Part shown: piece after piece, positions 1 to 64,000 of the stretch
Layout: every line of letters begins with the position of its first letter
Position numbering within the stretch: position 1 is the stretch's first letter
Origin: an uncultured Loktanella sp.
Lineage (GTDB): Bacteria; Pseudomonadota; Alphaproteobacteria; Rhodobacterales; Rhodobacteraceae
Assembly: GCA_937132065.1 (NCBI GenBank)
Contig: CAKZNT010000054.1
Span: 54,949-118,948, forward strand
Direction of reading: 5' to 3'
DNA: 64,000 bases
Notes under the pieces: model-generated
What the model was told of the DNA's origin: nothing
Seen by the model: only the letters and a program-made list of their open reading frames with translations
Database searches by the model: none
Program-made: the position numbers and the translations under genes

Positions 1-1997
<1,997 letters not shown>

Positions 1998-2026
1998 CTA
2001 AAACCCAGCGTCACCTGCGCCGCGAC

Positions 2027-2401
2027 TTACATGGTTTCGACGCAATGCCTGCGGAATGCGCTCTTGAGCAGGTCCAACTCCTCGCGCAGCAGCCCCATTT
2101 CGGCGCGAATATCCTCGCCAAGCACCTCACCGAACAGCAGCGTAAAGCTATTCAGCGACTTCCCCGTTTCCGCGTCCGAGATCAGAAACGTTTGCACACC
2201 GTCAGAGACCAACTCGACTGGCACAGGGACATGCACGATCCAGCCATCAACGCCCTCGGCCTCCATAACCTCGATGCCCTCGATCTCTTGGGCAAGATGG
2301 GTAACACGCAACGCGGGCGGCGCTTTTGGATCGCCGCCCGTCAGGACCCCTTCCCAAACGCCAGCATAAAGGCGGGTTTTGGTCAGTGTGAGAGTAGACA
2401 T
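2027..2401 (-). CDS. Conserved protein of unknown function, 124 aa
   Basis: I do not recognise a domain. The track ORF begins at 2464, but I take the Met of MSTLTLTKTRLYAG at 2401 because a GAAGGGAA ribosome-binding sequence lies just upstream and the extra N-terminus overlaps the preceding gene. The product is acidic with a C-terminal Leu/Glu-rich helix (LLREELDLLKSAF), no signal peptide and no membrane segment, so it is probably cytoplasmic. It follows the 257-residue gene in the same direction by about 20 bp, so the two are probably co-transcribed upstream of fadH. Function unknown. Confidence 0.7.
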   Translation of the reverse strand: MSTLTLTKTRLYAGVWEGVLTGGDPKAPPALRVTHLAQEIEGIEVMEAEGVDGWIVHVPVPVELVSDGVQTFLISDAETGKSLNSFTLLFGEVLGEDIRAEMGLLREELDLLKSAFRRHCVETM

Positions 2402-2423
2402 GCTATGGATTCCCTTCGCGAGA

Positions 2424-3197
2424 TCAGATTTCGGCGCGCGGATAACGGCAGAATGTGAGGTCACGCACCGTGACTTGGTTCATCTCGGGGCCTTCAAAAA
2501 TGAGGTCAAGCCACATGCGCTCGATCCGCTTTTCGTTCAGCTCCGAATAGCCCAGATCAAATTCGACCATCGCATCTTGCTGCCCTGACGGAAGCTCAAG
2601 CACAAGCTGCTCTGTGTTGGGGCCATGCTTGATATTGAGGCGGGCAAAAACCTCGATCGGTTTCTCGACTTCCATGATCATGTTCAGGCGTAGGATATGG
2701 CGGCGCTGCAATCCCTCACAGGCCTCTTTGGGGGCATCAATCACTAGCGACAGAAAGCTGCCGTCGAAGCGAAAGACGTCCATCCGCAAGGCGTAAGGCG
2801 CAAGGTCCTGCTCGCGGGTGTTGCGCACTTGGCGCAGTGTCAGCTCACTGATTTTGCAGTCGTGAAAGATCGTCACCTCGTCGCCGAGGGTGGTTTTGCT
2901 TTCAACGGCGGCCATCCCCTTTTGACTAAGGGGGCCACGCCATAGTTGCGGGCGCCATGACCATTCTGTGCCACCAGGTCGAGAAAACGCGTTCGACCCG
3001 ATCCGTGGCAAAGCAAGCCGATTGTCCGCGACATAGGTCAATTCGTCGAGCAAAGCACGCAAGCGCCGCGCACGGTGGCGTTGCTTGCGCAAAGATTCAA
3101 GTTCAGCATAGGGGGCCTTGCGCGCGGCAGTTGCCCAGCGCGCGAGCGCCCCGCGCTGCAACAGTCGTCCTATTAGGCTATTCACTTTACCAGCCAT
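2424..3197 (-). CDS. Conserved Rhodobacterales-type protein, 257 aa (DUF6478-like)
   Basis: Soluble 257-residue protein. The N-terminal 50 residues are strongly basic (ARKAPYAELESLRKQRHRAR). A middle segment is Trp-rich (TEWSWRPQLWRGP) and the C-terminal half is beta-rich (ELTLRQVRNT, MWLDLIFEGPEMNQVTVRD). From memory this resembles a family of unknown function found mainly in Rhodobacteraceae (DUF6478), but I could not check. There is no catalytic motif, signal peptide or membrane helix. It precedes the 124-residue gene by about 20 bp, which suggests an operon. No function can be assigned. Confidence 0.7.
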   Translation of the reverse strand: MAGKVNSLIGRLLQRGALARWATAARKAPYAELESLRKQRHRARRLRALLDELTYVADNRLALPRIGSNAFSRPGGTEWSWRPQLWRGPLSQKGMAAVESKTTLGDEVTIFHDCKISELTLRQVRNTREQDLAPYALRMDVFRFDGSFLSLVIDAPKEACEGLQRRHILRLNMIMEVEKPIEVFARLNIKHGPNTEQLVLELPSGQQDAMVEFDLGYSELNEKRIERMWLDLIFEGPEMNQVTVRDLTFCRYPRAEI

Positions 3198-3282
3198 CGC
3201 GGCAAGAATCCTTTATTGCACACAAAACGGTTTTGCCGCTTTGCACCATATGTGCCTAATTGTTTCAAAAAGGAAACAGTTG

Positions 3283-3921
3283 TCAGGTGTCTGTGGCGGA
3301 ATTGGCGGCAATCACCGCTTTCACGGCTTGGCGTAACAGGGCCGCGCCCGATGCCTCGCCCAGCGGCGCTTCGTCAAGGCCACGCACCGAGATCGTCACA
3401 AGTCGCCCGTTCACGTCGACAAACGCGCGCCACTCGTCCTCTTGGGCGCCCTCGATATGGGCGGGTGCTTTGTCGCGCAACGACACCGCAACATATGTAT
3501 CGAGCGAGCGCACATCACTGACCTCGACACTTGATGCGTCACCGCTACGGCTCAAGACAACGGGGCCATTGGGGCCACGAAGATAGTCGGCAAAGGCGGC
3601 GGTGTTTTCACTGACGACCGCGCTCCCGTCTGCGCCAGCTTGCACCGTTGTAATCGCCGCAATCGCTGCGGGCGCATCTGCGACACCAAGTGTGGCGCAA
3701 GGTGCCATCATCGCAAAACCACGCTTTGGACGGCTTGAGTCCAGATCAACGCAATAGCCGGCAGGCCCGACAACAGTCACGTCCCCCCCCAACATCGCAA
3801 CCGAAGTTACCGCAGGGGTCACCCCGCCTGGCAACGCCTTAACGATATCCAGAGCAGGGAGGCCCGCACATCCCGCAAGGGCGAAGACCGCCCCTGCGAT
3901 GCTGATCTTGGTTGCGACCAT
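3283..3921 (-). CDS. Putative lipoprotein, 212 aa
   Basis: The true start is MVATKISIAGAVFALAGC at 3921, only 5 bp after the ilvD stop; the longer track ORF extends into ilvD and is not credible. The N-terminus is a lipoprotein signal peptide with lipobox LAGC (Cys 18), so the mature protein should be lipid-anchored. The body has a Gly/Val/Ala-rich beta segment (MLGGDVTVVGPAGYCVDLD) and a C-terminal part on the pattern WRAFVDVNGRLVTISVRGL. I recognise no enzymatic family. The tight spacing suggests co-transcription with ilvD, although a functional link to branched-chain amino acid synthesis is not obvious. Confidence 0.75.
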   Translation of the reverse strand: MVATKISIAGAVFALAGCAGLPALDIVKALPGGVTPAVTSVAMLGGDVTVVGPAGYCVDLDSSRPKRGFAMMAPCATLGVADAPAAIAAITTVQAGADGSAVVSENTAAFADYLRGPNGPVVLSRSGDASSVEVSDVRSLDTYVAVSLRDKAPAHIEGAQEDEWRAFVDVNGRLVTISVRGLDEAPLGEASGAALLRQAVKAVIAANSATDT

Positions 3922-3926
3922 CTGGA

Positions 3927-5690
3927 TCACAGATCCATGTAGACGTGGGTTTCGTGCTTTGCACCCGGATGGGTCACAGCGCCAAGACGGGTTGCCCCCA
4001 CAAGCTGCGCATATTTCCAAAGCGCACCAGAGGCATAGTTCGTCGGACGAGCGCCCGTCCATGCGGCGCGGCGTTCGGCCATATCCTCATCAGAGACATC
4101 AACCGACAACTCACCCGTAATTGCGTTCATCGTGATGACATCACCATCCTTGAGCAAGGCAATCGGGCCACCATGCGCGGCCTCGGGGCCAACATGACCC
4201 ACACAGAACCCACGGGTCGCCCCAGAGAAGCGGCCATCCGTGATCAGCGCCACTTTCTTGCCCATGCCCTGCCCCGAAAGAGCGGCAGTCGTGGACAACA
4301 TCTCGCGCATACCAGGGCCGCCAGCCGGGCCTTCGTTGCGGATGACAAGCACTTCACCCTCTTTGTAAGTGCGCGCCTTCACAGCGGCAAACGCCTCTTC
4401 TTCGTTCTCAAAGACGCGTGCGGGGCCAGTGAACGTCTGTTCTTGGGTCGACATGCCCGCAACCTTTACGATCGCGCCATCGGGGGCGAGGTTGCCCTTG
4501 AGACCAACAACGCCGCCAGTGCGGGTGATTGGTGTCTCGACGGAATAGATGACGCGGCCATCTGCTTCGCCCGTGATTTCGTCCAGTTCCTCACCGATCG
4601 TGCGGCCAGTGGCGGTGATGCAGTCTTCGTGCATCAGGCCAGCCTTGCGCAATTCCTTCATCACAACAGGCACGCCGCCCGCTTCATAAAGGTCTTTTGC
4701 GACATACTGCCCGCCGGGCTTCAGATCGACAAAGTATGGGGTATCCTTAAAGATGTCGCACACGTCATTGAGATCAAAGTCGATGCCAGCTTCATGGGCA
4801 ATCGCAGGCAGGTGCAAACCGGCATTGGTCGAGCCACCGGTGCAAGCCACAACGCGGGCCGCGTTCTCAAGGGATTTGCGGGTCACGACATCGCGGGCGC
4901 GGATGTTCTTGGCGATCAGGTTCATCACCGCCTCGCCAGAGGTGAACCCATACTGGTCGCGGCTTTCGTATGGGGCTGGCATGCCCGACGAATTCAGAAG
5001 CGCAAGACCAATGGCCTCGGAGACACAGGCCATCGTGTTGGCGGTAAACTGGCCACCACACGCACCCGCAGACGGACAAGCGATCCGCTCGAGCGTGGCA
5101 AGAGCCGCGTCAGACATATCGCCATTCTGGTGACGGCCAACGGCCTCGAACATGTCTTGCACGGTCAGGTCACGCCCGATGTATTCGGCAGGCACATCAG
5201 CACCCGCATGCACACGACCCGGCAGGATCGAACCACCGTAGATGAAAACAGACGGCACGTTCAAACGGACCATCGCCATCATCATCCCCGGAAGCGATTT
5301 GTCGCAGCCCGCAAGTCCAACCAGCGCGTCATAGCCATGGCCGCGCATCGTCAATTCAACGGAATCGGTGATCGCCTCGCGCGATGCCAGTGAAGAGCGC
5401 ATGCCCTCGTGGCCCATCGCGATACCGTCAGTCACGGTGATTGTGGTGAATTCGCGCGGCGTGCCATAGGCCGCCTTCACGCCCATTTTGACCGACTGGG
5501 CCTGACGGTTCAGGGCAATGTTACAAGGGGCCGCTTCGTTCCAGCAGGTCGCAACACCAACAAATGGCTGTGCAATCGCATCTTCATCTAGACCCATCGC
5601 ATAGTAGTAGGAGCGGTGCGGCGCACGGCTTGGCCCGTCGGTGACGTGGCGGCTGGGGAGATTTGATTTGTCAAACTTGACCTTAGACAT
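3927..5690 (-). CDS. ilvD: Dihydroxy-acid dehydratase
   Basis: Converts 2,3-dihydroxy-isovalerate and 2,3-dihydroxy-3-methylvalerate to the 2-keto acids in valine and isoleucine synthesis (leucine via the valine branch). I start it at [14 protein letters not shown] (5690), giving 587 aa, a normal length; the track's 100-residue extension is antisense to a divergent gene. Fe-S and active-site signatures are present: [40 protein letters not shown], and the C-terminal [12 protein letters not shown] second member of the IlvD/EDD superfamily lies at 51440-53149 in the galactose cluster; this one has the motifs of the true biosynthetic enzyme. Confidence 0.95.
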
Positions 5691-5798
5691 GCTGCGTTCC
5701 TTCTCAAAAACTGTTGCGCGTGTTGTAAATAAGGGGAGTGGTGCGCACAAGTCGGAACTGTAGTTGCGTCCAATCGGCTGGCGGGTCAAAAACAGTGC

Positions 5799-6704
5799 AT
5801 GAAAGCGCCATATCACGCCATGCTCCAGTTTCGACGCCCCGCAATGGGGCAAACCGATCTCGGGGCGGTTCTGTCGATCATTGTGGCGATGGAACTGGCG
5901 TTTGTGCTGGGGCCGCTGGTCGTTCTGGCAATCCTGCCTGCGCAGATGGGCGCGCTGTTCGAGGTTGGCGACACGGCCTTTGGCGTGGTCCTGCAACTTG
6001 TTTCATTCGGGCTTTATGTCGTGGTGCTGGGCGGGCTTGTGAAGCGACTGCACGGGCGGGGGCTTTGGTCGATGATCGGGCCGCTTGGCGATACGATCAC
6101 GGCGTTCAAGGCCGCGGGCTGGGCCGTTGGGCTGGTCATATTGGCGCAAACCGTGCTGCCGCCAGCGATCGACGCCAGCGAATTTAGCGTCATGCGGCCG
6201 CTGCTGGGGTGGCTTGCATGGATGCCCGTCGTGCTGGTTGCATTGGTGATCCAGACAGGCGCCGAGGAAATCTACTTTCGGGGCTACCTGCAACAACAAC
6301 TGGCCTGCTTGTCCGACAAGCGATGGATCTGGATGGGGCTGCCATCCCTGCTCTTCGGGGTCGGGCACTATATGAACGGCTTTGGGCCTGCGGACGGGGT
6401 TATCTACGCGATTTGGGCCACGTTGCTAGGGCTTGCTTGCGCGGACCTGACGGCACGCACGGGCAATATCGGGGCGGCGGTGGGGTTGCACACGGCCAAC
6501 AACCTGTTTGCCTTTGTGCTGACAGGGGTCGAGGGCTGGCCGTCCAACGGGCTGGCGCTGTTTCTCTACCCATACGAAGACCCGATGATTTACGACTATG
6601 GGCTAGATACCTTGCTTGCGCCTTGGGCGATCTTTGAACTGCTGCTTGCGGCGCTCATGGTGCTCGTGATGTGGCTCGCTGCCAGAATCGCGATCAAGCG
6701 CTGA
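5799..6704 (+). CDS. CPBP-family intramembrane metalloprotease
   Basis: Multi-pass membrane protein of 301 aa with about eight hydrophobic segments. The family motifs are clear: [12 protein letters not shown] (glutamate pair plus Arg), then [10 protein letters not shown] and a final histidine in [10 protein letters not shown]. These define the CPBP (CAAX protease and bacteriocin-processing) glutamic/metallo-peptidase family in the inner membrane. Substrates of most bacterial members are unknown. It is divergent from ilvD and 54 bp upstream of accD, so it may have its own promoter. Three in-frame Met codons (5799, 5820, 5844) could be the start; the hydrophobic core begins just after the last. 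Confidence 0.85.
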
Positions 6705-6758
6705 TTGCAATTCGCGCCGTAGCGTCATATCTCAGGGAGGCAACATCAGAGGTCGCTT

Positions 6759-7700
6759 ATGAACTGGATCACCAACTACGTCCGCCCCACGATTAACTCG
6801 CTGTTTTCACGGCGCGAAGTCCCTGACAATCTTTGGACAAAGTGCGGCGAATGCGGAACCATGCTGTTCCACCGCGAACTGGCTGACAATCTTAATGTTT
6901 GCACCAACTGCAACCACCACATGCCAATCGGGGCACGCGACCGGCTCGCGTCCCTGTTTGATGGTGGGGTGTTTGTTGACGTCAAAGTGCCCGACCCCGT
7001 TGCAGACCCGCTGCACTTTCGCGATCAAAAGAAATATACCGACCGGATCAAGGACGCGCGTAAAAAGACGGGCGAAAAAGATGCGATGCTCGTTGCCGAG
7101 GGGCAGATGGGGCGCACTGGCGTTGTCGTCGCCGTGCAAGATTTCTCGTTTATGGGCGGATCGATGTCGATGTATGTCGGCAACGCGATTGTTGCGGGCG
7201 CAGAGCGGGCGATTGCACTCGGGCAACCCTTGATCCTGTTCTCGGCGGCTGGCGGGGCACGCATGCAAGAGGGCATCATGGGCCTGATGCAAATGCCACG
7301 GACCACCATCGCGGTGCAAATGCTCAAGGAAGCGGGCCTTCCATATATCGTCGTGCTGACCCACCCGACAACGGGCGGTGTAACGGCGTCCTATGCGATG
7401 CTTGGCGATGTGCAAATCGCAGAGCCAAACGCGTTGATCGGCTTTGCTGGTGCGCGCGTGATCGAGCAAACCATCGGTGAGAAACTGCCCGAAGGGTTCC
7501 AGCGGGCCGAATATCTGCTCGACCACGGGATGCTTGACCGCGTGACCAACCGGACGGACCTCAAGGACGAGCTTGTGACCATCGTGCGGATGCTGACCAA
7601 GCAATCCGCGCCCGTCAAAGGTGACCTGCCCGCGCCAGATGCAGCCGAATCCGAGGCTGAAACCGCCGAGGTCGCTCCCGCCGAGGACGCGCCCAAGTGA
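6759..7700 (+). CDS. accD: Acetyl-CoA carboxylase carboxyltransferase subunit beta
   Basis: Beta half of the carboxyltransferase that makes malonyl-CoA for fatty-acid synthesis; its partner is AccA. The N-terminal zinc ribbon is intact (CGEC at 29-32, CTNC at 48-51). The crotonase-like carboxyltransferase core follows, with [25 protein letters not shown] and [16 protein letters not shown]. After about residue 285 the chain ends in a low-complexity Ala/Glu/Pro tail, common in alphaproteobacteria. It overlaps folC by 4 bp, the conserved accD-folC pairing. Confidence 0.96.
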
Positions 7701-8977
7701 GCGGCGGCTCTGACGCCATCCTCAACCGGATGATGGCGCTGCACCCCAAGGTGATCGACCTGACGCTTGATCGGGTCTGGTCGCTATTGGCGAAACTGGA
7801 CCACCCCGAGCGCAAACTGCCGCCCGTGATCCACCTCGCGGGGACCAACGGCAAGGGATCAACCCAAGCGATGATCCGCGCAGGGTTGGAACAATCTGGC
7901 GCAGCCGTGCACGCCTATACCTCGCCGCATCTGGCCATGTTCCACGAGCGGATCAGGCTGGCTGGTACGCTTATTTCCGAAACCGAACTGACGGACATCC
8001 TAGATCGCTGCTATCAGGCCAACGGCCCCGACCCGATCACCTACTTCGAAATCACAACTGTCGCGGGGATATTGGCCTTCGCTGAAACACCCGCTGACTT
8101 CACGCTGCTCGAGGTCGGACTTGGGGGGCGGCTCGACGCCACCAATGTCGTCGAAAAGCCCGCCGTATCTGTCATCACGCCCATTGATTTGGACCACCAG
8201 CAATTCCTTGGCGACACGCTCACGGCCATTGCGGGCGAAAAGGCGGGGATCATCAAGCAGGGCGTGCCCTGCGTTGTCGGCCCTCAGCACGACGAAAGCA
8301 TGGACGTTATCGAAACGATTGCCGCCAAACTTGGCGCGCCGCTCATGGCCTACGGGCAGCAATGGCATGTGTCCCAAGAACGCGAACGGCTCATCTATCA
8401 GGACGAAACAGGGCTGCTTGACCTACCGCTGCCCGCGCTGCCCGGACCGCATCAGATCATGAACGCAGGGGCGGCCATTGCGGCACTTCGGCTCTTGGGG
8501 CGCGACGAGGCGGCCTGCGAGGCGGCTGTCAGCAACGCCTATTGGCCCGCGCGCATGGAGCATCTGACCACGGGGCCGCTTGTTGAAATGGCCGCGCCCG
8601 CAGAGCTTTGGCTTGACGGTGGGCACAACCCCGCAGCAGGGCGCGCCATTGCGCAAACGCTGCGCCAACAACCAGCGCGACCAACACATTTGATCTGCGG
8701 AATGCTCAATACCAAGGACATCGGGGGCTATCTTGCGCCACTTGCACAGGTTGCCGACAGCTTGACCGCCGTTTCGATCCCCGACGAGATCAACACAATT
8801 CCAGCCGAGAAAACCGCGCAAGAAGCGGCCAAAGTTGGACTGACAGCACAGACCGCACCTGACGTTAAGTCAGCGATATCAACGATCAAGGGGCACTCGC
8901 CCCATGCGCGCATCCTGATCTGCGGGTCGCTTTACCTTGCAGGACACGTCCTGCGGGAAAACGCGGAACCGCAATAA
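7697..8977 (+). CDS. folC: Folylpolyglutamate synthase / dihydrofolate synthase
   Basis: Adds glutamate to dihydropteroate and to folates, with ATP. The P-loop [11 protein letters not shown] is at about residues 46-56; the Mur-ligase centre continues with [27 protein letters not shown] and [10 protein letters not shown]. The 426-aa length is normal. Translation begins at GTG overlapping the accD stop (GTGA), so the two are translationally coupled. AT-rich sequence follows, with no convincing terminator. Confidence 0.95.
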
Positions 8978-9100
8978 ATCTTAGGAAATAGTTAATTTTA
9001 CCTTTACGGGTGATTCGGTGTTCGCCTATATCTAGGCTAGGACACAAAAAACACGCGCGTATCTGTCAATATGTAGCGTGTATTCGATTGGGGGATCGGC

Positions 9101-9724
9101 ATGTTTTCGCATAAATTCGTCGCAGCTTTGGCTGTCGGCGCGGGCCTGACCACATCTACGCTGGCGCAGAGCACGCCCGAGCCAATGAAGGCGTCCTTCA
9201 TGCTCGCGGGCATTGAGAAATCCATCACGCAGAGCGCGAGCTTGGACGCAGGCCGGATCGCCGCGTTCCACCGCCCTGCATCCGCTTGTACCAATCCATG
9301 CATCGCGCCGCTTGCGGCTGCGGCTGGGGTGCAGACAGTGGGCGAACGCGAGGTCATCAGCTTTGTCGCCAATGTCGTGACCAAGGGCGAAGGCCTCTTG
9401 ATCGACAGCCGCAACCCGCAAGATCGGGCGGCGGGCTATATCGCCGCATCGGTGAACGTGCCCACTGATCTGGTCGCGCCCGATAACCCGTTTATGGCCG
9501 ACATCATGCAGGCGATGGGCGCACGGTCCTTTGAAGGCACACTCAATTATTCGGACGCCATGCCCTTGGTCATCTTTGATGACGGGCCGTCCACATCTGA
9601 CGCACCCGCGCTGATCGCGCGACTGATCGCGGCTGGATACCCAGCCAGTAAACTAAGCTACTACCGTGGCGGCATGCTCGTCTGGACGGCACTTGGACTG
9701 AACACAGAGGACGCAAAATCATGA
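9101..9724 (+). CDS. Exported rhodanese-fold protein without catalytic Cys (copy 1)
   Basis: 207 aa with a Sec signal peptide (MFSHKFVAALAVGAG...TLAQ). A short N-terminal domain has a conserved Cys pair (CTNPC), followed by a rhodanese-like domain (LLIDSRNPQDRAAGYIAASVNVP ... YYRGGMLVW). Where an active rhodanese has its catalytic Cys, this chain reads LVIFDDGPSTSD, so sulfurtransferase activity is unlikely and a binding or structural role in the periplasm is inferred. The stop overlaps the start of the LysM gene (ATGA). A paralogue with the same organisation lies at 11372-11995. Biological role unknown. Confidence 0.8.
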   Translation: MFSHKFVAALAVGAGLTTSTLAQSTPEPMKASFMLAGIEKSITQSASLDAGRIAAFHRPASACTNPCIAPLAAAAGVQTVGEREVISFVANVVTKGEGLLIDSRNPQDRAAGYIAASVNVPTDLVAPDNPFMADIMQAMGARSFEGTLNYSDAMPLVIFDDGPSTSDAPALIARLIAAGYPASKLSYYRGGMLVWTALGLNTEDAKS

Positions 9725-10572
9725 ACATGCAAACACCACCACCCACAAAGACATCATCAAGCATGCCTTGGATCATCGCCGTTGGCGCTGTGACGTTTGC
9801 GCTTGGCGCGGTAGGCGCGTTCACCTTGGCGCAAATGAACCAGTCCCGTCAGAACGATGCAATCGCAACGCTGGCCGCGCAACTGGCTGACATGCAGGTC
9901 ACGCGGGCCCAAACGCCTGACCTTCTGGCGATCACCGCGCCAGCCGAAGTCGTGCCAACGAGCATTCCATCAGCGAGCGCTGTGCTGGCTGCGCGCGTCC
10001 CAACGGGCGTTGTCGCCGAAGTCTCCCAAGAACAGAAAACCGCCGAGGCCATCGCCATCGCGAACCGCAATAAAATGAGGATGCTGACCGAAGGGGTCGT
10101 TGCAGGCCTCTACTCCGTCACCTCAGAAAGCGCGGACGGGAACACGCGCATCGCGCTCAACTCGCGCAACGCCGCCAGCACCGCGTCAGAGCTAGAGCGG
10201 CTCTTGGCCACGGCAGCCGCGAACGGGGACATTGATGTGCCAGACGCAATCGCCACCAGCAGCGGCACGGTCGATAGCCAAACGCTCCTGTTTGATCTTG
10301 TCCAGCAATCCTTGGAAAACGGATCCGAGCAAGAGGTCGCCGCCGCCCAAGAGATGCGCCGCCGCGCTTTCGCCGCATCGGCTGCAAAAACACAAGTTAT
10401 CGAGGGCAAGCGGTTTTATACTGTAGAACCGGGGGATAGCCTTGCTTATATTTCGCTCCAATTCTATGGCAGCACCAATGCATTTGAAACGATCTTCCAA
10501 GCCAATCGGTCCAAGATTGCCAGCCCTGACCAAATTCAGATTGGGCAGCGCCTGGTTATTCCCGAAGCTTAA
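9721..10572 (+). CDS. Membrane-anchored LysM protein (copy 1)
   Basis: 283 aa. One N-terminal membrane helix (about residues 15-38, MPWIIAVGAVTFALGAVGAF), an Ala/Thr/Pro-rich periplasmic stretch, a helical middle region ending VPDAIATSSGTVDSQ, and a C-terminal LysM domain at about 230-283 (FYTVEPGDSLAYISLQFYG ... QIQIGQRLVIPEA). The topology fits a protein tethered to the inner membrane with its LysM domain reaching the peptidoglycan. It is translationally coupled to the rhodanese-fold gene by a 4-bp overlap, and the same pair recurs at 11372-12866, so the two proteins probably work together. No enzymatic domain is seen. Confidence 0.8.
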   Translation: MNMQTPPPTKTSSSMPWIIAVGAVTFALGAVGAFTLAQMNQSRQNDAIATLAAQLADMQVTRAQTPDLLAITAPAEVVPTSIPSASAVLAARVPTGVVAEVSQEQKTAEAIAIANRNKMRMLTEGVVAGLYSVTSESADGNTRIALNSRNAASTASELERLLATAAANGDIDVPDAIATSSGTVDSQTLLFDLVQQSLENGSEQEVAAAQEMRRRAFAASAAKTQVIEGKRFYTVEPGDSLAYISLQFYGSTNAFETIFQANRSKIASPDQIQIGQRLVIPEA

Positions 10573-11077
10573 GCTTTCCTTTGCGATCGCTGTTGGCCTT
10601 GCGGGGCCAGCGGCCTCTGCCGAAATCAACCTGTGTTGGCGCGGCGAAGGCGGCTACACGATGACAGGGCGGATGACGGTCCCCGACAGCGCCATGTTTC
10701 GCGCGATCCTGACGCAAGACGACGTCTCGCGGTTCAAGGTTTCGGGCTACCTCAAGGGGCAGCTCATCGGTCAGTGGGACAGCCAAACGCGTGCAAATTC
10801 CGATACTTGGCATCTGCGGTTTGACCCCGCAGGCATGACGTTCCTCACTGGCGGTCGCTTTGCAGGGACGGCCTCGCAGGGGTGGAATGCGGACGGAACC
10901 TCCGAGAACTGCGGCAATCCGGGCTTCGGGTTCAACTCCGGGAATTTCGGGCAGGACCTATGCGTAAACGGCATGTGGATCGAGGCAAGTAGCATCGCGC
11001 CCGACACCCCGCTTTTGGCTACGCTTGACCCCGTGACCCCTGATTGCCGCAACACAGCCGCCGTCAGCAAGCGCTAG
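10541..11077 (+). CDS. Exported protein of unknown function
   Basis: The only start that gives a sensible signal peptide is TTG at 10541 (GSAWLFPKLKLSFAIAVGLAG...ASAEI), which overlaps the end of the LysM gene by 32 bp in another frame. The mature part of about 150 aa is beta-rich, with LCWRGEGGYTMTGRMTVP, a central WHLRFDPAGMTFLTGGRF and several Cys (CGNPGFG, LCVNGMW, DCRNTA) that could pair in the periplasm. I recognise no family. Its position between the two rhodanese-LysM modules and overlap with the first suggest co-expression with them. Start assignment is uncertain. Confidence 0.6.
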   Translation: MGSAWLFPKLKLSFAIAVGLAGPAASAEINLCWRGEGGYTMTGRMTVPDSAMFRAILTQDDVSRFKVSGYLKGQLIGQWDSQTRANSDTWHLRFDPAGMTFLTGGRFAGTASQGWNADGTSENCGNPGFGFNSGNFGQDLCVNGMWIEASSIAPDTPLLATLDPVTPDCRNTAAVSKR

Positions 11078-11371
11078 CCGCAGCTAATTTCCAAAACGAA
11101 TCGATAATTGTTGACGGCGAATCACCTTTGGTTCAAGTTGGCCGCAACAGCGAAGCGCCATAATAAACAGGCCGATCGCGCCGCCCTTGGCAGGGCGAGG
11201 GGGCAGGCGTTAGGCCTGTCTTCTTGTTTTCGGGCCTCAAAACGAATCATTGCGAATCAGTCTTTGACTTCACAGGCCAAAATGCACTAAATCTTGTAAA
11301 AATTGATGCGCCCACGCCGTATGCTGCGGTCTGCCCTAAATATAGGGGCGCGAAATTGAGGTTATATCGTG

Positions 11372-11995
11372 ATGCGCGTGTTGGTGGTGATGACTGGATT
11401 CTTGGCGACCCTTGCGGCGCTGCCGCTTGCTGCCCAAGATGTGCGGATCAGCGAAACCCAAGCGCAATCAACCTTTAGCGTAGGCGCGCGCGACTTTACC
11501 ATTTCGCGTAACCAAGACGTTGACGCGGCCCTGACAGGCGAATTCGCCAAGACCAGCCGCCCCTGCCCCGACTTTTGCATTCAGCCCATGATCACCGCAA
11601 CTGGCGTGCGCCCGATTGGCGAACTGGAATTGCTCGACTTTCTTGAAACCGATGTCGCGGGGACCACGGGGCTCTTGATCGACGCGCGCCTGCCCGATTG
11701 GTTTGCCAAAGGGAGCATCCCCGCCGCCGTCAACGTGCCCTTTGCCGCGCTTGATCCGCAAAACCCATATCAAAATGACATTCTGCGCGCACTTGGCGCA
11801 GAGTTGCGCGGTGACATCCTCGATTTCGAAAATGCGCAATTGCTTGTGATTTACGACAATGGCGTTTGGGACGCACAGGCGACCCGCGCCATTACCAATC
11901 TGATTGCCGCTGGGTATCCAGCCGCGAAAATTCAAAACTACCGTGGTGGCCTTGAAGACTGGGTTCACCTCGGTCTGACCACCACTCTGCCTTAA
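11372..11995 (+). CDS. Exported rhodanese-fold protein without catalytic Cys (copy 2)
   Basis: 207 aa, starting at ATG 11372 (GTG at 11369 is possible). A signal peptide (MRVLVVMTGFLATLAALPLAAQ) precedes a Cys-pair segment (CPDFC) and a rhodanese-like fold (LLIDARLPDWFAKGSIPAAVNVP ... NYRGGLEDW). The catalytic-Cys position again reads LVIYDNGVWDAQ, with no Cys. It aligns along its length with the 9101-9724 product (shared GYPA[AS]K, YRGG, T/V-G-x-R motifs), so it is a diverged paralogue. The LysM copy 2 follows by 16 bp. Confidence 0.8.
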   Translation: MRVLVVMTGFLATLAALPLAAQDVRISETQAQSTFSVGARDFTISRNQDVDAALTGEFAKTSRPCPDFCIQPMITATGVRPIGELELLDFLETDVAGTTGLLIDARLPDWFAKGSIPAAVNVPFAALDPQNPYQNDILRALGAELRGDILDFENAQLLVIYDNGVWDAQATRAITNLIAAGYPAAKIQNYRGGLEDWVHLGLTTTLP

Positions 11996-12011
11996 TGAAA
12001 GCGATATTCTT

Positions 12012-12866
12012 ATGATCCGTTCTGTTGTCGGTCTTTTCATCTTTGCTGTGCTGCTTTGCGGCTACATCGTGCTGCGTCCGTCCGATAACGGGCGTCCCGC
12101 CGCTGTTGAAACAACCGAGGTCACACGGGCGCAAACCGATAGCATCCTTGGCCCTGTGCCTGACGCAATCGCCCCCATCGAGGTCGTGGCCGCCGTGCAA
12201 GCTCCCGTGCGCAACACCGCTCCCGGTTTGGCGCTCACGACAGATCGCTCCCAGATGGATGAAACAGCCGCCAACGTGCTGGCAGGGCTTGGCCTGAATG
12301 TAGAGCGTAACCAGACCGCGGGCGATAGCGACGAAATGCTGGAAATGACCGCAAGTGTGCTATCGGGCATCGGTGCGATCACGGGCCAGACGTTCAACGC
12401 CAGCGGCAAGCCACCAGCAGCCGAATCCGCGCTCGAGCTGCTGGTCGTGCAAGCCCTCAAAGAGGGGCAGAACGACGCCTACATCAACACATTGGTCAAC
12501 GAGGCCGCCAAGGCAGGCGAGATTTCCGTGCCCGACATTCTTGTGACATCCGAAGGGGACGTCGACACCGCAGTTTTGCTGAACTCGATCATCACGCAGG
12601 CCCAGATCGCAGCGGGCGGCGCAGAACCTGCCGTGCCTAACGTGACCTCTGGCGAGGGTGTTGAAGTGCGCGTTGTGCAGCGCGCCACCGAAGCCGAGCA
12701 ATATCGCTTTTACACCGTGAACAAGGGCGACAGCCTTGGGTCAATCGCGGTCAAGTTCTACGGTAACGTCAACAAGTTTGGCCGCATCTTCGAGGCCAAC
12801 CGCCAGATCCTCTCTAGCCCGAATGCTATCCAGGTTGGCCAGCGGCTTTCGATCCCGAACGTCTAA
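12012..12866 (+). CDS. Membrane-anchored LysM protein (copy 2)
   Basis: 284 aa with an N-terminal membrane helix (MIRSVVGLFIFAVLLCGYIVL), a Thr/Ala/Val-rich linker, a helical region containing VPDILVTSEGDVDTAVL (matching VPDAIATSSGTVDSQTL in copy 1), and a C-terminal LysM domain (FYTVNKGDSLGSIAVKFYG ... AIQVGQRLSIPNV). Same architecture and size as 9721-10572 with moderate divergence, so the two-gene unit was duplicated as a block. It probably sits in the inner membrane with the LysM domain on peptidoglycan. No catalytic motif. Confidence 0.8.
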   Translation: MIRSVVGLFIFAVLLCGYIVLRPSDNGRPAAVETTEVTRAQTDSILGPVPDAIAPIEVVAAVQAPVRNTAPGLALTTDRSQMDETAANVLAGLGLNVERNQTAGDSDEMLEMTASVLSGIGAITGQTFNASGKPPAAESALELLVVQALKEGQNDAYINTLVNEAAKAGEISVPDILVTSEGDVDTAVLLNSIITQAQIAAGGAEPAVPNVTSGEGVEVRVVQRATEAEQYRFYTVNKGDSLGSIAVKFYGNVNKFGRIFEANRQILSSPNAIQVGQRLSIPNV

Positions 12867-12875
12867 GGCGACACC

Positions 12876-13400
12876 ATGCGTGACCCGATAGAGTTCAGCT
12901 ACACCGCCGTAAACAAAGACCTTTATTGGAAGGCCGCGCAATGGGGCGGCAAATCCTTGGACAGCGGCTCTAAAATCGGCTGGGCGCTCAAGTTCGCGCT
13001 TTGGCTGGTGCTCGTGGCCGTCATGGTCGCGCTGTTGCAACTGCCAATCCTGCAAAAGTGCGGCCCAGCATTCCTGCTCGGCACAGTTTTTACGGCAATT
13101 GCCCTGCTTTTGATCTCGCGCGTGCAACGGTCACGGTTTATCACCACTTTTGAGCGAGACCAAAGCAAGCGCGGAGAGGTCGCCGTTTCCATCGGGGCAG
13201 ACGGTTGCAAGTTCAGCTCGTCGTTCGGAGACACCCACCTGACATGGTTCGCCATCGACACAGTCATCGACCTCGGCACAGGCACGGGGCTGCGCAGTGG
13301 CTTGCTGGTCTATCCGCTGCCTGACGCGGACCTGCCAAGCGACATAACTCCCGCCGCGTTCAGACAAGCCCTCAATGACTGGAAAGCAGCAGCGGCCTAG
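12876..13400 (+). CDS. YcxB-like membrane protein, 174 aa
   Basis: Begins MRDPIEFSYTAVNKDLYW. Two adjacent hydrophobic helices follow (about residues 45-62 and 68-85), then a soluble beta-rich domain with EVAVSIGADGCKFSSSFGDTHLTWFAIDTVIDLG. A YcxB-type domain typically has such a pair of helices followed by a PH-like fold with a W-x-x-I/V motif; I assign it on that pattern only. It lies 9 bp after LysM copy 2 and is likely part of the same transcript. The stop codon overlaps the zapE stop on the other strand. Confidence 0.55.
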   Translation: MRDPIEFSYTAVNKDLYWKAAQWGGKSLDSGSKIGWALKFALWLVLVAVMVALLQLPILQKCGPAFLLGTVFTAIALLLISRVQRSRFITTFERDQSKRGEVAVSIGADGCKFSSSFGDTHLTWFAIDTVIDLGTGTGLRSGLLVYPLPDADLPSDITPAAFRQALNDWKAAAA

Positions 13401-14446
13401 CCCCAGTCATCCGCTTGCATTTCGCGCAACCGACTGGCGGTGCGCTCGAATTCAAACGTGCCCTCGCCCTCGACGTAAAGCATCTCTGGCACAGCCGCCG
13501 CCGAACAGATCAGCCGCACCTTACCCTCGTATAGCGTATCAATCAGCGTCACAAACCGCTTTGCCTCATTGAAATTCTGGCGCGACAGGCGGGGGATATC
13601 CTCCACGATCAGCACCCGCACGGCTTCGGCCAACGCCAGATAATCCGCCGCACCCAAGGGCTTGCCGCAGAGGTCGAAAAAGCCGACGCGCCCGACACCA
13701 TTGTGGAAATGCGGAATGACAACCTCGCGCCCTTTCACATGCAGCGTCAGCGACGTTGATTGCCCGCCCGTTAGCCCCTCCCAAGCGGCATCAATCGCGC
13801 CACGCGCCTCTGCGCCCGCAGGGGTGAAATAGGTCGGTGTGCCCGCGAGGCGCCCCTGCCTGTAATCTGTCTCGCTCGCTAGTTCATGCACGACCAGCCG
13901 CTCTTTGATCAGGTCGATAAATGGCAGGAACAGCGCACGGTTCAAGCCGTCTTTGTATAAGGCATCGGGGTGACGGTTCGACGTTGTAACAATCACAACA
14001 CCCGCCGCAAACAGCGCCTCGAACAAGCGACCCACGATCATCGCATCGGTGATGTCTGTGATCTGCATCTCGTCAAACGCCAGAAAGCGGACCTCGGCGG
14101 CAAGCGTGGCCGCGACAGGGGCAATCGCGTCATCGACCCCCAGCTTGCGGGCGGCGTTCATCTCGTTGTGAACCCACTGCATAAACGCGTGGAAATGGCG
14201 GCGCTGCTTGGGGGCGTCAACAGCCTCGAATAGCAGATCCATCAACATGGATTTGCCACGGCCAACACCGCCCCACATATACAAGCCCTTGATCGGCGGC
14301 GGGGCTTTGCGAAACAGGCCACGCTTGACGGGTTCCGCCAAGGCGGCGCGCACCCGCTCCAATTCTGGCATCACCGCAACTTGGGCGGCGTCCGCGTGCA
14401 AACGGCCCTCGGCCACGGCGGCACTGTAAATCTCTTGCATCATCAT
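13397..14446 (-). CDS. zapE: Cell division protein ZapE (AFG1-like ATPase)
   Basis: A P-loop ATPase of the ZapE/AFG1 family; in E. coli ZapE acts at the Z-ring during constriction. Walker A is MWGGVGRGKSMLMD, Walker B FLAFDEMQITD, and sensor-1-like VIVTTSNRHPD follows. The 349-aa length is normal. C-terminal FERTASRLREMQ is also family-typical. Three consecutive Met codons make the exact start ambiguous. It converges with the YcxB-like gene, sharing the last 4 bp. Confidence 0.93.
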   Translation of the reverse strand: MMMQEIYSAAVAEGRLHADAAQVAVMPELERVRAALAEPVKRGLFRKAPPPIKGLYMWGGVGRGKSMLMDLLFEAVDAPKQRRHFHAFMQWVHNEMNAARKLGVDDAIAPVAATLAAEVRFLAFDEMQITDITDAMIVGRLFEALFAAGVVIVTTSNRHPDALYKDGLNRALFLPFIDLIKERLVVHELASETDYRQGRLAGTPTYFTPAGAEARGAIDAAWEGLTGGQSTSLTLHVKGREVVIPHFHNGVGRVGFFDLCGKPLGAADYLALAEAVRVLIVEDIPRLSRQNFNEAKRFVTLIDTLYEGKVRLICSAAAVPEMLYVEGEGTFEFERTASRLREMQADDWG

Positions 14447-14538
14447 TCGCTACCGATACCGCGCGGCGTATAACCAAGCAACCGCCTCGCGTTGCGCAAA
14501 GCGTTGACAAAGCGCGCCAAGGCAACGCAACTACAGGC

Positions 14539-15780
14539 ATGACACGTCAAGCATCCCTCCTGAATCCCGTCCTCATCGCAGGCTGCGTCATTATCATGAC
14601 GGGCTTTGCCATTCGGGCATCCTTCGGGGTGTTCCAAATCCCGATTGCAACCGAATTCGGCTGGCTGCGTTCGGACTTCAGCCTCGCAATCGCGATCCAG
14701 AACCTCGCGTGGGGGATCGGACAACCGATCTTTGGCGCCATCGCAGAGAAAATCGGAGACCGCAAAGCGATCATCGCAGGCGCGCTATTCTACGCGGCAG
14801 GGCTCTTGCTCTCGTCAGGGGCAACGACGCCGTTTGCGCATCAGGTCTACGAAATATTCGTCGGCTTTGGCATCGCGGGCACAGGGTTCGGGGTCATCCT
14901 TGCCGTTGTCGGTCGGGCCGCTTCGGACGAAAACCGCTCCATGTCCTTGGCCATCGCCACAGCGGCAGGGTCCGCAGGGCAGGTCTTTGGCGCGCCCTTG
15001 GCGGAATACCTGCTGACCTTCATGACGTGGCAACAGACATTCGTCACCTTTGCAGGCATGATCATCGCCGCTCTCATGGTGCTCCCCATGATGCGCAGCC
15101 CCGTGACCGCGACCAAGGCCGAGCTGGCCGAATCCATGGGCGAGACCCTCAAGCGCGCCTTCAAAGACCCGAGCTATACGCTTATCTTTCTGGGGTTCTT
15201 TTCGTGCGGCTACCAATTGGCATTCGTGACCGCACACTTTCCTGCGTTCGTCACCGAGATGTGCGGGCCAATCCTCGAGGGGTCACTACTCTCCAACCTC
15301 GGGATCAAGACAACCAGCGCCCTAGGGGCCATCGCGATCTCGCTAATCGGGCTGGCCAATATCGGCGGCACACTCTTGGCGGGATATCTGGGCAAGCGGT
15401 ATTCCAAGAAATATCTGCTGGCGGGCATCTATACAGGGCGAACAATCTTTGCCGCCGCCTTTATCCTCACCCCCATGACACCGCTTACTGTGGTGCTCTT
15501 CTCGATCGGGATGGGGAGCCTCTGGCTTGCGACCGTGCCGCTGACCTCTGGGTTGGTCGCGCATCTTTATGGGGTGCGCTACATGGGCACGCTCTACGGG
15601 ATCGTCTTCTTCTCGCATCAACTCGGCTCATTCCTCGGGGTTTGGCTCGGCGGGGCGCTTTATGACATCTACGGAACCTACACCTACGTCTGGTGGGTTG
15701 GGGTCGCGATCGGCGCATTTAGCGCAATCGTGCACCTGCCAATCAAGGAAAACCGACCCGTCACTGCGACAGGCGTTTAA
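14539..15780 (+). CDS. MFS transporter, monocarboxylate/oxalate-formate type
   Basis: 413 aa with twelve hydrophobic segments. The start MTRQASLLNPVLIAGCVIIM leads directly into helix 1. TM1 carries RASFGVFQIPIATEFGW and the loop 2-3 signature appears as AEKIGDRKAII, as in the monocarboxylate/oxalate-formate antiporter branch of the major facilitator superfamily. TM11 has SHQLGSFLGVWLGG. The substrate cannot be read from sequence; small organic anions are the usual cargo. It is divergent from zapE with a short promoter region, and no pathway genes are adjacent. Confidence 0.85.
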   Translation: MTRQASLLNPVLIAGCVIIMTGFAIRASFGVFQIPIATEFGWLRSDFSLAIAIQNLAWGIGQPIFGAIAEKIGDRKAIIAGALFYAAGLLLSSGATTPFAHQVYEIFVGFGIAGTGFGVILAVVGRAASDENRSMSLAIATAAGSAGQVFGAPLAEYLLTFMTWQQTFVTFAGMIIAALMVLPMMRSPVTATKAELAESMGETLKRAFKDPSYTLIFLGFFSCGYQLAFVTAHFPAFVTEMCGPILEGSLLSNLGIKTTSALGAIAISLIGLANIGGTLLAGYLGKRYSKKYLLAGIYTGRTIFAAAFILTPMTPLTVVLFSIGMGSLWLATVPLTSGLVAHLYGVRYMGTLYGIVFFSHQLGSFLGVWLGGALYDIYGTYTYVWWVGVAIGAFSAIVHLPIKENRPVTATGV

Positions 15781-15886
15781 TCAAATTTTAGACGATTAGG
15801 CGTCAAAACTGTTGATCGGTTGAGACAAATTAACACTCTTGTCATGGCTGAGGCTTAGCCCTTCCCTCCAGAAAGGTGCTATTGTT

Positions 15887-16996
15887 ATGCCAAATATTTT
15901 GACCGAAATTGCGATCTTCCTCGAGCCAGTGGGCGTCGGGGTGGTGCTCGTCTTTATCTATAGCATCGTTGCGCGGCGCGGTGTGTCCAAGCGGGTAGAG
16001 GATGCCAGCCTCGGCTTTGTGTTTGGTCTCGCGGCTGTGCTTGCGATGGCCAATCCTATCGAAATGTCCGAAGGGATCATCGTCGACATGCGCAACCTCT
16101 TTGTGGGGCTGGCCGCTGCCTTCTTTGGGGTCAGAGGCGGGGCAATCGCGCTGGCTATGGCTATTGCGGTCCGGCTTGGCATTGGCGGTGTTGGAGCCAT
16201 AACAGGCGTGGTTGGGGTCACAATCGCTGCCCTGATGGGGCTGGCTTGGGCGCGGTTCGTGCGGCCACGCATCACAAGCGACATCTTCGCGCTACCCGCC
16301 CTTGCCGCAATGATCTCACTGCATATCGTGGCGGGCTATATGCTGCCAGCGGCGTCACAAACCATGTTCTTCACAATGCTCGCGCCACTCCTGATCCTCC
16401 TGAACCTGATTTGCACCACACTCTTTGCTTTCCTGATCTATCGCGAACGGATGTTGCTTGGCGAAACAAGCCGGCTCCAGACCGCCGCGATGTTTGACCC
16501 TTTGACAAGAATCATGAACCGTGGCTCGGCCATCGAGGCCTATGAGCGGATCATTCGCGGGCCAACCGCCCAGCGCGGCATCGCAATGTCATGTATCGAC
16601 GTGGACAACTTCAAGGCCATCAACGACATCCACGGCCACCTTGCAGGGGACAAGGTGCTGCACGACATCGCAGAGCGGCTCACGACCTGCTTTCGCGCCC
16701 AAGACCTGTTTTGCCGAATGAGTGGCGACGAATTCCTGTTCGTCTTGTCCAACGTCAGCAGCGAAGAAGCACGCCAAATCACAGAGCGATGCAGATCGCT
16801 TATCTCGCGCGTGCCCGTCACTTACGAAGGGATCACCATCAACGTCACCATCAGCCTCGGCACGGTATGGTCCGCAACCTATGCGCCGTTCGAGACATTG
16901 CGCAACGATGCTGACAAGGCGCTTTATGGCGCCAAAAATGGCGGGCGCGATCAGGTCAACTTTAGCGCCCAGACCGCCAATCCATCGGCGGCCTGA
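15887..16996 (+). CDS. Membrane diguanylate cyclase (GGDEF domain, SGDEF signature)
   Basis: I start it at MPNILTEIAIFLEP (15887), preceded by AGAAAGGTG; the track start adds a poor N-terminus. About residues 1-190 form six or so membrane helices resembling a 5TM-LYT-type sensor (GIIVDMRNLFVGLAAAFFGVRGG). The GGDEF domain spans about 200-350: DPLTRIMNR, DVDNFKAINDIHGHLAGDKVL and the active-site loop RMSGDEF, where Gly-Gly is replaced by Ser-Gly. SGDEF is an accepted active variant. No RxxD inhibitory site is seen just upstream of the signature. Expected product c-di-GMP. Confidence 0.88.
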   Translation: MPNILTEIAIFLEPVGVGVVLVFIYSIVARRGVSKRVEDASLGFVFGLAAVLAMANPIEMSEGIIVDMRNLFVGLAAAFFGVRGGAIALAMAIAVRLGIGGVGAITGVVGVTIAALMGLAWARFVRPRITSDIFALPALAAMISLHIVAGYMLPAASQTMFFTMLAPLLILLNLICTTLFAFLIYRERMLLGETSRLQTAAMFDPLTRIMNRGSAIEAYERIIRGPTAQRGIAMSCIDVDNFKAINDIHGHLAGDKVLHDIAERLTTCFRAQDLFCRMSGDEFLFVLSNVSSEEARQITERCRSLISRVPVTYEGITINVTISLGTVWSATYAPFETLRNDADKALYGAKNGGRDQVNFSAQTANPSAA

Positions 16997-17002
16997 GGGC
17001 AG

Positions 17003-17821
17003 CTACCCTTCGCGCAGCACGCGGGTGATCTTCTCGGCAAGCGCCGCTGCGTGGGTATAGGGCAAACCATGATCCGCCCCGGCAATATCCTCTTGGCGCG
17101 CGGTGCGGTTCCATTTTGCCAACGTGCCCATGGCGCGCAGCGGAATGGTCGTGTCTTCGCGTGCCCAAAACGCGTAGACGGGCACATCTTCACGGCTCAA
17201 CTTGCGATGCTCCGCCTCAAGGCTCTGCGCCAAGGCATGACGCCGCGAGGACAGAACCGCCGACAGATAGCCACGGCGCGACATCTGCAATCGCTTCGCC
17301 TCGGCAATCGGACCCGTCTTGTCCTTTAGGCTGGCGCGCATTTGACGGGCGACCACAACGCGATGCACCCAATCACCGATTACGGGCACTTTGCGGCAAA
17401 ACACTTCAAATCCGGTCTCGTTCATCTCGATCCCCGCAGGCGCGACCAACAGGATACGAGCGATGCGATGGGGCTGGGCCGCGGCAAACGCCGTGACAAT
17501 GCTGCCGCCCATCGAATACCCCATCAGAGTAATGTTGTCGGTCACACCCTGATCCGCAAGCAACTCATCAAGCTGGCGGGTAAACATCTCAAGGGTTTGT
17601 GCACCGCGCGGCGCGTCAGACTGCCCGCGCCCGTAAAGGTCATAACGCAACACGCGAAACCCGATCCCCGTCAGCATCGGGGTCAAGGCATCCCAAACCA
17701 CCGAAGGGGTCGTTAGTCCGTGAACCGCGACGATCACAGGGCCGCGACCGCCCCCCGACCAGCGATAAAAGGTCTGCCCGCCAGCGAGCGCGGCCAACTT
17801 GCCCTTTGCGGTCTCGGTCAT
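17003..17821 (-). CDS. Alpha/beta hydrolase
   Basis: 272 aa from the Met of MTETAKGKLAALAGG, whose ATG overlaps the stop of the upstream gene (ATGA); the track start 12 bp earlier is less likely. The alpha/beta-hydrolase landmarks are VAVHGLTTPSVVWD (oxyanion), the nucleophile elbow GYSMGGS, an acid in FWAREDTTIPL and the catalytic His in GADHGLPYT. Substrate unknown. It is the last gene of a three-gene overlapping operon (HAD, ornithine-cyclodeaminase-like, hydrolase), so it may hydrolyse an amide or ester of a related compound; that link is inference. Confidence 0.85.
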   Translation of the reverse strand: MTETAKGKLAALAGGQTFYRWSGGGRGPVIVAVHGLTTPSVVWDALTPMLTGIGFRVLRYDLYGRGQSDAPRGAQTLEMFTRQLDELLADQGVTDNITLMGYSMGGSIVTAFAAAQPHRIARILLVAPAGIEMNETGFEVFCRKVPVIGDWVHRVVVARQMRASLKDKTGPIAEAKRLQMSRRGYLSAVLSSRRHALAQSLEAEHRKLSREDVPVYAFWAREDTTIPLRAMGTLAKWNRTARQEDIAGADHGLPYTHAAALAEKITRVLREG

Positions 17822-18729
17822 CGGGCCTTCCATTCATCCAGAATGTAGCGGCTCACCATCAGGTCAAGATGCGCACCCCCGCCATTCTTGAACAACGTGA
17901 TCTCATCCTCATTGGTGCGGTTGAATGCGTCCGGATCGTAATAGTCGGCAATCACATGCCCTTCGGAAATGACGCCCGCGGCAATCGGTATTTTCAGCTC
18001 TCCGATATGGCCAACCGTGGTGTGCATATTGTCAACGAACACGCGCGCGCGCAGCAGGGCTTCGTCATCAACCTCGCGCATGTCAGGGCGATACGCGCCG
18101 ATCAAATCCACATGCTGACCTGGCTGGAGCCACGCGCCCTTGATCAGCGGATCAGTCGACATCGTCGCAGAGGTAATGATATCCGCGGCGCGCACCGCCG
18201 CCTCCAGATCGGTCGCAATCGCAACATCGGGCAACTCCGCCTGAAAGGCCTCTGCGCCAGCGCGCGAGCGGTTCCAGACCGTGAATTGCGCCGCTGGAAA
18301 CGCCGCTGAATAAGCCGCATGAAGCGAACGACCGACAGTGCCCGCACCCACGATCAGGATCTTGCGACTGTCAGGGCGGGCCAAACGGCGCGCCGCCAAA
18401 AGGCTGTCACCAGCGGTCTTCCACTTGGTCACCAGATGGAAGTCAACGATCGCCTCGAGTGCGCCGTCATCGTCGGAAAACAGGTTGACCGCGCCGCCAA
18501 TCATCGGCTTGCCCGCCGCCTTGTTCGCGGGAAAAATCGTCGCGCATTTGACGGCCAGCCCCATGCCCTTGATCCACGCAGAACGGTTCAAAAGGGTGTT
18601 GTCGTCGCGGTATAAAAACACGTCCTCCACTGTGGCTTTAGGTAGCAAATGACCCGCGGCCAACGCCTCCGTCAACGCCAGCCAGTCCAAGCCGCGCTCG
18701 CCTTCCTCAAATGGGATCATCACGCTCAT
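17818..18729 (-). CDS. Ornithine cyclodeaminase / mu-crystallin family protein
   Basis: 303 aa from MSVMIPFEEGERG, whose ATG overlaps the upstream HAD stop. The Rossmann NAD(P) motif ILIVGAGTVGRSLHAAY is central, preceded by LNRSAWIKGMGLAVKCATIFP and GGAVNLFSDDDGALEA, the substrate-loop region of this family, and followed by DIITSATMSTDPLI. Members include ornithine cyclodeaminase, alanine dehydrogenases, ketimine reductases and the iminosuccinate reductase BhcD. No bhcABC partners are here, so I would not assign the beta-hydroxyaspartate cycle. Substrate unknown. Confidence 0.85.
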   Translation of the reverse strand: MSVMIPFEEGERGLDWLALTEALAAGHLLPKATVEDVFLYRDDNTLLNRSAWIKGMGLAVKCATIFPANKAAGKPMIGGAVNLFSDDDGALEAIVDFHLVTKWKTAGDSLLAARRLARPDSRKILIVGAGTVGRSLHAAYSAAFPAAQFTVWNRSRAGAEAFQAELPDVAIATDLEAAVRAADIITSATMSTDPLIKGAWLQPGQHVDLIGAYRPDMREVDDEALLRARVFVDNMHTTVGHIGELKIPIAAGVISEGHVIADYYDPDAFNRTNEDEITLFKNGGGAHLDLMVSRYILDEWKAR

Positions 18730-19346
18730 AACGCGGCCTCCTCTGTTAGCAATCCATGCGAAACGAGACACGCCGCCCAAGCATCTGCACCCTCGAACAG
18801 ATGCGTCTGCCAGCCCCGCGCCTTGGCTGCATTGATGTTATCAATCCGGTCGTCTGTGAACAACAGAGCCTGCGGATCAACACCACAATCAGTCTCTAAC
18901 AAGGCATAAATCTCTGCATCAGGTTTGATCACCCCCATATGCCCCGAGATATAGCGGCGGTCAAAATTGCCCAGAAACGGATAGACCTTTTCAGCGATCT
19001 CGAACGTCTGGATGCCAAAGTTCGTTAGCGCGAAAACTGGGATACCCGCCGCGCGCAACGCGCGTTGCAGGCGCACAGAGCGCGGGATCGCAGGCGCGGC
19101 AATCTCGATCCAGTTGTCGTGCCACATGCGCACCTCGTCGCGCCACGCAGGGTTCGCATCGGCGGCGGCATAAATCAAATCGCGAAAATTGCCGCCCCGA
19201 TCCACCTCGTCATTCACCCCGTGCAAATCAATCGCAGCAAACATTTCACGGCGGCGGGTCTCTCCGATTTTGGCGTCAAAAAACCGCTCCGGCTGCCATT
19301 CGATCAGCACATTCCCGATGTCTAAAACCACTGCTTGAATTGTCAT
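18726..19346 (-). CDS. HAD-superfamily hydrolase, YihX-like
   Basis: 206 aa. HAD motif I reads VVLDIGNVLIEW, the D-x-G-N form typical of the YihX-like branch rather than DxD. Motif II is FALTNFG, motif III lysine lies in GVIKPDAEIY, and motif IV is LLFTDDRIDNI. A helical cap lies between motifs I and II. YihX-type members are sugar phosphatases or related hydrolases; the substrate here is unknown. It heads an operon in which each gene overlaps the next by 4 bp. Confidence 0.88.
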   Translation of the reverse strand: MTIQAVVLDIGNVLIEWQPERFFDAKIGETRRREMFAAIDLHGVNDEVDRGGNFRDLIYAAADANPAWRDEVRMWHDNWIEIAAPAIPRSVRLQRALRAAGIPVFALTNFGIQTFEIAEKVYPFLGNFDRRYISGHMGVIKPDAEIYALLETDCGVDPQALLFTDDRIDNINAAKARGWQTHLFEGADAWAACLVSHGLLTEEAAL

Positions 19347-19358
19347 AACCGTTCCTCT

Positions 19359-20333
19359 TTATCTGCGCACACGCGGGGACTGGATGGGGTCTTGGGTCTC
19401 TGGCTGTGCCTCGCGCCACAGCGTAAACAACCCCGACCCGACAATCAGCCCCATGCCAATGAACGACACCGCATCAGGCCATTCATCAAATATCAAAACA
19501 CCGAACAGCACCGAAAGCGGCAGGGCGATATATTCCAACGGCGCAATCACCGCCGCCTCGGCCACGCGGTAGGCTTGGCTGATCAAAAAGCCGCCGATAC
19601 CAGTGCAAAACCCGAGCTGGAGAAACAACAGGATGTCGGCACTGTCGGGCCAAACCCACTGGCGCAACAAGAACTCCATCGACGGGTCTGTTTGCGCGCC
19701 ATAGCGTCCGTCACCAACAGCAAGCCCCATGGCAACGCAGACCACGATAAACGCAACCTGAATGTAGAACGCCATCGTCGCGGCGCTCTCGGTGCGCCCG
19801 ATCAGGCGGGTCATCATATGCAGGCCCGCATAGCACACCGCAGCAACCAACGGCAAAAGCGAGGCAAGCCGGAACGCCTCCGTGCCGGGGCGCATCATGA
19901 CCAGAACACCGATAAAGCCGACGAAAATAGCGCCCCAGCGACGCGGGCCAACCTTCTCTCCCAGAAAGATCACCGAAAACAGCGTAATGACCAACGGGCT
20001 GATAAAGAAAATGGCGACCGCCTCGGCCAATGGCATCGCTGCAAGACCCAGAAAGAATAGCATGTTCGCCGACACCACCAGCAGCCCGCGAAAAAGATGC
20101 ATCCCAAGACGGCGCGTGCGCACAATCGCAAAGCCACCCGTCATAGGCGCAACAATGGCGACCATAATCACAAACCCGATGAGCGAGCGGATCAGCACAA
20201 CTTCATGAAGCGCATAGCCACCGCTCAGAAATTTGATCGTCGCATCATTGATTGCAAACAGGCTGACAGCAATCAGCGCGGAAACCGCACCCAAACGGGC
20301 GGGCGACATATTCTTGAACATCATCATGCGCAT
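19359..20333 (-). CDS. EamA/DMT-family transporter
   Basis: 324 aa with ten hydrophobic segments in two homologous EamA halves, e.g. ALIAVSLFAINDATIKFLSGG in the first half and PLSVLFGVLIFDEWPD at the end of the second. The conserved FFISPLVITLFSVIFLGEKVG is at the end of the first repeat. The drug/metabolite transporter superfamily usually exports amino acids, nucleosides or drugs; the cargo cannot be deduced. Several closely spaced Met codons (MRMMMFKNM) leave the start open by a few residues. A short gap separates it from the HAD operon downstream. Confidence 0.87.
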   Translation of the reverse strand: MRMMMFKNMSPARLGAVSALIAVSLFAINDATIKFLSGGYALHEVVLIRSLIGFVIMVAIVAPMTGGFAIVRTRRLGMHLFRGLLVVSANMLFFLGLAAMPLAEAVAIFFISPLVITLFSVIFLGEKVGPRRWGAIFVGFIGVLVMMRPGTEAFRLASLLPLVAAVCYAGLHMMTRLIGRTESAATMAFYIQVAFIVVCVAMGLAVGDGRYGAQTDPSMEFLLRQWVWPDSADILLFLQLGFCTGIGGFLISQAYRVAEAAVIAPLEYIALPLSVLFGVLIFDEWPDAVSFIGMGLIVGSGLFTLWREAQPETQDPIQSPRVRR

Positions 20334-20360
20334 AGTCGTCGCAGGGCGCGGGCGCGCAGT

Positions 20361-20810
20361 CTAGCCCTTTAATGCCGCCGCACGCACAGCGCGTTCCAAA
20401 GCGTCCAAAAACCGCGAGCGATCCGCCTTTGAAAACGGCTTGCCACCGCCCTGCCTGAACGGGTCAGCGGCGCGCATGTCCGTCATCAGATCGCGGGTCG
20501 CAAGCACATTGCCGATATTGGCCTCCGTCAGCGGCTCGCCATTGTGCTTTAGCACCTGCGCGCCCGCCTCCACGCATTTGGCCGCGAGCGGAATATCACC
20601 CGTGATTACCACATCCGCTGGGCCGACCCGATCAGCGATCCACATATCCGCGACATCGGGGCCATCGGGGACCACAACAGTCTCTACAAAGGGGTTTTGT
20701 GACGGTCGAATGCCCCCGTTAGACACCACAAACATGCGCAGTTTATGCCGCGTCCCGACCCGTTCGACCTCGTCTTTCACAGGGCAGGCATCGGCATCAA
20801 CATAGATCAC
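20361..20810 (-). CDS. YaiI/YqxD family protein (DUF188)
   Basis: 149 aa. Begins [18 protein letters not shown] and contains [22 protein letters not shown] and the C-terminal [19 protein letters not shown], all hallmark segments of the YaiI/YqxD family. The acidic DADACP and the overall pattern suggest a PIN-like fold, so a nuclease role is possible, but the function is not established. It overlaps the fghA stop by 4 bp. Confidence 0.9.
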
Positions 20811-21634
20811 GAATACAGCGCCTCTGCGTGGAATCCGACATGGTCTTCCATGAATGTCGAGATAAAGAAATAGGAGTGGTCATACCCCTTTTGCAAACGG
20901 ATTTGCCCCTCTTGGCGGGACTGCGCAAACGCACTTGCAAACGCGGCCGTGCCGAGCAGATCACCAAACTGGTCGTCTGTGCCTGTATCGATCAAAACAG
21001 GGCCGTCAAATCCACCACCTTGCATCAATAGAGTCGCGTCATGTGGGCCCCAATTAGCCTCGTCACCCCAATAGGCAGCGAATTGTTTGCGGCCCCAATC
21101 AGACTGGGTCGGGTTACAGATTGGCGCAAACGCAGACACAGAACGGAACCGCCCCTTAAGCGCCATCGCCATCGTCAGCGCGCCGTGCCCCCCCATCGAG
21201 TGACCCGTAATCGACTGGCGATCCATGTCGATTGCAAAGTTTTTAGACACTAATGCAGGCAATTCCTCGGCGACATAGGTCCACATCTTGAAATGTTCAT
21301 CCCAAGGGGCTTGCGTGGCATCAATGTAAAATCCAGCACCTTGGCCAAGGTCAAAGGCGTCATCGTTGGGCACACCCTCGCCGCGCGGGGACGTGTCAGG
21401 GAACACAAGCGCGATCCCGTGCTCTGCGGCCCAGATCTGGGCGCCAGCCTTCACCATCGCATTCTCGTGGGTGCAGGTCAGGCCCGACAGAAACCACAAT
21501 ACCGGCACAGGGCCATGTGCGGCCTCCTCTGGCATAAAGACGGCAAATGTCATGTCCGTCTTTGTCGCCGTCGAGAGGTGTTTATAGACGCCTTGCGTGC
21601 CACCAAAGCAGCGGTTTTCCGAGAGAGTTTCCAT
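20807..21634 (-). CDS. fghA: S-formylglutathione hydrolase
   Basis: Hydrolyses S-formylglutathione to formate and glutathione in glutathione-dependent formaldehyde oxidation. The 275-aa length and motifs are typical: [15 protein letters not shown] near the oxyanion site, [11 protein letters not shown], the catalytic serine in [12 protein letters not shown], an aspartate in [10 protein letters not shown] and the histidine in [10 protein letters not shown]. The glutathione-dependent formaldehyde dehydrogenase partner is not in the window. It is co-transcribed with yaiI. Confidence 0.95.
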
Positions 21635-21673
21635 GTGATAAATGCCTTTCGTTTTGTTATGGCTATCGCACGG

Positions 21674-22603
21674 CTAGAGGCTTGTCACCCATGCGATCAC
21701 GCCCGACAGGGTAAAGACGCTCACCACCGTCGAGATCAGAATGGATGCAGACACGCGCGCGGGGGCCACCCCGTAATGCTGCGCGATGATATAGACGTTG
21801 CCCGCGACAGGCAGGGCCGCTGCCGCAATCATCACGCCCGCAGGATAGGCCGCGATGTCGAAAATCAACAGCGCCGAGATAGCCACCGCGACAGGGTGCA
21901 GGACCAGCTTGCAAATCGACAACCAGCCCGCCACGACAACGCGCTCTGCGGACTTCGTCGCAAGGGACGCGCCAATCGCAAACAATGCGCCCGGGGTCGC
22001 CGCACCGCCCAGAATTTCCAAGAATTCGTTGACAGGCACAGGGACGGACCAACCCATTCCGGACACAAGCAAACCCAAAGAAATAGACACTATCATAGGG
22101 TTTTTGAGCAATCCCAACCCCACTGTGCGTAAAATGCCGATCGACATACGGCCATCACGAGAGCCTGTTATCAAGACCACAATCAAGCTGCCAAAAACGA
22201 TCAGATCAACGGCCAGCACCATCATCACGGGGCCAATCGCCGCCTCGCCTAACAGCAACGCCAGCATCGGAATTCCCAAGAACCCGACATTGCCGATCAC
22301 CGCGACTTGGGCTTCTACGGCGGCCTCTGCCACGCGCAAACCGCGGACCATCGCGATGATCGTGGCCAACAGGTAAACCACCATCGAGCCCGCAAGATAC
22401 GCAAAGACAAACGGCCAATCCAGTATGTCGCCCAGCGCAAGGTTGGCCGCAAAGCGGAACAACATCGCAGAAAGCGCAAAGTAGAACACGAACTTGGTCA
22501 GGTAGGCCGTGCCCTCGGCGGTGAAGAACCGCACGCGGGCAGCCCCATAGCCTAGGCCGATCAGTGCGAAAAACGGGAGTGTCTTAAGAAAGATATCCCA
22601 CAT
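21674..22603 (-). CDS. AEC-family (auxin efflux carrier) transporter
   Basis: 309 aa and about ten hydrophobic segments in two five-helix halves. Family features are visible: FFALIGLGYGAARVRFFTAEGTAYL at the N-terminus, AVIGNVGFLGIPMLALLLGE in the first half, and LLKNPMIVSISLGLL opening the second. AEC proteins transport small carboxylates or indole-3-acetate-like molecules; which one is unknown. It follows the hypothetical gene 22610-23596 by 6 bp, so it may be the last gene of a greA-hypothetical-AEC transcript. Confidence 0.87.
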   Translation of the reverse strand: MWDIFLKTLPFFALIGLGYGAARVRFFTAEGTAYLTKFVFYFALSAMLFRFAANLALGDILDWPFVFAYLAGSMVVYLLATIIAMVRGLRVAEAAVEAQVAVIGNVGFLGIPMLALLLGEAAIGPVMMVLAVDLIVFGSLIVVLITGSRDGRMSIGILRTVGLGLLKNPMIVSISLGLLVSGMGWSVPVPVNEFLEILGGAATPGALFAIGASLATKSAERVVVAGWLSICKLVLHPVAVAISALLIFDIAAYPAGVMIAAAALPVAGNVYIIAQHYGVAPARVSASILISTVVSVFTLSGVIAWVTSL

Positions 22604-22609
22604 GTGCGT

Positions 22610-23596
22610 TTAGTCAAACGCGCCAGTGACACGGCCAAGCAGCATGAAGGCCCGCGCTGTGCGGGTCTCGGATAATGCGCTGATTTCCTCGTCCGTTGCA
22701 CCTTGCTCGAATGCGATCAACGTCTTGTCGAAACGGCGCAGAAAATGGTGCGCAGCATCGCGAAAGATCGTATCTTCACGCATGCGACCAGAGGTCAGCG
22801 CAAGCGATGAACGGTCGCGAATACCCCCAAGAGACGCCATCGCACGGCCCCGCTCTCCATTGGCAAAGCGGCGCCAAATTTCGGGGCGCGCGCGGTCGGG
22901 GCGCAGGTCATCCATGTAAATCCCGTCTTGGGACAACAGGGTCAAAATGTCTTGGGCTGCTTGCACCAACTGGCGGGCATTGCGATCCTTCAGGGCGCGG
23001 CGCAGCGCATCAAACCCGCGTTGATCCTGATCGTTATCAGGGAAATTCAGGGCACGGATCAGGTCGTGGTTCGGGAGTGGAGCAGCAATGTCTTCGGCAC
23101 TTGTGCCAAGCGCCAGCGCGGGTTGATCGTCCGCACTCACGGGGCGCACATTGGTGATCTGCAACTTTTGGGCAGGCGGGCGGCTGGATGCGAACGTGGC
23201 CACAGTCGTTTCCGTCTTGCGGGTCGCTTGGGCGATCTCGTTGAGCTTCTTTTCCACGGTTGGTTGCAGGGTGTTGCCCGTTCCCGCGCGGTTCTCGATG
23301 TAGGTCTTGCGCATCCCGTCAATCGCCGCCTGCAAGCGGCTCGATTCCTCGCGCATGATCCGTGCAGAGCGGCTCGCCGCCGTCGCCATCCAGATCATCG
23401 CCACGGGCATGAAAATCGCCAGCAGAATAAGAACGAACCGCAGGCTGTCAAACCTGTCTTCTGCGCTGACACCCGGAGGCAAAAGCACGAAAAACAAACC
23501 GACAAGCGCCATCCAGCCCAGCGACAGCACCAGCGCGATAATATCGCTGGCGCGGTGCGGGTCTTTGGATGGTGTCTTTTGCGGGCCTTGCGCCAT
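22610..23596 (-). CDS. Conserved membrane protein of unknown function, 328 aa
   Basis: Two N-terminal membrane helices (about residues 20-42 and 52-70) are followed by a coiled-coil-like stretch (ARIMREESSRLQAAIDGMRK), a Pro/Ala linker and a helical cytoplasmic C-terminal half with RGFDALRRALKDRNARQLVQ. I recognise the style from Rhodobacteraceae genomes but cannot name a function. There is no catalytic signature. It lies 9 bp downstream of greA, suggesting a shared transcript. Confidence 0.75.
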   Translation of the reverse strand: MAQGPQKTPSKDPHRASDIIALVLSLGWMALVGLFFVLLPPGVSAEDRFDSLRFVLILLAIFMPVAMIWMATAASRSARIMREESSRLQAAIDGMRKTYIENRAGTGNTLQPTVEKKLNEIAQATRKTETTVATFASSRPPAQKLQITNVRPVSADDQPALALGTSAEDIAAPLPNHDLIRALNFPDNDQDQRGFDALRRALKDRNARQLVQAAQDILTLLSQDGIYMDDLRPDRARPEIWRRFANGERGRAMASLGGIRDRSSLALTSGRMREDTIFRDAAHHFLRRFDKTLIAFEQGATDEEISALSETRTARAFMLLGRVTGAFD

Positions 23597-23605
23597 GCTA
23601 CTTGC

Positions 23606-24076
23606 CTATCCGTATTTGATCGTCAGGATTTCATACGAGCGAACACCGCCAGGGGTCTTCACCTCGACACTATCACCCTCGTCCTTGCCAATCAAAGCGC
23701 GGGCAATCGGGGATTTGATGTTCAGCAAACCAGCCTCGATATTGGCCTCGTATTCGCCGACAATCTGATAGGTCTTTTCTTCGTCGGTCTCTTCGTCAAC
23801 CAAGGTGACAACCGCGCCGAACTTGATCGTGCCAGACAGGCGGGTCAGGTCGATCACATCGGCCAGCGAGATAACCGCCTCCAATTCCTTGACGCGGCCC
23901 TCGATAAACGACTGCTTCTCCTTGGCGGAGTGATACTCGGCGTTCTCCGACAGGTCGCCGTGTTCGCGCGCTTCTGCAATCGCCCGAATAATCGCGGGGC
24001 GCTCAACCGATTTCAAATGCTTCAGCTCGGCATTCATTTTGTCGTAACCCGGCTTTGTCAGCGGTATCTTTTCCAT
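23606..24076 (-). CDS. greA: Transcription elongation factor GreA
   Basis: Rescues backtracked RNA polymerase by stimulating cleavage of the transcript. The 156-aa chain starts [21 protein letters not shown], and the coiled-coil tip carries the essential acidic pair in [19 protein letters not shown]. The C-terminal FKBP-like domain ends [17 protein letters not shown]. All features match the family. It is divergent from the ETF-QO gene, with about 190 bp between the starts for two promoters. Confidence 0.97.
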
Positions 24077-24267
24077 GGTTCAAACCCTTCCCCCAATGGG
24101 GCGAATAATATCAATCGAACGTTCATACCCTATTTGGCTGGATCAAAGTCAAGTGCAAGTGCTGTTTTAACGTCTGGTCGCGATTGCCCCATGCGCGCGC
24201 ATAGGGTAATCCATGACGCAACAATCTTTCAGGGGTGCTACCCCAGTATGACATAAAGGGACGGCGC

Positions 24268-25914
24268 ATGTCTGATATTGAACGCGAAGCGATGGAATAT
24301 GATGTAGTGATCGTTGGTGCGGGGCCGGCGGGCCTCTCGGCTGCGATCCGCCTTAAGCAACTTGACGCCGATCTCAATGTTGTCGTGCTCGAAAAAGGGT
24401 CGGAAGTCGGGGCGCATATCCTCTCGGGCGCGGTGCTCGACACCTCTGGCATCGACAGCCTGATTCCCGACTGGAAGGCCAAAGGCGCACCAATCAACAC
24501 GCCAGTGACTGCCGACAACTTCTACATGCTCGGAGAAGCAGGCAAGGTACGCGTGCCAAACATCGCGATGCCCCCCCTGATGAGCAACCACGGCACTTAC
24601 ATCGTTTCTATGGGCAACGTCTGCCGCTGGATGGCCGAACAGGCCGAAGAACTCGGCGTCGAAATCTTTCCGGGCATGGCCTGCTCCGAGGTCGTCTACG
24701 GCGACAACGGCGAAGTCAAAGGCGTGGTTGCGGGCGAGTTCGGCAAAAACGCGGACGGCTCGCAGGGGCCAAACTACGAACCCGGCATGGAACTGCACGG
24801 CAAATACGTTTTCCTCTCCGAGGGCGTGCGCGGTTCGCTCTCCAAAGAGGTCATCGCGAAATTCGATCTCGCAGCGGACTCCGACGTTCAGAAATACGGA
24901 CTCGGCATGAAGGAAATCTGGGAGATCGACCCAGCCAAGCACAAGCTTGGGACCGTGACACACACAATGGGCTGGCCGTTGGGTAGCAACGCAGGCGGCG
25001 GATCATTCATCTACCACCTTGAAAACAATCAGGTTTACGTGGGCTTCGTTGTTCATTTGAACTACAAGAACCCGCATGTTTACCCCTACATGGAATTCCA
25101 GCGGTTCAAACATCACCCGATGATCGAAGAACTGCTCAAGGGCGGCAAGCGGGTCGCATACGGCGCGCGCGCGATCACTGAGGGCGGCTACCAGTCGATG
25201 CCAAAACTCGAATTCCCGGGCGGCGCGCTTTTGGGATGTTCGGCGGGTATGGTCAACGTGCCACGGATTAAGGGCAACCATAACGCCATGCTCTCGGGCA
25301 TCGCAGCGGCAGAGGCGGCACATGCGGCCATCGGCGCAGGGCGCGGCGGCGACATTATCGGCGGTTACGAAGATGCCGTGCGCGGCGGCGCCATCGGCAA
25401 AGACCTCAAGCGGGTGCGCAACGTGAAGCCGCTCTGGTCGCGCTTTGGCCTTGCTGCCTCGCTCGTTGTCGGCGGCGCGGATATGTGGCTCAACAACCTC
25501 ATTGGCTGGTCACCGCTTAACCTCAAGCACGGGAAATCCGATGCTTTGGCCACCGAAGAAGCGTCCAAGCACACGCCAATCGACTACCCCAAGCCAGACG
25601 GCAAGCTGTCGTTTGATCGCCTCACCAACGTGGCCTTCTCCTTCACCAACCACGAAGAAAGCCAGCCCGCGCACTTGCGCCTGACCGACCCGACCATCCC
25701 TATCGCGGTCAACCTGCCAAAATTCGCAGAGCCGGCACAGCGCTACTGCCCTGCGGGTGTTTATGAGGTCGTGGAAAAGGACGGCGAACAGCAGTTCGTC
25801 ATCAACTTCCAAAACTGTGTGCATTGCAAAACCTGTGACATCAAAGACCCGTCACAAAACATCACATGGACAGTGCCGCAAGGCGGAGACGGGCCGAACT
25901 ACCCGAACATGTAA
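24268..25914 (+). CDS. Electron transfer flavoprotein-ubiquinone oxidoreductase
   Basis: Passes electrons from ETF (fatty-acid and amino-acid dehydrogenases) to ubiquinone at the inner membrane. I start it at MSDIEREAMEYDVVIVG (24268), 548 aa; the track ORF has 11 extra residues. FAD site: [17 protein letters not shown]. The C-terminal [4Fe-4S] ligands are in PAQRYCPAGVYE and FQNCVHCKTCDIKDP. The typical membrane/quinone segment with GGALLGCSAGMVNVPRIKG is present. A Rho-independent terminator follows. It connects functionally to fadH and the beta-oxidation system. Confidence 0.96.
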   Translation: MSDIEREAMEYDVVIVGAGPAGLSAAIRLKQLDADLNVVVLEKGSEVGAHILSGAVLDTSGIDSLIPDWKAKGAPINTPVTADNFYMLGEAGKVRVPNIAMPPLMSNHGTYIVSMGNVCRWMAEQAEELGVEIFPGMACSEVVYGDNGEVKGVVAGEFGKNADGSQGPNYEPGMELHGKYVFLSEGVRGSLSKEVIAKFDLAADSDVQKYGLGMKEIWEIDPAKHKLGTVTHTMGWPLGSNAGGGSFIYHLENNQVYVGFVVHLNYKNPHVYPYMEFQRFKHHPMIEELLKGGKRVAYGARAITEGGYQSMPKLEFPGGALLGCSAGMVNVPRIKGNHNAMLSGIAAAEAAHAAIGAGRGGDIIGGYEDAVRGGAIGKDLKRVRNVKPLWSRFGLAASLVVGGADMWLNNLIGWSPLNLKHGKSDALATEEASKHTPIDYPKPDGKLSFDRLTNVAFSFTNHEESQPAHLRLTDPTIPIAVNLPKFAEPAQRYCPAGVYEVVEKDGEQQFVINFQNCVHCKTCDIKDPSQNITWTVPQGGDGPNYPNM

Positions 25915-25920
25915 AACACC

Positions 25921-25955
25921 AAAGGCCTCGCTATTTGCGGGGCCTTTATTTTTTG
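25921..25955 (+). terminator. Rho-independent terminator after ETF-QO
   Basis: AAAGGCCTCGC, a short loop, GCGGGGCCTTT and a run of T residues (TTATTTTTT). It begins 6 bp after the ETF-QO stop, so it ends that transcript. Part of the hairpin could also act on the opposing small gene. Confidence 0.88.
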
Positions 25956-25992
25956 TGCCAGCAGAGATGACACGCGCCCAACGGGGCGGACA

Positions 25993-26214
25993 CTATTTCC
26001 AATATCCGTTCGCCGCAGCGACAGTCTGGAAGTTTGTCGCCACTACCTGTGACACCGCCGTCAGGCTATCGGCGTCATTGGCGTAGTCTGGGCGCATCTT
26101 TGTGCGGGCGGCGTCATCGGGCTGCGTCTTTTTCACCGCCATGCGCGAGAGCTTGATCGCAAGATCGTAGCCTTCTTCGGGGGTGTCGGTGATAAGGGTG
26201 GGTAGCCAAGACAT
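25993..26214 (-). CDS. Small conserved protein, 73 aa
   Basis: I start it at MSWLPTLITDTPEEGYDLA (26214), since the longer track version begins with an unconvincing leader. It is soluble, Lys/Asp-rich and ends TNFQTVAAANGYWK. The codon choice matches neighbouring genes and the sequence has an ordinary folded composition, so it is probably real, but I know no family for it. It is convergent with ETF-QO and divergent from the TPR gene, with the 11-bp repeat tract in its upstream region. Confidence 0.6.
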   Translation of the reverse strand: MSWLPTLITDTPEEGYDLAIKLSRMAVKKTQPDDAARTKMRPDYANDADSLTAVSQVVATNFQTVAAANGYWK

Positions 26215-26291
26215 GCTGTTCTCCAATGCTGATTGCGGCAAGATTGGAGCGTCACGCACCACCCGTCAACCGCGAAAGGGCGCGTTACATT

Positions 26292-26332
26292 GGTGCACGC
26301 GTGGTGCACGCGTGGTGCACGCGCGGTGCACG
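26292..26332. repeat. 11-bp tandem repeat (GGTGCACGCGT), about 3.7 copies
   Basis: Three full units GGTGCACGCGT, GGTGCACGCGT, GGTGCACGCGC and a partial GGTGCACG lie head to tail. Each unit contains the palindrome GTGCAC, and the 11-bp period is about one helical turn, so repeats would face the same side of DNA. It sits between the divergent starts of the 73-aa gene and the TPR gene. It may be a cooperative regulator site or just a slippage-prone repeat. Confidence 0.85.
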
Positions 26333-26444
26333 TAAATCACACCCCCTTTCGGCGCGAAGTCGCCCCTAGGCTTGCGACCTGTTTGCAGGTCTGGCGCGGG
26401 CTAGATACGCTGGCCGCGAAACGCTCCAAATAAGGTCACCTCTC

Positions 26445-28139
26445 GTGCAAAAACGCGCCCCATTTCTTGCCACGTGCCTCATCGCCCTGCTCCCCTTTTC
26501 GGCCCATGCCGAGCCAAAGGCAGGGGCATATCTGGCCGCACGCCAAGCCGCCATGAACAAGGATTTCGCAACGGGCGCCCGCTTTTTCACGCAGAGTTTG
26601 ACGGCTGATCCGCTTAACCCCTATCTTCTTGAAAATGCTATGGTTTCATACCTTGGTCTTGGTGATTTCACCCGCGCGGCGCCGCTCGCGACCATGATGG
26701 TTGAGGCGGGTATCAATAGCCAAATGGCGCATATGACGACCAACATCCAAGCCGCCTCGCGCGATGACTGGGACGCCGTCATTGCCGACTTTGAAGCAGG
26801 TCGCGAAATCGGGCCACTCGTTGACGGGTTAACAGGTGCTTGGGCGCTGGTTGGCAAAGGGCAGATGACGGCGGCTCTGGACGCCTTTGATGCGATCATC
26901 GAAAGTCCGGGACTTGGTGCATATGGCTTATATAACAAGGCGTTAGCCCTCGCTCATGTTGGTGACCTCGAGGGGGCGGATGCCATCTTTTCGGGCGGTC
27001 CCGAGAACGGAATGCGCTATAGTCGGCGCAGCGCAATCGCCCATACGCAGATCCTGAGCCAGCTTGGTCGCAACGCCGATGCTACGGCCCTTCTTGACGC
27101 CGTTTTCGGGGCGCAAACAGATGCAACGCTTGTCTCCCTACGCGTGGCCCTCGCGGCGGATGAGACGCTCTCGTTTGACTATGTGCGCAACGCAAAAGAC
27201 GGGTTATCCGAGGTCTATCTGATGCTCGCGCAAGCCGTGATCGGCGAGGCGCCAGACGACTACGTTTTGCGCTATACGCGGGTTGCGGCCTATCTTAATT
27301 CCGACAACACGGATGCGATTTTGCTGAGCGCGGAACTGCTTGATAACATTGGGCAATATGAACTATCTGCCGATGTATTCCGCACGGTATCTGCTGACAG
27401 TCCTGCGTTTCAGTCGGCGGAGTTGGGCCGCGCCGAGACATTGCGCAAGGCGGGTAAACCGGAGGCGGCTGTCGAGGTGCTCGAGGCCTTGGCGCGCGAC
27501 TACCCCGACATGCCGCGCGTGCATGCATCTGCTGGCGACACTTACCGCGAAACAGGTGCTTTGGACAAAGCGAAAGCGGCCTATTCAACCGCGCTGGACC
27601 TCTACGACGAAAGTGATCCGCTCAAATGGTTTATCTACTACGCGCGCGGCATCACCAACCACGCGCTTGACGACTGGGACGATGCCGAAGCCGACTTTCG
27701 CGCCGCCCTCGCGTTGAACCCTGATCAGCCGCAAGTCCTTAATTACTTGGGGTATTCTATGGTCGAGCGAAACATCAACATGGAAGAAGCACTGACCATG
27801 ATCGAGACCGCCGTCGCCGCCGAGCCGCAAAATGGTGCGATTGTCGATAGCCTTGGCTGGGTGCTGTTCCAGCGCGGCGATTATGACGCTGCTGTCGGTC
27901 ATCTCGAAGATGCGGCGGCTCTGGTGCCTGTTGATCCCATTGTGAACGACCATTTGGGCGATGCGTTCTGGGCCGTGGGCCGCTTTGTGGAGGCGCGCTT
28001 TCAATGGAACCGCGCGATGTCATTTGACCCGACCGAAGAAGACGCAGCGCGTATTCGCCGCAAGCTTGAAATCGGTCTGGACGCCGTATTGCAAGAAGAC
28101 GGACTGCCGCCACTAGGAGCCGCAAGTGACGACAATTAG
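26445..28139 (+). CDS. Exported TPR-repeat protein, 564 aa
   Basis: GTG start at 26445, with a signal peptide (MQKRAPFLATCLIALLPFSAHAE), so the protein is periplasmic or outer-membrane associated. The rest is helical TPR repeats; the clearest lie in the C-terminal half: WDDAEADFRAALALNPDQPQVLNYLGYSMVE, then GAIVDSLGWVLFQRGDYDAAVGHLEDAAAL, then GDAFWAVGRFVEARFQWNRAMSFDP. TPR proteins act as protein-binding scaffolds. It overlaps ispE by 14 bp, an arrangement I associate with Rhodobacteraceae; a functional tie to isoprenoid synthesis is not evident. Confidence 0.88.
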   Translation: MQKRAPFLATCLIALLPFSAHAEPKAGAYLAARQAAMNKDFATGARFFTQSLTADPLNPYLLENAMVSYLGLGDFTRAAPLATMMVEAGINSQMAHMTTNIQAASRDDWDAVIADFEAGREIGPLVDGLTGAWALVGKGQMTAALDAFDAIIESPGLGAYGLYNKALALAHVGDLEGADAIFSGGPENGMRYSRRSAIAHTQILSQLGRNADATALLDAVFGAQTDATLVSLRVALAADETLSFDYVRNAKDGLSEVYLMLAQAVIGEAPDDYVLRYTRVAAYLNSDNTDAILLSAELLDNIGQYELSADVFRTVSADSPAFQSAELGRAETLRKAGKPEAAVEVLEALARDYPDMPRVHASAGDTYRETGALDKAKAAYSTALDLYDESDPLKWFIYYARGITNHALDDWDDAEADFRAALALNPDQPQVLNYLGYSMVERNINMEEALTMIETAVAAEPQNGAIVDSLGWVLFQRGDYDAAVGHLEDAAALVPVDPIVNDHLGDAFWAVGRFVEARFQWNRAMSFDPTEEDAARIRRKLEIGLDAVLQEDGLPPLGAASDDN

Positions 28140-28983
28140 AGGCAGCGCGCCCGCCAAAATCAACCTCACACTGCATGTGACTGGACAGCGCGCGGACGGG
28201 TATCATCTGCTCGATAGTTTGGTCGCGTTTGCCGGCGTTTATGACGAGATCACAGCAACAACGGCCACCGACTTCCACTTGAAGGTAAGCGGTCCGTTTG
28301 CGCAAGGCGTCCCAACGGGCGAAAGCAATCTGATCATGCGCGCGGCCCGCATGCTGCAAGCGAAACGGGGCGTTACAGACGGGGCGCACCTGACGCTGGA
28401 AAAGAACCTGCCACACGCAGCAGGGATCGGCAGCGGATCGTCGGATGCGGCCATAACCCTTGCTGTTCTTGCAGAGCTATGGGGCGTGGAGCCACTGGCG
28501 ATCAACGCACCAGAGGTGCTTGCGCTTGGGGCGGATGTGCCTGTTTGCATGGTTGCACCTAGCCCCGTGCGGATGGAGGGGATCGGTGAGATCCTATCGC
28601 CTTGGTCAAGGCTGCCAGATGCGGCCGTGGTGCTGGTAAACCCGCAGGTTGGCGTCCCCACTTCCGCCGTTTTTGACGGGCTGGCCAGCAAGCGAAACCC
28701 GCGCATGGGAACCCTGCCCACAGGATCTGATTACCAAGGATTTGCAAGCTGGCTCGCGGCGCAGCGCAACGACCTAGAGACGCCTGCGCGCCGCGTAACC
28801 CCCGAGATCGAGGCCGCGATTATGTCGCTAAAGCGTCAGCCCCTCGTCGCACATGCTGCCATGTCTGGATCGGGCGCGACCTGCTATGGGCTGACCCGCA
28901 CAATGGCGGATGCCCGCCAAGTTGCGCGCGCCATTCAGGTGGCGAACATGGGCTGGTGGGTTGCTCCCGCAGAGCTGCTTTAG
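28126..28983 (+). CDS. ispE: 4-(cytidine 5'-diphospho)-2-C-methyl-D-erythritol kinase
   Basis: ATP-dependent kinase of the MEP isoprenoid pathway. A GTG start inside the end of the TPR gene gives MTTIRGSAPAKINLTLHVTGQRADGYHLLDS, the family N-terminus. The GHMP motif 2 is NLPHAAGIGSGSSDAAI and motif 3 is AAMSGSGATCYGL. The 285-aa length is normal. It converges on the polyprenyl synthase gene with a 4-bp overlap; both serve isoprenoid synthesis though on opposite strands. Confidence 0.95.
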   Translation: MTTIRGSAPAKINLTLHVTGQRADGYHLLDSLVAFAGVYDEITATTATDFHLKVSGPFAQGVPTGESNLIMRAARMLQAKRGVTDGAHLTLEKNLPHAAGIGSGSSDAAITLAVLAELWGVEPLAINAPEVLALGADVPVCMVAPSPVRMEGIGEILSPWSRLPDAAVVLVNPQVGVPTSAVFDGLASKRNPRMGTLPTGSDYQGFASWLAAQRNDLETPARRVTPEIEAAIMSLKRQPLVAHAAMSGSGATCYGLTRTMADARQVARAIQVANMGWWVAPAELL

Positions 28984-29978
28984 GTGATCCGCGCAACCAC
29001 GTAGTCGGCCAAATCCGTGAGCATGGTTTTCAACGGCTGGTCGGCAATTGGGTCAAGCGAGGCCTTCGCCTTTTGCGCCCATGCAATCGCGGTATCGCGG
29101 GTGGTGTCCATTGTGCCATGGCGCGCAAGAATGGCCATCGCCTGCTCTAAATCGCCCTCTGCCTGACGTCCTTTTGCAATGGTGCGGTCCCAGAACGCGC
29201 GCTCGTCCGCGTCACCCGCCGCAATCGCGCGAATGACAGGTAGGGTCAACTTGCGCTCGCGGAAATCGTCGCCAATGTTCTTGCCTATTGCTGTTGATCC
29301 GCCGTAATCAAGTAGGTCATCGACGATTTGGAACGAGATACCAAGCGCATCGCCATAGTCAAACAGAGCCTTTACAATCGCCTCGTCTGCCGCCGCGATC
29401 ACGCCGCCGACTTCCATCGCTGCCGAAAAAAGGGCGGCTGTTTTGCCGCGCACAACCTTGAAGTAAATCTCTTCTGTTGTTGCGAGATCAGCAGCGGCTG
29501 TCAGTTGCAAAACCTCGCCTTCGGCAATCGTCGCAGAGGCATTCGCGAGGATGTCGAGCACCCGCATAGAGCCAGTCTCGACCATCAATTGAAACGAGCG
29601 CGCAAAGAGATAATCCCCGACCAAGACGCTGCTTGTGTTGTCCCAAAGCAGGTTGGCGGTTGGCCTGCCCCGCCGCTTGTCGCTTTCGTCAACAACATCG
29701 TCATGCAGGAGCGTGGCAGTGTGAATAAATTCAACCGTTGCCGCGAGGTGCACGTGATACGGCCCCTCATAGCCGCATAGGCGCGCCGCCGCCAAAGTCA
29801 GCATCGGGCGCAGTCGCTTTCCCCCTGCTTCGACCAGATGTGCGGTGACTTCCGGGATACGCGGCGCGTGCTCGGAAGCCATGCGCGCCTTGATCATATC
29901 GTTGACCGCGCTCATGTCATCGGCAAGGGCCGCTGCAAGTTGTTCGTGTGGTTTGGTGGCTGCGGTATCAAGGCTCAT
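28980..29978 (-). CDS. ispB: Polyprenyl (octa/decaprenyl) diphosphate synthase
   Basis: Long-chain trans-prenyltransferase that builds the ubiquinone side chain from FPP and IPP. First Asp-rich motif LLHDDVVDESDKRRG (about residue 93), second QIVDDLLDYGG (about 216), and the IPP-binding GGKRLRPMLT are all present in 332 aa. Chain length cannot be read with certainty; alphaproteobacteria usually make Q10, which would make this a decaprenyl synthase. It is divergent from the DUF2007 gene. Confidence 0.93.
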   Translation of the reverse strand: MSLDTAATKPHEQLAAALADDMSAVNDMIKARMASEHAPRIPEVTAHLVEAGGKRLRPMLTLAAARLCGYEGPYHVHLAATVEFIHTATLLHDDVVDESDKRRGRPTANLLWDNTSSVLVGDYLFARSFQLMVETGSMRVLDILANASATIAEGEVLQLTAAADLATTEEIYFKVVRGKTAALFSAAMEVGGVIAAADEAIVKALFDYGDALGISFQIVDDLLDYGGSTAIGKNIGDDFRERKLTLPVIRAIAAGDADERAFWDRTIAKGRQAEGDLEQAMAILARHGTMDTTRDTAIAWAQKAKASLDPIADQPLKTMLTDLADYVVARIT

Positions 29979-30034
29979 GGCGCACTTCCGTCATCTCAAT
30001 AGACAAAGACGCAAACGATGCTTACGTCATGGGT

Positions 30035-30250
30035 ATGAAAGAGCTTTTACGCACAAACGATCCGACTGTCATCGCTTACGCTACCGCCCTTCTGGACGGT
30101 GAGGGTATAGCTTGCTTCCAGTTCGACGTAAACATGAGCGTCCTCGAAGGATCAATCGGCATAATGCCGCGCCGCCTGATGGTTGTTGACCGCGATCTAT
30201 TCATGGCCGAGGCGATTATGCGCGATAACGAGATTGATTTGGGACGCTAG
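30035..30250 (+). CDS. DUF2007 domain protein, 71 aa
   Basis: Small protein MKELLRTNDPTVIAYATALLDGEGIACFQFD...MSVLEGSIGIMPRRLMVVDRD. This is the DUF2007 (putative signal-transducing or regulatory) pattern, where the chain normally begins MKELLRTND; I therefore use the ATG at 30035 although 30029 is possible. The longer track ORF begins inside ispB on the other strand and is not credible. It lies one base before trmN6, so the two are co-translated. Its molecular role is unknown. Confidence 0.85.
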   Translation: MKELLRTNDPTVIAYATALLDGEGIACFQFDVNMSVLEGSIGIMPRRLMVVDRDLFMAEAIMRDNEIDLGR

Positions 30251-30251
30251 C

Positions 30252-30983
30252 ATGCAGACCACGACCGACCTATTCCTGAACGGCAAGGTCAGCGCCAAGC
30301 AGCCCGCAAAGGGGTATCGCGCTGGCGTTGACGCGGTTTTGTTGGCCGCGAGCGTGCCTGCGCGGGCAGGTGATAGCGTGCTGGAGCTTGGCTGTGGCGT
30401 GGGCGTGGCGTCGCTCTGCCTCGGCGCGCGCGTGACCGAGCTGTCTATTACGGGTGTCGAGATGCAACCCGCATATGCGGACCTTGCCCGCGAAAACGGC
30501 TTGCAGGTTGTGACCGCTGATCTGCGCACCTTGCCCGCAGATTTGCGCAATCAACAGTTCACCCATGTCATGATGAACCCGCCCTATTTTGAACGTGCTG
30601 CGGGCAGTTCGGCCCCTGATGCAGGGCGCGATATCGCGATGGGGGGTGACACCCCCTTGGCGGATTGGATTGATGTCGCTGCCAAGCGGCTGGCCCCCAA
30701 GGGGTATTTCACGATGATCTTGCGGATCGAACGGTTGCCAGAGGTGTTGACGCTTCTGACAGGGCGGCTCGGGTCGATCATCGTGCGACCAATTGCAGCA
30801 CGCACAGGCGCGACACCGCATCTGTTTTTATTGCAAGCGCGCCATTCGGGCCGCGCACCGTTCCAGTTGCGCGCGCCGCTGGTAATGCACGATGGGACCA
30901 TGCACGATGCCGATCGCGAAAACTATACCCAACAGGTGCGCGATATTTTGCGAAATGGCGCTCGTTTTTGCATCGGTGATTAA
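30252..30983 (+). CDS. tRNA1(Val) (adenine(37)-N6)-methyltransferase-like protein
   Basis: 243-aa class I SAM methyltransferase starting MQTTTDLFLNGKVSAKQP. It has the KGYRAGVDAVLLAASVPA segment typical of the TrmN6/YfiC family, motif I SVLELGCGVGVASLCL and the N6-adenine catalytic motif MMNPPYFER. The expected target is A37 of tRNA(Val). It follows the DUF2007 gene directly. Confidence 0.85.
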   Translation: MQTTTDLFLNGKVSAKQPAKGYRAGVDAVLLAASVPARAGDSVLELGCGVGVASLCLGARVTELSITGVEMQPAYADLARENGLQVVTADLRTLPADLRNQQFTHVMMNPPYFERAAGSSAPDAGRDIAMGGDTPLADWIDVAAKRLAPKGYFTMILRIERLPEVLTLLTGRLGSIIVRPIAARTGATPHLFLLQARHSGRAPFQLRAPLVMHDGTMHDADRENYTQQVRDILRNGARFCIGD

Positions 30984-31102
30984 CCAAATGGCAAGGTTTC
31001 GCCGCAAATCTAGAAATTGCCAAAAGATGCTGCCTTGCGGCGTGACACAGCCACAAAGTTGTGGTGCAGTGGGCATGTTATAATCTCAAGAGGAGGACGA
31101 CC

Positions 31103-31270
31103 ATGAGTGTAAGTTCACACATCGAGCAACTACAAAAGAAGCACCAAACCCTCTCGGACTCGGTTGAGGTGCTTCAGCGAAGCCCTTCTTCCACTGACGC
31201 TGAAATTGCTGCGTTGAAGAAACAGAAGCTCGCGATCAAGGAAGAGATCGGCAAGCTCTCCGCGCATTAA
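31103..31270 (+). CDS. YdcH family protein (DUF465), 55 aa
   Basis: Starts MSVSSHIEQLQKKHQTLSDSV behind a perfect AGGAGG ribosome-binding site 6 bp upstream; the track start is 14 codons too early. Almost wholly helical with the YdcH pattern (I..L..KH..L...I) and SSTDAEIAALKKQKLAIKEEIGKL. The function of this family is unknown. The strong SD and following terminator suggest a monocistronic, well-expressed gene. Confidence 0.9.
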   Translation: MSVSSHIEQLQKKHQTLSDSVEVLQRSPSSTDAEIAALKKQKLAIKEEIGKLSAH

Positions 31271-31290
31271 GCGGATTTTGAATTTGAATA

Positions 31291-31322
31291 AAAAAAGGGG
31301 CCGCTTGACCGGCCCCTTTTTC
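31291..31322. terminator. Bidirectional Rho-independent terminator
   Basis: AAAAAAAGGGGCCG, loop CTTGAC, CGGCCCCTTTTTT. The A run on one side and T run on the other let it act on both strands: it ends the YdcH-like gene on plus and phaB, whose stop is at 31338, on minus. Confidence 0.92.
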
Positions 31323-31337
31323 GTATTTCAGAGCTGG

Positions 31338-32063
31338 TTAGCTCATGTATTGGCCACCGTTCGCGGAGATTGTCGACCCTGTGATAAAGCCCGCTTCGTC
31401 AGAGGCAAGGAAGACAACAGTGCGCGCAATTTCGGAGGCTTCGCCCAGACGCCCGACAGGAATCTGTGGCAAAATCACTTCGTTCATCACTTTTTCAGGA
31501 ATTGTGCTCATCATCTCTGTGTTGATGTAACCCGGTGCGACGACGTTCACGGTGATGCCAGCGCGCGCGCCTTCTTGGGCCAGCGCCTTGGTAAAGCCGA
31601 TATCGCCTGCCTTGGCGGCGGCGTAGTTGGCTTGGGCGAACTGTCCCTTTTGGCCGTTGATCGACGAGATCGTGATGATCCGACCGAATTTACGCTCACG
31701 CATGCCGGGCCACACAGGGTGGCTCATGTTGAACACACCAGAGAGATTTGTGCCGATAACTTCGGACCACTGCTCTGGCTTCATCTTGTGGAAAGGTGCG
31801 TCACGGGTAATGCCCGCGTTGTTCACAAGAACCTCGACGGGGCCAAGGTCGGCTTCGATTTGGGCGATACCAGCGGCACAGGCTGCATAGTCGGCAACGT
31901 CCCACTTATAGGTCTTGATGCCTGTTTCGGCAGTGAAGGCCGCAGCCTTTTCATCGTTGCCAGCGTAAGTTGCAGCGACCGTATAACCGGCATCTTTCAA
32001 CGCCGTCGAAATAGCGGCGCCAATTCCGCGGGAACCACCAGTAACAAGAGCGACACGGGACAT
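31338..32063 (-). CDS. phaB: Acetoacetyl-CoA reductase
   Basis: NADPH-dependent reduction of acetoacetyl-CoA to (R)-3-hydroxybutyryl-CoA for polyhydroxybutyrate synthesis. I begin at MSRVALVTGGSRGIGAA (32063), 241 aa, as usual. SDR features: TGGSRGIG, NNAGITRDAPFHKM, catalytic Ser in ISSINGQKGQ and YAAAKAG. It is downstream of phaA in the same direction with about 110 bp and a hairpin between them. The synthase gene phaC is not in the window. Confidence 0.95.
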   Translation of the reverse strand: MSRVALVTGGSRGIGAAISTALKDAGYTVAATYAGNDEKAAAFTAETGIKTYKWDVADYAACAAGIAQIEADLGPVEVLVNNAGITRDAPFHKMKPEQWSEVIGTNLSGVFNMSHPVWPGMRERKFGRIITISSINGQKGQFAQANYAAAKAGDIGFTKALAQEGARAGITVNVVAPGYINTEMMSTIPEKVMNEVILPQIPVGRLGEASEIARTVVFLASDEAGFITGSTISANGGQYMS

Positions 32064-32140
32064 AGCTTTCTCCTCCAATAGATTTGCTTGGTAAAAATGT
32101 TACGTCAGAAATAATGCGGACGCAACATTATTGCGCGATA

Positions 32141-32166
32141 AAAGGGCGCGTTTTATCGCGCCCTTT
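32141..32166 (-). terminator. Hairpin between phaA and phaB
   Basis: Ten-bp perfect inverted repeat AAAGGGCGCG-TTTTAT-CGCGCCCTTT, 7 bp beyond the phaA stop. Read on the minus strand the 3' arm ends in CCCTTTTATCG, a weak T tract. It could partially terminate phaA transcription or separate the expression of phaA and phaB. Confidence 0.7.
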
Positions 32167-32173
32167 AAGGAGG

Positions 32174-33349
32174 TTAGGGACGTTCGACGCACAGAGCGAC
32201 ACCCATGCCGCCACCGATGCAAAGCGTTGCCAGACCTTTTTTCGCGCCGCGCCGCTTCATCTCGAACAGGAGTGTGTTGAGAACGCGGCAACCAGACGCG
32301 CCGATCGGGTGACCAATCGCAATCGCACCGCCGTTTACGTTGACGATCGCGGGATCCCAGCCCATTTCCTTGTTTACCGCACAAGCCTGCGCCGCAAAGG
32401 CCTCGTTTGCTTCAACGAGATCCAGATCGTTTACAGACCATCCCGCCTTTTCCAGCGCCTTGCGTGACGCCGAGATTGGACCCACGCCCATGATCGACGG
32501 GTCAAGGCCAGCGGTGGCATAGGACGCGATGCGGGCCAATGGCTCGATGCCGCGCTTTTCTGCGTCATCCGCAGACATAAGCAAGGTTGCCGCCGCCCCG
32601 TCGTTCAGGCCAGACGCGTTGGCAGCGGTGACGGTTCCATCCTTGGTAAAGGCCGCGCGCATTTTTGCCATCGCCTCAAGGGTCGCGCCGTGGCGGATGT
32701 ATTCATCCTGATCAACCACGATGTCACCCTTGCGGGTCTTGACCGTAAAGGCCGCAATCTCGTCAACAAAGCGCCCGGCCTTTTGTGCGGCCTCGGCTTT
32801 GTTTTGTGATCCAACCGCGAATTCATCCTGCATATCACGGGAAATCTGGAACTTCTCTGCCACGTTCTCGGCGGTTTGGCCCATGTGATAGTTGTTGAAC
32901 GCATCCCAAAGACCGTCACGGATCATCGTGTCGATATAGGTCATGTCGCCCATTTTCTGACCTGCGCGCAGATGCGCGGCATGCGTCGAAAGCGTCATGT
33001 TCTCTTGCCCACCCGCAGCAACGATTGACGCATCGCCAAGCTGGATATGTTGCGCACCAAGAGCCACGGCCCGCAGGCCAGAGCCACACACCTGATTGAT
33101 GCCCCAAGCCGAAGCTTCAATCGGGAGCCCCGCGTTGATGTGCGCCTGACGTGCAGGGTTTTGCCCTTGCGCGGCGGTCAGAACCTGCCCGAGGATGGTT
33201 TCGCTTACTTCAGATTTGTCGATGCCTGCCCGCGCGACAACAGCTTCGAGGACAGCTGCGCCGAGATCATGGGCCTTGGTATTGGCGAACGCGCCGCCGA
33301 AACTGCCGACAGCTGTGCGGGCTGCGGAAGCGATAACTACATTGGTCAT
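32174..33349 (-). CDS. phaA: Acetyl-CoA C-acetyltransferase (beta-ketothiolase)
   Basis: Condenses two acetyl-CoA to acetoacetyl-CoA, the first step of PHB synthesis. 391 aa starting MTNVVIASAARTAVGSFGG. Catalytic residues are visible: nucleophile Cys in NQVCGSGLRAVALG, His in IGHPIGASGCRVL and the second Cys in LCIGGGMGVALC. It is followed by phaB in the same direction. Confidence 0.96.
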   Translation of the reverse strand: MTNVVIASAARTAVGSFGGAFANTKAHDLGAAVLEAVVARAGIDKSEVSETILGQVLTAAQGQNPARQAHINAGLPIEASAWGINQVCGSGLRAVALGAQHIQLGDASIVAAGGQENMTLSTHAAHLRAGQKMGDMTYIDTMIRDGLWDAFNNYHMGQTAENVAEKFQISRDMQDEFAVGSQNKAEAAQKAGRFVDEIAAFTVKTRKGDIVVDQDEYIRHGATLEAMAKMRAAFTKDGTVTAANASGLNDGAAATLLMSADDAEKRGIEPLARIASYATAGLDPSIMGVGPISASRKALEKAGWSVNDLDLVEANEAFAAQACAVNKEMGWDPAIVNVNGGAIAIGHPIGASGCRVLNTLLFEMKRRGAKKGLATLCIGGGMGVALCVERP

Positions 33350-33523
33350 ATGATGGGTCCTCTCCGATCAGTAAATCAAGGCTGGATCGGAGTGGCGCAC
33401 AAGCCAAGTCAGGCGCACAGACCCCGTCCTGCCGCGCCTCTACTCTACAAGTTACGTCTGGTCACGCAATGCGGATTCGACTGAACAGCGGGCAGCGAGT
33501 TTGCAATCGCGACAATTTGCCGT

Positions 33524-34333
33524 TCAGGTCAGGCCGAATTTGGGCACGCCATAGTAATACCCTTGCATGCAGTCTGCCCCCATCTGCGTCAGGTAATCTG
33601 CCTCTGCTTTTGTCTCGACGCCGTCAGCGACGACGAGCATTTCGAATTGGCGCGCCACGGTCATCAATGCCTCGGTGAGCACCTGATTGTCCGGGTCGCT
33701 TTCGATGCCGCGAATGAACCCTTTGTCGATTTTGACGAGGTCAAAGAAAAAGTCTTTCAGGTGGCGAAAGGCGATCAACCCCGCCCCGAAGCCATCAAGC
33801 GCAAAGGCGATCCCGCGCGGCTGCATTTCATCCATGAACCGAATGACAACTTCGTGCAGCATCATGGCCGACGATTCGCTGATTTCGAAAATGAGGCGAC
33901 TGCCGAGGCCTGCCTTGTCGGCCAAGCCGTCTTCGAGGATGCGCCGCCATTTACTATCACCAAGCGAGCGAGCGGATACATTGATCGAGAGCCGCAAGTT
34001 TGGCGTGACCCGCAATAGCTTGAATGCAAGATCAAGTGTCACGCAATCAATCTGCCGCCCAAGGTCGGTTTCCTCGATGACAGGCATGAAGTGGGCCGCG
34101 GGGATAACGCGCCCCGCCTGATCCATGACCCTGATCAGCCCTTCGTAAAATGCGCTGCGCCGCTCTGGTCCTGCGATGATAATCGGCTGGAAAGCAAGCC
34201 GCGCCCGCCCCGCCGCCAACGCCTCGCGCACGAGATTAAGGACGTCACCGTCCCTGCTTGCCATTGCGAATTGCAACGGGTCAGCGAGCGCCTGTTCGTC
34301 GGTGGCGAGATGCGATTGTAATGCGTGCGGCAT
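33524..34333 (-). CDS. EAL-domain protein with altered active site
   Basis: Real start MPHALQSHLATDEQA (34333), 269 aa; the track's 418-aa version runs into the divergent tagA. The EAL domain fills the protein: LAFQPIIIAG, EGL in AFYEGLIRVMD, metal-ligand Asn in LSINVSARSL, Glu in IFEISES and Lys in DLVKIDKGFI. The paired aspartates of active c-di-GMP phosphodiesterases (DDFGTG) read DGFGAG, so the second Asp is lost. It is therefore more likely a c-di-GMP binder or degenerate enzyme. There is no attached sensor domain. Confidence 0.85.
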   Translation of the reverse strand: MPHALQSHLATDEQALADPLQFAMASRDGDVLNLVREALAAGRARLAFQPIIIAGPERRSAFYEGLIRVMDQAGRVIPAAHFMPVIEETDLGRQIDCVTLDLAFKLLRVTPNLRLSINVSARSLGDSKWRRILEDGLADKAGLGSRLIFEISESSAMMLHEVVIRFMDEMQPRGIAFALDGFGAGLIAFRHLKDFFFDLVKIDKGFIRGIESDPDNQVLTEALMTVARQFEMLVVADGVETKAEADYLTQMGADCMQGYYYGVPKFGLT

Positions 34334-34450
34334 TGAAGCGGTCCCTTTTGGTCCCGAGCACATTGCGCCGATTGCCCATAATATGCGGTTAAGGTCTGGC
34401 AATCGATTCAAATTCAACCGACATTCATCGCCAACGAAAAGGAGCGCCAC

Positions 34451-35035
34451 ATGGAGACGCGTTGCGGCTGGGCTGGTCCCGAGCAGATATACATCGACTA
34501 TCACGATACCGAATGGGGCGTCCCTGAATATGACAGTCGCGCATTGTGGGAAAAGCTCGTGCTTGACGGGTTTCAGGCGGGCCTGAGCTGGATCACCATC
34601 CTCAAGAAGCGCGACAATTTTCGCACTGCCTTTGCGGGTTTTGATCCCGATGTCATCGCAACTTGGGGCGAACCAGAGATCGAGACCCTGCTCCAGAACG
34701 AGGGGATTATCCGCCATCGCGGCAAGATCGCAGCCACGATTAGTAATGCACAAGCCTGGCAGCGGATCGAAGCCGCACAAGGGTTTGATAAGTTCCTCTG
34801 GGATTACGTGGACGGTGTGCCGTTGCGCACCACACTTTGTGACCGGTCAGCGATGCCGACGTTCTCGCCGTTATCGACCCAAATATCCAAAGACCTCAAG
34901 AAGGCGGGCTTCAAGTTTTGCGGCCCCACGATTGTCTATGCGTTTATGGAGGCCTGCGGGTTGATCAACAATCACACCACGGATTGCCCCCGCCACGCAC
35001 CAGTCGCTGCGATGGCGCGCCTACCAGCGGGTTAA
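34451..35035 (+). CDS. tagA: DNA-3-methyladenine glycosylase I
   Basis: Excises 3-methyladenine from alkylated DNA. 194 aa starting METRCGWAGPEQIYIDYHDTEWGVPEYD, the family signature, with the GFQAGLSWITILKKRDNFRTAF segment and C-terminal zinc ligands in GLINNHTTDCPRH. GAAAAGGAG precedes the ATG. It is convergent with moaE, overlapping its 3' end by 15 bp, and divergent from the EAL gene. Confidence 0.95.
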   Translation: METRCGWAGPEQIYIDYHDTEWGVPEYDSRALWEKLVLDGFQAGLSWITILKKRDNFRTAFAGFDPDVIATWGEPEIETLLQNEGIIRHRGKIAATISNAQAWQRIEAAQGFDKFLWDYVDGVPLRTTLCDRSAMPTFSPLSTQISKDLKKAGFKFCGPTIVYAFMEACGLINNHTTDCPRHAPVAAMARLPAG

Positions 35036-35461
35036 CGCAGCCTCGTCCTCGTCTTTGGCAGCGACCCATGAAGTACCGTCTATGGTGGTTTCTTTCTTCC
35101 AGAATGGCGCACGGGATTTTAGGTAATCCATCAGAAAATCAGCGGCAGCAAAGGCATCTGCGCGATGGGATGCGGCGGTGGCGACCATCATGATCGGTGC
35201 GCCAACTGGCAAAACGCCGAAGCGGTGGATCACCAAGGCATCGGCCAAAGACCAGCGGGATTTTGCGCGCGTGACGATCCCCTCAATTGCCCGCTCCGTC
35301 ATGCCGGGGTAGTGCTCGATTTCCATGTGGCGCAGGTCACCTTTGGTGTCGCGCACAACGCCGGTAAAGCTCACGATTGCGCCGACGTCACCGCGCCCAT
35401 GGGCAAAACCGTTCAGCACTTCGCCAGCATCAAACGGAGCTGATTGCACCAAAACCGTCAT
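35021..35461 (-). CDS. moaE: Molybdopterin synthase catalytic subunit
   Basis: Large subunit of MPT synthase, which with thiocarboxylated MoaD inserts the dithiolene sulfurs. 146 aa with VGAIVSFTGVVRD, MEIEHYPGMTERAIE, HRFGVLPVGA and the catalytic lysines in APFWKKETT. moaD lies 1 bp upstream in the same direction, forming the two-subunit operon. The 3' end overlaps tagA. Confidence 0.95.
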   Translation of the reverse strand: MTVLVQSAPFDAGEVLNGFAHGRGDVGAIVSFTGVVRDTKGDLRHMEIEHYPGMTERAIEGIVTRAKSRWSLADALVIHRFGVLPVGAPIMMVATAASHRADAFAAADFLMDYLKSRAPFWKKETTIDGTSWVAAKDEDEAALTRW

Positions 35462-35462
35462 T

Positions 35463-35708
35463 TTAGCCGCCCGTCATCGGGGGGAAAAACGCGACTTCAC
35501 GCACGCCCGCAAGTGGGGCGGAAAAATCGGAAAGCTCTTGATCCAGAGCCACGCGTAGTGCGGATGTATCGGCAAATGCCGCCGCGTAGCGGTCTTCTCG
35601 CGCGCTCAGTTCGGCCACGAGGTCTGCGACTGTGGCGGCACGCGTTTCCACCTCTTCTTGCGGGAGGCCGATCCGCTCTCGGACCCATGCGAAATACATC
35701 ACGTTCAT
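35463..35708 (-). CDS. moaD: Molybdopterin synthase sulfur-carrier subunit
   Basis: 81-aa ubiquitin-like protein MNVMYFAWVRERIGLPQEEV ending PPMTGG; the terminal Gly-Gly is the site of adenylation and thiocarboxylation. VREVAFFPPMTGG is the expected tail. It overlaps pgsA by 4 bp and precedes moaE by 1 bp, so all three are in one transcript. Confidence 0.93.
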   Translation of the reverse strand: MNVMYFAWVRERIGLPQEEVETRAATVADLVAELSAREDRYAAAFADTSALRVALDQELSDFSAPLAGVREVAFFPPMTGG

Positions 35709-36370
35709 GCGTTATCTCGCAAATAAGGGAGCGCCTTGCGGAAGTAATCTGCACCACTTAGCACGGTTAGGATCATCGCAACCCATAGCGCGCCGACACC
35801 CGCATACCAACAAACCTCAAGACCTGTCTCCAAGGCCCGCAGGCCCAGCACGTCTTCGATTTCGCCTGCAAGAATGCCGAGTTGGGTCTCCGCATCCATG
35901 CCGAAACTACGATCAATCAGGTAATGCTCAAACGCGCCCTTCGCGAATAGGATTGCGATTGCGACCATTTGCAGGGTCGTTTTCCATTTCGCCAATACCG
36001 TCACCTTGAGCAGACCTGCCGTATCGCCCAGGAATTCGCGCAAGCCAGAGACAAAGACCTCGCGGAAAATGATCAAGACCGCGGGGAGCAGGATCCACGG
36101 GTTCATGCCAGAGAATCCCGTGATGACAACAAGCGCGATCACGACCATCGCCTTGTCTGCGATAGGGTCCATCATTGCGCCGAATTTTGTTTCCTGCTTC
36201 CAAGCGCGCGCAAGGTATCCGTCAACAAAGTCGGTGATGGCCGCTGACACAAACAAGAGCAGCGCAAACCAGTCCGCGAGCGGGCGCGAAAAATACAAGA
36301 ACATGATCGCCACAGCAGGTGCAGCGAGCAGACGCAGGAGCGTCAGGATATTTGGTAAATTCCATTTCAT
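35705..36370 (-). CDS. pgsA: CDP-diacylglycerol-glycerol-3-phosphate 3-phosphatidyltransferase
   Basis: Makes phosphatidylglycerol phosphate from CDP-diacylglycerol and glycerol 3-phosphate. The CDP-alcohol phosphotransferase motif is complete: ITDFVDGYLARAWKQ and KFGAMMDPIADKAM. It starts MKWNLPNILTLLRLLAAPAV; about five to six membrane helices in 221 aa. An insertion near residues 135-170 (FGMDAETQLGILAGEIEDV) enlarges one loop relative to the E. coli enzyme. Coupled to moaD by a 4-bp overlap. Confidence 0.93.
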   Translation of the reverse strand: MKWNLPNILTLLRLLAAPAVAIMFLYFSRPLADWFALLLFVSAAITDFVDGYLARAWKQETKFGAMMDPIADKAMVVIALVVITGFSGMNPWILLPAVLIIFREVFVSGLREFLGDTAGLLKVTVLAKWKTTLQMVAIAILFAKGAFEHYLIDRSFGMDAETQLGILAGEIEDVLGLRALETGLEVCWYAGVGALWVAMILTVLSGADYFRKALPYLRDNA

Positions 36371-36444
36371 GCGCTTACCTTATGCCTTCGCAAATAAAGT
36401 GAAAAGCCGCTGTTTTAGTGCGACCGCAGACCCTTGGTGCTGGC

Positions 36445-38325
36445 TTAACCGTTCTCGTGGAAAAAGTCGTAGATTTTTTGTGCCATATTCTCCGAGACCC
36501 CTTCAACTGCCTTGAGGTCAGCGAGGTTTGCGCGCGCGACCGCCTTGGCCGATCCAAAATGCGCCAAGAGCGCGCGTTTGCGTGCCGCTCCAACACCTGG
36601 AACGTCATCGAGTGGTGTTGCCCCGATGGCCTTTGATCGTTTTGCGCGGTGGGTTCCGATGGCGAAGCGGTGAACTTCATCGCGCATCCGCTGAATGAAA
36701 TACAGCACGGGGTCGTTATGCCGCAAAGCCATGACCGGCTTGCCCGTGCGGTAAAACACCTCTTTGCCTGCGTCGCGATCTTCGCCCTTGGCCACGCCGA
36801 CCATTGGAACGTCGCCGACATCAAGTGCCTCAAGGATTTCGCGCACCGAGCTGACCTGCCCTGCCCCGCCGTCGATCAACAAGAGGTCGGGCCACATGCC
36901 AGATGTGCGATCAGGGTCTTCCTTTTTGAGCCGCTTGAATCTGCGGGTCATCACCTCTTTCATCATGCCAAAGTCATCGCCTGCCGATATGCCCTCGCCC
37001 TTGATGTCGAACTTGCGGTATTGGTTTTTCTCGAACCCTTCCGGCCCCGCGACGATCATCGCGCCAACAGCAAACGCACCCTGAATATGCGAGTTGTCAT
37101 AGACCTCGATCCGTTTGGGAACAGCCGCCAAGTCGAATGCCTCTGCCAGCCCCTTGAGCAATCTAGCCTGTGTCGCGGTCTCTGACATCTTGCGTGCGAG
37201 GCTCTCGCGGGCGTTGCGTAGTGCGCCCTGCACCAGCTCTGCCTTTTCGCCGCGCTGCGGGATAATGACCTCGACTTTGCGCCCTGCCTTTTCTGCAAGA
37301 GCACGCGCCATCAAATCGTCATTGTCCAAACCATGGCTGAGAATGATCGCTCTGGGCGGTTCGCGGTTGGTGTAAAACTGCCCGACAAAGGCTTCCATGA
37401 CCTCCGAGGGGTCTTCATCACCGCTAATCCGTGGGTAATAGTCATGGTTCCCCCAGTTCTGATTGGCCCGAATGAAGAACACCTGCACGCAAGCCTGCCC
37501 GCCGTCGATGTGCAGGCCGATAATATCAGCCTCTTCGGTTGCCTGCGGGTTGATGCCTTGGGCGGTTTGCACCTGCGTCAGTGCCTTGATGCGATCACGT
37601 AATGCCGCCGCGCGTTCGAACTCGAGCGCCTCGGACGCCTCGCCCATCTGCACGGCCAGCGTTTGCTGAATACCTTTGGTCTTTCCTTGCAAGAACAGTT
37701 CTGCATCGCGCACAGTCGCAGCATAGTCCGCCTCGGAGATCAGCCCCACGCATGGGCCAGAGCAGCGTTTGATCTGGTATTGCAGGCAGGGACGCGTGCG
37801 GGTTTCAAAATCCGAGTTCGTGCAATTGCGCAGCAGGAACACCCGCTGCAATTGGTTGAGCGTGCGATTGACCGCGCCCGCGCTGGCGAAGGGACCATAG
37901 TAGTTGCCCTTTTCCTTCTTGGCGCCGCGATGCTTTTTGATCTGGGGATAGGCGTGGTCTCTGGCGACATGAATATTGGGGAATGATTTGTCATCCCGCA
38001 GCAGCACGTTGTAGCGCGGTTTCAGTTGCTTGATCAGATTTTGCTCGAGCAGCAACGCCTCGGTTTCGGTGCGCGTTGTCAGAAACATCATCGACGTGGT
38101 TTCCGAGATCATCCGCGCAATCCGCCCCGAGTGTCCCGTGGGGCGGGCGTAGTTACTAACCCGCGCGCGTAGATTGCGTGCCTTCCCGACATAAAGCACC
38201 CGACTTTCCTCATCGAGCATCCGGTAGACACCGGGCGACCCGTCAATCGTGCGTAGATAGGCCGCAATGCGGGCATATCCTTTCAGCGTGGTCTCATCGA
38301 CGGGGTCAGTCATATCAGGGTCCAT
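36445..38325 (-). CDS. uvrC: Excinuclease ABC subunit C
   Basis: Makes the two incisions in nucleotide excision repair. Domains in order: N-terminal GIY-YIG nuclease (SPGVYRMLDEESRVLYVGKARNL), Cys-rich region (RTRPCLQYQIKRCSGPC), UVR motif (LEFERAAALRDRI), RNase H-like second nuclease (RIEVYDNSHIQGAFAVGAMIV, LLLIDGGAGQ) and C-terminal (HhH)2 (IGATPLDDVPGVGAARKRALLAHFG). I use MDPDMTDPVDE (38325); MTDPVDE at 38313 is equally possible. pgsA is 74 bp downstream. Confidence 0.95.
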   Translation of the reverse strand: MDPDMTDPVDETTLKGYARIAAYLRTIDGSPGVYRMLDEESRVLYVGKARNLRARVSNYARPTGHSGRIARMISETTSMMFLTTRTETEALLLEQNLIKQLKPRYNVLLRDDKSFPNIHVARDHAYPQIKKHRGAKKEKGNYYGPFASAGAVNRTLNQLQRVFLLRNCTNSDFETRTRPCLQYQIKRCSGPCVGLISEADYAATVRDAELFLQGKTKGIQQTLAVQMGEASEALEFERAAALRDRIKALTQVQTAQGINPQATEEADIIGLHIDGGQACVQVFFIRANQNWGNHDYYPRISGDEDPSEVMEAFVGQFYTNREPPRAIILSHGLDNDDLMARALAEKAGRKVEVIIPQRGEKAELVQGALRNARESLARKMSETATQARLLKGLAEAFDLAAVPKRIEVYDNSHIQGAFAVGAMIVAGPEGFEKNQYRKFDIKGEGISAGDDFGMMKEVMTRRFKRLKKEDPDRTSGMWPDLLLIDGGAGQVSSVREILEALDVGDVPMVGVAKGEDRDAGKEVFYRTGKPVMALRHNDPVLYFIQRMRDEVHRFAIGTHRAKRSKAIGATPLDDVPGVGAARKRALLAHFGSAKAVARANLADLKAVEGVSENMAQKIYDFFHENG

Positions 38326-38386
38326 GATTCTATTCTGGCTGCAATGGTAGCTCGGTGGCCACAAGAGGAAAGGCATCCACCGTTTC

Positions 38387-38395
38387 TGTGGATAA
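38387..38395 (-). promoter_or_regulatory. Perfect DnaA-box sequence upstream of uvrC
   Basis: TGTGGATAA on plus, i.e. TTATCCACA on minus, the consensus DnaA box, about 60 bp upstream of the uvrC start. The intergenic stretch beyond (about 38430-38565) is conspicuously AT-rich for this genome. A single box is not evidence for an origin; it may be a DnaA regulatory site or chance. Confidence 0.4.
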
Positions 38396-38596
38396 CTCCG
38401 TGGGTAAAAGCACGGGGGGCTGGAAATTCCTTTGTTTTTAGCAGGGTTCGCCTATATGCCTAATTTTTAGGCACTCCTGTAACGCGTTGAAATCACTTGA
38501 TTAAAATCTTAATAATTCACAACCGACTGATTTCATTAAGTAATTGTAAACAAAATGTAACGGGCCCGTGATCCCGTGCACAACTCTTCCCTAGGG

Positions 38597-39373
38597 TCAC
38601 TCAACTCCAAGCACATCTGGCGTTTCCCAGCCCAAATGCTGACCGCCGTCCACGGTGATCATTTGTCCTGTCACAGCGTCCGCATCAAGGAAATATCCCA
38701 AGGCTGCGGTGATATCGGATGCGTTTGCGCCGCGCCGCAACACCGTCGCTGCGCGTTGATTGTCAAAGTGCGCCTGACTTTGCCGATGCCCTTTCAAGGT
38801 CGGCCCCGGCCCTATGCCGTTTACCCGCACATCAGGCGCAAGTGCCTGTGCGGCAGTTTGGGTAAATGCCCACAGGCCCATCTTGGCGATTGTGTAGGTC
38901 ATGAATTCGGGCGTGAGTTTATGCACCCGCTGGTCAAGCATGTTGATCACCAATGCGGAGGCGACTGGCTCCGCGTTATCGTCGATCCGTGCTTTGGGCG
39001 CTTGGGCTGCGAGTGCTTGGGTCAGCACGAATGGCGCGCGCAGGTTCGAGCCGATATGGCGATCCCATCCGTCCCGCGTCGCAGTGGTCAAATTGTCATA
39101 CTCAAAAATTGACGCGTTATTCACAAGGCAGGTAATTGGCCCGCCCAAAGCCTTGGACGCGGCGGGCAAAAGCGCTTGGGTCTCGTCCTCGTCAAGCAGG
39201 TTCGCTTGCAAGGCAACGGCATTGCGCCCCATTGCCCGTAGCCCCTCAACGGTTTCGTCTGCACCACTTTGCGACGAGGCGAAGTGCACCGCGACATCAT
39301 AGCCGCGCGCGCCCAGGTAAAGCGCCATTGCCTGCCCAAGTCGCGCACCCGCGCCTGTCACAAGCGCCCGCAT
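38597..39373 (-). CDS. SDR oxidoreductase, pteridine-reductase-like (FolM-type)
   Basis: 258 aa from MRALVTGAGARLGQAMALYLG (39373); the ATG overlaps the antiporter stop (TAATG). The nucleotide motif TGAGARLG fits the TGxxxRxG variant that marks pteridine reductase/FolM enzymes, which prefer NADPH. NNASIFEYD and the catalytic Tyr-Lys in MTYTIAKMGL follow. It ends TGQMITVDGGQHLGW. A reductase for dihydromonapterin or dihydrofolate is plausible but unproven. Last gene of an S49 peptidase-microprotein-antiporter-SDR operon. Confidence 0.8.
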   Translation of the reverse strand: MRALVTGAGARLGQAMALYLGARGYDVAVHFASSQSGADETVEGLRAMGRNAVALQANLLDEDETQALLPAASKALGGPITCLVNNASIFEYDNLTTATRDGWDRHIGSNLRAPFVLTQALAAQAPKARIDDNAEPVASALVINMLDQRVHKLTPEFMTYTIAKMGLWAFTQTAAQALAPDVRVNGIGPGPTLKGHRQSQAHFDNQRAATVLRRGANASDITAALGYFLDADAVTGQMITVDGGQHLGWETPDVLGVE

Positions 39374-40320
39374 TAGACGAGCACGACAAGGAGATATGTG
39401 ACGTAGAGCACGCTTAGCACGACGCCCCAAATCCGTGTGATGTCCTTTTTGAGGAACACGAACGGGATCAACAAAATTGACGCCAGCGCCATGATCCAGA
39501 GGTCGAACCGCAAAAACTGAGGATCGACAGGGATATTCCCGACCAAGCTGGCGACCCCGATGATGCCAAGCAGGTTGAACATGTTTGAGCCGATAACGTT
39601 GCCGAGAGCCACATCTGCCTGACGGCGCAAGGCCGCCATAACGGTTGTTGCGAGTTCGGGTAGAGATGTGCCGATCGCAACCAATGTCAGGCCGATCACG
39701 GTCTCCGAGATGCCAAAGGTGCGCGCGATATTGGTGGCCCCCTCAACAAGCAGGCTTGCGCCAAGCGGCAGGCCGATCAGGCCAAGTGCGAGGAACAGCG
39801 AAATCTTGGGCCAGCCAAGGCTTGGATCCGCGCCTTCGATATCTTCGTCGTCTTCGTCATCGCAGCAGGCCTTGCGGTGCGCATTTGCTGACCGCGCCGC
39901 ATAGATCAGCATCGCCGCCAAGGCCGACAACAAGATGATCCCGCTGACCCACGTCAGTGGCCCAAAGAAGCACAGCCCGATGAATAGCGCCGTTGCGGCC
40001 AGCATTTGCAAGTAACTGCTGCGCGTATCGCATTCGCTTGTGTGCATCGTCGCAAGCAGTGCGGGAATGCCGAGAACCAGCAGGACGTTAGCCGTATTTG
40101 ATCCGACAACATTGCCAAGCGCCAACCCGGGAACTCCGTCCCAAATCGCTTGGATCGAGATCAGGAGTTCGGGCGCGGATGTGCCGAATGCAACGATCGT
40201 CAGCGAGACAATCAGTGCAGGCACGCCCAGCCGCAAGGACAGGTTGACCGCCCCCTTCACAAGGCTGTCGCCCGCCAGAAGTAAGATCACCAGACCCACA
40301 ATCGTATAGAGCCAATCCAT
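39373..40320 (-). CDS. Calcium/sodium antiporter (YrbG/CaCA family)
   Basis: 315 aa starting MDWLYTIVGLVILLLAGDSLVKGAV, ten or eleven membrane helices in two inverted repeats. The alpha repeats are clear: VAFGTSAPELLISIQA with GNVVGSNTANVLLVLG, and VAIGTSLPELATTVMAA with GNVIGSNMFNLLGIIG. The cytoplasmic loop between them is acidic with a Cys pair (CCDDEDDEDIEGAD), possibly an ion-sensing segment. The start codon overlaps the stop of the 55-aa gene (TGATG). Confidence 0.93.
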   Translation of the reverse strand: MDWLYTIVGLVILLLAGDSLVKGAVNLSLRLGVPALIVSLTIVAFGTSAPELLISIQAIWDGVPGLALGNVVGSNTANVLLVLGIPALLATMHTSECDTRSSYLQMLAATALFIGLCFFGPLTWVSGIILLSALAAMLIYAARSANAHRKACCDDEDDEDIEGADPSLGWPKISLFLALGLIGLPLGASLLVEGATNIARTFGISETVIGLTLVAIGTSLPELATTVMAALRRQADVALGNVIGSNMFNLLGIIGVASLVGNIPVDPQFLRFDLWIMALASILLIPFVFLKKDITRIWGVVLSVLYVTYLLVVLV

Positions 40321-40487
40321 CAACGCTTCCCTTTTGAGCAGGCACACGGGCCTTTTCCAATGCGGTATCGCCCGCATGATTTACACTTGGCCGCTTCCAG
40401 CCGTGCCTGACCTGGAAACTTCCATTTGCCAAACATTGCCAGCACCATCATTCCGACAAGAAAAAGGGTGATGACTTTAAACAACAT
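40320..40487 (-). CDS. 55-aa membrane-anchored CxxC microprotein (not in the ORF track)
   Basis: Found by translating the gap between the peptidase and antiporter genes. The product has one hydrophobic helix (MLFKVITLFLVGMMVLAMFG), a basic stretch KWKFPGQARL and a Cys motif CKSCGRYRIGKGPCAC that looks like a small zinc ribbon. It starts 3 bp after the S49 peptidase stop, and its TGA overlaps the antiporter ATG, so it fits the operon exactly with translational coupling. I believe similar short proteins occur in other Rhodobacteraceae, from memory only. Function unknown. Confidence 0.8.
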   Translation of the reverse strand: MLFKVITLFLVGMMVLAMFGKWKFPGQARLEAAKCKSCGRYRIGKGPCACSKGKR

Positions 40488-40490
40488 CGC

Positions 40491-41285
40491 TTACAGCCCA
40501 AACCGTGCGAATGCAGCGCGGTCTTCCACTGTGCCGATAGCATCGCCGAGAATGCTTGCGCCAAAACGCGACAACAGCCCGCGTTTTTGACCGTAGCGGC
40601 GAAACTTGATCTTGTCGCCAAAGCGCGCCTTCATCACGGGTGTGAGGTGGCCGATCCCGTCAGCAAGCCCTTGCGCGACACCTTTTTCGCCAATGAAAAC
40701 CTCACCTGTGAACAGGTCAGGGTTATCGGCGAGCTTTGCGCCGCGCCGTGTTTTGACATAGGCGATAAATGTGGTGTGCAGATCATCTAACCACCCCTTG
40801 AGCCGCTTCACATCGGCGGGGGTCTCGGCCTTGAATGGATCAAGCATCGACTTCGATTTACCTGCCGTATGCACGCGGCGTTCAACCCCGTATTGGCCAA
40901 TCAGGTCTTGAGCGCCAAAGCCCGCACTGATTACACCGATTGAGCCCGTCAGCGAACATTCATCGACGAAAATTTCATCAGCCGCACAGGCCAGCCAATA
41001 CCCCCCAGAGGCCGCGACATCTTCGACAAAGGCGAAAACAGGAATTTTCTTTTCGTCGGCCAAGCGGCGGATACGCGCAGCGATCAGGGAGGATTGCACA
41101 GGGCTACCACCCGGACAGTTGATCTCTAGCGCGACTGCCGCCGGTTTACCTTTGGCAAAGGCTTTCTCGATGACGGGGGCGAGGCTTGGGTTATCCAATC
41201 CGCGCCCGCCATTGCTAATCTGCCCCTGCAACCGAATAACGGCAACAAAGGGGTCGGATTTCATAAAGGGGATATATTTTTTCAT
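40491..41285 (-). CDS. S49-family serine peptidase (SppA/SohB-like)
   Basis: 264 aa without an obvious signal peptide (MKKYIPFMKSDPFVAVIRLQG). ClpP-like fold signatures: INCPGGSPVQSS, catalytic Ser in VEDVAASGGYWLACAAD, SLTGSIGVISAG, and the probable general-base Lys in AGKSKSMLDPF. S49 peptidases degrade signal peptides and membrane-protein fragments. It is the first gene of a four-gene operon ending in the SDR gene. Confidence 0.9.
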   Translation of the reverse strand: MKKYIPFMKSDPFVAVIRLQGQISNGGRGLDNPSLAPVIEKAFAKGKPAAVALEINCPGGSPVQSSLIAARIRRLADEKKIPVFAFVEDVAASGGYWLACAADEIFVDECSLTGSIGVISAGFGAQDLIGQYGVERRVHTAGKSKSMLDPFKAETPADVKRLKGWLDDLHTTFIAYVKTRRGAKLADNPDLFTGEVFIGEKGVAQGLADGIGHLTPVMKARFGDKIKFRRYGQKRGLLSRFGASILGDAIGTVEDRAAFARFGL

Positions 41286-41324
41286 ATTCTACCATCTATG
41301 TCCGCGTTAGGCGTGCCGCAAGGG

Positions 41325-42086
41325 CTACTGCCTGATCCGCCAGCCGGTGCGGAAAATCCACCAAATCGCAGCCATGCATGCGCCCGTGAACAGGGCAATG
41401 GCGAGCAAAGAGATGCCGACGGGCACGTCTGCCGTATCCAGAAACGCCCAGCGGAACCCAGAGATCAGATAGACGACAGGGTTGAACATTGTGATGGTCT
41501 GCCAGACGGGCGGCAGCATCGTGATCGAATAAAAGCTGCCCCCCAGAAACACCAGCGGAGTGATGATCAGTAGCGGGATCAGTTGCAATTGTTCAAAGTT
41601 GCCTGCCCAGATGCCGATAATGAACCCGAGGAGCGAGAAACTAATGCAGGTCAATATAAGGAAGGCCAGCATCCAGAACGGGTGCGCGATGCTGATATCC
41701 ACGAAAAAGAACGAGGTAAACAGGATCACGGCCCCGATAAATAGCGCCTTGGTCGCGGCGGCCCCTACATAGCCCAGAGTAATCTCGAGAAAGTTAACCG
41801 GCGCGGACAAAAGCTCGTAGATCGTCCCGATGAATTTGGGGAAGTAGATGCCAAAGGAGGCGTTTGACGTGGCCTGCGTCATCACCGAAAGCATGATTAA
41901 ACCCGGCACGATAAACGCACCATAGCTCACCCCTTCGACCGACTGGATACGGCTTCCGATGGCTGTGCCAAACACAACAAAGTAAAGCGAGGTCGACAGG
42001 ACGGGCGAGACCAGCGACTGTGTGATTGTGCGGAAAAAGCGGGCCATCTCGAAGCGGTAGATGGATGCGACTGCGGTCAGGTTCAT
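41325..42086 (-). CDS. ABC-2 type transporter permease
   Basis: 253 aa, six hydrophobic segments: [40 protein letters not shown] at the N-terminus and YEIFY-like amphipathic stretch with [20 protein letters not shown] in the middle, then [17 protein letters not shown] and [12 protein letters not shown]. This is the ABC-2 exporter permease pattern. The adjacent ATPase overlaps it by 4 bp. The substrate is unknown. Confidence 0.9.
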
Positions 42087-43009
42087 GCTGTTTCCTTCAC
42101 TAGACCCACAAAGATATCTTCGAGGCTACTTTGCTGGGTCTTCATATCGGCCATATTCAGGCCTGCTTTTTGCAGGTCACTTAGCAGGGTCACAATGCCA
42201 GTGCGCTCGCCAGTGGTTTCGTAGGTATAAATCACGCTCCGACCATCATCCGCGAGATCAAGGTCATACGATTTGAGCACATCGGGGATAGCCGCGACGG
42301 GTTCTTGCAGTTCGACAACCAATTGCTTTTTGCCCATCTGGGCCAGCAACTCGTCTTTGTCTTGCACAAGCAGGATCTCGCCCTTGGAAATCACGCCGAT
42401 ACGGTCGGCAATTGCCTCGGCCTCTTCGATGTAATGGGTCGTCAGGATAATCGTGACACCCGCCGCCTTTAGCTCGGCGACAACCGCCCACATATCTTTG
42501 CGCAGTTCGACATCAACCCCCGCGGTTGGTTCGTCAAGAAACAGAACGCGCGGTTCGTGTGACAATGCCTTTGCGATCAGGACCCGCCGTTTCATGCCAC
42601 CCGAAAGCGTCATGATCTTGCTATCCTTTTTGTCGAACAACGAAAGCTGCTTGAGGATTTTATCGAGGTAGGCGTCATTGCGCGGCTTGCCAAAGAGGCC
42701 CCGCGAAAATCGCACCGAGTTGATCACGGTCTCAAAGGGTTCGAGATTGATCTCTTGGGGAACCAGCCCAATCAGCCCGCGCGCCGCACGGTAGCCGCTA
42801 CCGATATCATGCCCGCCCACGGTCACAGTACCAGATGTCGGCACAGTAATGCCGCAGATCGTCGAGATGAGTGTCGTCTTGCCCGCCCCGTTCGGCCCAA
42901 GGAGCGCAAGAATCTCGCCTTCCTTGATATCGAGGTTCACCGATTTGAGCGCTTCGAACCCCGTGTCGTATGCCTTGCGCAAATTGCGCACTGAAACGAT
43001 AGCCGTCAT
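42083..43009 (-). CDS. ABC transporter ATP-binding protein
   Basis: 308 aa. Walker [14 protein letters not shown], signature [16 protein letters not shown], Walker [13 protein letters not shown] and switch His TTHYIEEA are intact. A C-terminal extension of about 80 residues follows the nucleotide-binding domain, as in exporters of the CcmA/DrrA type. It pairs with the downstream ABC-2 permease to form an exporter for an unidentified compound. Confidence 0.93.
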
Positions 43010-43072
43010 GGTAATTCCTTTTTCGAGTTCTGGCGAACCTAATGCGCTAGGCGCCGAAGTAAAAGGGGCACG

Positions 43073-44044
43073 TCAGCCCATCCGCACAGCCATGTCCAGC
43101 ATACGACAGGAAAATCCCCATTCGTTGTCATACCACCCGAAGACCCGCAGCAAGCCTTGCGCGGTCACGCGGGTTTCGGGAAGCGACACGACAAGGCTTT
43201 CGGGGCGCGCGCGTAAATCCGACGAGACAAGCGGCTTATTCGTGCAGCCGATGATCGGGCTTGGCTTGGCGAGCAACGCAACCACATCCTCACGCGACAC
43301 GGTTTCTTGCAGTGTCACTGTTAAATCGACGGCGGACACAGACGCCACGGGCACGCGCACCGCCGCCCCTTCGATCCGCCCCGCAATGTCGGGCAAAACG
43401 TGATCCAGCAGGCGCATCGCGCTCGTTGTTGTTGGAACCATCGACATGGCAGCGGCGCGGCTGCGCATCATGTCACCGCGTGGTGCGTCAATTGTTGGCT
43501 GACTGCCCGTGTAGCAATGGATCGTTGTCATCCATCCCGTCCGCACGCCCCAAGTGTCATCAAGCAGGCGCACCAGCGGCGCAAGTGCGTTGGTTGTGCA
43601 GGACGCGTTTGAAATGATTTGTTGATCGCTAAGACGGGACCCATTCGCCCCGATCACAATAGTTGCATCCGCAGCATCGGACGGGCCAGAGATCAGCACC
43701 CGACGCGCACCCGCTTGCAGGGGACGTTCTGCAATCGCGCGATCATCCGCCTTGCCTGTGCACTCCATGACAATATCAACGCCAGTCAAATCCAAGGTGC
43801 TGGCATCGCGGGTTTGATGGAACGGGATTGCATGACCGTTCACATGTAGCGCGCCATCCTTCAGCACAACGTCCCCCGCAAAGGGACCAAACACGCTATC
43901 GTATTCAAACAGATGCGCGCAGAGGTCGGCATCTGCAATATCGTTAATCCCGACGATCTCGATCTGGGGCCATCCACCTTGCGCCCAAGCCCGCAGAACG
44001 GTACGCCCGATGCGACCAAATCCATTGATGAAAACACGTGTCAT
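43073..44044 (-). CDS. Type I glyceraldehyde-3-phosphate dehydrogenase
   Basis: 323 aa. NAD-binding INGFGRIGRTVLRAW, catalytic SNASCTTNALAPL, the Pi-site region in TTIHCYTGSQPTIDAPRGDMMRSRAAA and C-terminal WYDNEWGFSCRMLDM. Phosphorylating GAPDH and erythrose-4-phosphate dehydrogenase share these motifs, so the precise substrate is not certain. It lies downstream of the IclR-ATPase pair with 116 bp between; the glyceraldehyde 3-phosphate produced by the galactose cluster would be a natural substrate. Confidence 0.9.
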   Translation of the reverse strand: MTRVFINGFGRIGRTVLRAWAQGGWPQIEIVGINDIADADLCAHLFEYDSVFGPFAGDVVLKDGALHVNGHAIPFHQTRDASTLDLTGVDIVMECTGKADDRAIAERPLQAGARRVLISGPSDAADATIVIGANGSRLSDQQIISNASCTTNALAPLVRLLDDTWGVRTGWMTTIHCYTGSQPTIDAPRGDMMRSRAAAMSMVPTTTSAMRLLDHVLPDIAGRIEGAAVRVPVASVSAVDLTVTLQETVSREDVVALLAKPSPIIGCTNKPLVSSDLRARPESLVVSLPETRVTAQGLLRVFGWYDNEWGFSCRMLDMAVRMG

Positions 44045-44160
44045 AGGTCACAAACGTCCTCGAATATCCTGATTGCCCGCGCGGTGACCGCACGGATGTC
44101 AGAATGGTGCATCACTCCGAAAGGAATGACCACCCGCAAGCCGTTGTTTTCGTGAAGTGG

Positions 44161-45219
44161 TTAGCGGAGCCGTTGACCTGTTTCGCAATCAAAGAGCATT
44201 GCCCGATCACTCTCGAACGAGATGCCGACCCGCGCCCCCTCGATGGACCGCGTATCGCCACGCTCTTCGACAATCAGCTTATCGCCATAGGCCGCCTTGA
44301 GGTGAACATATGACACACCGCCGAGCGCCTCGGTCAGTTCGACGACATGAGTATCACCATCGGGATCAATCTCGATATGTTCGGGGCGGACCCCAACATG
44401 CACAGGCGTGCCAGTCGCGGGGAGCTGCACCGCAAGCTTGACCGCATTGCGCGACCCTGCGAGCGCAACCGCGCCATCGGTCACCGTGCCATCAAGAAAG
44501 TTCATTGCAGGCGAGCCGATGAAGCCGGCCACAAATTTGTTATCGGGATCACGGTAAAGCTCGAGCGGCGCGCCCACTTGCTCGATAACACCTGCGCGCA
44601 ACACGACGATTTTGTCAGCAAGCGTCATGGCTTCAACCTGATCATGGGTCACATAGATCATCGTTGCGCCGATTTCTTTGTGCAGCCGCGCGATTTCGAC
44701 GCGCATTTCGACACGCAGTTCCGCGTCCAGATTTGACAGGGGTTCATCAAACAGGAACACCTCGGGGCCCCGCACAATCGCGCGGCCAATCGAAACACGC
44801 TGACGCTGCCCCCCGGACAAAGCGGCAGGTTTGCGATCGAGGTAATCTTCGAGCTTGAGGATGCGGGTGGCCTCGGCGACCTTTTCGGCAATCACTGCCT
44901 TTGGGTGGCCGTTCATCTTGAGGCCGAAGCCCATGTTGTCGCGCACTGTCATATGCGGATAAAGCGCGTAGGTCTGGAACACCATCGCAACGCCCCGCTC
45001 GGCGGGGTCCATCGTTGTGACATCGCGCGAGCCGATGCTCATTGCGCCTTCGGTCGTTTCTTCCAAGCCTGCCACCATCCGCAGCAATGTGGATTTGCCG
45101 CAACCGGACGGCCCGACAAACACGCAAAATTCTCCGTCGTTGATTTCAAGGTCGATTCCGTGAATCACCTGAACTTTGCCATATCGTTTAACGACATCTT
45201 TCATAACTACGCCAGACAT
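44161..45219 (-). CDS. Sugar ABC transporter ATP-binding protein (UgpC/MalK type)
   Basis: 352 aa from MSGVVMKDVVKRYGKVQVIHG (45219). NBD motifs: VGPSGCGKSTLLRM, LSGGQRQRVSIGRAI, VFLFDEPLSNLDAELR, TMIYVTHDQVEAM. The C-terminal TOBE/OB regulatory domain is present (HVGVRPEHIEIDPDGDTHVV). It is the CUT1-type ATPase for the binding protein and permeases at 46204-49357, although transcribed with the IclR gene (17 bp downstream of it) from the other strand. Confidence 0.93.
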   Translation of the reverse strand: MSGVVMKDVVKRYGKVQVIHGIDLEINDGEFCVFVGPSGCGKSTLLRMVAGLEETTEGAMSIGSRDVTTMDPAERGVAMVFQTYALYPHMTVRDNMGFGLKMNGHPKAVIAEKVAEATRILKLEDYLDRKPAALSGGQRQRVSIGRAIVRGPEVFLFDEPLSNLDAELRVEMRVEIARLHKEIGATMIYVTHDQVEAMTLADKIVVLRAGVIEQVGAPLELYRDPDNKFVAGFIGSPAMNFLDGTVTDGAVALAGSRNAVKLAVQLPATGTPVHVGVRPEHIEIDPDGDTHVVELTEALGGVSYVHLKAAYGDKLIVEERGDTRSIEGARVGISFESDRAMLFDCETGQRLR

Positions 45220-45236
45220 GGGGTCGTTCCTTTTCG

Positions 45237-46019
45237 CTAGGGAAGGGATGGAGGAAGCCAAGACTGCGCTTCGGCTCCGATTTGGTTCACACAGTCCAAC
45301 AACGCAGGACGAAAAGCCTCGAGTTCTTCCAACGCATACCGGTTTGTCGCTGTTGCAATCGATACCGCCCCGACGACGCGATTTGACGGCGTCAGGATTG
45401 GAGCGGCTATGCTAATGATCCCGACCTCATGCTCTTCGCGATCATAAGCGATCCCGTCGACCTGCACCGCCTTTAGGTCGGCGAGCAGGGCTTGAGCAGT
45501 GGTGTGGGTATTTGGGGTGTATTGTAGAAATGCCTGTTGCTGGATCGCATGATCACGTTCGTCTTCGGGTAGAAAGGCGAGAATCGCTTTGCCGATTCCC
45601 GTGCAATATGCGGGTGCAACCTGACCCGGTTGTGCCAATGTAGCGAACCGCGTGCTGGCCTGACGCTTATCGATAAAGACAACCTGCCCGTTGTCGATCT
45701 GCGCTAAATGCACGGCCTCACGCAGGCTGGAGGCCAGCTTTTCTATATGCGGACGGGCAACCGGAGCGAGCGAGGCTTGCGACCATGCGCTATGAGCCAA
45801 ACGGACAAGTCGTATGCCCGGCGCATAGGTTTGCTGCTCGGGATCGTAACAAAGCATGCCCTGATTCGTCAGTGTTTGCAGGAACCTATAGAGCGTCGGC
45901 TTTGGAAACGACGATGTTTCAAGCAATTCACGCAACCGCACAGGCCGCCCCATGCTGGCAACCTGATCCAGCACACTCAGTGCTTTTCCTACTGTTCCGT
46001 CGGTGGCCACAACGCCCAT
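45237..46019 (-). CDS. IclR-family transcriptional regulator of the galactoside cluster
   Basis: 260 aa from MGVVATDGTVGKALSVLDQVA (46019). An N-terminal winged helix (LRELLETSSFPKPTLYRFLQTLTNQGML) and the C-terminal IclR effector domain (PAYCTGIGKAILAFLPEDE, DREEHEVGIISIAAPIL) are present. Its position, divergent from the sugar transporter-galactose catabolic operon, strongly suggests it controls that operon in response to galactose or a pathway intermediate. An inverted repeat that could be its operator lies in the shared intergenic region. Confidence 0.92.
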   Translation of the reverse strand: MGVVATDGTVGKALSVLDQVASMGRPVRLRELLETSSFPKPTLYRFLQTLTNQGMLCYDPEQQTYAPGIRLVRLAHSAWSQASLAPVARPHIEKLASSLREAVHLAQIDNGQVVFIDKRQASTRFATLAQPGQVAPAYCTGIGKAILAFLPEDERDHAIQQQAFLQYTPNTHTTAQALLADLKAVQVDGIAYDREEHEVGIISIAAPILTPSNRVVGAVSIATATNRYALEELEAFRPALLDCVNQIGAEAQSWLPPSLP

Positions 46020-46104
46020 AACTTCCCTCCCGACGACAACCAAAAGCCATCGCCACATTACGTTAAATTCCTCGCACTCACAGACATCTTGCGAAGGCTA
46101 ACTG

Positions 46105-46152
46105 TTGACAACGCTAACTTGTCTGCGGTTTAGTATCAATATGCAATACTAA
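46105..46152 (+). promoter_or_regulatory. Candidate promoter and IclR operator for the galactoside operon
   Basis: A consensus -35 hexamer TTGACA (46105-46110) is followed by the inverted repeat TTAGTAT-CAATATGCA-ATACTAA (46130-46152). A poor -10 (TAGTAT) falls in the left arm, so a repressor there would occlude RNA polymerase. A shorter repeat GACAA...TTGTC (46107-46123) overlaps the -35. The binding protein's ATG is about 50 bp downstream with GGGAGG in front of it. Confidence 0.5.
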
Positions 46153-46203
46153 GTTTCAAATAATGAGACAGAATTGTTCGACGGAAGCACTAGGGAGGAA
46201 ACC

Positions 46204-47463
46204 ATGCATTCCATTTTGAAGACCTCGTTCGCGGCACTCGCCGTGGCAGGTATGACCGCTACAACCGCATTCGCTGACGCTCACCAAATGTCTGGCGACT
46301 TGAAAATCACATCCGATATGTCCAACCCTGCCCCGCGTGCGGTGATGGAAGGTCTGGTTGCAGGTTTCCAAGAAATGCACCCTGACATGAACATCGAGTT
46401 GACGATTGTTGACCGCGAGGCGTGGAAAACACAGATTCGCAACGCTCTTGGCGCGAACCCGCCAGACGTTGTGAACTGGTATGCCGCCAACCGTATGGGT
46501 CCATACGTTGAAGCGGGCCTGTTTGAAGACATCTCCGACATGTATGAAAACGGCGACCTGCCAGGACTGGACGCTGTCAAAGGCGCGCTGACTCTCGACG
46601 GCAAGCAGTATGGCGTTCCATACACTTACTATCAGTGGGGCATGTATTACCGCGAAGACATCTTCAAAGAGCTTGGCCTTGTCGAGCCTGTGACATTTGA
46701 AGAAGAGCTGGCCAACTGCGAAAAGATCGTTGCATCTGGCCGCGCTTGCTATGCAATCGGGACAAAGTTCCTTTGGACTGCTGGCGGCTGGTTCGATTAC
46801 ATGAACATGCGCACGAACGGCTTTGACTTCCACATGCAGCTTGCCCGTGGCGAAGTTGAGTGGACTGACCCGCGCGTTCGCGAGGCATTCGCAAACTGGC
46901 GCAAGATTATCGACATGGGCGGCTACGTTGCCGACCACCAGTCATATTCATGGCAAGAAGCGCTTAACTTCATGATCGATGGCGAAGCGACAGCTTACCT
47001 GATCGGTAACTTCGCGGTTGCTGCGATGCGTGAAGCTGGCCTGACAGACGAGCAGATCGATTTCTACCAGTTCCCGCTGATTGGCGATTACCCACAGGGT
47101 GAAGATGCGCCAACAGATACATTCCACATCCCATCGGGTGCGGAAAACAAGGAAAACGCACGCGCGTTCCTTCAGTATCTGACATCTGCTGATGTTCAGA
47201 CAGAGATCAACTCTGGCGACGCTCTTGGTCAACTTCCAATCAACGCCGCGTCAGGCGTGGATGCTGACGAGTTCCTAGAGCAAGGTTTCGAGATGCTGTC
47301 AAACAACGCCAAAGGCGGCGTGGCGCAGTTCTTTGACCGTGACTTCACTGCTGAAATGGCAAGTGTCGGCATGGAAGGCCTGCAAGAGTTCATGGTGTTC
47401 CCGGACAATCTGGACGACATCCTCGAGCGCCTCGAAGAAGCCCGCGTTCGCATCTACAAGTAA
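46204..47463 (+). CDS. Sugar ABC transporter substrate-binding protein
   Basis: 419 aa with a Sec signal peptide (MHSILKTSFAALAVAGMTATTAFAD) and a strong GGGAGG ribosome-binding site 8 bp upstream. Family-1 extracellular solute-binding features: AVMEGLVAGFQEMHPDMNIEL, GVPYTYYQWGMYYREDIFKELGL, LQYLTSADVQTEINSGDALGQLPIN. A predicted periplasmic receptor for oligosaccharides, here probably galactosides, judged from the enzymes in the operon. A stable hairpin follows the stop, before the permease genes. Confidence 0.93.
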   Translation: MHSILKTSFAALAVAGMTATTAFADAHQMSGDLKITSDMSNPAPRAVMEGLVAGFQEMHPDMNIELTIVDREAWKTQIRNALGANPPDVVNWYAANRMGPYVEAGLFEDISDMYENGDLPGLDAVKGALTLDGKQYGVPYTYYQWGMYYREDIFKELGLVEPVTFEEELANCEKIVASGRACYAIGTKFLWTAGGWFDYMNMRTNGFDFHMQLARGEVEWTDPRVREAFANWRKIIDMGGYVADHQSYSWQEALNFMIDGEATAYLIGNFAVAAMREAGLTDEQIDFYQFPLIGDYPQGEDAPTDTFHIPSGAENKENARAFLQYLTSADVQTEINSGDALGQLPINAASGVDADEFLEQGFEMLSNNAKGGVAQFFDRDFTAEMASVGMEGLQEFMVFPDNLDDILERLEEARVRIYK

Positions 47464-47470
47464 GCACATC

Positions 47471-47498
47471 TTGCGCGTCCCTCGCTGGGGGCGCGCAA
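47471..47498 (+). other. Intercistronic hairpin after the binding-protein gene
   Basis: TTGCGCGTCCC and GGGGCGCGCAA form an 11-bp stem with one G-U pair, starting 7 bp after the stop, and no T tract follows. Such hairpins between binding-protein and permease genes stabilise upstream mRNA or cause partial termination, giving excess binding protein. Role here inferred. Confidence 0.7.
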
Positions 47499-47567
47499 CC
47501 AACAACGCAAACTATCCGCAAGCCAGTGCGCTGGTTTTCGAATGGGTTGATCCTCGGAGGCTTTCCA

Positions 47568-48509
47568 ATGTCATCAATTTCGGCAGGTTCAAATCGCACC
47601 ACACGCAGCTGGTATAAGCGAAATGAAATCGCAATTACGCCGTGGCTATTCCTGCTGCCTGCAATGCTATTCTTCGCGATCTATGTGATCATCCCGATTG
47701 GGCAAAGCGTTTGGATCAGCTTTCACCAATGGGACGGCTTGGGCGAGAAAACCTACATCGGCACGGCCAACTACGAACGCCTGCTGGGCATCGGCGAGCA
47801 AAAGATTGACCGCAAGTTCGAGACCTCGTTCTGGAACAACCTCAAATGGCTTGTGCTTTATTTGCTCGCGGTTCCTGCGGGCTTATTTATTGCCCTGTTC
47901 CTCAACCAGACAGTGCGGGGCATCAGGATATATAAATCCCTGTTCTTTTTTCCGTTCGTGATCTCGCAAGTCGTCGTGGGCCTCGTGTTTTCGTGGTTCT
48001 ACCTACCACGTGAAGGCCTGCTAAACGCGATCCTTGCGGTGTTTGGCGCGGGTCCCGTCAACATTTTGGGCGATCCTACGCTTGCCACTTACGGCATCAT
48101 CGCCGCGGGCCTATGGCCGCAGACCGCCTATTGCATGATCTTGTATCTGACGGGGTTAAACGCCGTTGATCCCGAACAGGTCGAGGCCGCACGCCTTGAC
48201 GGGGCTAAAGGCTACAAGATGCTCTGGTATATCATCTTGCCGCAACTCAAGCCTGCGACCTTCATCGCATTCGTCGTAACGATCATCGGCGCCTTGCGGT
48301 CATTCGACCTGATCAGCGTCATGACCAATGGCGGACCCTTCGGCTCGACGCGCGTTCTTTCGTTCTACATGTTCGAGGAATCCCTGTCCGAATTCGGGTT
48401 CCGTATGGGCTATGGGTCTGCGATTGCGGTTGTCTTGTTCTTTATCATGCTCGGCTTTATCGGATACTTTTTGTATTCCATGTGGCGCGACGAAAAGGAG
48501 GCACGCTAA
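47568..48509 (+). CDS. Sugar ABC transporter permease 1 (MalF/UgpA type)
   Basis: 313 aa from MSSISAGSNRTTRSWYKRNE (47568), preceded by CGGAGG; the track ORF starts upstream of that site. Six membrane helices and the binding-protein-dependent EAA loop, EAARLDGAKGYKMLWYIILPQL, that docks with the ATPase. It shares one base with the next permease (TAATG). Confidence 0.92.
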   Translation: MSSISAGSNRTTRSWYKRNEIAITPWLFLLPAMLFFAIYVIIPIGQSVWISFHQWDGLGEKTYIGTANYERLLGIGEQKIDRKFETSFWNNLKWLVLYLLAVPAGLFIALFLNQTVRGIRIYKSLFFFPFVISQVVVGLVFSWFYLPREGLLNAILAVFGAGPVNILGDPTLATYGIIAAGLWPQTAYCMILYLTGLNAVDPEQVEAARLDGAKGYKMLWYIILPQLKPATFIAFVVTIIGALRSFDLISVMTNGGPFGSTRVLSFYMFEESLSEFGFRMGYGSAIAVVLFFIMLGFIGYFLYSMWRDEKEAR

Positions 48510-49357
48510 TGTTTCCAACCCCTATCGAAAAGCGGTCGCGCAACTGGCAGATATCCTATCAGGTCATCCTGCCCTTCGCGTTGATCTTATGGTTGCTGCC
48601 CTTGATTGCTGTCGCGATGTTCTCGATCAAACCCGCCGCAGACTTTGCCAACGGGAATTACTGGGGGCTTCCCTCCAGCTTTGAAGCCATATCAAACTAC
48701 GGCAAGGTATTCTTTGAGTCCAATATGCCGCGGTATTTGCTGAATTCGATGATGATCACCATCCCAACGGTCATTGGCGCGGTTGCCCTGTCGTGCATGG
48801 CTGGTTTTGCGCTCGGCGTTTACCGGTTCAAAGGGAACCTGTTCATCTTCTTCATGTTCATCGCGGGCAATTTTGTGCCGTTCCAGATCCTGATGGTTCC
48901 TGTGCGGGACCTGACGATCAGCCTTGGCATGTATGACAGCATTCAAGGATTGGTGCTATTCCACATCGCGTTTCAAACCGGATTTTGCACCCTGTTCATG
49001 CGCAACTTTATTCGCGCTCTGCCCTACCCGCTCATCGAGGCTGCGCGCGTCGAGGGTGTCGCGGAATGGCGCATCTTCTGGTATGTGGTTCTGCCCTTGA
49101 TGAAGCCCGCGTTGGCCGCACTTGCCGTTTTGATCTTCACATTCATCTGGAACGATTACTTCTGGGCTGTTGTTTTGACCCAAGGGCCAAGCGCGCAACC
49201 AGTCACAGCGGGCATCACCGAGTTCAATTCGCAATTCCGCGCCGCGTATCATTTGATGAGTGCGGGCTCGATTGTTGCAGCCTTGCCGCCCGTCGCGATG
49301 TTCTTTTTGATGCAAAAGCACTTCATCGCGGGTCTGACGCTTGGTGCGGTAAAGTAA
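48509..49357 (+). CDS. Sugar ABC transporter permease 2 (MalG/UgpE type)
   Basis: 282 aa from MFPTPIEKRSRNWQISYQVIL (48509). Six membrane helices, with EAA loop IEAARVEGVAEWRIFWYVVLPLMKP. Typical second permease of a CUT1 importer. The start overlaps the stop of permease 1 and an AAGGAGG ribosome-binding site lies in the end of that gene. The alpha-galactosidase gene begins 4 bp after it ends. Confidence 0.93.
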   Translation: MFPTPIEKRSRNWQISYQVILPFALILWLLPLIAVAMFSIKPAADFANGNYWGLPSSFEAISNYGKVFFESNMPRYLLNSMMITIPTVIGAVALSCMAGFALGVYRFKGNLFIFFMFIAGNFVPFQILMVPVRDLTISLGMYDSIQGLVLFHIAFQTGFCTLFMRNFIRALPYPLIEAARVEGVAEWRIFWYVVLPLMKPALAALAVLIFTFIWNDYFWAVVLTQGPSAQPVTAGITEFNSQFRAAYHLMSAGSIVAALPPVAMFFLMQKHFIAGLTLGAVK

Positions 49358-49361
49358 GAAA

Positions 49362-51443
49362 ATGATGAACACCTATCGTATTGATGACGGACGTCAGACG
49401 CTTGTACTTGCCACCCAAAGCGACCGCTTGCCGCAAGTCGTCTATTGGGGCGCAACGCTTCCGCAGACCGAAGACCTCGCGGCAGTTGCGGCAGCGCATA
49501 TGATCGACGTCACGGGTGGGATGCTTGACGAGAACCCGGACCTGTCGCTTTGCCCCGAGGCCGCGCGTTCGTTTCCGGGACAAGTCGGGCTAATCCTGAG
49601 TGATGCAGACGGGCGCGCCATCCTGCCGCAGTTTTCTGTGACAGATGTTGCGCAAGGCCAGACGCTTGCGTTCACCAGCCGCGACGATAATCACGGCCTG
49701 ACCCTGACGTTCACATTCAAGGTTGATACCCATAGCAATGTGATCACCTGCCAAACAACGCTGGCGGCAGATACGCCTGTTCGCCTGCACTGGCTGGCCG
49801 CACCTGTTCTACCTGCCCCGCAGCACGCTCGCGAGATGATCGACGTTTCGGGGCGGTGGTGTGGCGAGTTCCAACTTAATCGCACGCCGTGGACTGCGGG
49901 TTTGCACATGCGCGAAAACCGCACAGGGCGCACAGGGCACGAGCATTTTCCAGGCCTGTTGGTCCCTTCTGCTGGCGCGACGAATACGAGTGGGGACTGC
50001 TACGGGTTTCACTATGGATGGTCGGGCGGTCACAAGATGATCGCCGAAGAACTGCAAGACGGGCGGCGTCAGGTCCAGTGGGGCAATGCGCCCGATACCG
50101 ATAGCGCGCCTGCGACACAGTTTGAAACTTCGCCTCTCTACATCACTTATGCCGATAACGGGTTGAATGGATGTGGGGTGAGTTTCCAGCGCCATTTGCG
50201 CGATAACATCGTCACTTGGGCCGCACCAAACGCGCCCCGTCCCGTGCATTACAATTGCTGGGAGGCCGTATATTTCGATCACCAACTCCCCGTTCTGACC
50301 GACATTGCCGACCGCGCAGCCGCACTTGGCGCAGAGCGGTTTGTGCTCGATGATGGCTGGTTCGGGTTGCGCGATGATGACACCAGCAGCCTTGCGGATT
50401 GGGTGATTGACGGCCGAAAATATCCTGACGGGCTGGCGCCGCTGATCACACATGTCCAGAGCCTTGGCATGACGTTCGGCTTATGGTTCGAGCCTGAAAT
50501 GATCAACGGCAACAGCGATGTTTATCGCGCCCATCCCGAGTGGGTGCTTGGGGCTTGCGATCAAATTCTGGGTCGCCAGCAAAAGGTGCTGAACATGGCC
50601 CTGCCAGAGGTGCGCGATTTTCTGTTTGACCGGATTGGCGCAATCCTTGGCGGAAATGACATCAGCTATATCAAGTGGGACCACAATCGCGTTCTCCCAC
50701 AGCCTGATGCGGCGCAGACACGCGGCACTTATGCCTTGCTTGACCGGCTGCGCGCCGCCTTTCCAGCCGTCGAGATCGAAAGCTGCGCATCGGGTGGCGG
50801 GCGCATAGATTACGGCATCCTGAGCCGCACGCAGCGGGTCTGGCTCTCGGATAGCAACGACGCGCTTGAGCGGTTGCGGATCCAGCATGACGCGGCCCTG
50901 TTTTTGCCAATGGCTGTCACGGGAAGCCACGTGGGACCGCGGGTCTGCCACACATCTGGCCGCACAATTGACATCACAATGCGGGCTTGGGTTGCAGCCC
51001 AGCGCCACATGGGGTTCGAAATGGACCCCCGAGAACTGGACGACCGCGAAACGCAGGTGCTCAAGGACGTGACGCAGTGGTGGAAAGACAACCGCAACTG
51101 GATGTATCACGCTGACATTTTGCGGCTCGATAGCGCGGACCCTGCCGTGACCGCCGAACTGCAGCTTGCCCAAACGGGCGCGCAGTTCGTCGTGTTTGCC
51201 GGCAAGGCCGCAACATCAGCGCAAATTTCGCCACGTCCGTTGCGTCTAACGGGGCTCGACCCTCAGGCAAGCTATCGGATTTCACTTAGAAACCGCGACG
51301 ACATCAATCCGTTGTCACGCGGCACAACATTGCTCAAGGAACAGGATTTAACCATGTCTGGCACATACCTCATGAACAACGGGATCACCTTGCCTTGGTC
51401 GTTCCCCGAACGGATGTGGATCGTAGAAGGCGTGCGGGTATGA
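49362..51443 (+). CDS. Alpha-galactosidase, GH36
   Basis: 693 aa, no signal peptide, so cytoplasmic. The N-terminal beta-sandwich is followed by a (beta/alpha)8 barrel with GH36 signatures: RFVLDDGWFG, GLWFEPEMIN, the nucleophile Asp in YIKWDHNRVLP, ESCASGGGRIDYGIL and the acid/base Asp in VWLSDSND. It removes terminal alpha-galactosyl residues from imported oligosaccharides or galactosylglycerol-type solutes. It overlaps the dehydratase gene by 4 bp, so hydrolysis and galactonate breakdown are coupled in expression. Confidence 0.93.
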   Translation: MMNTYRIDDGRQTLVLATQSDRLPQVVYWGATLPQTEDLAAVAAAHMIDVTGGMLDENPDLSLCPEAARSFPGQVGLILSDADGRAILPQFSVTDVAQGQTLAFTSRDDNHGLTLTFTFKVDTHSNVITCQTTLAADTPVRLHWLAAPVLPAPQHAREMIDVSGRWCGEFQLNRTPWTAGLHMRENRTGRTGHEHFPGLLVPSAGATNTSGDCYGFHYGWSGGHKMIAEELQDGRRQVQWGNAPDTDSAPATQFETSPLYITYADNGLNGCGVSFQRHLRDNIVTWAAPNAPRPVHYNCWEAVYFDHQLPVLTDIADRAAALGAERFVLDDGWFGLRDDDTSSLADWVIDGRKYPDGLAPLITHVQSLGMTFGLWFEPEMINGNSDVYRAHPEWVLGACDQILGRQQKVLNMALPEVRDFLFDRIGAILGGNDISYIKWDHNRVLPQPDAAQTRGTYALLDRLRAAFPAVEIESCASGGGRIDYGILSRTQRVWLSDSNDALERLRIQHDAALFLPMAVTGSHVGPRVCHTSGRTIDITMRAWVAAQRHMGFEMDPRELDDRETQVLKDVTQWWKDNRNWMYHADILRLDSADPAVTAELQLAQTGAQFVVFAGKAATSAQISPRPLRLTGLDPQASYRISLRNRDDINPLSRGTTLLKEQDLTMSGTYLMNNGITLPWSFPERMWIVEGVRV

Positions 51444-53149
51444 CCAAGAAGAGACGCAGTCAGGCTTGGTATGGAAAGAGCGATCGTGACGGATTTATTC
51501 ACCGTAGCTGGATGAAAAATCAGGGCTTTCCTGATCACGCATTTGACGGGCGTCCGATCATTGGCATCTGCAACACATGGTCGGAATTGACACCTTGCAA
51601 TTCTGGCTTACGCGAACTGGCCGAAGGGGTGAAGCGCGGCGTCTGGGAGGCCGGTGGCTTCCCCGTTGAATTCCCCGTCATGTCACTTGGCGAGACGCAG
51701 ATGAAGCCGACCGCCATGCTGTTTCGTAACCTCTTGGCGATGGACGTGGAAGAGAGCATTCGCGCCTACGGTATCGACGGTGTTGTGCTTTTGGGGGGCT
51801 GTGACAAGACCACTCCGGGTCAATTGATGGGCGCGGCGAGTGTCGATCTGCCCACGATTGTCGTGAGCTCGGGGCCGATGCTGAACGGCAAGTTCAAGGG
51901 CAAGGATATCGGGTCAGGCACAGACGTCTGGAAGTTCTCGGAGGCGGTGCGCGCGGGCGAAATGACACTCAAGGACTTCATGAACGCAGAGGCGGGCATG
52001 AGCCGGTCCAAAGGCGTTTGCATGACGATGGGCACGGCCTCAACGATGGCCAGTGTCGTGGAGGCAATGGGCATGTCCTTGCCCACAAACGCGGCATTGC
52101 CTGCGGTTGACGCGCGGCGCATGGCCTTGGCACATCTGACGGGCAAGCGGATCGTCGAGATGGTCGAGGAAGACCTGAAGCTCTCCGACGTCATCAATCG
52201 CGCCTCTCTGGAGAACGCAATTCTGGCGAATGCCGCGGTCGGCGGATCGACCAACGCGGTCGTTCACCTTCTTGCGGTTGCGGGCCGTGTCGGCATTGAT
52301 CTGACCCTTGAGGATTTTGAGTTGGGGTCCGAAATTCCATTGCTGGTTAACTGCATGCCTTCTGGCAAATACCTGATGGAAGACTTCTGTTATGCGGGGG
52401 GCATGCCTGTGGTCTTGTCGGAACTGAAAGACAAGCTTCGCCCTGCAAACACTGTGATGGGTGGCGACATTAGCGCCTACGCGGAAGGCGCTGAATGCTA
52501 TAATACGAATGTAATCCGCGCGATGGACAACCCGTTAAAACCCGCCGCTGGCCTGCGGGTTCTCAAGGGGAACCTCGCGCCCAACGGTGCGATCATCAAA
52601 CCATCCGCAGCGACAGATGCCCTGCTAGAGCATGAGGCCGAAGCATACGTATTCGAGAGCATCGAGGACATGAAAGCGAACATTGACCGCGATGACCTAC
52701 CTGTGACGCCAGATACAATCCTTGTCCTCAAGGGCTGCGGCCCCAAGGGGTATCCGGGTATGCCAGAGGTCGGCAACATGCCAATTCCCGCCAAGCTGGT
52801 GAAAGAAGGAGTGCGCGATATGGTGCGCATTTCCGATGCGCGCATGTCTGGCACGGCCTTTGGCACTGTGGTGCTTCATGTCAGTCCTGAGGCAAACGCG
52901 GGGGGCAACCTTGCGCTCGTAGCGACGGGCGATCGTATCCGCCTTTCCGTAAAAGAGGGCGCGCTTGATGTTTTGGTCTCGGACGCCGTTCTGGCCGAGC
53001 GACGCGCCAATTGGACAGCAGACGCGCCCCATTACACCCGCGGTTATGCCAAGCTATATATCGATACCGTTATGCAGGCTGACAAAGGCGCGGATCTTGA
53101 TTTTCTTGTGGGCAAAGATACGCGCCCCGTCACGCGGGAGAGCCACTAA
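51440..53149 (+). CDS. IlvD/EDD-family sugar-acid dehydratase, probably D-galactonate dehydratase
   Basis: 569 aa from MTKKRRSQAWYGKSDRDGFI (51440); ATG overlaps the alpha-galactosidase TGA. Cys ligands for a Fe-S cluster sit in ICNTWSELTPCNSG, LLGGCDKTTPGQL and KGVCMTMGTASTMAS, the layout of L-arabinonate/D-xylonate-type sugar-acid dehydratases rather than biosynthetic IlvD. In this cluster the only missing step is galactonate to 2-keto-3-deoxygalactonate, so that is the inferred reaction; the usual DgoD belongs to the enolase superfamily, and no such gene is here. Confidence 0.85.
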   Translation: MTKKRRSQAWYGKSDRDGFIHRSWMKNQGFPDHAFDGRPIIGICNTWSELTPCNSGLRELAEGVKRGVWEAGGFPVEFPVMSLGETQMKPTAMLFRNLLAMDVEESIRAYGIDGVVLLGGCDKTTPGQLMGAASVDLPTIVVSSGPMLNGKFKGKDIGSGTDVWKFSEAVRAGEMTLKDFMNAEAGMSRSKGVCMTMGTASTMASVVEAMGMSLPTNAALPAVDARRMALAHLTGKRIVEMVEEDLKLSDVINRASLENAILANAAVGGSTNAVVHLLAVAGRVGIDLTLEDFELGSEIPLLVNCMPSGKYLMEDFCYAGGMPVVLSELKDKLRPANTVMGGDISAYAEGAECYNTNVIRAMDNPLKPAAGLRVLKGNLAPNGAIIKPSAATDALLEHEAEAYVFESIEDMKANIDRDDLPVTPDTILVLKGCGPKGYPGMPEVGNMPIPAKLVKEGVRDMVRISDARMSGTAFGTVVLHVSPEANAGGNLALVATGDRIRLSVKEGALDVLVSDAVLAERRANWTADAPHYTRGYAKLYIDTVMQADKGADLDFLVGKDTRPVTRESH

Positions 53150-53919
53150 TGTCGTTGCAAACCATTTTTCCAGACCTCAAAGGGCAGTCAGTGTTTATCA
53201 CGGGTGGCGGCTCTGGCATTGGCGCATTTCTAACTGACGGGTTCATGGCACAAGGCGCAAACGTCAGCTTTGTGCAGCGCAGCGATGCCTCTGCCTTTTG
53301 CGATGAGATGGAAGCAAAGCATCACCGCCGCCCGCATTTTCAGACCTGCGATATAGCCGATATTGCTGCCCTCAAGGCTTGCCTTGAAGCGACAGCCACC
53401 CATCAGGGCGCGATTACTGTCTTGGTCAACAATGCCGCCAATGACGCCCGCCACAGCGCGCTTGAGGTCACAGAGGCGTTTTGGGACAATTCCCAAGCGA
53501 TTGACCTGAAGTCCTATTTCTTTGCGTGTCAGGCGGTGGTTGCAGGCATGCGGGAAAATGGCGGCGGCGCCATCGTAAACATGTCCTCGATTTCTTACAT
53601 GATGGGCAATGCAGGCTACCCCTCCTACACAACCGCGAACGCAGGCATCAATGGCATGACGCGATCCCTTGCGCGCGAATTCGGGCCAGACAAGATCAGG
53701 TTCAACGCCCTTGCTCCTGGCTGGGTGCTGACGGACAAACAAAAAGAGCAATGGGTCACGCCAGAGGCGCTTGCCGCACATCTAGAACGGCAATGCCTCA
53801 AAGACACACTTGCCCCGCAAGACATCGTGGACGCCGTCTTGTTCTTGTCGTCTAATGCCAGTCGCATGATGACGGGCCAAACCATGGTTGTGGATGGTGG
53901 CGTTGTCGTTACCGGGTAA
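53149..53919 (+). CDS. SDR dehydrogenase, probable galactose 1-dehydrogenase (YxxxN)
   Basis: 256 aa starting MSLQTIFPDLKGQSVFITGGGSGIGAF. The NAD-binding TGGGSGIG and NNAAND are normal and the catalytic Ser lies in VNMSSISYMM. The active-site Tyr is followed by PSYTTANAGIN: where SDRs have YxxxK this has YxxxN, so the canonical lysine is absent. It ends MMTGQTMVVDGGVVVTG. Between the dehydratase (1-bp overlap) and kinase genes, the expected job is oxidation of galactose to galactono-lactone. Substrate inferred from context only. Confidence 0.8.
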   Translation: MSLQTIFPDLKGQSVFITGGGSGIGAFLTDGFMAQGANVSFVQRSDASAFCDEMEAKHHRRPHFQTCDIADIAALKACLEATATHQGAITVLVNNAANDARHSALEVTEAFWDNSQAIDLKSYFFACQAVVAGMRENGGGAIVNMSSISYMMGNAGYPSYTTANAGINGMTRSLAREFGPDKIRFNALAPGWVLTDKQKEQWVTPEALAAHLERQCLKDTLAPQDIVDAVLFLSSNASRMMTGQTMVVDGGVVVTG

Positions 53920-53932
53920 ACGAGGCATTTGA

Positions 53933-54853
53933 ATGAGCAAGAAACCATCAGCAAGCTGGATCGCCGTGGACTGGGGAACCTCCAATCTGCGCGTCTGGAT
54001 AATGGACGAAAGCAGCGCGGCAGTTGCCAAGGTCCAATCCACCAACGGTATGGGCGTGCTTGCTCCCGAGCAATTCGAAGATGCGCTACTTGCGCTCATC
54101 GACCCCTATCTGACGCACGGCACTATCACCCCCGTCATTTGCGCAGGCATGGTCGGGGCACGCCAAGGATGGGTCGAGGCGCCTTATGTCGCCACCCCAT
54201 GCACCCCGCCCAATCGCGCGGCGGCAACCCTTGTGCCGACAAAAGACCCGCGTGTTTCGGTTCACATCTTGCCAGGTGTCAAACAGATGTCGCCGCCCGA
54301 TGTGATGCGCGGCGAAGAAACGCAGATTGCGGGCGTTGTAAAACAGCACCCGAATTTTGACGGCATCCTCTGCTTGCCGGGGACACATACAAAATGGGTC
54401 CATATCAGCGCAGGCGAGATCGTTAGTTTCCAAACCTTCATGACGGGCGAGATGTTTGCATTGCTTGGGGGCCAGTCGGTTTTGCGCCATAGCGTCACAA
54501 CCGATGACTGGGACCAAGACAGCTTTATCACCGCAGCCGCGGATGGGATGGCACGCCCACAAGCAATCGCTGCAAATCTGTTCGGAATTCGCGCCGCAGG
54601 GCTGGTATCTCAACAAGATGCCAAGACCGCACGGGCGCGCCTTTCCGGGCTTTTGATCGGTGCTGAACTGGTGGCCGCACGCGCCTATTGGCTTGGGCAA
54701 AACGTCGCGATTGTCGGGGACGATAACATAGGTGACCTTTACCGCGCAGCCCTTGCCGAACAAGGGGTAACAGCTGCGGTTTGGGACGTGAGCGACCTCA
54801 CGCTTTCGGGGCTGATCGGCGCATATGACACGCAGCAAGAGGCAACAAAATGA
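53933..54853 (+). CDS. dgoK: 2-dehydro-3-deoxygalactonokinase
   Basis: Phosphorylates 2-keto-3-deoxygalactonate at C6 with ATP. 306 aa beginning MSKKPSASWIAVDWGTSNLRVWIMD; the DWGTSxLR phosphate motif is the DgoK signature. CAGMVGARQGWVEAPYV and GILCLPGTHTKWVHI follow, both typical. It overlaps the aldolase gene by 4 bp (ATGA). Confidence 0.95.
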   Translation: MSKKPSASWIAVDWGTSNLRVWIMDESSAAVAKVQSTNGMGVLAPEQFEDALLALIDPYLTHGTITPVICAGMVGARQGWVEAPYVATPCTPPNRAAATLVPTKDPRVSVHILPGVKQMSPPDVMRGEETQIAGVVKQHPNFDGILCLPGTHTKWVHISAGEIVSFQTFMTGEMFALLGGQSVLRHSVTTDDWDQDSFITAAADGMARPQAIAANLFGIRAAGLVSQQDAKTARARLSGLLIGAELVAARAYWLGQNVAIVGDDNIGDLYRAALAEQGVTAAVWDVSDLTLSGLIGAYDTQQEATK

Positions 54854-55458
54854 ACCGTAACATTATCGCAATCCTGCGCGGCATTACGCCCCCCGAAGCC
54901 GCAGACATTTGCCGCGTTCTTATCGACGAGGGGATCACCCGCATCGAAGTGCCGCTGAATTCACCAGACCCGTTTGAGTCGATTGCAGGCATGGCCGCCG
55001 CAGCAAGCGATGGCGTTGTGATCGGCGCAGGCACGGTGTTGAACGTTGAAGATGTGGCGCGGGTCAAGAACGCTGGCGGCACAATGATCGTTTCCCCCAA
55101 CGCCGACCCCGAGGTCATCACCGCAAGCAAGGCTGCGGGCATGCTGTCCTACCCGGGTGTGTTGACGCCAACAGAATGCTTTGCCGCCCTCAAGGCAGGG
55201 GCTGACGGGCTCAAGATTTTCCCCTCGTTCCTGCTTGGCATTGAGGGGCTCAAGGCGATCAATGCGGTTCTTCCCGCAGGAACGCAAACATTTGCGGTAG
55301 GCGGCGTTGGTCCCGAAAACTTCGACGCGTGGCTGGCGGCGGGTGCTGCGGGATTCGGCATCGGGTCAGGCATCTACAAACCCGGGTTTAGCGCCCAAGA
55401 TGTCCGCCAACGCGCGCGCGCGATTGTAACAGCCTACGACAATGCTCTTTCGCGATGA
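54850..55458 (+). CDS. dgoA: 2-dehydro-3-deoxy-6-phosphogalactonate aldolase
   Basis: Class I aldolase splitting KDPGal into pyruvate and glyceraldehyde 3-phosphate. 202 aa with ITRIEVPLNSPDPFESI (active-site Glu), VGGVGPENFDAW phosphate site, MIVSPNADPEVI, and the Schiff-base Lys in GADGLKIFPS. It starts in the dgoK stop and overlaps the lactonase gene by 4 bp. Confidence 0.95.
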   Translation: MNRNIIAILRGITPPEAADICRVLIDEGITRIEVPLNSPDPFESIAGMAAAASDGVVIGAGTVLNVEDVARVKNAGGTMIVSPNADPEVITASKAAGMLSYPGVLTPTECFAALKAGADGLKIFPSFLLGIEGLKAINAVLPAGTQTFAVGGVGPENFDAWLAAGAAGFGIGSGIYKPGFSAQDVRQRARAIVTAYDNALSR

Positions 55459-56300
55459 CCGCACGTGTATTTGACGATCGGACCTGCGCACTCGGGGAAG
55501 GACCACTCTGGCATCCAGAGCGAGAACAACTGTTCTGGTTTGATATTCTGGGCAAACAGCTTTTGACACGCGACGAAAACGGACCCTCCTCATGGTCATT
55601 TGATGAATATGTTTCTGCGGCAGGCTGGATTGATCACGACACCCTGCTCATCGCAACACAATCGGGGTTATCGCGGTTTGACATTGCCACAGGCGATAAA
55701 TCACGCGTCGCCGCTTTGGAACAAGACAACGCCATCACCCGATCCAATGACGGCAGGGCGGACCCGTGGGGCGGGTTCTGGATCGGCACGATGGGTATCA
55801 ACGCCGAGGAGCATGCAGGCAGTATCTATCGCTATTACAAAGGCGAACTGCGCAAGATCATCCGCGGTATTACTATCTCGAATTCAATCGCTTTTGCGCC
55901 CGACCGCAGCGTCGCCTATTACACCGACACGCCAAGCAGGCAAATCATGCAGGTCAGCCTCTCTGCCACCGATGGCTGGCCGATTGGCGCGCCAACACTT
56001 TGCATCGACCTCAACGACGGTGGGTTCAATCCCGATGGGTCTGTCGTTGATAGCGAAGGCTGCATCTGGAATGCCCAGTGGGGCGCGGGGCGTGTTGCAC
56101 GTTACACGGCAGCCGGGGCGTTGATCGCGGCCTATGACCTACCCGCGACCCAAGCCACCTGCCCTGCGTTTGGCGGCGATGACTTGCGCACGCTGTTCGT
56201 CACAACCGCGGCCCAAGACATCAACGGTGACCCTGACGGGCGAACCTTCCAAATTTCAACCGATACGCACGGGCAAAAAGAGCACCGTGTCATCTTGTGA
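55455..56300 (+). CDS. SMP-30/gluconolactonase family lactonase
   Basis: 281 aa six-bladed beta-propeller. Metal-site residues can be seen in CALGEGPLWHPERE (Glu), ITRSNDGRADPWGGFWIGTMG (Asn, Asp), IAFAPDRSVAYYTDTPSR and FNPDGSVVDSEGCIWNAQWG. In this cluster the expected substrate is D-galactono-lactone formed by the SDR dehydrogenase. It overlaps dgoA by 4 bp and lies 6 bp before the beta-galactosidase gene. Confidence 0.92.
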   Translation: MTARVFDDRTCALGEGPLWHPEREQLFWFDILGKQLLTRDENGPSSWSFDEYVSAAGWIDHDTLLIATQSGLSRFDIATGDKSRVAALEQDNAITRSNDGRADPWGGFWIGTMGINAEEHAGSIYRYYKGELRKIIRGITISNSIAFAPDRSVAYYTDTPSRQIMQVSLSATDGWPIGAPTLCIDLNDGGFNPDGSVVDSEGCIWNAQWGAGRVARYTAAGALIAAYDLPATQATCPAFGGDDLRTLFVTTAAQDINGDPDGRTFQISTDTHGQKEHRVIL

Positions 56301-56306
56301 GGCAAC

Positions 56307-58208
56307 ATGAAGCGCACGCTAGGCACTTGCTACTATCCTGAACAATGGCCGACCGAAATCTGGGCTGATGACGCGCGGCGCATGGTTGCGGCGGGGCTCA
56401 CGTGGGTGCGGATCGGCGAGTTTTCATGGAGCAAGCTTGAACCAACACCCGATGACCTGCAATGGGACTGGCTTGACCACGCCATTGAAACGCTCGGGTC
56501 TGCGGGACTGAAGGTCGTGCTCGGCACGCCAACAGCAACCCCGCCTCGCTGGATGTTGCACCGCCACCCTGACATGTTGGCGCACGATCAGGACGGCCAA
56601 CCGCGCAAGTTCGGGTCACGGCGGCACTATTGTTTTTCGCACAGTGGCTATCGGGAGGAGTGCGCACGGATCGCAACCCTTATGGCGCAGCGATACGGCC
56701 AGAACCCCTATGTCGCGGCATGGCAAACCGACAATGAATACGGCTGCCACGATACGACAATCTCTTACAGCGATGCAGCACGATCCGCCTTTCAAGGCTG
56801 GCTGGCCCATAGGTATGGCACAATCAAAGCCTTGAACGCCGCTTGGGGGAATACGTTTTGGTCAATGGACTACGCCAGCTTTGGTGATGTGGACCTGCCG
56901 AACCTGACAGTGACCGAACCCAACCCCGCCCACAGCCTTGCATTTCGCAGGTTTAGCTCTGATCAGGTCGTGTCGTTCAACCGCCTTCAAGTGGATGCGA
57001 TCAAGGCGCATAGCCATGCGCCGATTGCCCATAACTACATGGGTCGGATCACCGATTTTGATCACTTCGCGGTTGGCAATGATCTCGAAATCGCAAGCTG
57101 GGACAGCTATCCGCTTGGCTTCCTTGAGGATCGGGTTGGCGCATCTGCGCAGCGGCAGCGGGACTTTGCACGGCAAGGCGACCCCGACTTTCAAGCGTTA
57201 CATCACGACCTTTACCGCGCTGTCGGGCGGGGCCGTTGGTGGGTCATGGAGCAACAACCCGGCCCCGTGAACTGGGCGCCCCATAATCCTGTGCCCTTGG
57301 CAGGTATGGTGCGGCTCTGGACGTGGGAGGCCTTTGCGCATGGCGCAGAAGCTGTGTGCTATTTCCGCTGGCGACAGGCGCCTGTTGCACAGGAACAAAT
57401 GCACGCTGGGCTATTGCGCCCTGACAGCGTTGACGCCCGCGTCATGGACGAGGTGAAGCAAGTCAATCGCGAGATAGAGGACGCGCCAGACGTCGTCGAG
57501 ACACAATCACCTGTCGCGATTATCTTTGATTACGATGCCGATTTCGCTTGGGCTGTGCAACCTCATGGCGCGGACCTTAGCTACTTTGGCTTAGTGCTAC
57601 ATATCTATCGGGGTCTGCGCGCGCTTGGGCTGTCAATCGACATTTTGCCCGCTACAACGCGCGATTTCACGGGTTACGGCCTCGTTTTGGCACCTGGGTT
57701 GATGACAATGGCGGATGATCTCAAATCGGCTCTTGGCAGCAATAACGCCGAGGTTATCTACGGTCCTCGCAGTGGCGCGCGTGGCGATGACATGAACATC
57801 CCGACCCCTCTGCCGCCACAAATTCCAAATCTCGATGTAACTGTCACGGAGGTAGAAAGCCTGCGCCCCGATATCACTGTGCCATTGGCACAAGGCGGCA
57901 CGGTCACTTCCTACCGCGAGGTTCTGGACGGGACGGCGGACGTTATTTTGCGGACAATGACAGGCGATCCTGTCGTCATGCGCAATGGGCGGCAAACCTA
58001 CATGGGGGGCTGGCTGGATGAGACCGCGTTGGCAACGCTTCTCAAGGAGACCTGCGCGATGGCCTCTATCGAGACGCTGGCCCTGCCCGATGGCATCCGC
58101 ATCCGCGACACTGCGACCGAAAGGTTCTGGTTCAACTATACCGCACAGAGTGTCACCTGCCACGGCATCACACTCGCGCCAGCGGGGGTTGCGCGCACCA
58201 AGCGATAG
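56307..58208 (+). CDS. Beta-galactosidase, GH42
   Basis: 633 aa, no signal peptide. The GH42 barrel begins RTLGTCYYPEQWPTEIWADDARRM; acid/base Glu in AWQTDNEYGCHD and nucleophile Glu in WWVMEQQPGPVNWAPHNP. The trimerisation and C-terminal beta domains follow (PVAIIFDYDADFAWAVQPHG...). It hydrolyses beta-galactosides inside the cell, complementing the GH36 enzyme. The last gene of the galactoside operon; the MOSC gene is about 70 bp downstream. Confidence 0.94.
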   Translation: MKRTLGTCYYPEQWPTEIWADDARRMVAAGLTWVRIGEFSWSKLEPTPDDLQWDWLDHAIETLGSAGLKVVLGTPTATPPRWMLHRHPDMLAHDQDGQPRKFGSRRHYCFSHSGYREECARIATLMAQRYGQNPYVAAWQTDNEYGCHDTTISYSDAARSAFQGWLAHRYGTIKALNAAWGNTFWSMDYASFGDVDLPNLTVTEPNPAHSLAFRRFSSDQVVSFNRLQVDAIKAHSHAPIAHNYMGRITDFDHFAVGNDLEIASWDSYPLGFLEDRVGASAQRQRDFARQGDPDFQALHHDLYRAVGRGRWWVMEQQPGPVNWAPHNPVPLAGMVRLWTWEAFAHGAEAVCYFRWRQAPVAQEQMHAGLLRPDSVDARVMDEVKQVNREIEDAPDVVETQSPVAIIFDYDADFAWAVQPHGADLSYFGLVLHIYRGLRALGLSIDILPATTRDFTGYGLVLAPGLMTMADDLKSALGSNNAEVIYGPRSGARGDDMNIPTPLPPQIPNLDVTVTEVESLRPDITVPLAQGGTVTSYREVLDGTADVILRTMTGDPVVMRNGRQTYMGGWLDETALATLLKETCAMASIETLALPDGIRIRDTATERFWFNYTAQSVTCHGITLAPAGVARTKR

Positions 58209-58278
58209 GAACAGTCGACGCGTCACACGAGCCGTGTATAGTCATGGAGAACACCGCTTGAGAAAGGGTTAGTTCGCC

Positions 58279-58977
58279 ATGACACACACGCCACTTACCA
58301 GCCGCATCGACGGTCTATTCTTCGGTAGAATCACCGCGCATTGGGCCGAAAAACCGCCGTCTGCGATATTAAAAATGGCAGTCGAAGGCCGCCAAGACAT
58401 AGATGAATTCGGCTTTGTTTTGGACGAGCAAGCCGACCTTGATCACCATGGCGGGCACGACAAGGCGATCCATCACTACGCCAGCGACCACTACGCCGAC
58501 TGGATCACCGAGGGGCATATTCCCAAAGGAACCCTGCCCGCAGCATTTGGCGAAAACATCGCCACAACCGGCATGACAGAAGCAACATTGTGCATTGGCG
58601 ACAAGCTTCGCCTTGGCACGGCAGTGGTGCAAATCAGCCAAGGGCGGCAGCCCTGCTGGAAGGTCAGCGAACACACCCGAAACCCGCAGATGGCCTATCT
58701 TTTCCAAAAGACATCGCGCACGGGTTGGTATTACCGCGTTTTGGAAAACGGGCGGGCGGGGGTCGGGGATGCCGTTACCTTGATCGAACGGAGTGAGCCG
58801 AAATGGACCGTGGCGCGGGTGACCGCCGCGCGGCTAACGCGGCAAGTGACCCAACAAGACGCAGAGACCTTAGCAACATTGCCCGACCTCGCAGACGGGT
58901 GGCGGCAAGCCTTCATCAAGATGGCGAACGGCGAACGCGGCGAAGACACAAGCGCCCGCCTCAAAGGAACCAAGTAG
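58279..58977 (+). CDS. MOSC-domain protein, YiiM-like
   Basis: 232 aa starting MTHTPLTSRIDGLFFGRITAHWAE. MOSC features are HHGGHDKAIHHYASDHY, FGENIATTGMTEATLCIGDKLRLG and the conserved cysteine in GRQPCWKVSEHT. A C-terminal helical extension resembles the 3-alpha domain of YiiM-type proteins, which reduce N-hydroxylated compounds with a molybdenum cofactor. The moaDE genes elsewhere in the window show that the cofactor can be made. It is probably separate from the galactoside operon and 7 bp before an esterase gene. Confidence 0.88.
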   Translation: MTHTPLTSRIDGLFFGRITAHWAEKPPSAILKMAVEGRQDIDEFGFVLDEQADLDHHGGHDKAIHHYASDHYADWITEGHIPKGTLPAAFGENIATTGMTEATLCIGDKLRLGTAVVQISQGRQPCWKVSEHTRNPQMAYLFQKTSRTGWYYRVLENGRAGVGDAVTLIERSEPKWTVARVTAARLTRQVTQQDAETLATLPDLADGWRQAFIKMANGERGEDTSARLKGTK

Positions 58978-58984
58978 GACAGCC

Positions 58985-59923
58985 ATGAATTATGATGACC
59001 TGATTGACCCCGAAACATGGGCGTTCATCCGCAAGACAGAGCGGTTCTATCCCGTCGAAACGATAGACTACACCATTGCGCAACAGCGGCGCGTCTACGA
59101 CGATATGTGTCAGGCATTTGCGCAAGATCACCCTGCTGGGGTCATGTCATCCGACAGCGATATGAACGGTGTGCCAGTGCGGATTTACACCAAGGGCACG
59201 GCGCAGGTTACCGTGATCTACTTTCACGGTGGCGGCTTTGTTGTTGGCGGACTTGATAGCCACGATGATGTATGTGCCGAAATCTGCGATCAAACAGGTT
59301 TTCGCGTGGTGTCCTGCGATTACAGGCTTGCCCCTGAATTCAAACATCCCGCGATGTTTAACGATGCCAAAGCCACAGCGATCCAGACGCTCGCTTCATT
59401 TGACGGCCCCGTTGTCTTGTGTGGAGATAGTGCGGGGGGCAATCTTGCGGCGGCGGTTGCACATGCGCTGCGCGGCGTAACCGACAGGATCATAGGGCAA
59501 GTCCTGATCTATCCCGCACTTGGGGGCGACACCAACGCGGGCAGCTACATTGACCACGCAAATGCTCCGATGTTGCGGCGCGAAGACATCGCTTTTTACG
59601 CAGACATCCGCACCTCGGGTGGCGCGCCAACGGATGATGCGACATTCGCTCCACTGCACGACACCGACTTTTCAAACCTGCCCCCAACCGTGATTATCTC
59701 CGCTCAGTGCGATCCACTTTCGGATGATGGACGCGACTACCGCGATGCGATCCTTGCAGCACAAGGTCGTGCCGTCTGGTTCAACGAAACGGGGCTTGTC
59801 CATGGATACCTGCGCGCGCGCCACGCGGCGACCCGCGCTCAAGAAAGCTTTGCGCGGATCGTGCATGCCATCGGCGTGCTTGGGCGGGCTGACTGGCCGT
59901 TCGATGCGCATAAAAACTGCTAG
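58985..59923 (+). CDS. Alpha/beta hydrolase, hormone-sensitive-lipase-type esterase
   Basis: 312 aa. The oxyanion motif HGGGFVVGGLDSHDD, nucleophile GDSAGGNLAAAVA, acid in AQCDPLSDDG and His in GLVHGYLRA are all in place. No signal peptide. The substrate is unknown; HSL-type enzymes take short-chain esters. The CocE-like hydrolase and a peptide-type binding protein follow in the same direction, so a pathway for an acylated nitrogenous compound is possible but unproven. Confidence 0.9.
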   Translation: MNYDDLIDPETWAFIRKTERFYPVETIDYTIAQQRRVYDDMCQAFAQDHPAGVMSSDSDMNGVPVRIYTKGTAQVTVIYFHGGGFVVGGLDSHDDVCAEICDQTGFRVVSCDYRLAPEFKHPAMFNDAKATAIQTLASFDGPVVLCGDSAGGNLAAAVAHALRGVTDRIIGQVLIYPALGGDTNAGSYIDHANAPMLRREDIAFYADIRTSGGAPTDDATFAPLHDTDFSNLPPTVIISAQCDPLSDDGRDYRDAILAAQGRAVWFNETGLVHGYLRARHAATRAQESFARIVHAIGVLGRADWPFDAHKNC

Positions 59924-59963
59924 CAACTCGGGGTGCGGCATGTAAAAGTGTAACAGACGGAGG

Positions 59964-62003
59964 GTGTTAGCCATTCAACCTGAGACCAAAATCGACATCC
60001 ATGACAATATGCGGATCACAGTGCGTGACGGCATTTCGCTATCCGCACGGGTCTGGATGCCCGCATCCGCAGAGATCACACCGCTGCCTGCCATCCTCGA
60101 GATTCTACCCTACCGCAAGCGGGACGGAACAGACGGGCGTGATGCCACGACCCATGCCCAGTTCGCCAAACACGGCTATGTCTGCCTGCGCGTTGACCTG
60201 CGGGGCTGCGGCGAATCCGAAGGGCTATTTGACGACGAATACTCCGAACAGGAGCTAAGTGATATCGAGGACGTTATCGGCTGGATCGCCGAGCAATCCT
60301 GGTGCACCGGAGCCGTCGGGATCATGGGCATTTCATGGGGCGGATTTAACGGCTTGCAAACCGCTGCACGCAGACCGCCTGCGCTAAAGGCGGTGATCAG
60401 CCTATGCTCATCGGTTGACCGGTTCGCCGACGACATCCACTATAAGGGTGGCTGTCAGCTGATGGAGAATATCGGCTGGACGGCCACGGCAACTTCCTGG
60501 TTTTCTGTGCCTCCCGACCCTGCGCTCGTGGGAGATGACTGGCGCGATATCTGGCAAGAGCGGCTCGAAAACACACCGCCCTTGATCAACAACTGGCAAC
60601 AGCACGCCAGCAAAGATGCCTATTGGAAACACGCTTCGGTTAGCGAGGACTTCTCCCGAATCCAGGCTGCGGTTCTGATCATTGGCGGTTGGCACGATGG
60701 CTATCGCAACACTGCGGCCAAATTGCTGGAGGGCGGCACAAGCGGCCCTGTTAAGGCGATCATGGGACCGTGGAACCACAAATATCCGCATCTAGCTACG
60801 CCTGCCCCGCGGATGGATTTCGTGAGCGAGGCGCTCCGGTGGTGGGATCACTGGCTTAAGGACGCGCAAAACGATGTCGAAAACGATCCTGCATACCGCG
60901 CCTATCTGATGGACGGGCTGCCACCCAAGACCAGCTATGACACACGGCCCGGTCGCTGGGTTGGCCTGCCAAAATGGCCCGCAGACGAGATCAAGCACCA
61001 GACTTTCACCCTCGGCAATGCCACATTGGGGCAAGACACGATAACAACGCCGATAGATGTCAAAACCGATGTGAATTGCGGTCAGGGGTTTGGCGAATTT
61101 TTCCCCTTCGGCTTTGGGCCAGGTGAATTGCCCGATGACCAGCGGGCAGATGATGCATTGTCCGCCTGCTTTGAAACCGCCCCTCTCCTAGAGGCAACGT
61201 CTTTGATCGGTGCGGCGCGATTGCACCTCTCCTTTTCTGCAAACACGCCCTTTGCGCAAATGGCCGCGCGGCTTTGCGATGTTGGCCCTGACGGGGCGTC
61301 TACACAGATTTCGCTCGGCATCTTGAACCTGCAATTTCGCGAAGGGTTTGAAGAGGCGAAGCCACTTGTCCCGCATCAAATCTATGACGCAACACTCGAC
61401 CTTGATCAAATGGCCTACGTCGTGCCCGAGGGGCATCGGCTGCGGCTTGCGATCTCGCCCAACTACTGGCCATTTATCTGGCCTGAACGCGGCGAGACAA
61501 CACTGACCTTGACGCAAGGGACGCTCGATCTTCCCGTATTTCATGACACTGGTCATCTCGATTGGACCTGCCCGCCGCTCGCACACACCCCGCCCACCGT
61601 TCTCAAAACGCTTTCGACTGGCCCGGAAGAAAAACGGACATTCGTCGAAGACGGCAAGTTAAAGCTGGTCATTAGCGCCGATCACGGCGAAACAGAGCAT
61701 AGCGAGCATGGATTGCGCACATCAAGCGCGATCCACGAAACGTGGTCCATAGACCAGTCAGATATAGCAAAGGCCCAAGCAGATATAGTCTGGAAACGGG
61801 CCGTGGCGCGCGACGACTTTTGCGCGTCAACCGAAGTTGTCACAAAGATGCGTAGTGACAGCGAGAGATATTACGTTACGCTAACGATCAGAGCCTTTGA
61901 TGCACAAACCTGTATCTTTGAGCGCGACTACCACGAGAGCTTCTGGCGCGACTTAACGCGCCAAGGACAGCCCTCGTTGAATTCTAAGGGAGAAACAAAA
62001 TGA
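59964..62003 (+). CDS. CocE/NonD-family hydrolase (X-Pro dipeptidyl-peptidase-like)
   Basis: 679 aa from GTG at 59964. Its GGAGG site is immediately adjacent, so the start may instead be ATG at 60009 (MRITVRDGISLSARVWMP). The core has ILPYRKRDGTDGRD, VDLRGCGESEGLFDDEY and catalytic Ser in GIMGISWGGFNGLQ, then His in GPWNHKYPH; the C-terminal jelly-roll domain follows. The family includes cocaine esterase and acyl/peptide hydrolases; here the substrate is unknown. The end overlaps the next gene by 4 bp. Confidence 0.85.
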   Translation: MLAIQPETKIDIHDNMRITVRDGISLSARVWMPASAEITPLPAILEILPYRKRDGTDGRDATTHAQFAKHGYVCLRVDLRGCGESEGLFDDEYSEQELSDIEDVIGWIAEQSWCTGAVGIMGISWGGFNGLQTAARRPPALKAVISLCSSVDRFADDIHYKGGCQLMENIGWTATATSWFSVPPDPALVGDDWRDIWQERLENTPPLINNWQQHASKDAYWKHASVSEDFSRIQAAVLIIGGWHDGYRNTAAKLLEGGTSGPVKAIMGPWNHKYPHLATPAPRMDFVSEALRWWDHWLKDAQNDVENDPAYRAYLMDGLPPKTSYDTRPGRWVGLPKWPADEIKHQTFTLGNATLGQDTITTPIDVKTDVNCGQGFGEFFPFGFGPGELPDDQRADDALSACFETAPLLEATSLIGAARLHLSFSANTPFAQMAARLCDVGPDGASTQISLGILNLQFREGFEEAKPLVPHQIYDATLDLDQMAYVVPEGHRLRLAISPNYWPFIWPERGETTLTLTQGTLDLPVFHDTGHLDWTCPPLAHTPPTVLKTLSTGPEEKRTFVEDGKLKLVISADHGETEHSEHGLRTSSAIHETWSIDQSDIAKAQADIVWKRAVARDDFCASTEVVTKMRSDSERYYVTLTIRAFDAQTCIFERDYHESFWRDLTRQGQPSLNSKGETK

Positions 62004-63292
62004 CAAATGAACTAAAGTATCTCAGCCAGCAGGTTGCACGCCAGCGCCTTGACCGTCGTAGCTTCTTGGGCCGTGCGGGCGCATTGGGCGTCTCTGCCGC
62101 CGCAGCCAGCACCCTGCTTTCCAGCGCCGTGATGGCACAAGGCGCCGTCAAGGGCGGCACAATCAAGGTTGCCGTAGAAGGCGGATCGTCCACGGACAGC
62201 CTTGATCCGGCACTTGTCACCAACTCGACAGGCACACTTGTGAACCGCCTTTGGGGCGAGCCGCTTGTTGAACTGGACGCCGATGGTGGCCTAGAGATGC
62301 GCTTGGCTTCCGAAGTGATTGCATCCGATGACGCAACCACATGGACATTCAAAATTCGTGAAGGGGTTACGTTCTCGGACGGCAAATCCCTCACCGCAGA
62401 AGACGTGCTTGCAACACTCGAGCGCCACGCTGGCGAAGACTCCAAATCGGGTGCTCTCGGTATCCTGAGCGGCATCAAATCCATGCGCGCTGACGGCAAT
62501 GCATTCATTGTTGAGCTGACGGGTCCAAACGCCGACTTGCCCTTCCTGTTGAGCGATTATCACCTGATGATCCAGCCGAACGGCGGCAAAGATGCGCCAG
62601 ACGCGGCCATTGGCACAGGGCCATATATCTTGAAGAGCGCTGAAATGGGCGTTCGCTTTGTGGCCGAAAAGAACCCGAATTACTGGAACCCTGATCTTGG
62701 GCACGCCTCTACGATCGAAGTCACCGTAATTAACGATGACACCGCACGTGTTGCAGCCCTCCAATCTGGTCAGGTTCACATGTGCACACGCGTGCCGCCA
62801 AAGGTCGCTTCGCTTGTAGGGCGCATGTCGGGCGTCGAGGTGCATTCTGTGCCCAGCGCGGGCCATTATGTCTTTATCATGCACGCCAACACAGCGCCGT
62901 TTGATAACAATGACCTGCGTCTGGCCCTGAAGTATGCGATGAACCGCGAAGAGATGGTCGATAAAATCCAACAAGGGGTAGGTAATGCGGTAACGGCCAT
63001 GTCTAATAGTCATAAAATGGCCGAAGGCACGGTGACCGAATCAAAAGAGGTTGAAGAAGCATTAGAGGCGATTCACGACAAGGTTTCCTCGATTGCTGAA
63101 ATGAACACTCATATCGCCGAAGCGGTTAAACAACAAGCAGCAACCGCCGAAGATATCGACAGAAACATTGTGGGCATTAGTCGAGTAGCCGAAGATAATG
63201 TCGGCAATGCCGCAGAAACCACACGAGCAAGTGAAGAAATGGCGACCAAAGCCAACCAATTACGCGAAATGCTAACCTCATTTAAGGTCTGA
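62000..63292 (+). CDS. Hybrid ORF: family-5 ABC binding protein joined to chemotaxis-receptor tail
   Basis: Residues 1 to about 322 are a peptide/opine-type family-5 solute-binding protein with a Tat signal (DRRSFLGRAGALGVSAAAAS), the SSTDSLDPALVTNS motif and LRLALKYAMNREEMVDKI. Such proteins are normally about 500 residues; this one breaks off at roughly two-thirds. From about residue 324 the chain is a methyl-accepting chemotaxis protein C-terminus (EALEAIHDKVSSIAEMNTHIA, VKQQAATAEDIDRNIVGIS), with AT-richer DNA. The fused product makes no biological sense: the periplasmic receptor would carry a cytoplasmic signalling helix. I treat it as a chimeric join, with the binding protein truncated. 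Confidence 0.85.
   Translation: MTNELKYLSQQVARQRLDRRSFLGRAGALGVSAAAASTLLSSAVMAQGAVKGGTIKVAVEGGSSTDSLDPALVTNSTGTLVNRLWGEPLVELDADGGLEMRLASEVIASDDATTWTFKIREGVTFSDGKSLTAEDVLATLERHAGEDSKSGALGILSGIKSMRADGNAFIVELTGPNADLPFLLSDYHLMIQPNGGKDAPDAAIGTGPYILKSAEMGVRFVAEKNPNYWNPDLGHASTIEVTVINDDTARVAALQSGQVHMCTRVPPKVASLVGRMSGVEVHSVPSAGHYVFIMHANTAPFDNNDLRLALKYAMNREEMVDKIQQGVGNAVTAMSNSHKMAEGTVTESKEVEEALEAIHDKVSSIAEMNTHIAEAVKQQAATAEDIDRNIVGISRVAEDNVGNAAETTRASEEMATKANQLREMLTSFKV
62961..62990. other. Junction 1: binding protein to chemotaxis-receptor tail
   Basis: Around DKIQQGVGNAV the sequence can be read as either partner: family-5 proteins continue MVDKI...G.G, and MCPs often have a ...QQG...AV.AM... stretch. 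Upstream DNA is GC-rich and roseobacter-like; downstream codon use is AT-richer (gcattagaggcgattcac). Exact breakpoint is not resolvable within about 20 bp. Confidence 0.8.
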
Positions 63293-63294
63293 CT

Positions 63295-63900
63295 ATGTCA
63301 CTTCAGGCGCAATATAACATTACTGAAAAAAGCATGGCGAGTTACTCGCCGCTTGATCAACTCTCTTCAACCTATCTTGCCGAGATTATTAAAAAGGGGC
63401 GAGTCGTTGTATTTGATGCAGGAGATACGTTGTTCGAGAAAGGGCACGATCTGGATTTTCACTACTATTTACTAGCGGGCAAAATATCCGTTAAAAAGGG
63501 CATGTTTTCCAGCAAGTCTGTCGATAGTAAGCAGAAGGAATCATTGCACCCTATCAACAACCTTATTCCAAGCGAGTCGAGTGTTAAAGCCCAAACCGCA
63601 GGCCACCTGTTTTTGGTGGACCCCAAGTTGCTTGATCGCGCTCTAGCGTGGAATGAGTCAAATCCGGTTAACGAAAAAAAGCGCCCACAAAATAACGCCA
63701 AATCCTCCACGCCTGTACAAGTACAGGGAAAGTTTGATGAGGATTACTTTAATTGGATGACCAGTTTACTGGAGTTTCCACTATTTCTGAATCTTCCACC
63801 TGCAAATATTACCGAGCTTTTTGACCAGTTTGCGCAGCTTCTCTACGTCAGTGTCATATGTCACCCGAAGTGGCAGTTTCACCATAACCCAATCGCGTGA
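63295..63900 (+). CDS. Cyclic-nucleotide-binding-domain protein, truncated by a join
   Basis: Starts MSLQAQYNITEKSMASYSPLDQL two bases after the chemotaxis fragment. A cNMP-binding fold can be seen (GRVVVFDAGDTLFEKGHDLDFHYYLLAGKISVKK ... TAGHLFLVDPKLLDRAL), followed by a linker and the start of a second repeat (FDEDYFNWMTSLLEFPLFLNLPPANITELFDQF). After about residue 181 the frame runs into antisense MscS sequence (LLYVSVICHPKWQFHHNPIA), so the natural C-terminus is lost. AT-rich codon use and style look gammaproteobacterial. Native to another organism, I suspect. Confidence 0.75.
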   Translation: MSLQAQYNITEKSMASYSPLDQLSSTYLAEIIKKGRVVVFDAGDTLFEKGHDLDFHYYLLAGKISVKKGMFSSKSVDSKQKESLHPINNLIPSESSVKAQTAGHLFLVDPKLLDRALAWNESNPVNEKKRPQNNAKSSTPVQVQGKFDEDYFNWMTSLLEFPLFLNLPPANITELFDQFAQLLYVSVICHPKWQFHHNPIA

Positions 63901-63999
63901 GTAGTTGGTCAATTGCCTTATTTCCCCGAACGGTATCGTATGTAAGGCGCCCAGATGGTGTCGAAGTTGAAAAGAGCGGATCGAGATCGACTCTACTGT
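63781..63999 (-). CDS. MscS-family mechanosensitive channel, internal fragment (runs off right edge)
   Basis: Absent from the ORF track. The minus strand from the right edge reads TVESISIRSFQLRHHLGAL, HTIPFGEIRQLTNYSRDWV, then MVKLPLRVTYDTDVEKLRK, the beta-domain core of MscS-type channels (LRHHxGxxHTIPFG, TNYSRDW). About 60 residues are genuine; after KKLG the frame enters the cNMP gene and stops at 63781. The gene's N-terminal part lies beyond the window and its C-terminus is lost at the join. The sequence style is alphaproteobacterial. Confidence 0.85.
   Translation of the reverse strand, partial: TVESISIRSFQLRHHLGALHTIPFGEIRQLTNYSRDWVMVKLPLRVTYDTDVEKLRKLVKKLGNICRWKIQK
63811..63840. other. 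Junction 2: cNMP-binding protein to antisense MscS gene
   Basis: ACCGAGCTTTTTGACCAG encodes TELFDQ on plus and belongs to the cNMP protein, while its complement encodes the LVKKLG of an MscS channel on minus. Both readings fit over about 20 bp, marking the seam. The strand of the coding sequence flips here. Confidence 0.75.
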
Positions 64000-64000
64000 A

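Follow-up and report, generated by a model that had tools for sequence, protein, structure and literature searches.

An open reading frame joining a solute-binding protein to a chemotaxis-receptor tail in an uncultured Loktanella genome is very probably a false joint at a contig end

The stretch of DNA that was analysed (the window, 64,000 nucleotides) covers positions 54949-118948 of contig C54 of the genome of an uncultured Loktanella sp. The contig is 118948 bases long, and window base 64000 is its final base. The genome consists of 92 contigs with a total of 2,937,835 bases, a fragmentation which suggests that it is a MAG (a metagenome-derived bin). Near the end of the window, a CocE/NonD-type hydrolase gene (59964..62003, + strand), the native upstream neighbour of a solute-binding protein (SBP) gene, is followed by a single open reading frame (ORF) of 430 aa at 62000-63292. 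The first part of the ORF (62000..62969, + strand) is host DNA encoding the N-terminal part of the SBP, while 62970..63292 (+ strand) encodes the C-terminal helix of a gammaproteobacterial chemotaxis receptor (MCP). The first half of a cNMP-binding gene (63295..63832, + strand) comes next, and an antisense fragment of a Rhodobacterales-like MscS-type channel gene (63833..64000, - strand) reaches the contig end. Since C54 stops at window base 64000, the odd stretch is the terminal ~1.05 kb of the contig, in which sequence comparison distinguishes three segments with unlike affinities.

The first-pass annotation described the ORF as a family-5 SBP that becomes an MCP signalling tail, and profile searches confirm both halves. 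A TAT signal (TIGR01409) is found at the start. Residues 99-349 match PF00496 (SBP_bac_5) with an E-value of 2.9e-58 over profile positions 3-260 of 368, and when this part is scored alone it reaches 190.1 bits against a cut-off of 32.4 and is a true family member. Residues 313-396 match PF00015 (MCPsignal) over profile positions 88-171 of 172 with 29.5 bits, which is below Pfam's cut-off of 34.6. A coincident shift to AT-richer and differently coded DNA had also been described, and both changes were observed. The GC is 0.571 in 62000-62965 and 0.449 in 62986-63832. A host-versus-gammaproteobacterium codon score, for which four host genes and the genes of the gammaproteobacterial locus L026 described below (homologous parts excluded) served as training sets, changes from +0.116 per codon for 62000-62947 to -0.150 for 62972-63289. 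This score is never below +0.060 in 88 host windows of 106 codons and never above -0.033 in 97 gammaproteobacterial windows of equal length, so the codon usage of the MCP part is gammaproteobacteria-like. The score for 63295-63831 (-0.046) is also beyond the host range, though weakly so.

The first half of the ORF, when searched separately, matches alphaproteobacterial SBPs. The nearest orthologues belong to G510 (88% aa) and G255 (87% aa), both from the family of the source genome, and a match at E ≤ 1e-80 is present in 139 of 394 family genomes, the source genome counted. The orthologue of G255 has 527 aa. Outside the source genome, the nine best matches having loci lie in open frames of 528-566 aa, and the close orthologues are full length. 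The SBP part in the window corresponds to about 323 of about 527 residues (~61%), so that the last ~200 residues are absent and, as the PF00496 match indicates, the two-lobed binding domain is not full length. In Pseudooceanicola algae, the gene order is hydrolase, SBP (PSAL_RS18195), permease, permease, and ATPase. Pieces of 60092-61484 align to the P. algae CocE/NonD hydrolase coding sequence directly upstream of its SBP, and similar hydrolase DNA lies upstream of the G510 orthologue (L125), while none was found upstream of the G255 orthologue. The locus resembles the family-5 SBP of a peptide-type ABC operon in its Tat-type start and its gene order, but only the first ~323 residues are present. 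The DNA homology to the intact SBP orthologues (L125, L126, and L041) stops at 62969.

The native continuation of the broken SBP gene is present elsewhere in the assembly. An SBP C-terminus with 57% aa identity to the P. algae protein has been found at C29:36252-36653, where it is followed by a permease (318 aa), a second permease (275 aa), and an ATPase (550 aa). In sequence, these three resemble the genes downstream of the SBP in G255, whose ORFs have 318, 275, and 549 aa. The gap between the C54 and C29 pieces, measured on orthologues, is 224 nt (L126) or 230 nt (L125), and these intervening 224-230 nt of the gene were not located in the source genome.

Contig C29 has joins of its own. At C29:36249-36707 (L055 6249-6707, - strand), an in-frame fusion connects the SBP C-terminus with the first ~27 residues of an ABC-ATPase-like protein, and this has the appearance of a second false joint. 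The ABC-ATPase-like part matches 354 plasmid records at E ≤ 0.01, the top one carrying the annotation of an ABC-type sugar transport ATPase, and we take the fragment to be of the UgpC/MalK type. When the joint region was searched against plasmids with blastn, the SBP matches began at query base 453, and a TIM-barrel gene was matched once, weakly. Where C29 ends (L055 7525-8520, - strand), an integron-integrase-like N-terminal fragment continues in frame as a zinc-type dehydrogenase. The integrase-like fragment alone matches TIGR02249 (2.1e-5) below the curated cut-off and PF13495 above its cut-off, and a tblastn search of this 45-aa end against plasmids gave no match. The fusion looks like a further chimera.

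Scanning genome contigs with the 108-aa tail of the C54 ORF gave two loci, one from an Oleiphilaceae MAG (L026, 94% aa) and the other from a Hahellaceae MAG (L027, 87% aa). A separate search of the two halves, as had been proposed in the first-pass annotation, thus leads to unlike lineages: the SBP to alphaproteobacteria, with the host's own family as the best, and the tail to Oleiphilaceae-related gammaproteobacteria. The MCP of L026 is intact (678 aa, with HAMP and MCPsignal) and is directly followed by an intact 355-aa cNMP-binding gene (5330-6397, PF00027). The region 62948-63832 aligns with this MCP-cNMP pair without a break at 79% nt identity. Nine of the 146 genomes around that of L026 (G031) match at E ≤ 0.001, and near-whole-stretch matches (76-78% nt) are found in four, namely G031 itself, G033, G034, and G035. 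In each of these four, the homology starts at 62948 and ends at 63832 or 63835. None of the 146 genomes exceeds 79% nt over a long stretch, and no exact gammaproteobacterial parent was found among them. The MCP tail noted at first is therefore present, but the foreign stretch does not end with the ORF; it continues to 63832, and a third piece extends to 64000.

The comparison with the Oleiphilaceae MCP also indicates what the ORF lacks. The final 108 MCP residues are 94% identical and the downstream gene also follows, but the first ~570 residues, comprising the sensor part, HAMP, the first helix, and the tip, are missing from the window. In intact relatives, a conserved sequence which we take to be the hairpin tip lies upstream of the joint. 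The tail consequently holds the descending helix only, and the ORF contains neither HAMP nor a complete signalling hairpin with its tip. A native origin of the tail as an MCP of the host lineage was considered and rejected: in a set of 31 genomes that contained the source genome, the highest-ranking match elsewhere has 26% identity (E 1.8e-5). With the top candidates of each genome scored, the tail was found at E ≤ 1e-8 in none of the 393 other family genomes and only in the source genome among all 394. The same fusion in independent genomes, which the earlier reading had regarded as decisive counter-evidence, was accordingly not found. No other MCPsignal protein was found in the source genome by a search that, as a control, was positive in 7 of 14 known genomes.

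The third segment belongs to another gene. From 63811 to the end, the opposite strand matches mechanosensitive channel genes in 8 plasmid records at 69-76% nt identity, four from Sulfitobacter, two from Tritonibacter (unannotated), and one each from Azospirillum and Paroceanicella. The fragment has 75% nt identity to Tritonibacter and Sulfitobacter, is 81% identical in aa to the channel of Sulfitobacter, and has a weak PF00924 match. The piece may be the host's own DNA, although no other close copy of the Sulfitobacter channel gene was found in the source genome, the five further matches being distant (25-28%). The end of an insertion sequence was also considered for 63833-64000 and rejected, as a search of 63700-64000 found neither direct nor inverted repeats and the piece is an antisense MscS fragment.

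The first-pass annotation placed the join in a stretch that fits both families, and this can be refined to 62948..62969 (+ strand), where the two homologies overlap. At this first joint, the host homology extends to 62969 and the gammaproteobacterial homology begins at 62948, giving 22 nt that match both parents and encode EEMVDKI in both. At the second joint (63811..63832), the gammaproteobacterial homology extends to 63832 and the MscS homology begins at 63811, and the overlap is again 22 nt. Because the best gammaproteobacterial match is 79% nt and the exact parents are lacking, these figures for the short shared word at each joint are bounds drawn from relatives and could be off by a few bases. 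By chance alone, random genomes of 2.94 and 4.4 Mb are expected to share about 1.5 22-mers and 5.9 21-mers, so the words at the joints require no special cause. Since EEMVDKI is encoded by either parent at the first joint, the reading frame continues through it, and the MCP helix is in frame by accident of the common word.

These observations make it very probable that the ORF results from false joining at a contig end of a 92-contig assembly and is not a receptor. The original suggestion of a misassembly or amplification chimera is supported by the three source-like segments, by the intact parents found elsewhere, and by the remainder of the SBP gene on C29. The second joint, the contig end, and this remainder go beyond what the first-pass annotation had noted. 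The assembly graph is presumably where the joints originated. There, the path (unless a library chimera, which is less likely, is the cause) would have left the alphaproteobacterial SBP gene via a ~22-nt word and continued in an MCP gene from a gammaproteobacterium related to Oleiphilaceae. After about 860 bases, a second ~22-nt word would have led into the Rhodobacterales-like mechanosensitive-channel gene, in which the contig ends. PMC7299287 describes how k-mers common to different genomes yield chimeric contigs. The chimeric contigs of short-read metagenomes described there combine several genomes in one contig at short shared words, as in C54, but they mostly involve closely related species, whereas the segments in C54 resemble different classes.

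A graph misassembly is the most likely origin, with a wet-lab chimera second. A chimeric molecule formed by PCR, ligation, or whole-genome amplification before sequencing and then assembled faithfully is an unlikely source, although joints at short words also suit template switching and three source-like segments lie within ~1 kb. Two overlaps of ~22 nt together with the joints on C29 would be better suited to the fixed word length of an assembler, and the consensus would seldom follow a scarce chimeric molecule.

A real rearrangement, in which horizontally acquired gammaproteobacterial DNA was inserted in the SBP gene and left a dead fusion gene, is very improbable. The acquisition of DNA is common among proteobacteria, and the MCP and cNMP genes are adjacent in their natural order. 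However, the foreign piece begins and ends in the middle of a gene with a ~22-nt overlap on each side, and it is followed by MscS DNA whereas the SBP remainder is located on C29. That no repeats were found in 63700-64000 and no tail in the other family genomes also argues against this possibility. There is a very slight chance that a recent acquisition in one strain produced a Tat-exported protein, dead or odd, whose tail is an MCP helix, while the SBP gene was interrupted and its remainder came to lie elsewhere.

SBPs and chemoreceptors do cooperate in nature, as ligand-loaded SBPs can activate chemoreceptors through binding to their LBDs (PMC9602780). In that case, the two are separate proteins that make contact outside the cytosol, the words "fused" and "fusion" do not occur in that paper, and there is no sign of such a link in the window. 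A genuine new receptor with a Tat-exported SBP domain and an MCP signalling tail can practically be dismissed, since apart from 430 aa in one open frame there is an MCP piece restricted to the helix after the tip, an SBP without its final ~200 residues, no other MCP found in the genome, and no such tail in any other family genome examined.

Other contig ends of the assembly were scanned for GC. Of the 184 ends, 62 were loaded and 57 were readable. The starts of C23 and C19 are strongly low in GC, and the start of C13 and the end of C1 more weakly so. At the start of C23 (L089 1-~1150), the GC is 0.26-0.41, and the DNA encodes a SnoaL-like lipoprotein as well as an MFS piece of 201 aa that covers only profile positions 1-169 of 347; past ~1150, glmS-like DNA with normal GC follows. 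This end may be foreign DNA from a low-GC organism. It has no match among plasmids, and low GC alone was therefore not accepted as proof of a chimera. The start of C19 (L085 1-~450) has a GC of 0.32-0.37, which is normal afterwards, and contains a short ORF without a Pfam match. Innocent readings exist for the two weaker ends, with an HNH_2 protein (below Pfam's cut-off) at the C13 start and a transposase near the C1 end. The latter is an IS1595-family transposase (L105 766-1728) beside a lower-GC end (0.42-0.50), and the C1 end is probably a natural mobile region.

If the ORF were annotated as it stands, databases would gain a fusion of a periplasmic binding protein and a chemoreceptor, and a chemotaxis gene would be assigned to a genome in which no other MCP has been found. 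The occurrence of the same short helix word in both parent proteins makes in-frame chimeras possible at contig ends. It would be appropriate to trim or flag both the terminal ~1.05 kb of C54 and the fused ends on C29, and no new receptor should be annotated.

Follow-up and report, generated by a model that had tools for sequence, protein, structure and literature searches.

The right end of contig C54 is very probably a misassembly of gene pieces from three marine bacteria

De Bruijn graph assemblers of the SPAdes type build a sequence from small k up to large, and exact, constant overlaps between contig ends are the trace that such an assembler leaves at its final k. Chimeric sequence can also arise during amplification. 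Amplification chimeras typically contain inverted joins where there is short homology, and most template-switch microhomologies are shorter than ~21 bp. Chimeric contigs of de Bruijn graph assemblers have been described (PMC7299287, PMC8172020). Users of SPAdes commonly choose k = 21, 33, 55, 77, 99 and 127, and 'illusionary contiguity' is possible where coverage is insufficient (PMC8172020).

The stretch of DNA analysed here (the window, 64 kb) corresponds to bases 54949-118948 of contig C54, which belongs to a draft genome of 2.94 Mb in 92 contigs (94% complete, contamination 1.37%). Window base 64000 is the last base of C54, and what an earlier sequence-only reading had called the right edge is therefore the true end of the contig and not an arbitrary cut of the window. 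The tail of the contig is composed of the following features (positions are those of the window).

62000-62968, plus strand: 5' part of the gene of an oligopeptide/dipeptide ABC substrate-binding protein (SBP) of the host genus, cut at seam 1 (Pfam SBP_bac_5, E=2.9e-58)
62948-62968, no strand: seam 1, SBP/MCP, ~21 bp, GAAGAGATGGTCGATAAAATC, reading EEMVDKI in both parents
62948-63292, plus strand: 3' end of the gene of a methyl-accepting chemotaxis protein (MCP), Oleiphilaceae-like (78% nt identity to positions 5654-5998 of locus L011, collinear)
63295-63831, plus strand: 5' half of a cNMP-binding/rhodanese gene, the next gene of the Oleiphilaceae operon, cut at seam 2 (82% aa identity to L011 6001-6525)
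63811-63831, no strand: seam 2, inverted, between the cNMP gene (plus) and the MscS gene (minus), 21 bp, ACCGAGCTTTTTGACCAGTTT
63811-64000, minus strand: internal piece of the gene of an MscS-type mechanosensitive channel (PF00924) of another marine organism of Rhodobacteraceae type, open at the contig end

The SBP part was contiguous with intact genes of two genomes of the same genus (G465 and G473, 74-75% nt identity), and both the SBP gene and the S15 hydrolase upstream of it showed host-genus matches and host GC. Along the tail GC changed from 0.574 (SBP) to 0.467 (MCP), 0.436 (cNMP gene) and 0.484 (MscS). The plus strand from 62948 to ~63831, a length of ~890 bp, matched a single locus (L011) of a gammaproteobacterial MAG (Oleiphilaceae) collinearly, with 78% nt identity. 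The MCP piece corresponds approximately to the final 114 codons of a 678-aa chemotaxis receptor, and the cNMP gene begins two bases past its stop. The Pfam family MCPsignal was detected with E=8e-7 in the window ORF, a value under the gathering cut-off of the family, and with E=4.4e-41 in the intact homologue. The designation of the next gene as cNMP-binding, proposed in the sequence-only reading, holds for the intact homologue (355 aa; in Pfam, cNMP_binding covers residues 181-263 and rhodanese matches weakly), but the truncated fragment itself, from 63295 to the seam, gave no Pfam hit, PF00027 included: in the homologue the cNMP domain begins only at residue 181, which lies immediately beyond seam 2. 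In the Oleiphilaceae MAG the 355-aa cNMP-binding protein with its C-terminal rhodanese-like match (L011 6001-7068) is encoded directly after the chemotaxis receptor gene. When the rest of this operon was searched for in the draft genome that contains C54, only the 888 bp of the window were found.

Translation of the minus strand from 63999 to 63811 yielded TVESISIRSFQLRHHLGALHTIPFGEIRQLTNYSRDWVMVKLPLRVTYDTDVEKLRKLVKKLG. The MscS beta-domain that had been recognized in the translation from the right edge proved to be real: 35 aa of MS_channel_2nd (PF00924) are present and scored above the gathering cut-off (E=9.4e-5), and the MscS of G172, a 676-aa protein from a genome of the same family and another genus, is 89% identical to the piece in aa sequence. 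The nearest named relatives of the 62-aa piece, on replicons of Tritonibacter, Ruegeria sp. TM1040 and Sulfitobacter, were 80-87% identical, and the range over other marine genera of the family was about 79-89% aa. It is from these relatives that the host family takes the name Rhodobacteraceae or roseobacter here. The pore-lining TM3 helix and the full ORF are absent, the contig ending before TM3, and what remains is a fragment. A search of 55 other host-genus genomes (E<=1e-8) did not find this MscS in any of them, nor was a second MscS copy found in the draft genome itself.

Every gene at the seams is cut mid-frame, and the C54 tail showed no mobile-element gene. Within seam 1 (62948-62968) 18 and 19 of the 21 bases agreed with two SBP relatives and 18 with the MCP relative. 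In the 21 bp before the seam the SBP relatives agreed at 17 and 17 positions and the MCP relative at 6, and in the 21 bp after it the MCP relative agreed at 18 and the SBP relatives at 5 and 6. By joining the two genes, seam 1 creates a 430-aa SBP-MCP fusion ORF (62000-63292). At seam 2 the sequence ACCGAGCTTTTTGACCAGTTT reads TELFDQF on the plus and KLVKKLG on the minus strand, in agreement with the roughly 20-bp stretch that had been described as coding sensibly on both strands. On the minus side the window agreed codon by codon with the MscS gene of G172 from 63999 as far as the Gly codon at 63813-63811, beyond which the agreement collapsed; on the plus side the match to the Oleiphilaceae gene extended to about 63831-63835 before collapsing. 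The inverted join reported earlier is thus there, centred on 63821, but position 63781, where the range given for it starts, is only the stop of a chance minus-strand read-through. Because the parents of the seams were judged via relatives at ~75-80% nt identity, the shared stretch, about 21-22 bp and 21 bp at the two seams, is known to about +/-3 bp. In a k-mer search, proposed in the same reading for the assembly graph and run here on the draft genome, the 18-mer ACCGAGCTTTTTGACCAG had a single occurrence in the entire draft, which is what one would expect had the other parents not been binned with it.

The missing 3' half of the SBP gene was located near the end of another contig, C29 (36492-36650, 79% aa identity to the SBP of G033). 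It is followed there by a gene for a DppB-like permease, so named from its sequence. In G465 and G473 one uninterrupted stretch matched C54 61989-62969 and then C29, with ~225 bp between the two pieces that remained unassembled. The open frame that spans both SBP pieces was read directly in G465; it measures 531 aa from stop to stop. Since the intact gene of these two genomes spans both pieces, C29 is where the real genome continues after C54, and the terminal ~1,050 bp of C54 are foreign. The right end of C29 (L089) is chimeric too: the start of an ABC-ATPase gene, contiguous with its match in G019 up to the seam, runs into the end of the SBP gene, and a phage-integrase SAM-like piece, located further out, is joined to a zinc dehydrogenase. 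At the ATPase/SBP seam only ~12 bp appear to be shared, as judged via relatives from which the true parents are ~25% diverged.

The three sources, the mid-frame cuts, the ~21 bp shared at both seams, the orphan contig end and the presence of the SBP 3' half on C29 argue for artefactual joining. We consider it very probable that the last ~1,050 bp of C54 are a misassembly of gene pieces from three marine bacteria and that the gene fusion is not biology. The earlier suggestion that the DNA had been joined artificially at short shared sequences is thereby strongly supported. Of the two mechanisms then offered, k-mer misassembly fits better and template switching less well. The comparison covered 151 contig ends: 34 pairs had an overlap of exactly 77 bp and one pair an overlap of 25 bp, and the right ends of C54 and C29 did not overlap with any other end. 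From these 34 exact overlaps, and from the way such assemblers work, we infer a final k of 77; a literature search on contig-end overlaps returned nothing. The first k was presumably 21, as is common practice (PMC8172020). As k series commonly start from 21, collisions at the first k are the natural interpretation of the two seams of ~21 bp. Chance sharing of this length is common: in a random-sequence model ~2,300 shared 21-mers are expected among 1e8 distinct k-mers.

Alternatively, template switching during whole-genome amplification or in library PCR could have produced chimeric DNA molecules before sequencing, and these could then have been assembled faithfully. An inverted join at short homology, as at seam 2, is what such amplification chimeras generally look like, and the C29 seam with its ~12 shared bp, fewer than 21, speaks for this explanation and counts against the k-mer reading. 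However, ~21 bp at both seams exceeds most template-switch microhomologies, the assembly carries the k=77 overlap signature, and a foreign appearance is shared by several further contig ends, each of which apparently has a different partner. Template switching is therefore rather unlikely, and k-mer misassembly is preferred on account of the ~21 bp at both seams and the k=77 signature of the end overlaps.

Misassembly by shared k-mers probably proceeded as follows. The assembler would have been a multi-k de Bruijn program of SPAdes type, with a k series of probably 21-33-55-77. The host path would have ended inside the SBP gene, possibly triggered by low coverage. A chance 21-mer, the codons for EEMVDKI, would then have led the assembler to an Oleiphilaceae-like bacterium and its chemotaxis-receptor gene. 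Some 860 bp on, another chance 21-mer, this one inverted, would have led it to a third bacterium, of Rhodobacteraceae type, and the MscS gene of that organism. The contig would have stopped 169 bp beyond seam 2.

A real arrangement, in which horizontally acquired gammaproteobacterial DNA and an inverted MscS fragment were inserted in the host SBP gene, has in its favour that the contig as deposited runs through the segment without a break. It is nevertheless very improbable: all genes are cut mid-frame with no mobile-element gene in the tail, the SBP 3' half is on C29, and the contig ends 169 bp past seam 2 with no overlap to any examined contig end. Even slighter is the chance that the tail is a natural recombinant, in which gammaproteobacterial chemotaxis DNA and an inverted MscS piece were joined to a roseobacter-like genome through ~21-bp microhomology. 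A strain-level or binning mixture free of false joins, with the whole 118.9-kb C54 derived from another organism, could appeal to the 1.37% contamination of the draft but is hardly credible, because host-genus matches at host GC were obtained both for the SBP gene and for the S15 hydrolase upstream, and the change occurs within ~21 bp inside a gene.

Contig ends were also scanned for drops in GC as a sign of further chimeric tails. The result was suggestive only, and two low-GC ends have proper 77-bp overlaps. At the right end of C60 (L194) ~1.2 kb at GC 0.41, which carry a DinG/YoaA-like helicase, adjoin a dCTP deaminase gene with the GC of the host, and this end has no 77-bp overlap; it looks like another chimeric tail. 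An origin of the C60 tail from the same Oleiphilaceae MAG was rejected, as identity was only 40% over part of the tail. The left end of C23 (L070) has ~1.1 kb of GC 0.2-0.4 (MFS transporter and lipoprotein-like ORFs) ahead of glmS. C26 ends at its right with glmU-glmS (L147), and the start of this glmS is near-identical to that of C23. The two ends would be strain variants, with a possible foreign tail in addition. The left ends of C47, C19 and C13 (L103, L066 and L060) are of low GC and lack a 77-bp overlap to other examined ends; they may be further chimeric tails or mobile islands. Given that the same fault occurs at C29, the draft genome probably holds more chimeric ends.

As a gene arrangement, the C54 tail is an ordinary assembly artefact with no biological meaning. 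Gene callers would label the 430-aa SBP-MCP ORF as a novel fusion protein, and this ORF and the truncated ORFs on the plus and minus strands should stay out of protein databases. For curation, the last ~1,050 bp of C54 should be trimmed at about 62947. The end overlaps offer a cheap check that needs no reference: many of the sound ends that come from the graph share exactly k bases with another end, a feature that false tails lack.

Compared with the MscS channels (PF00924) of Tritonibacter, Ruegeria and Sulfitobacter, the MscS piece is alike in sequence (80-87% aa) but differs in comprising only 62 aa, cut at the seam on one side and open at the contig end on the other. With amplification and template-switching chimeras (MDA, library PCR) the tail shares short homology at the joins and the inverted orientation, and it differs from them in the ~21 bp at both window seams and in the multi-k signature of the assembly. 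With the chimeras of de Bruijn metagenome assemblers (SPAdes/metaSPAdes, IDBA-UD, MEGAHIT) it shares the joining of unrelated genomes at a shared k-mer, the position at a contig end and, as in chimeras of the kind described in PMC7299287 and PMC8172020, a true continuation that lies on another contig. From these it does not differ substantially: with two successive false joins, one of them inverted, the C54 tail is a slightly elaborate case of the same kind.
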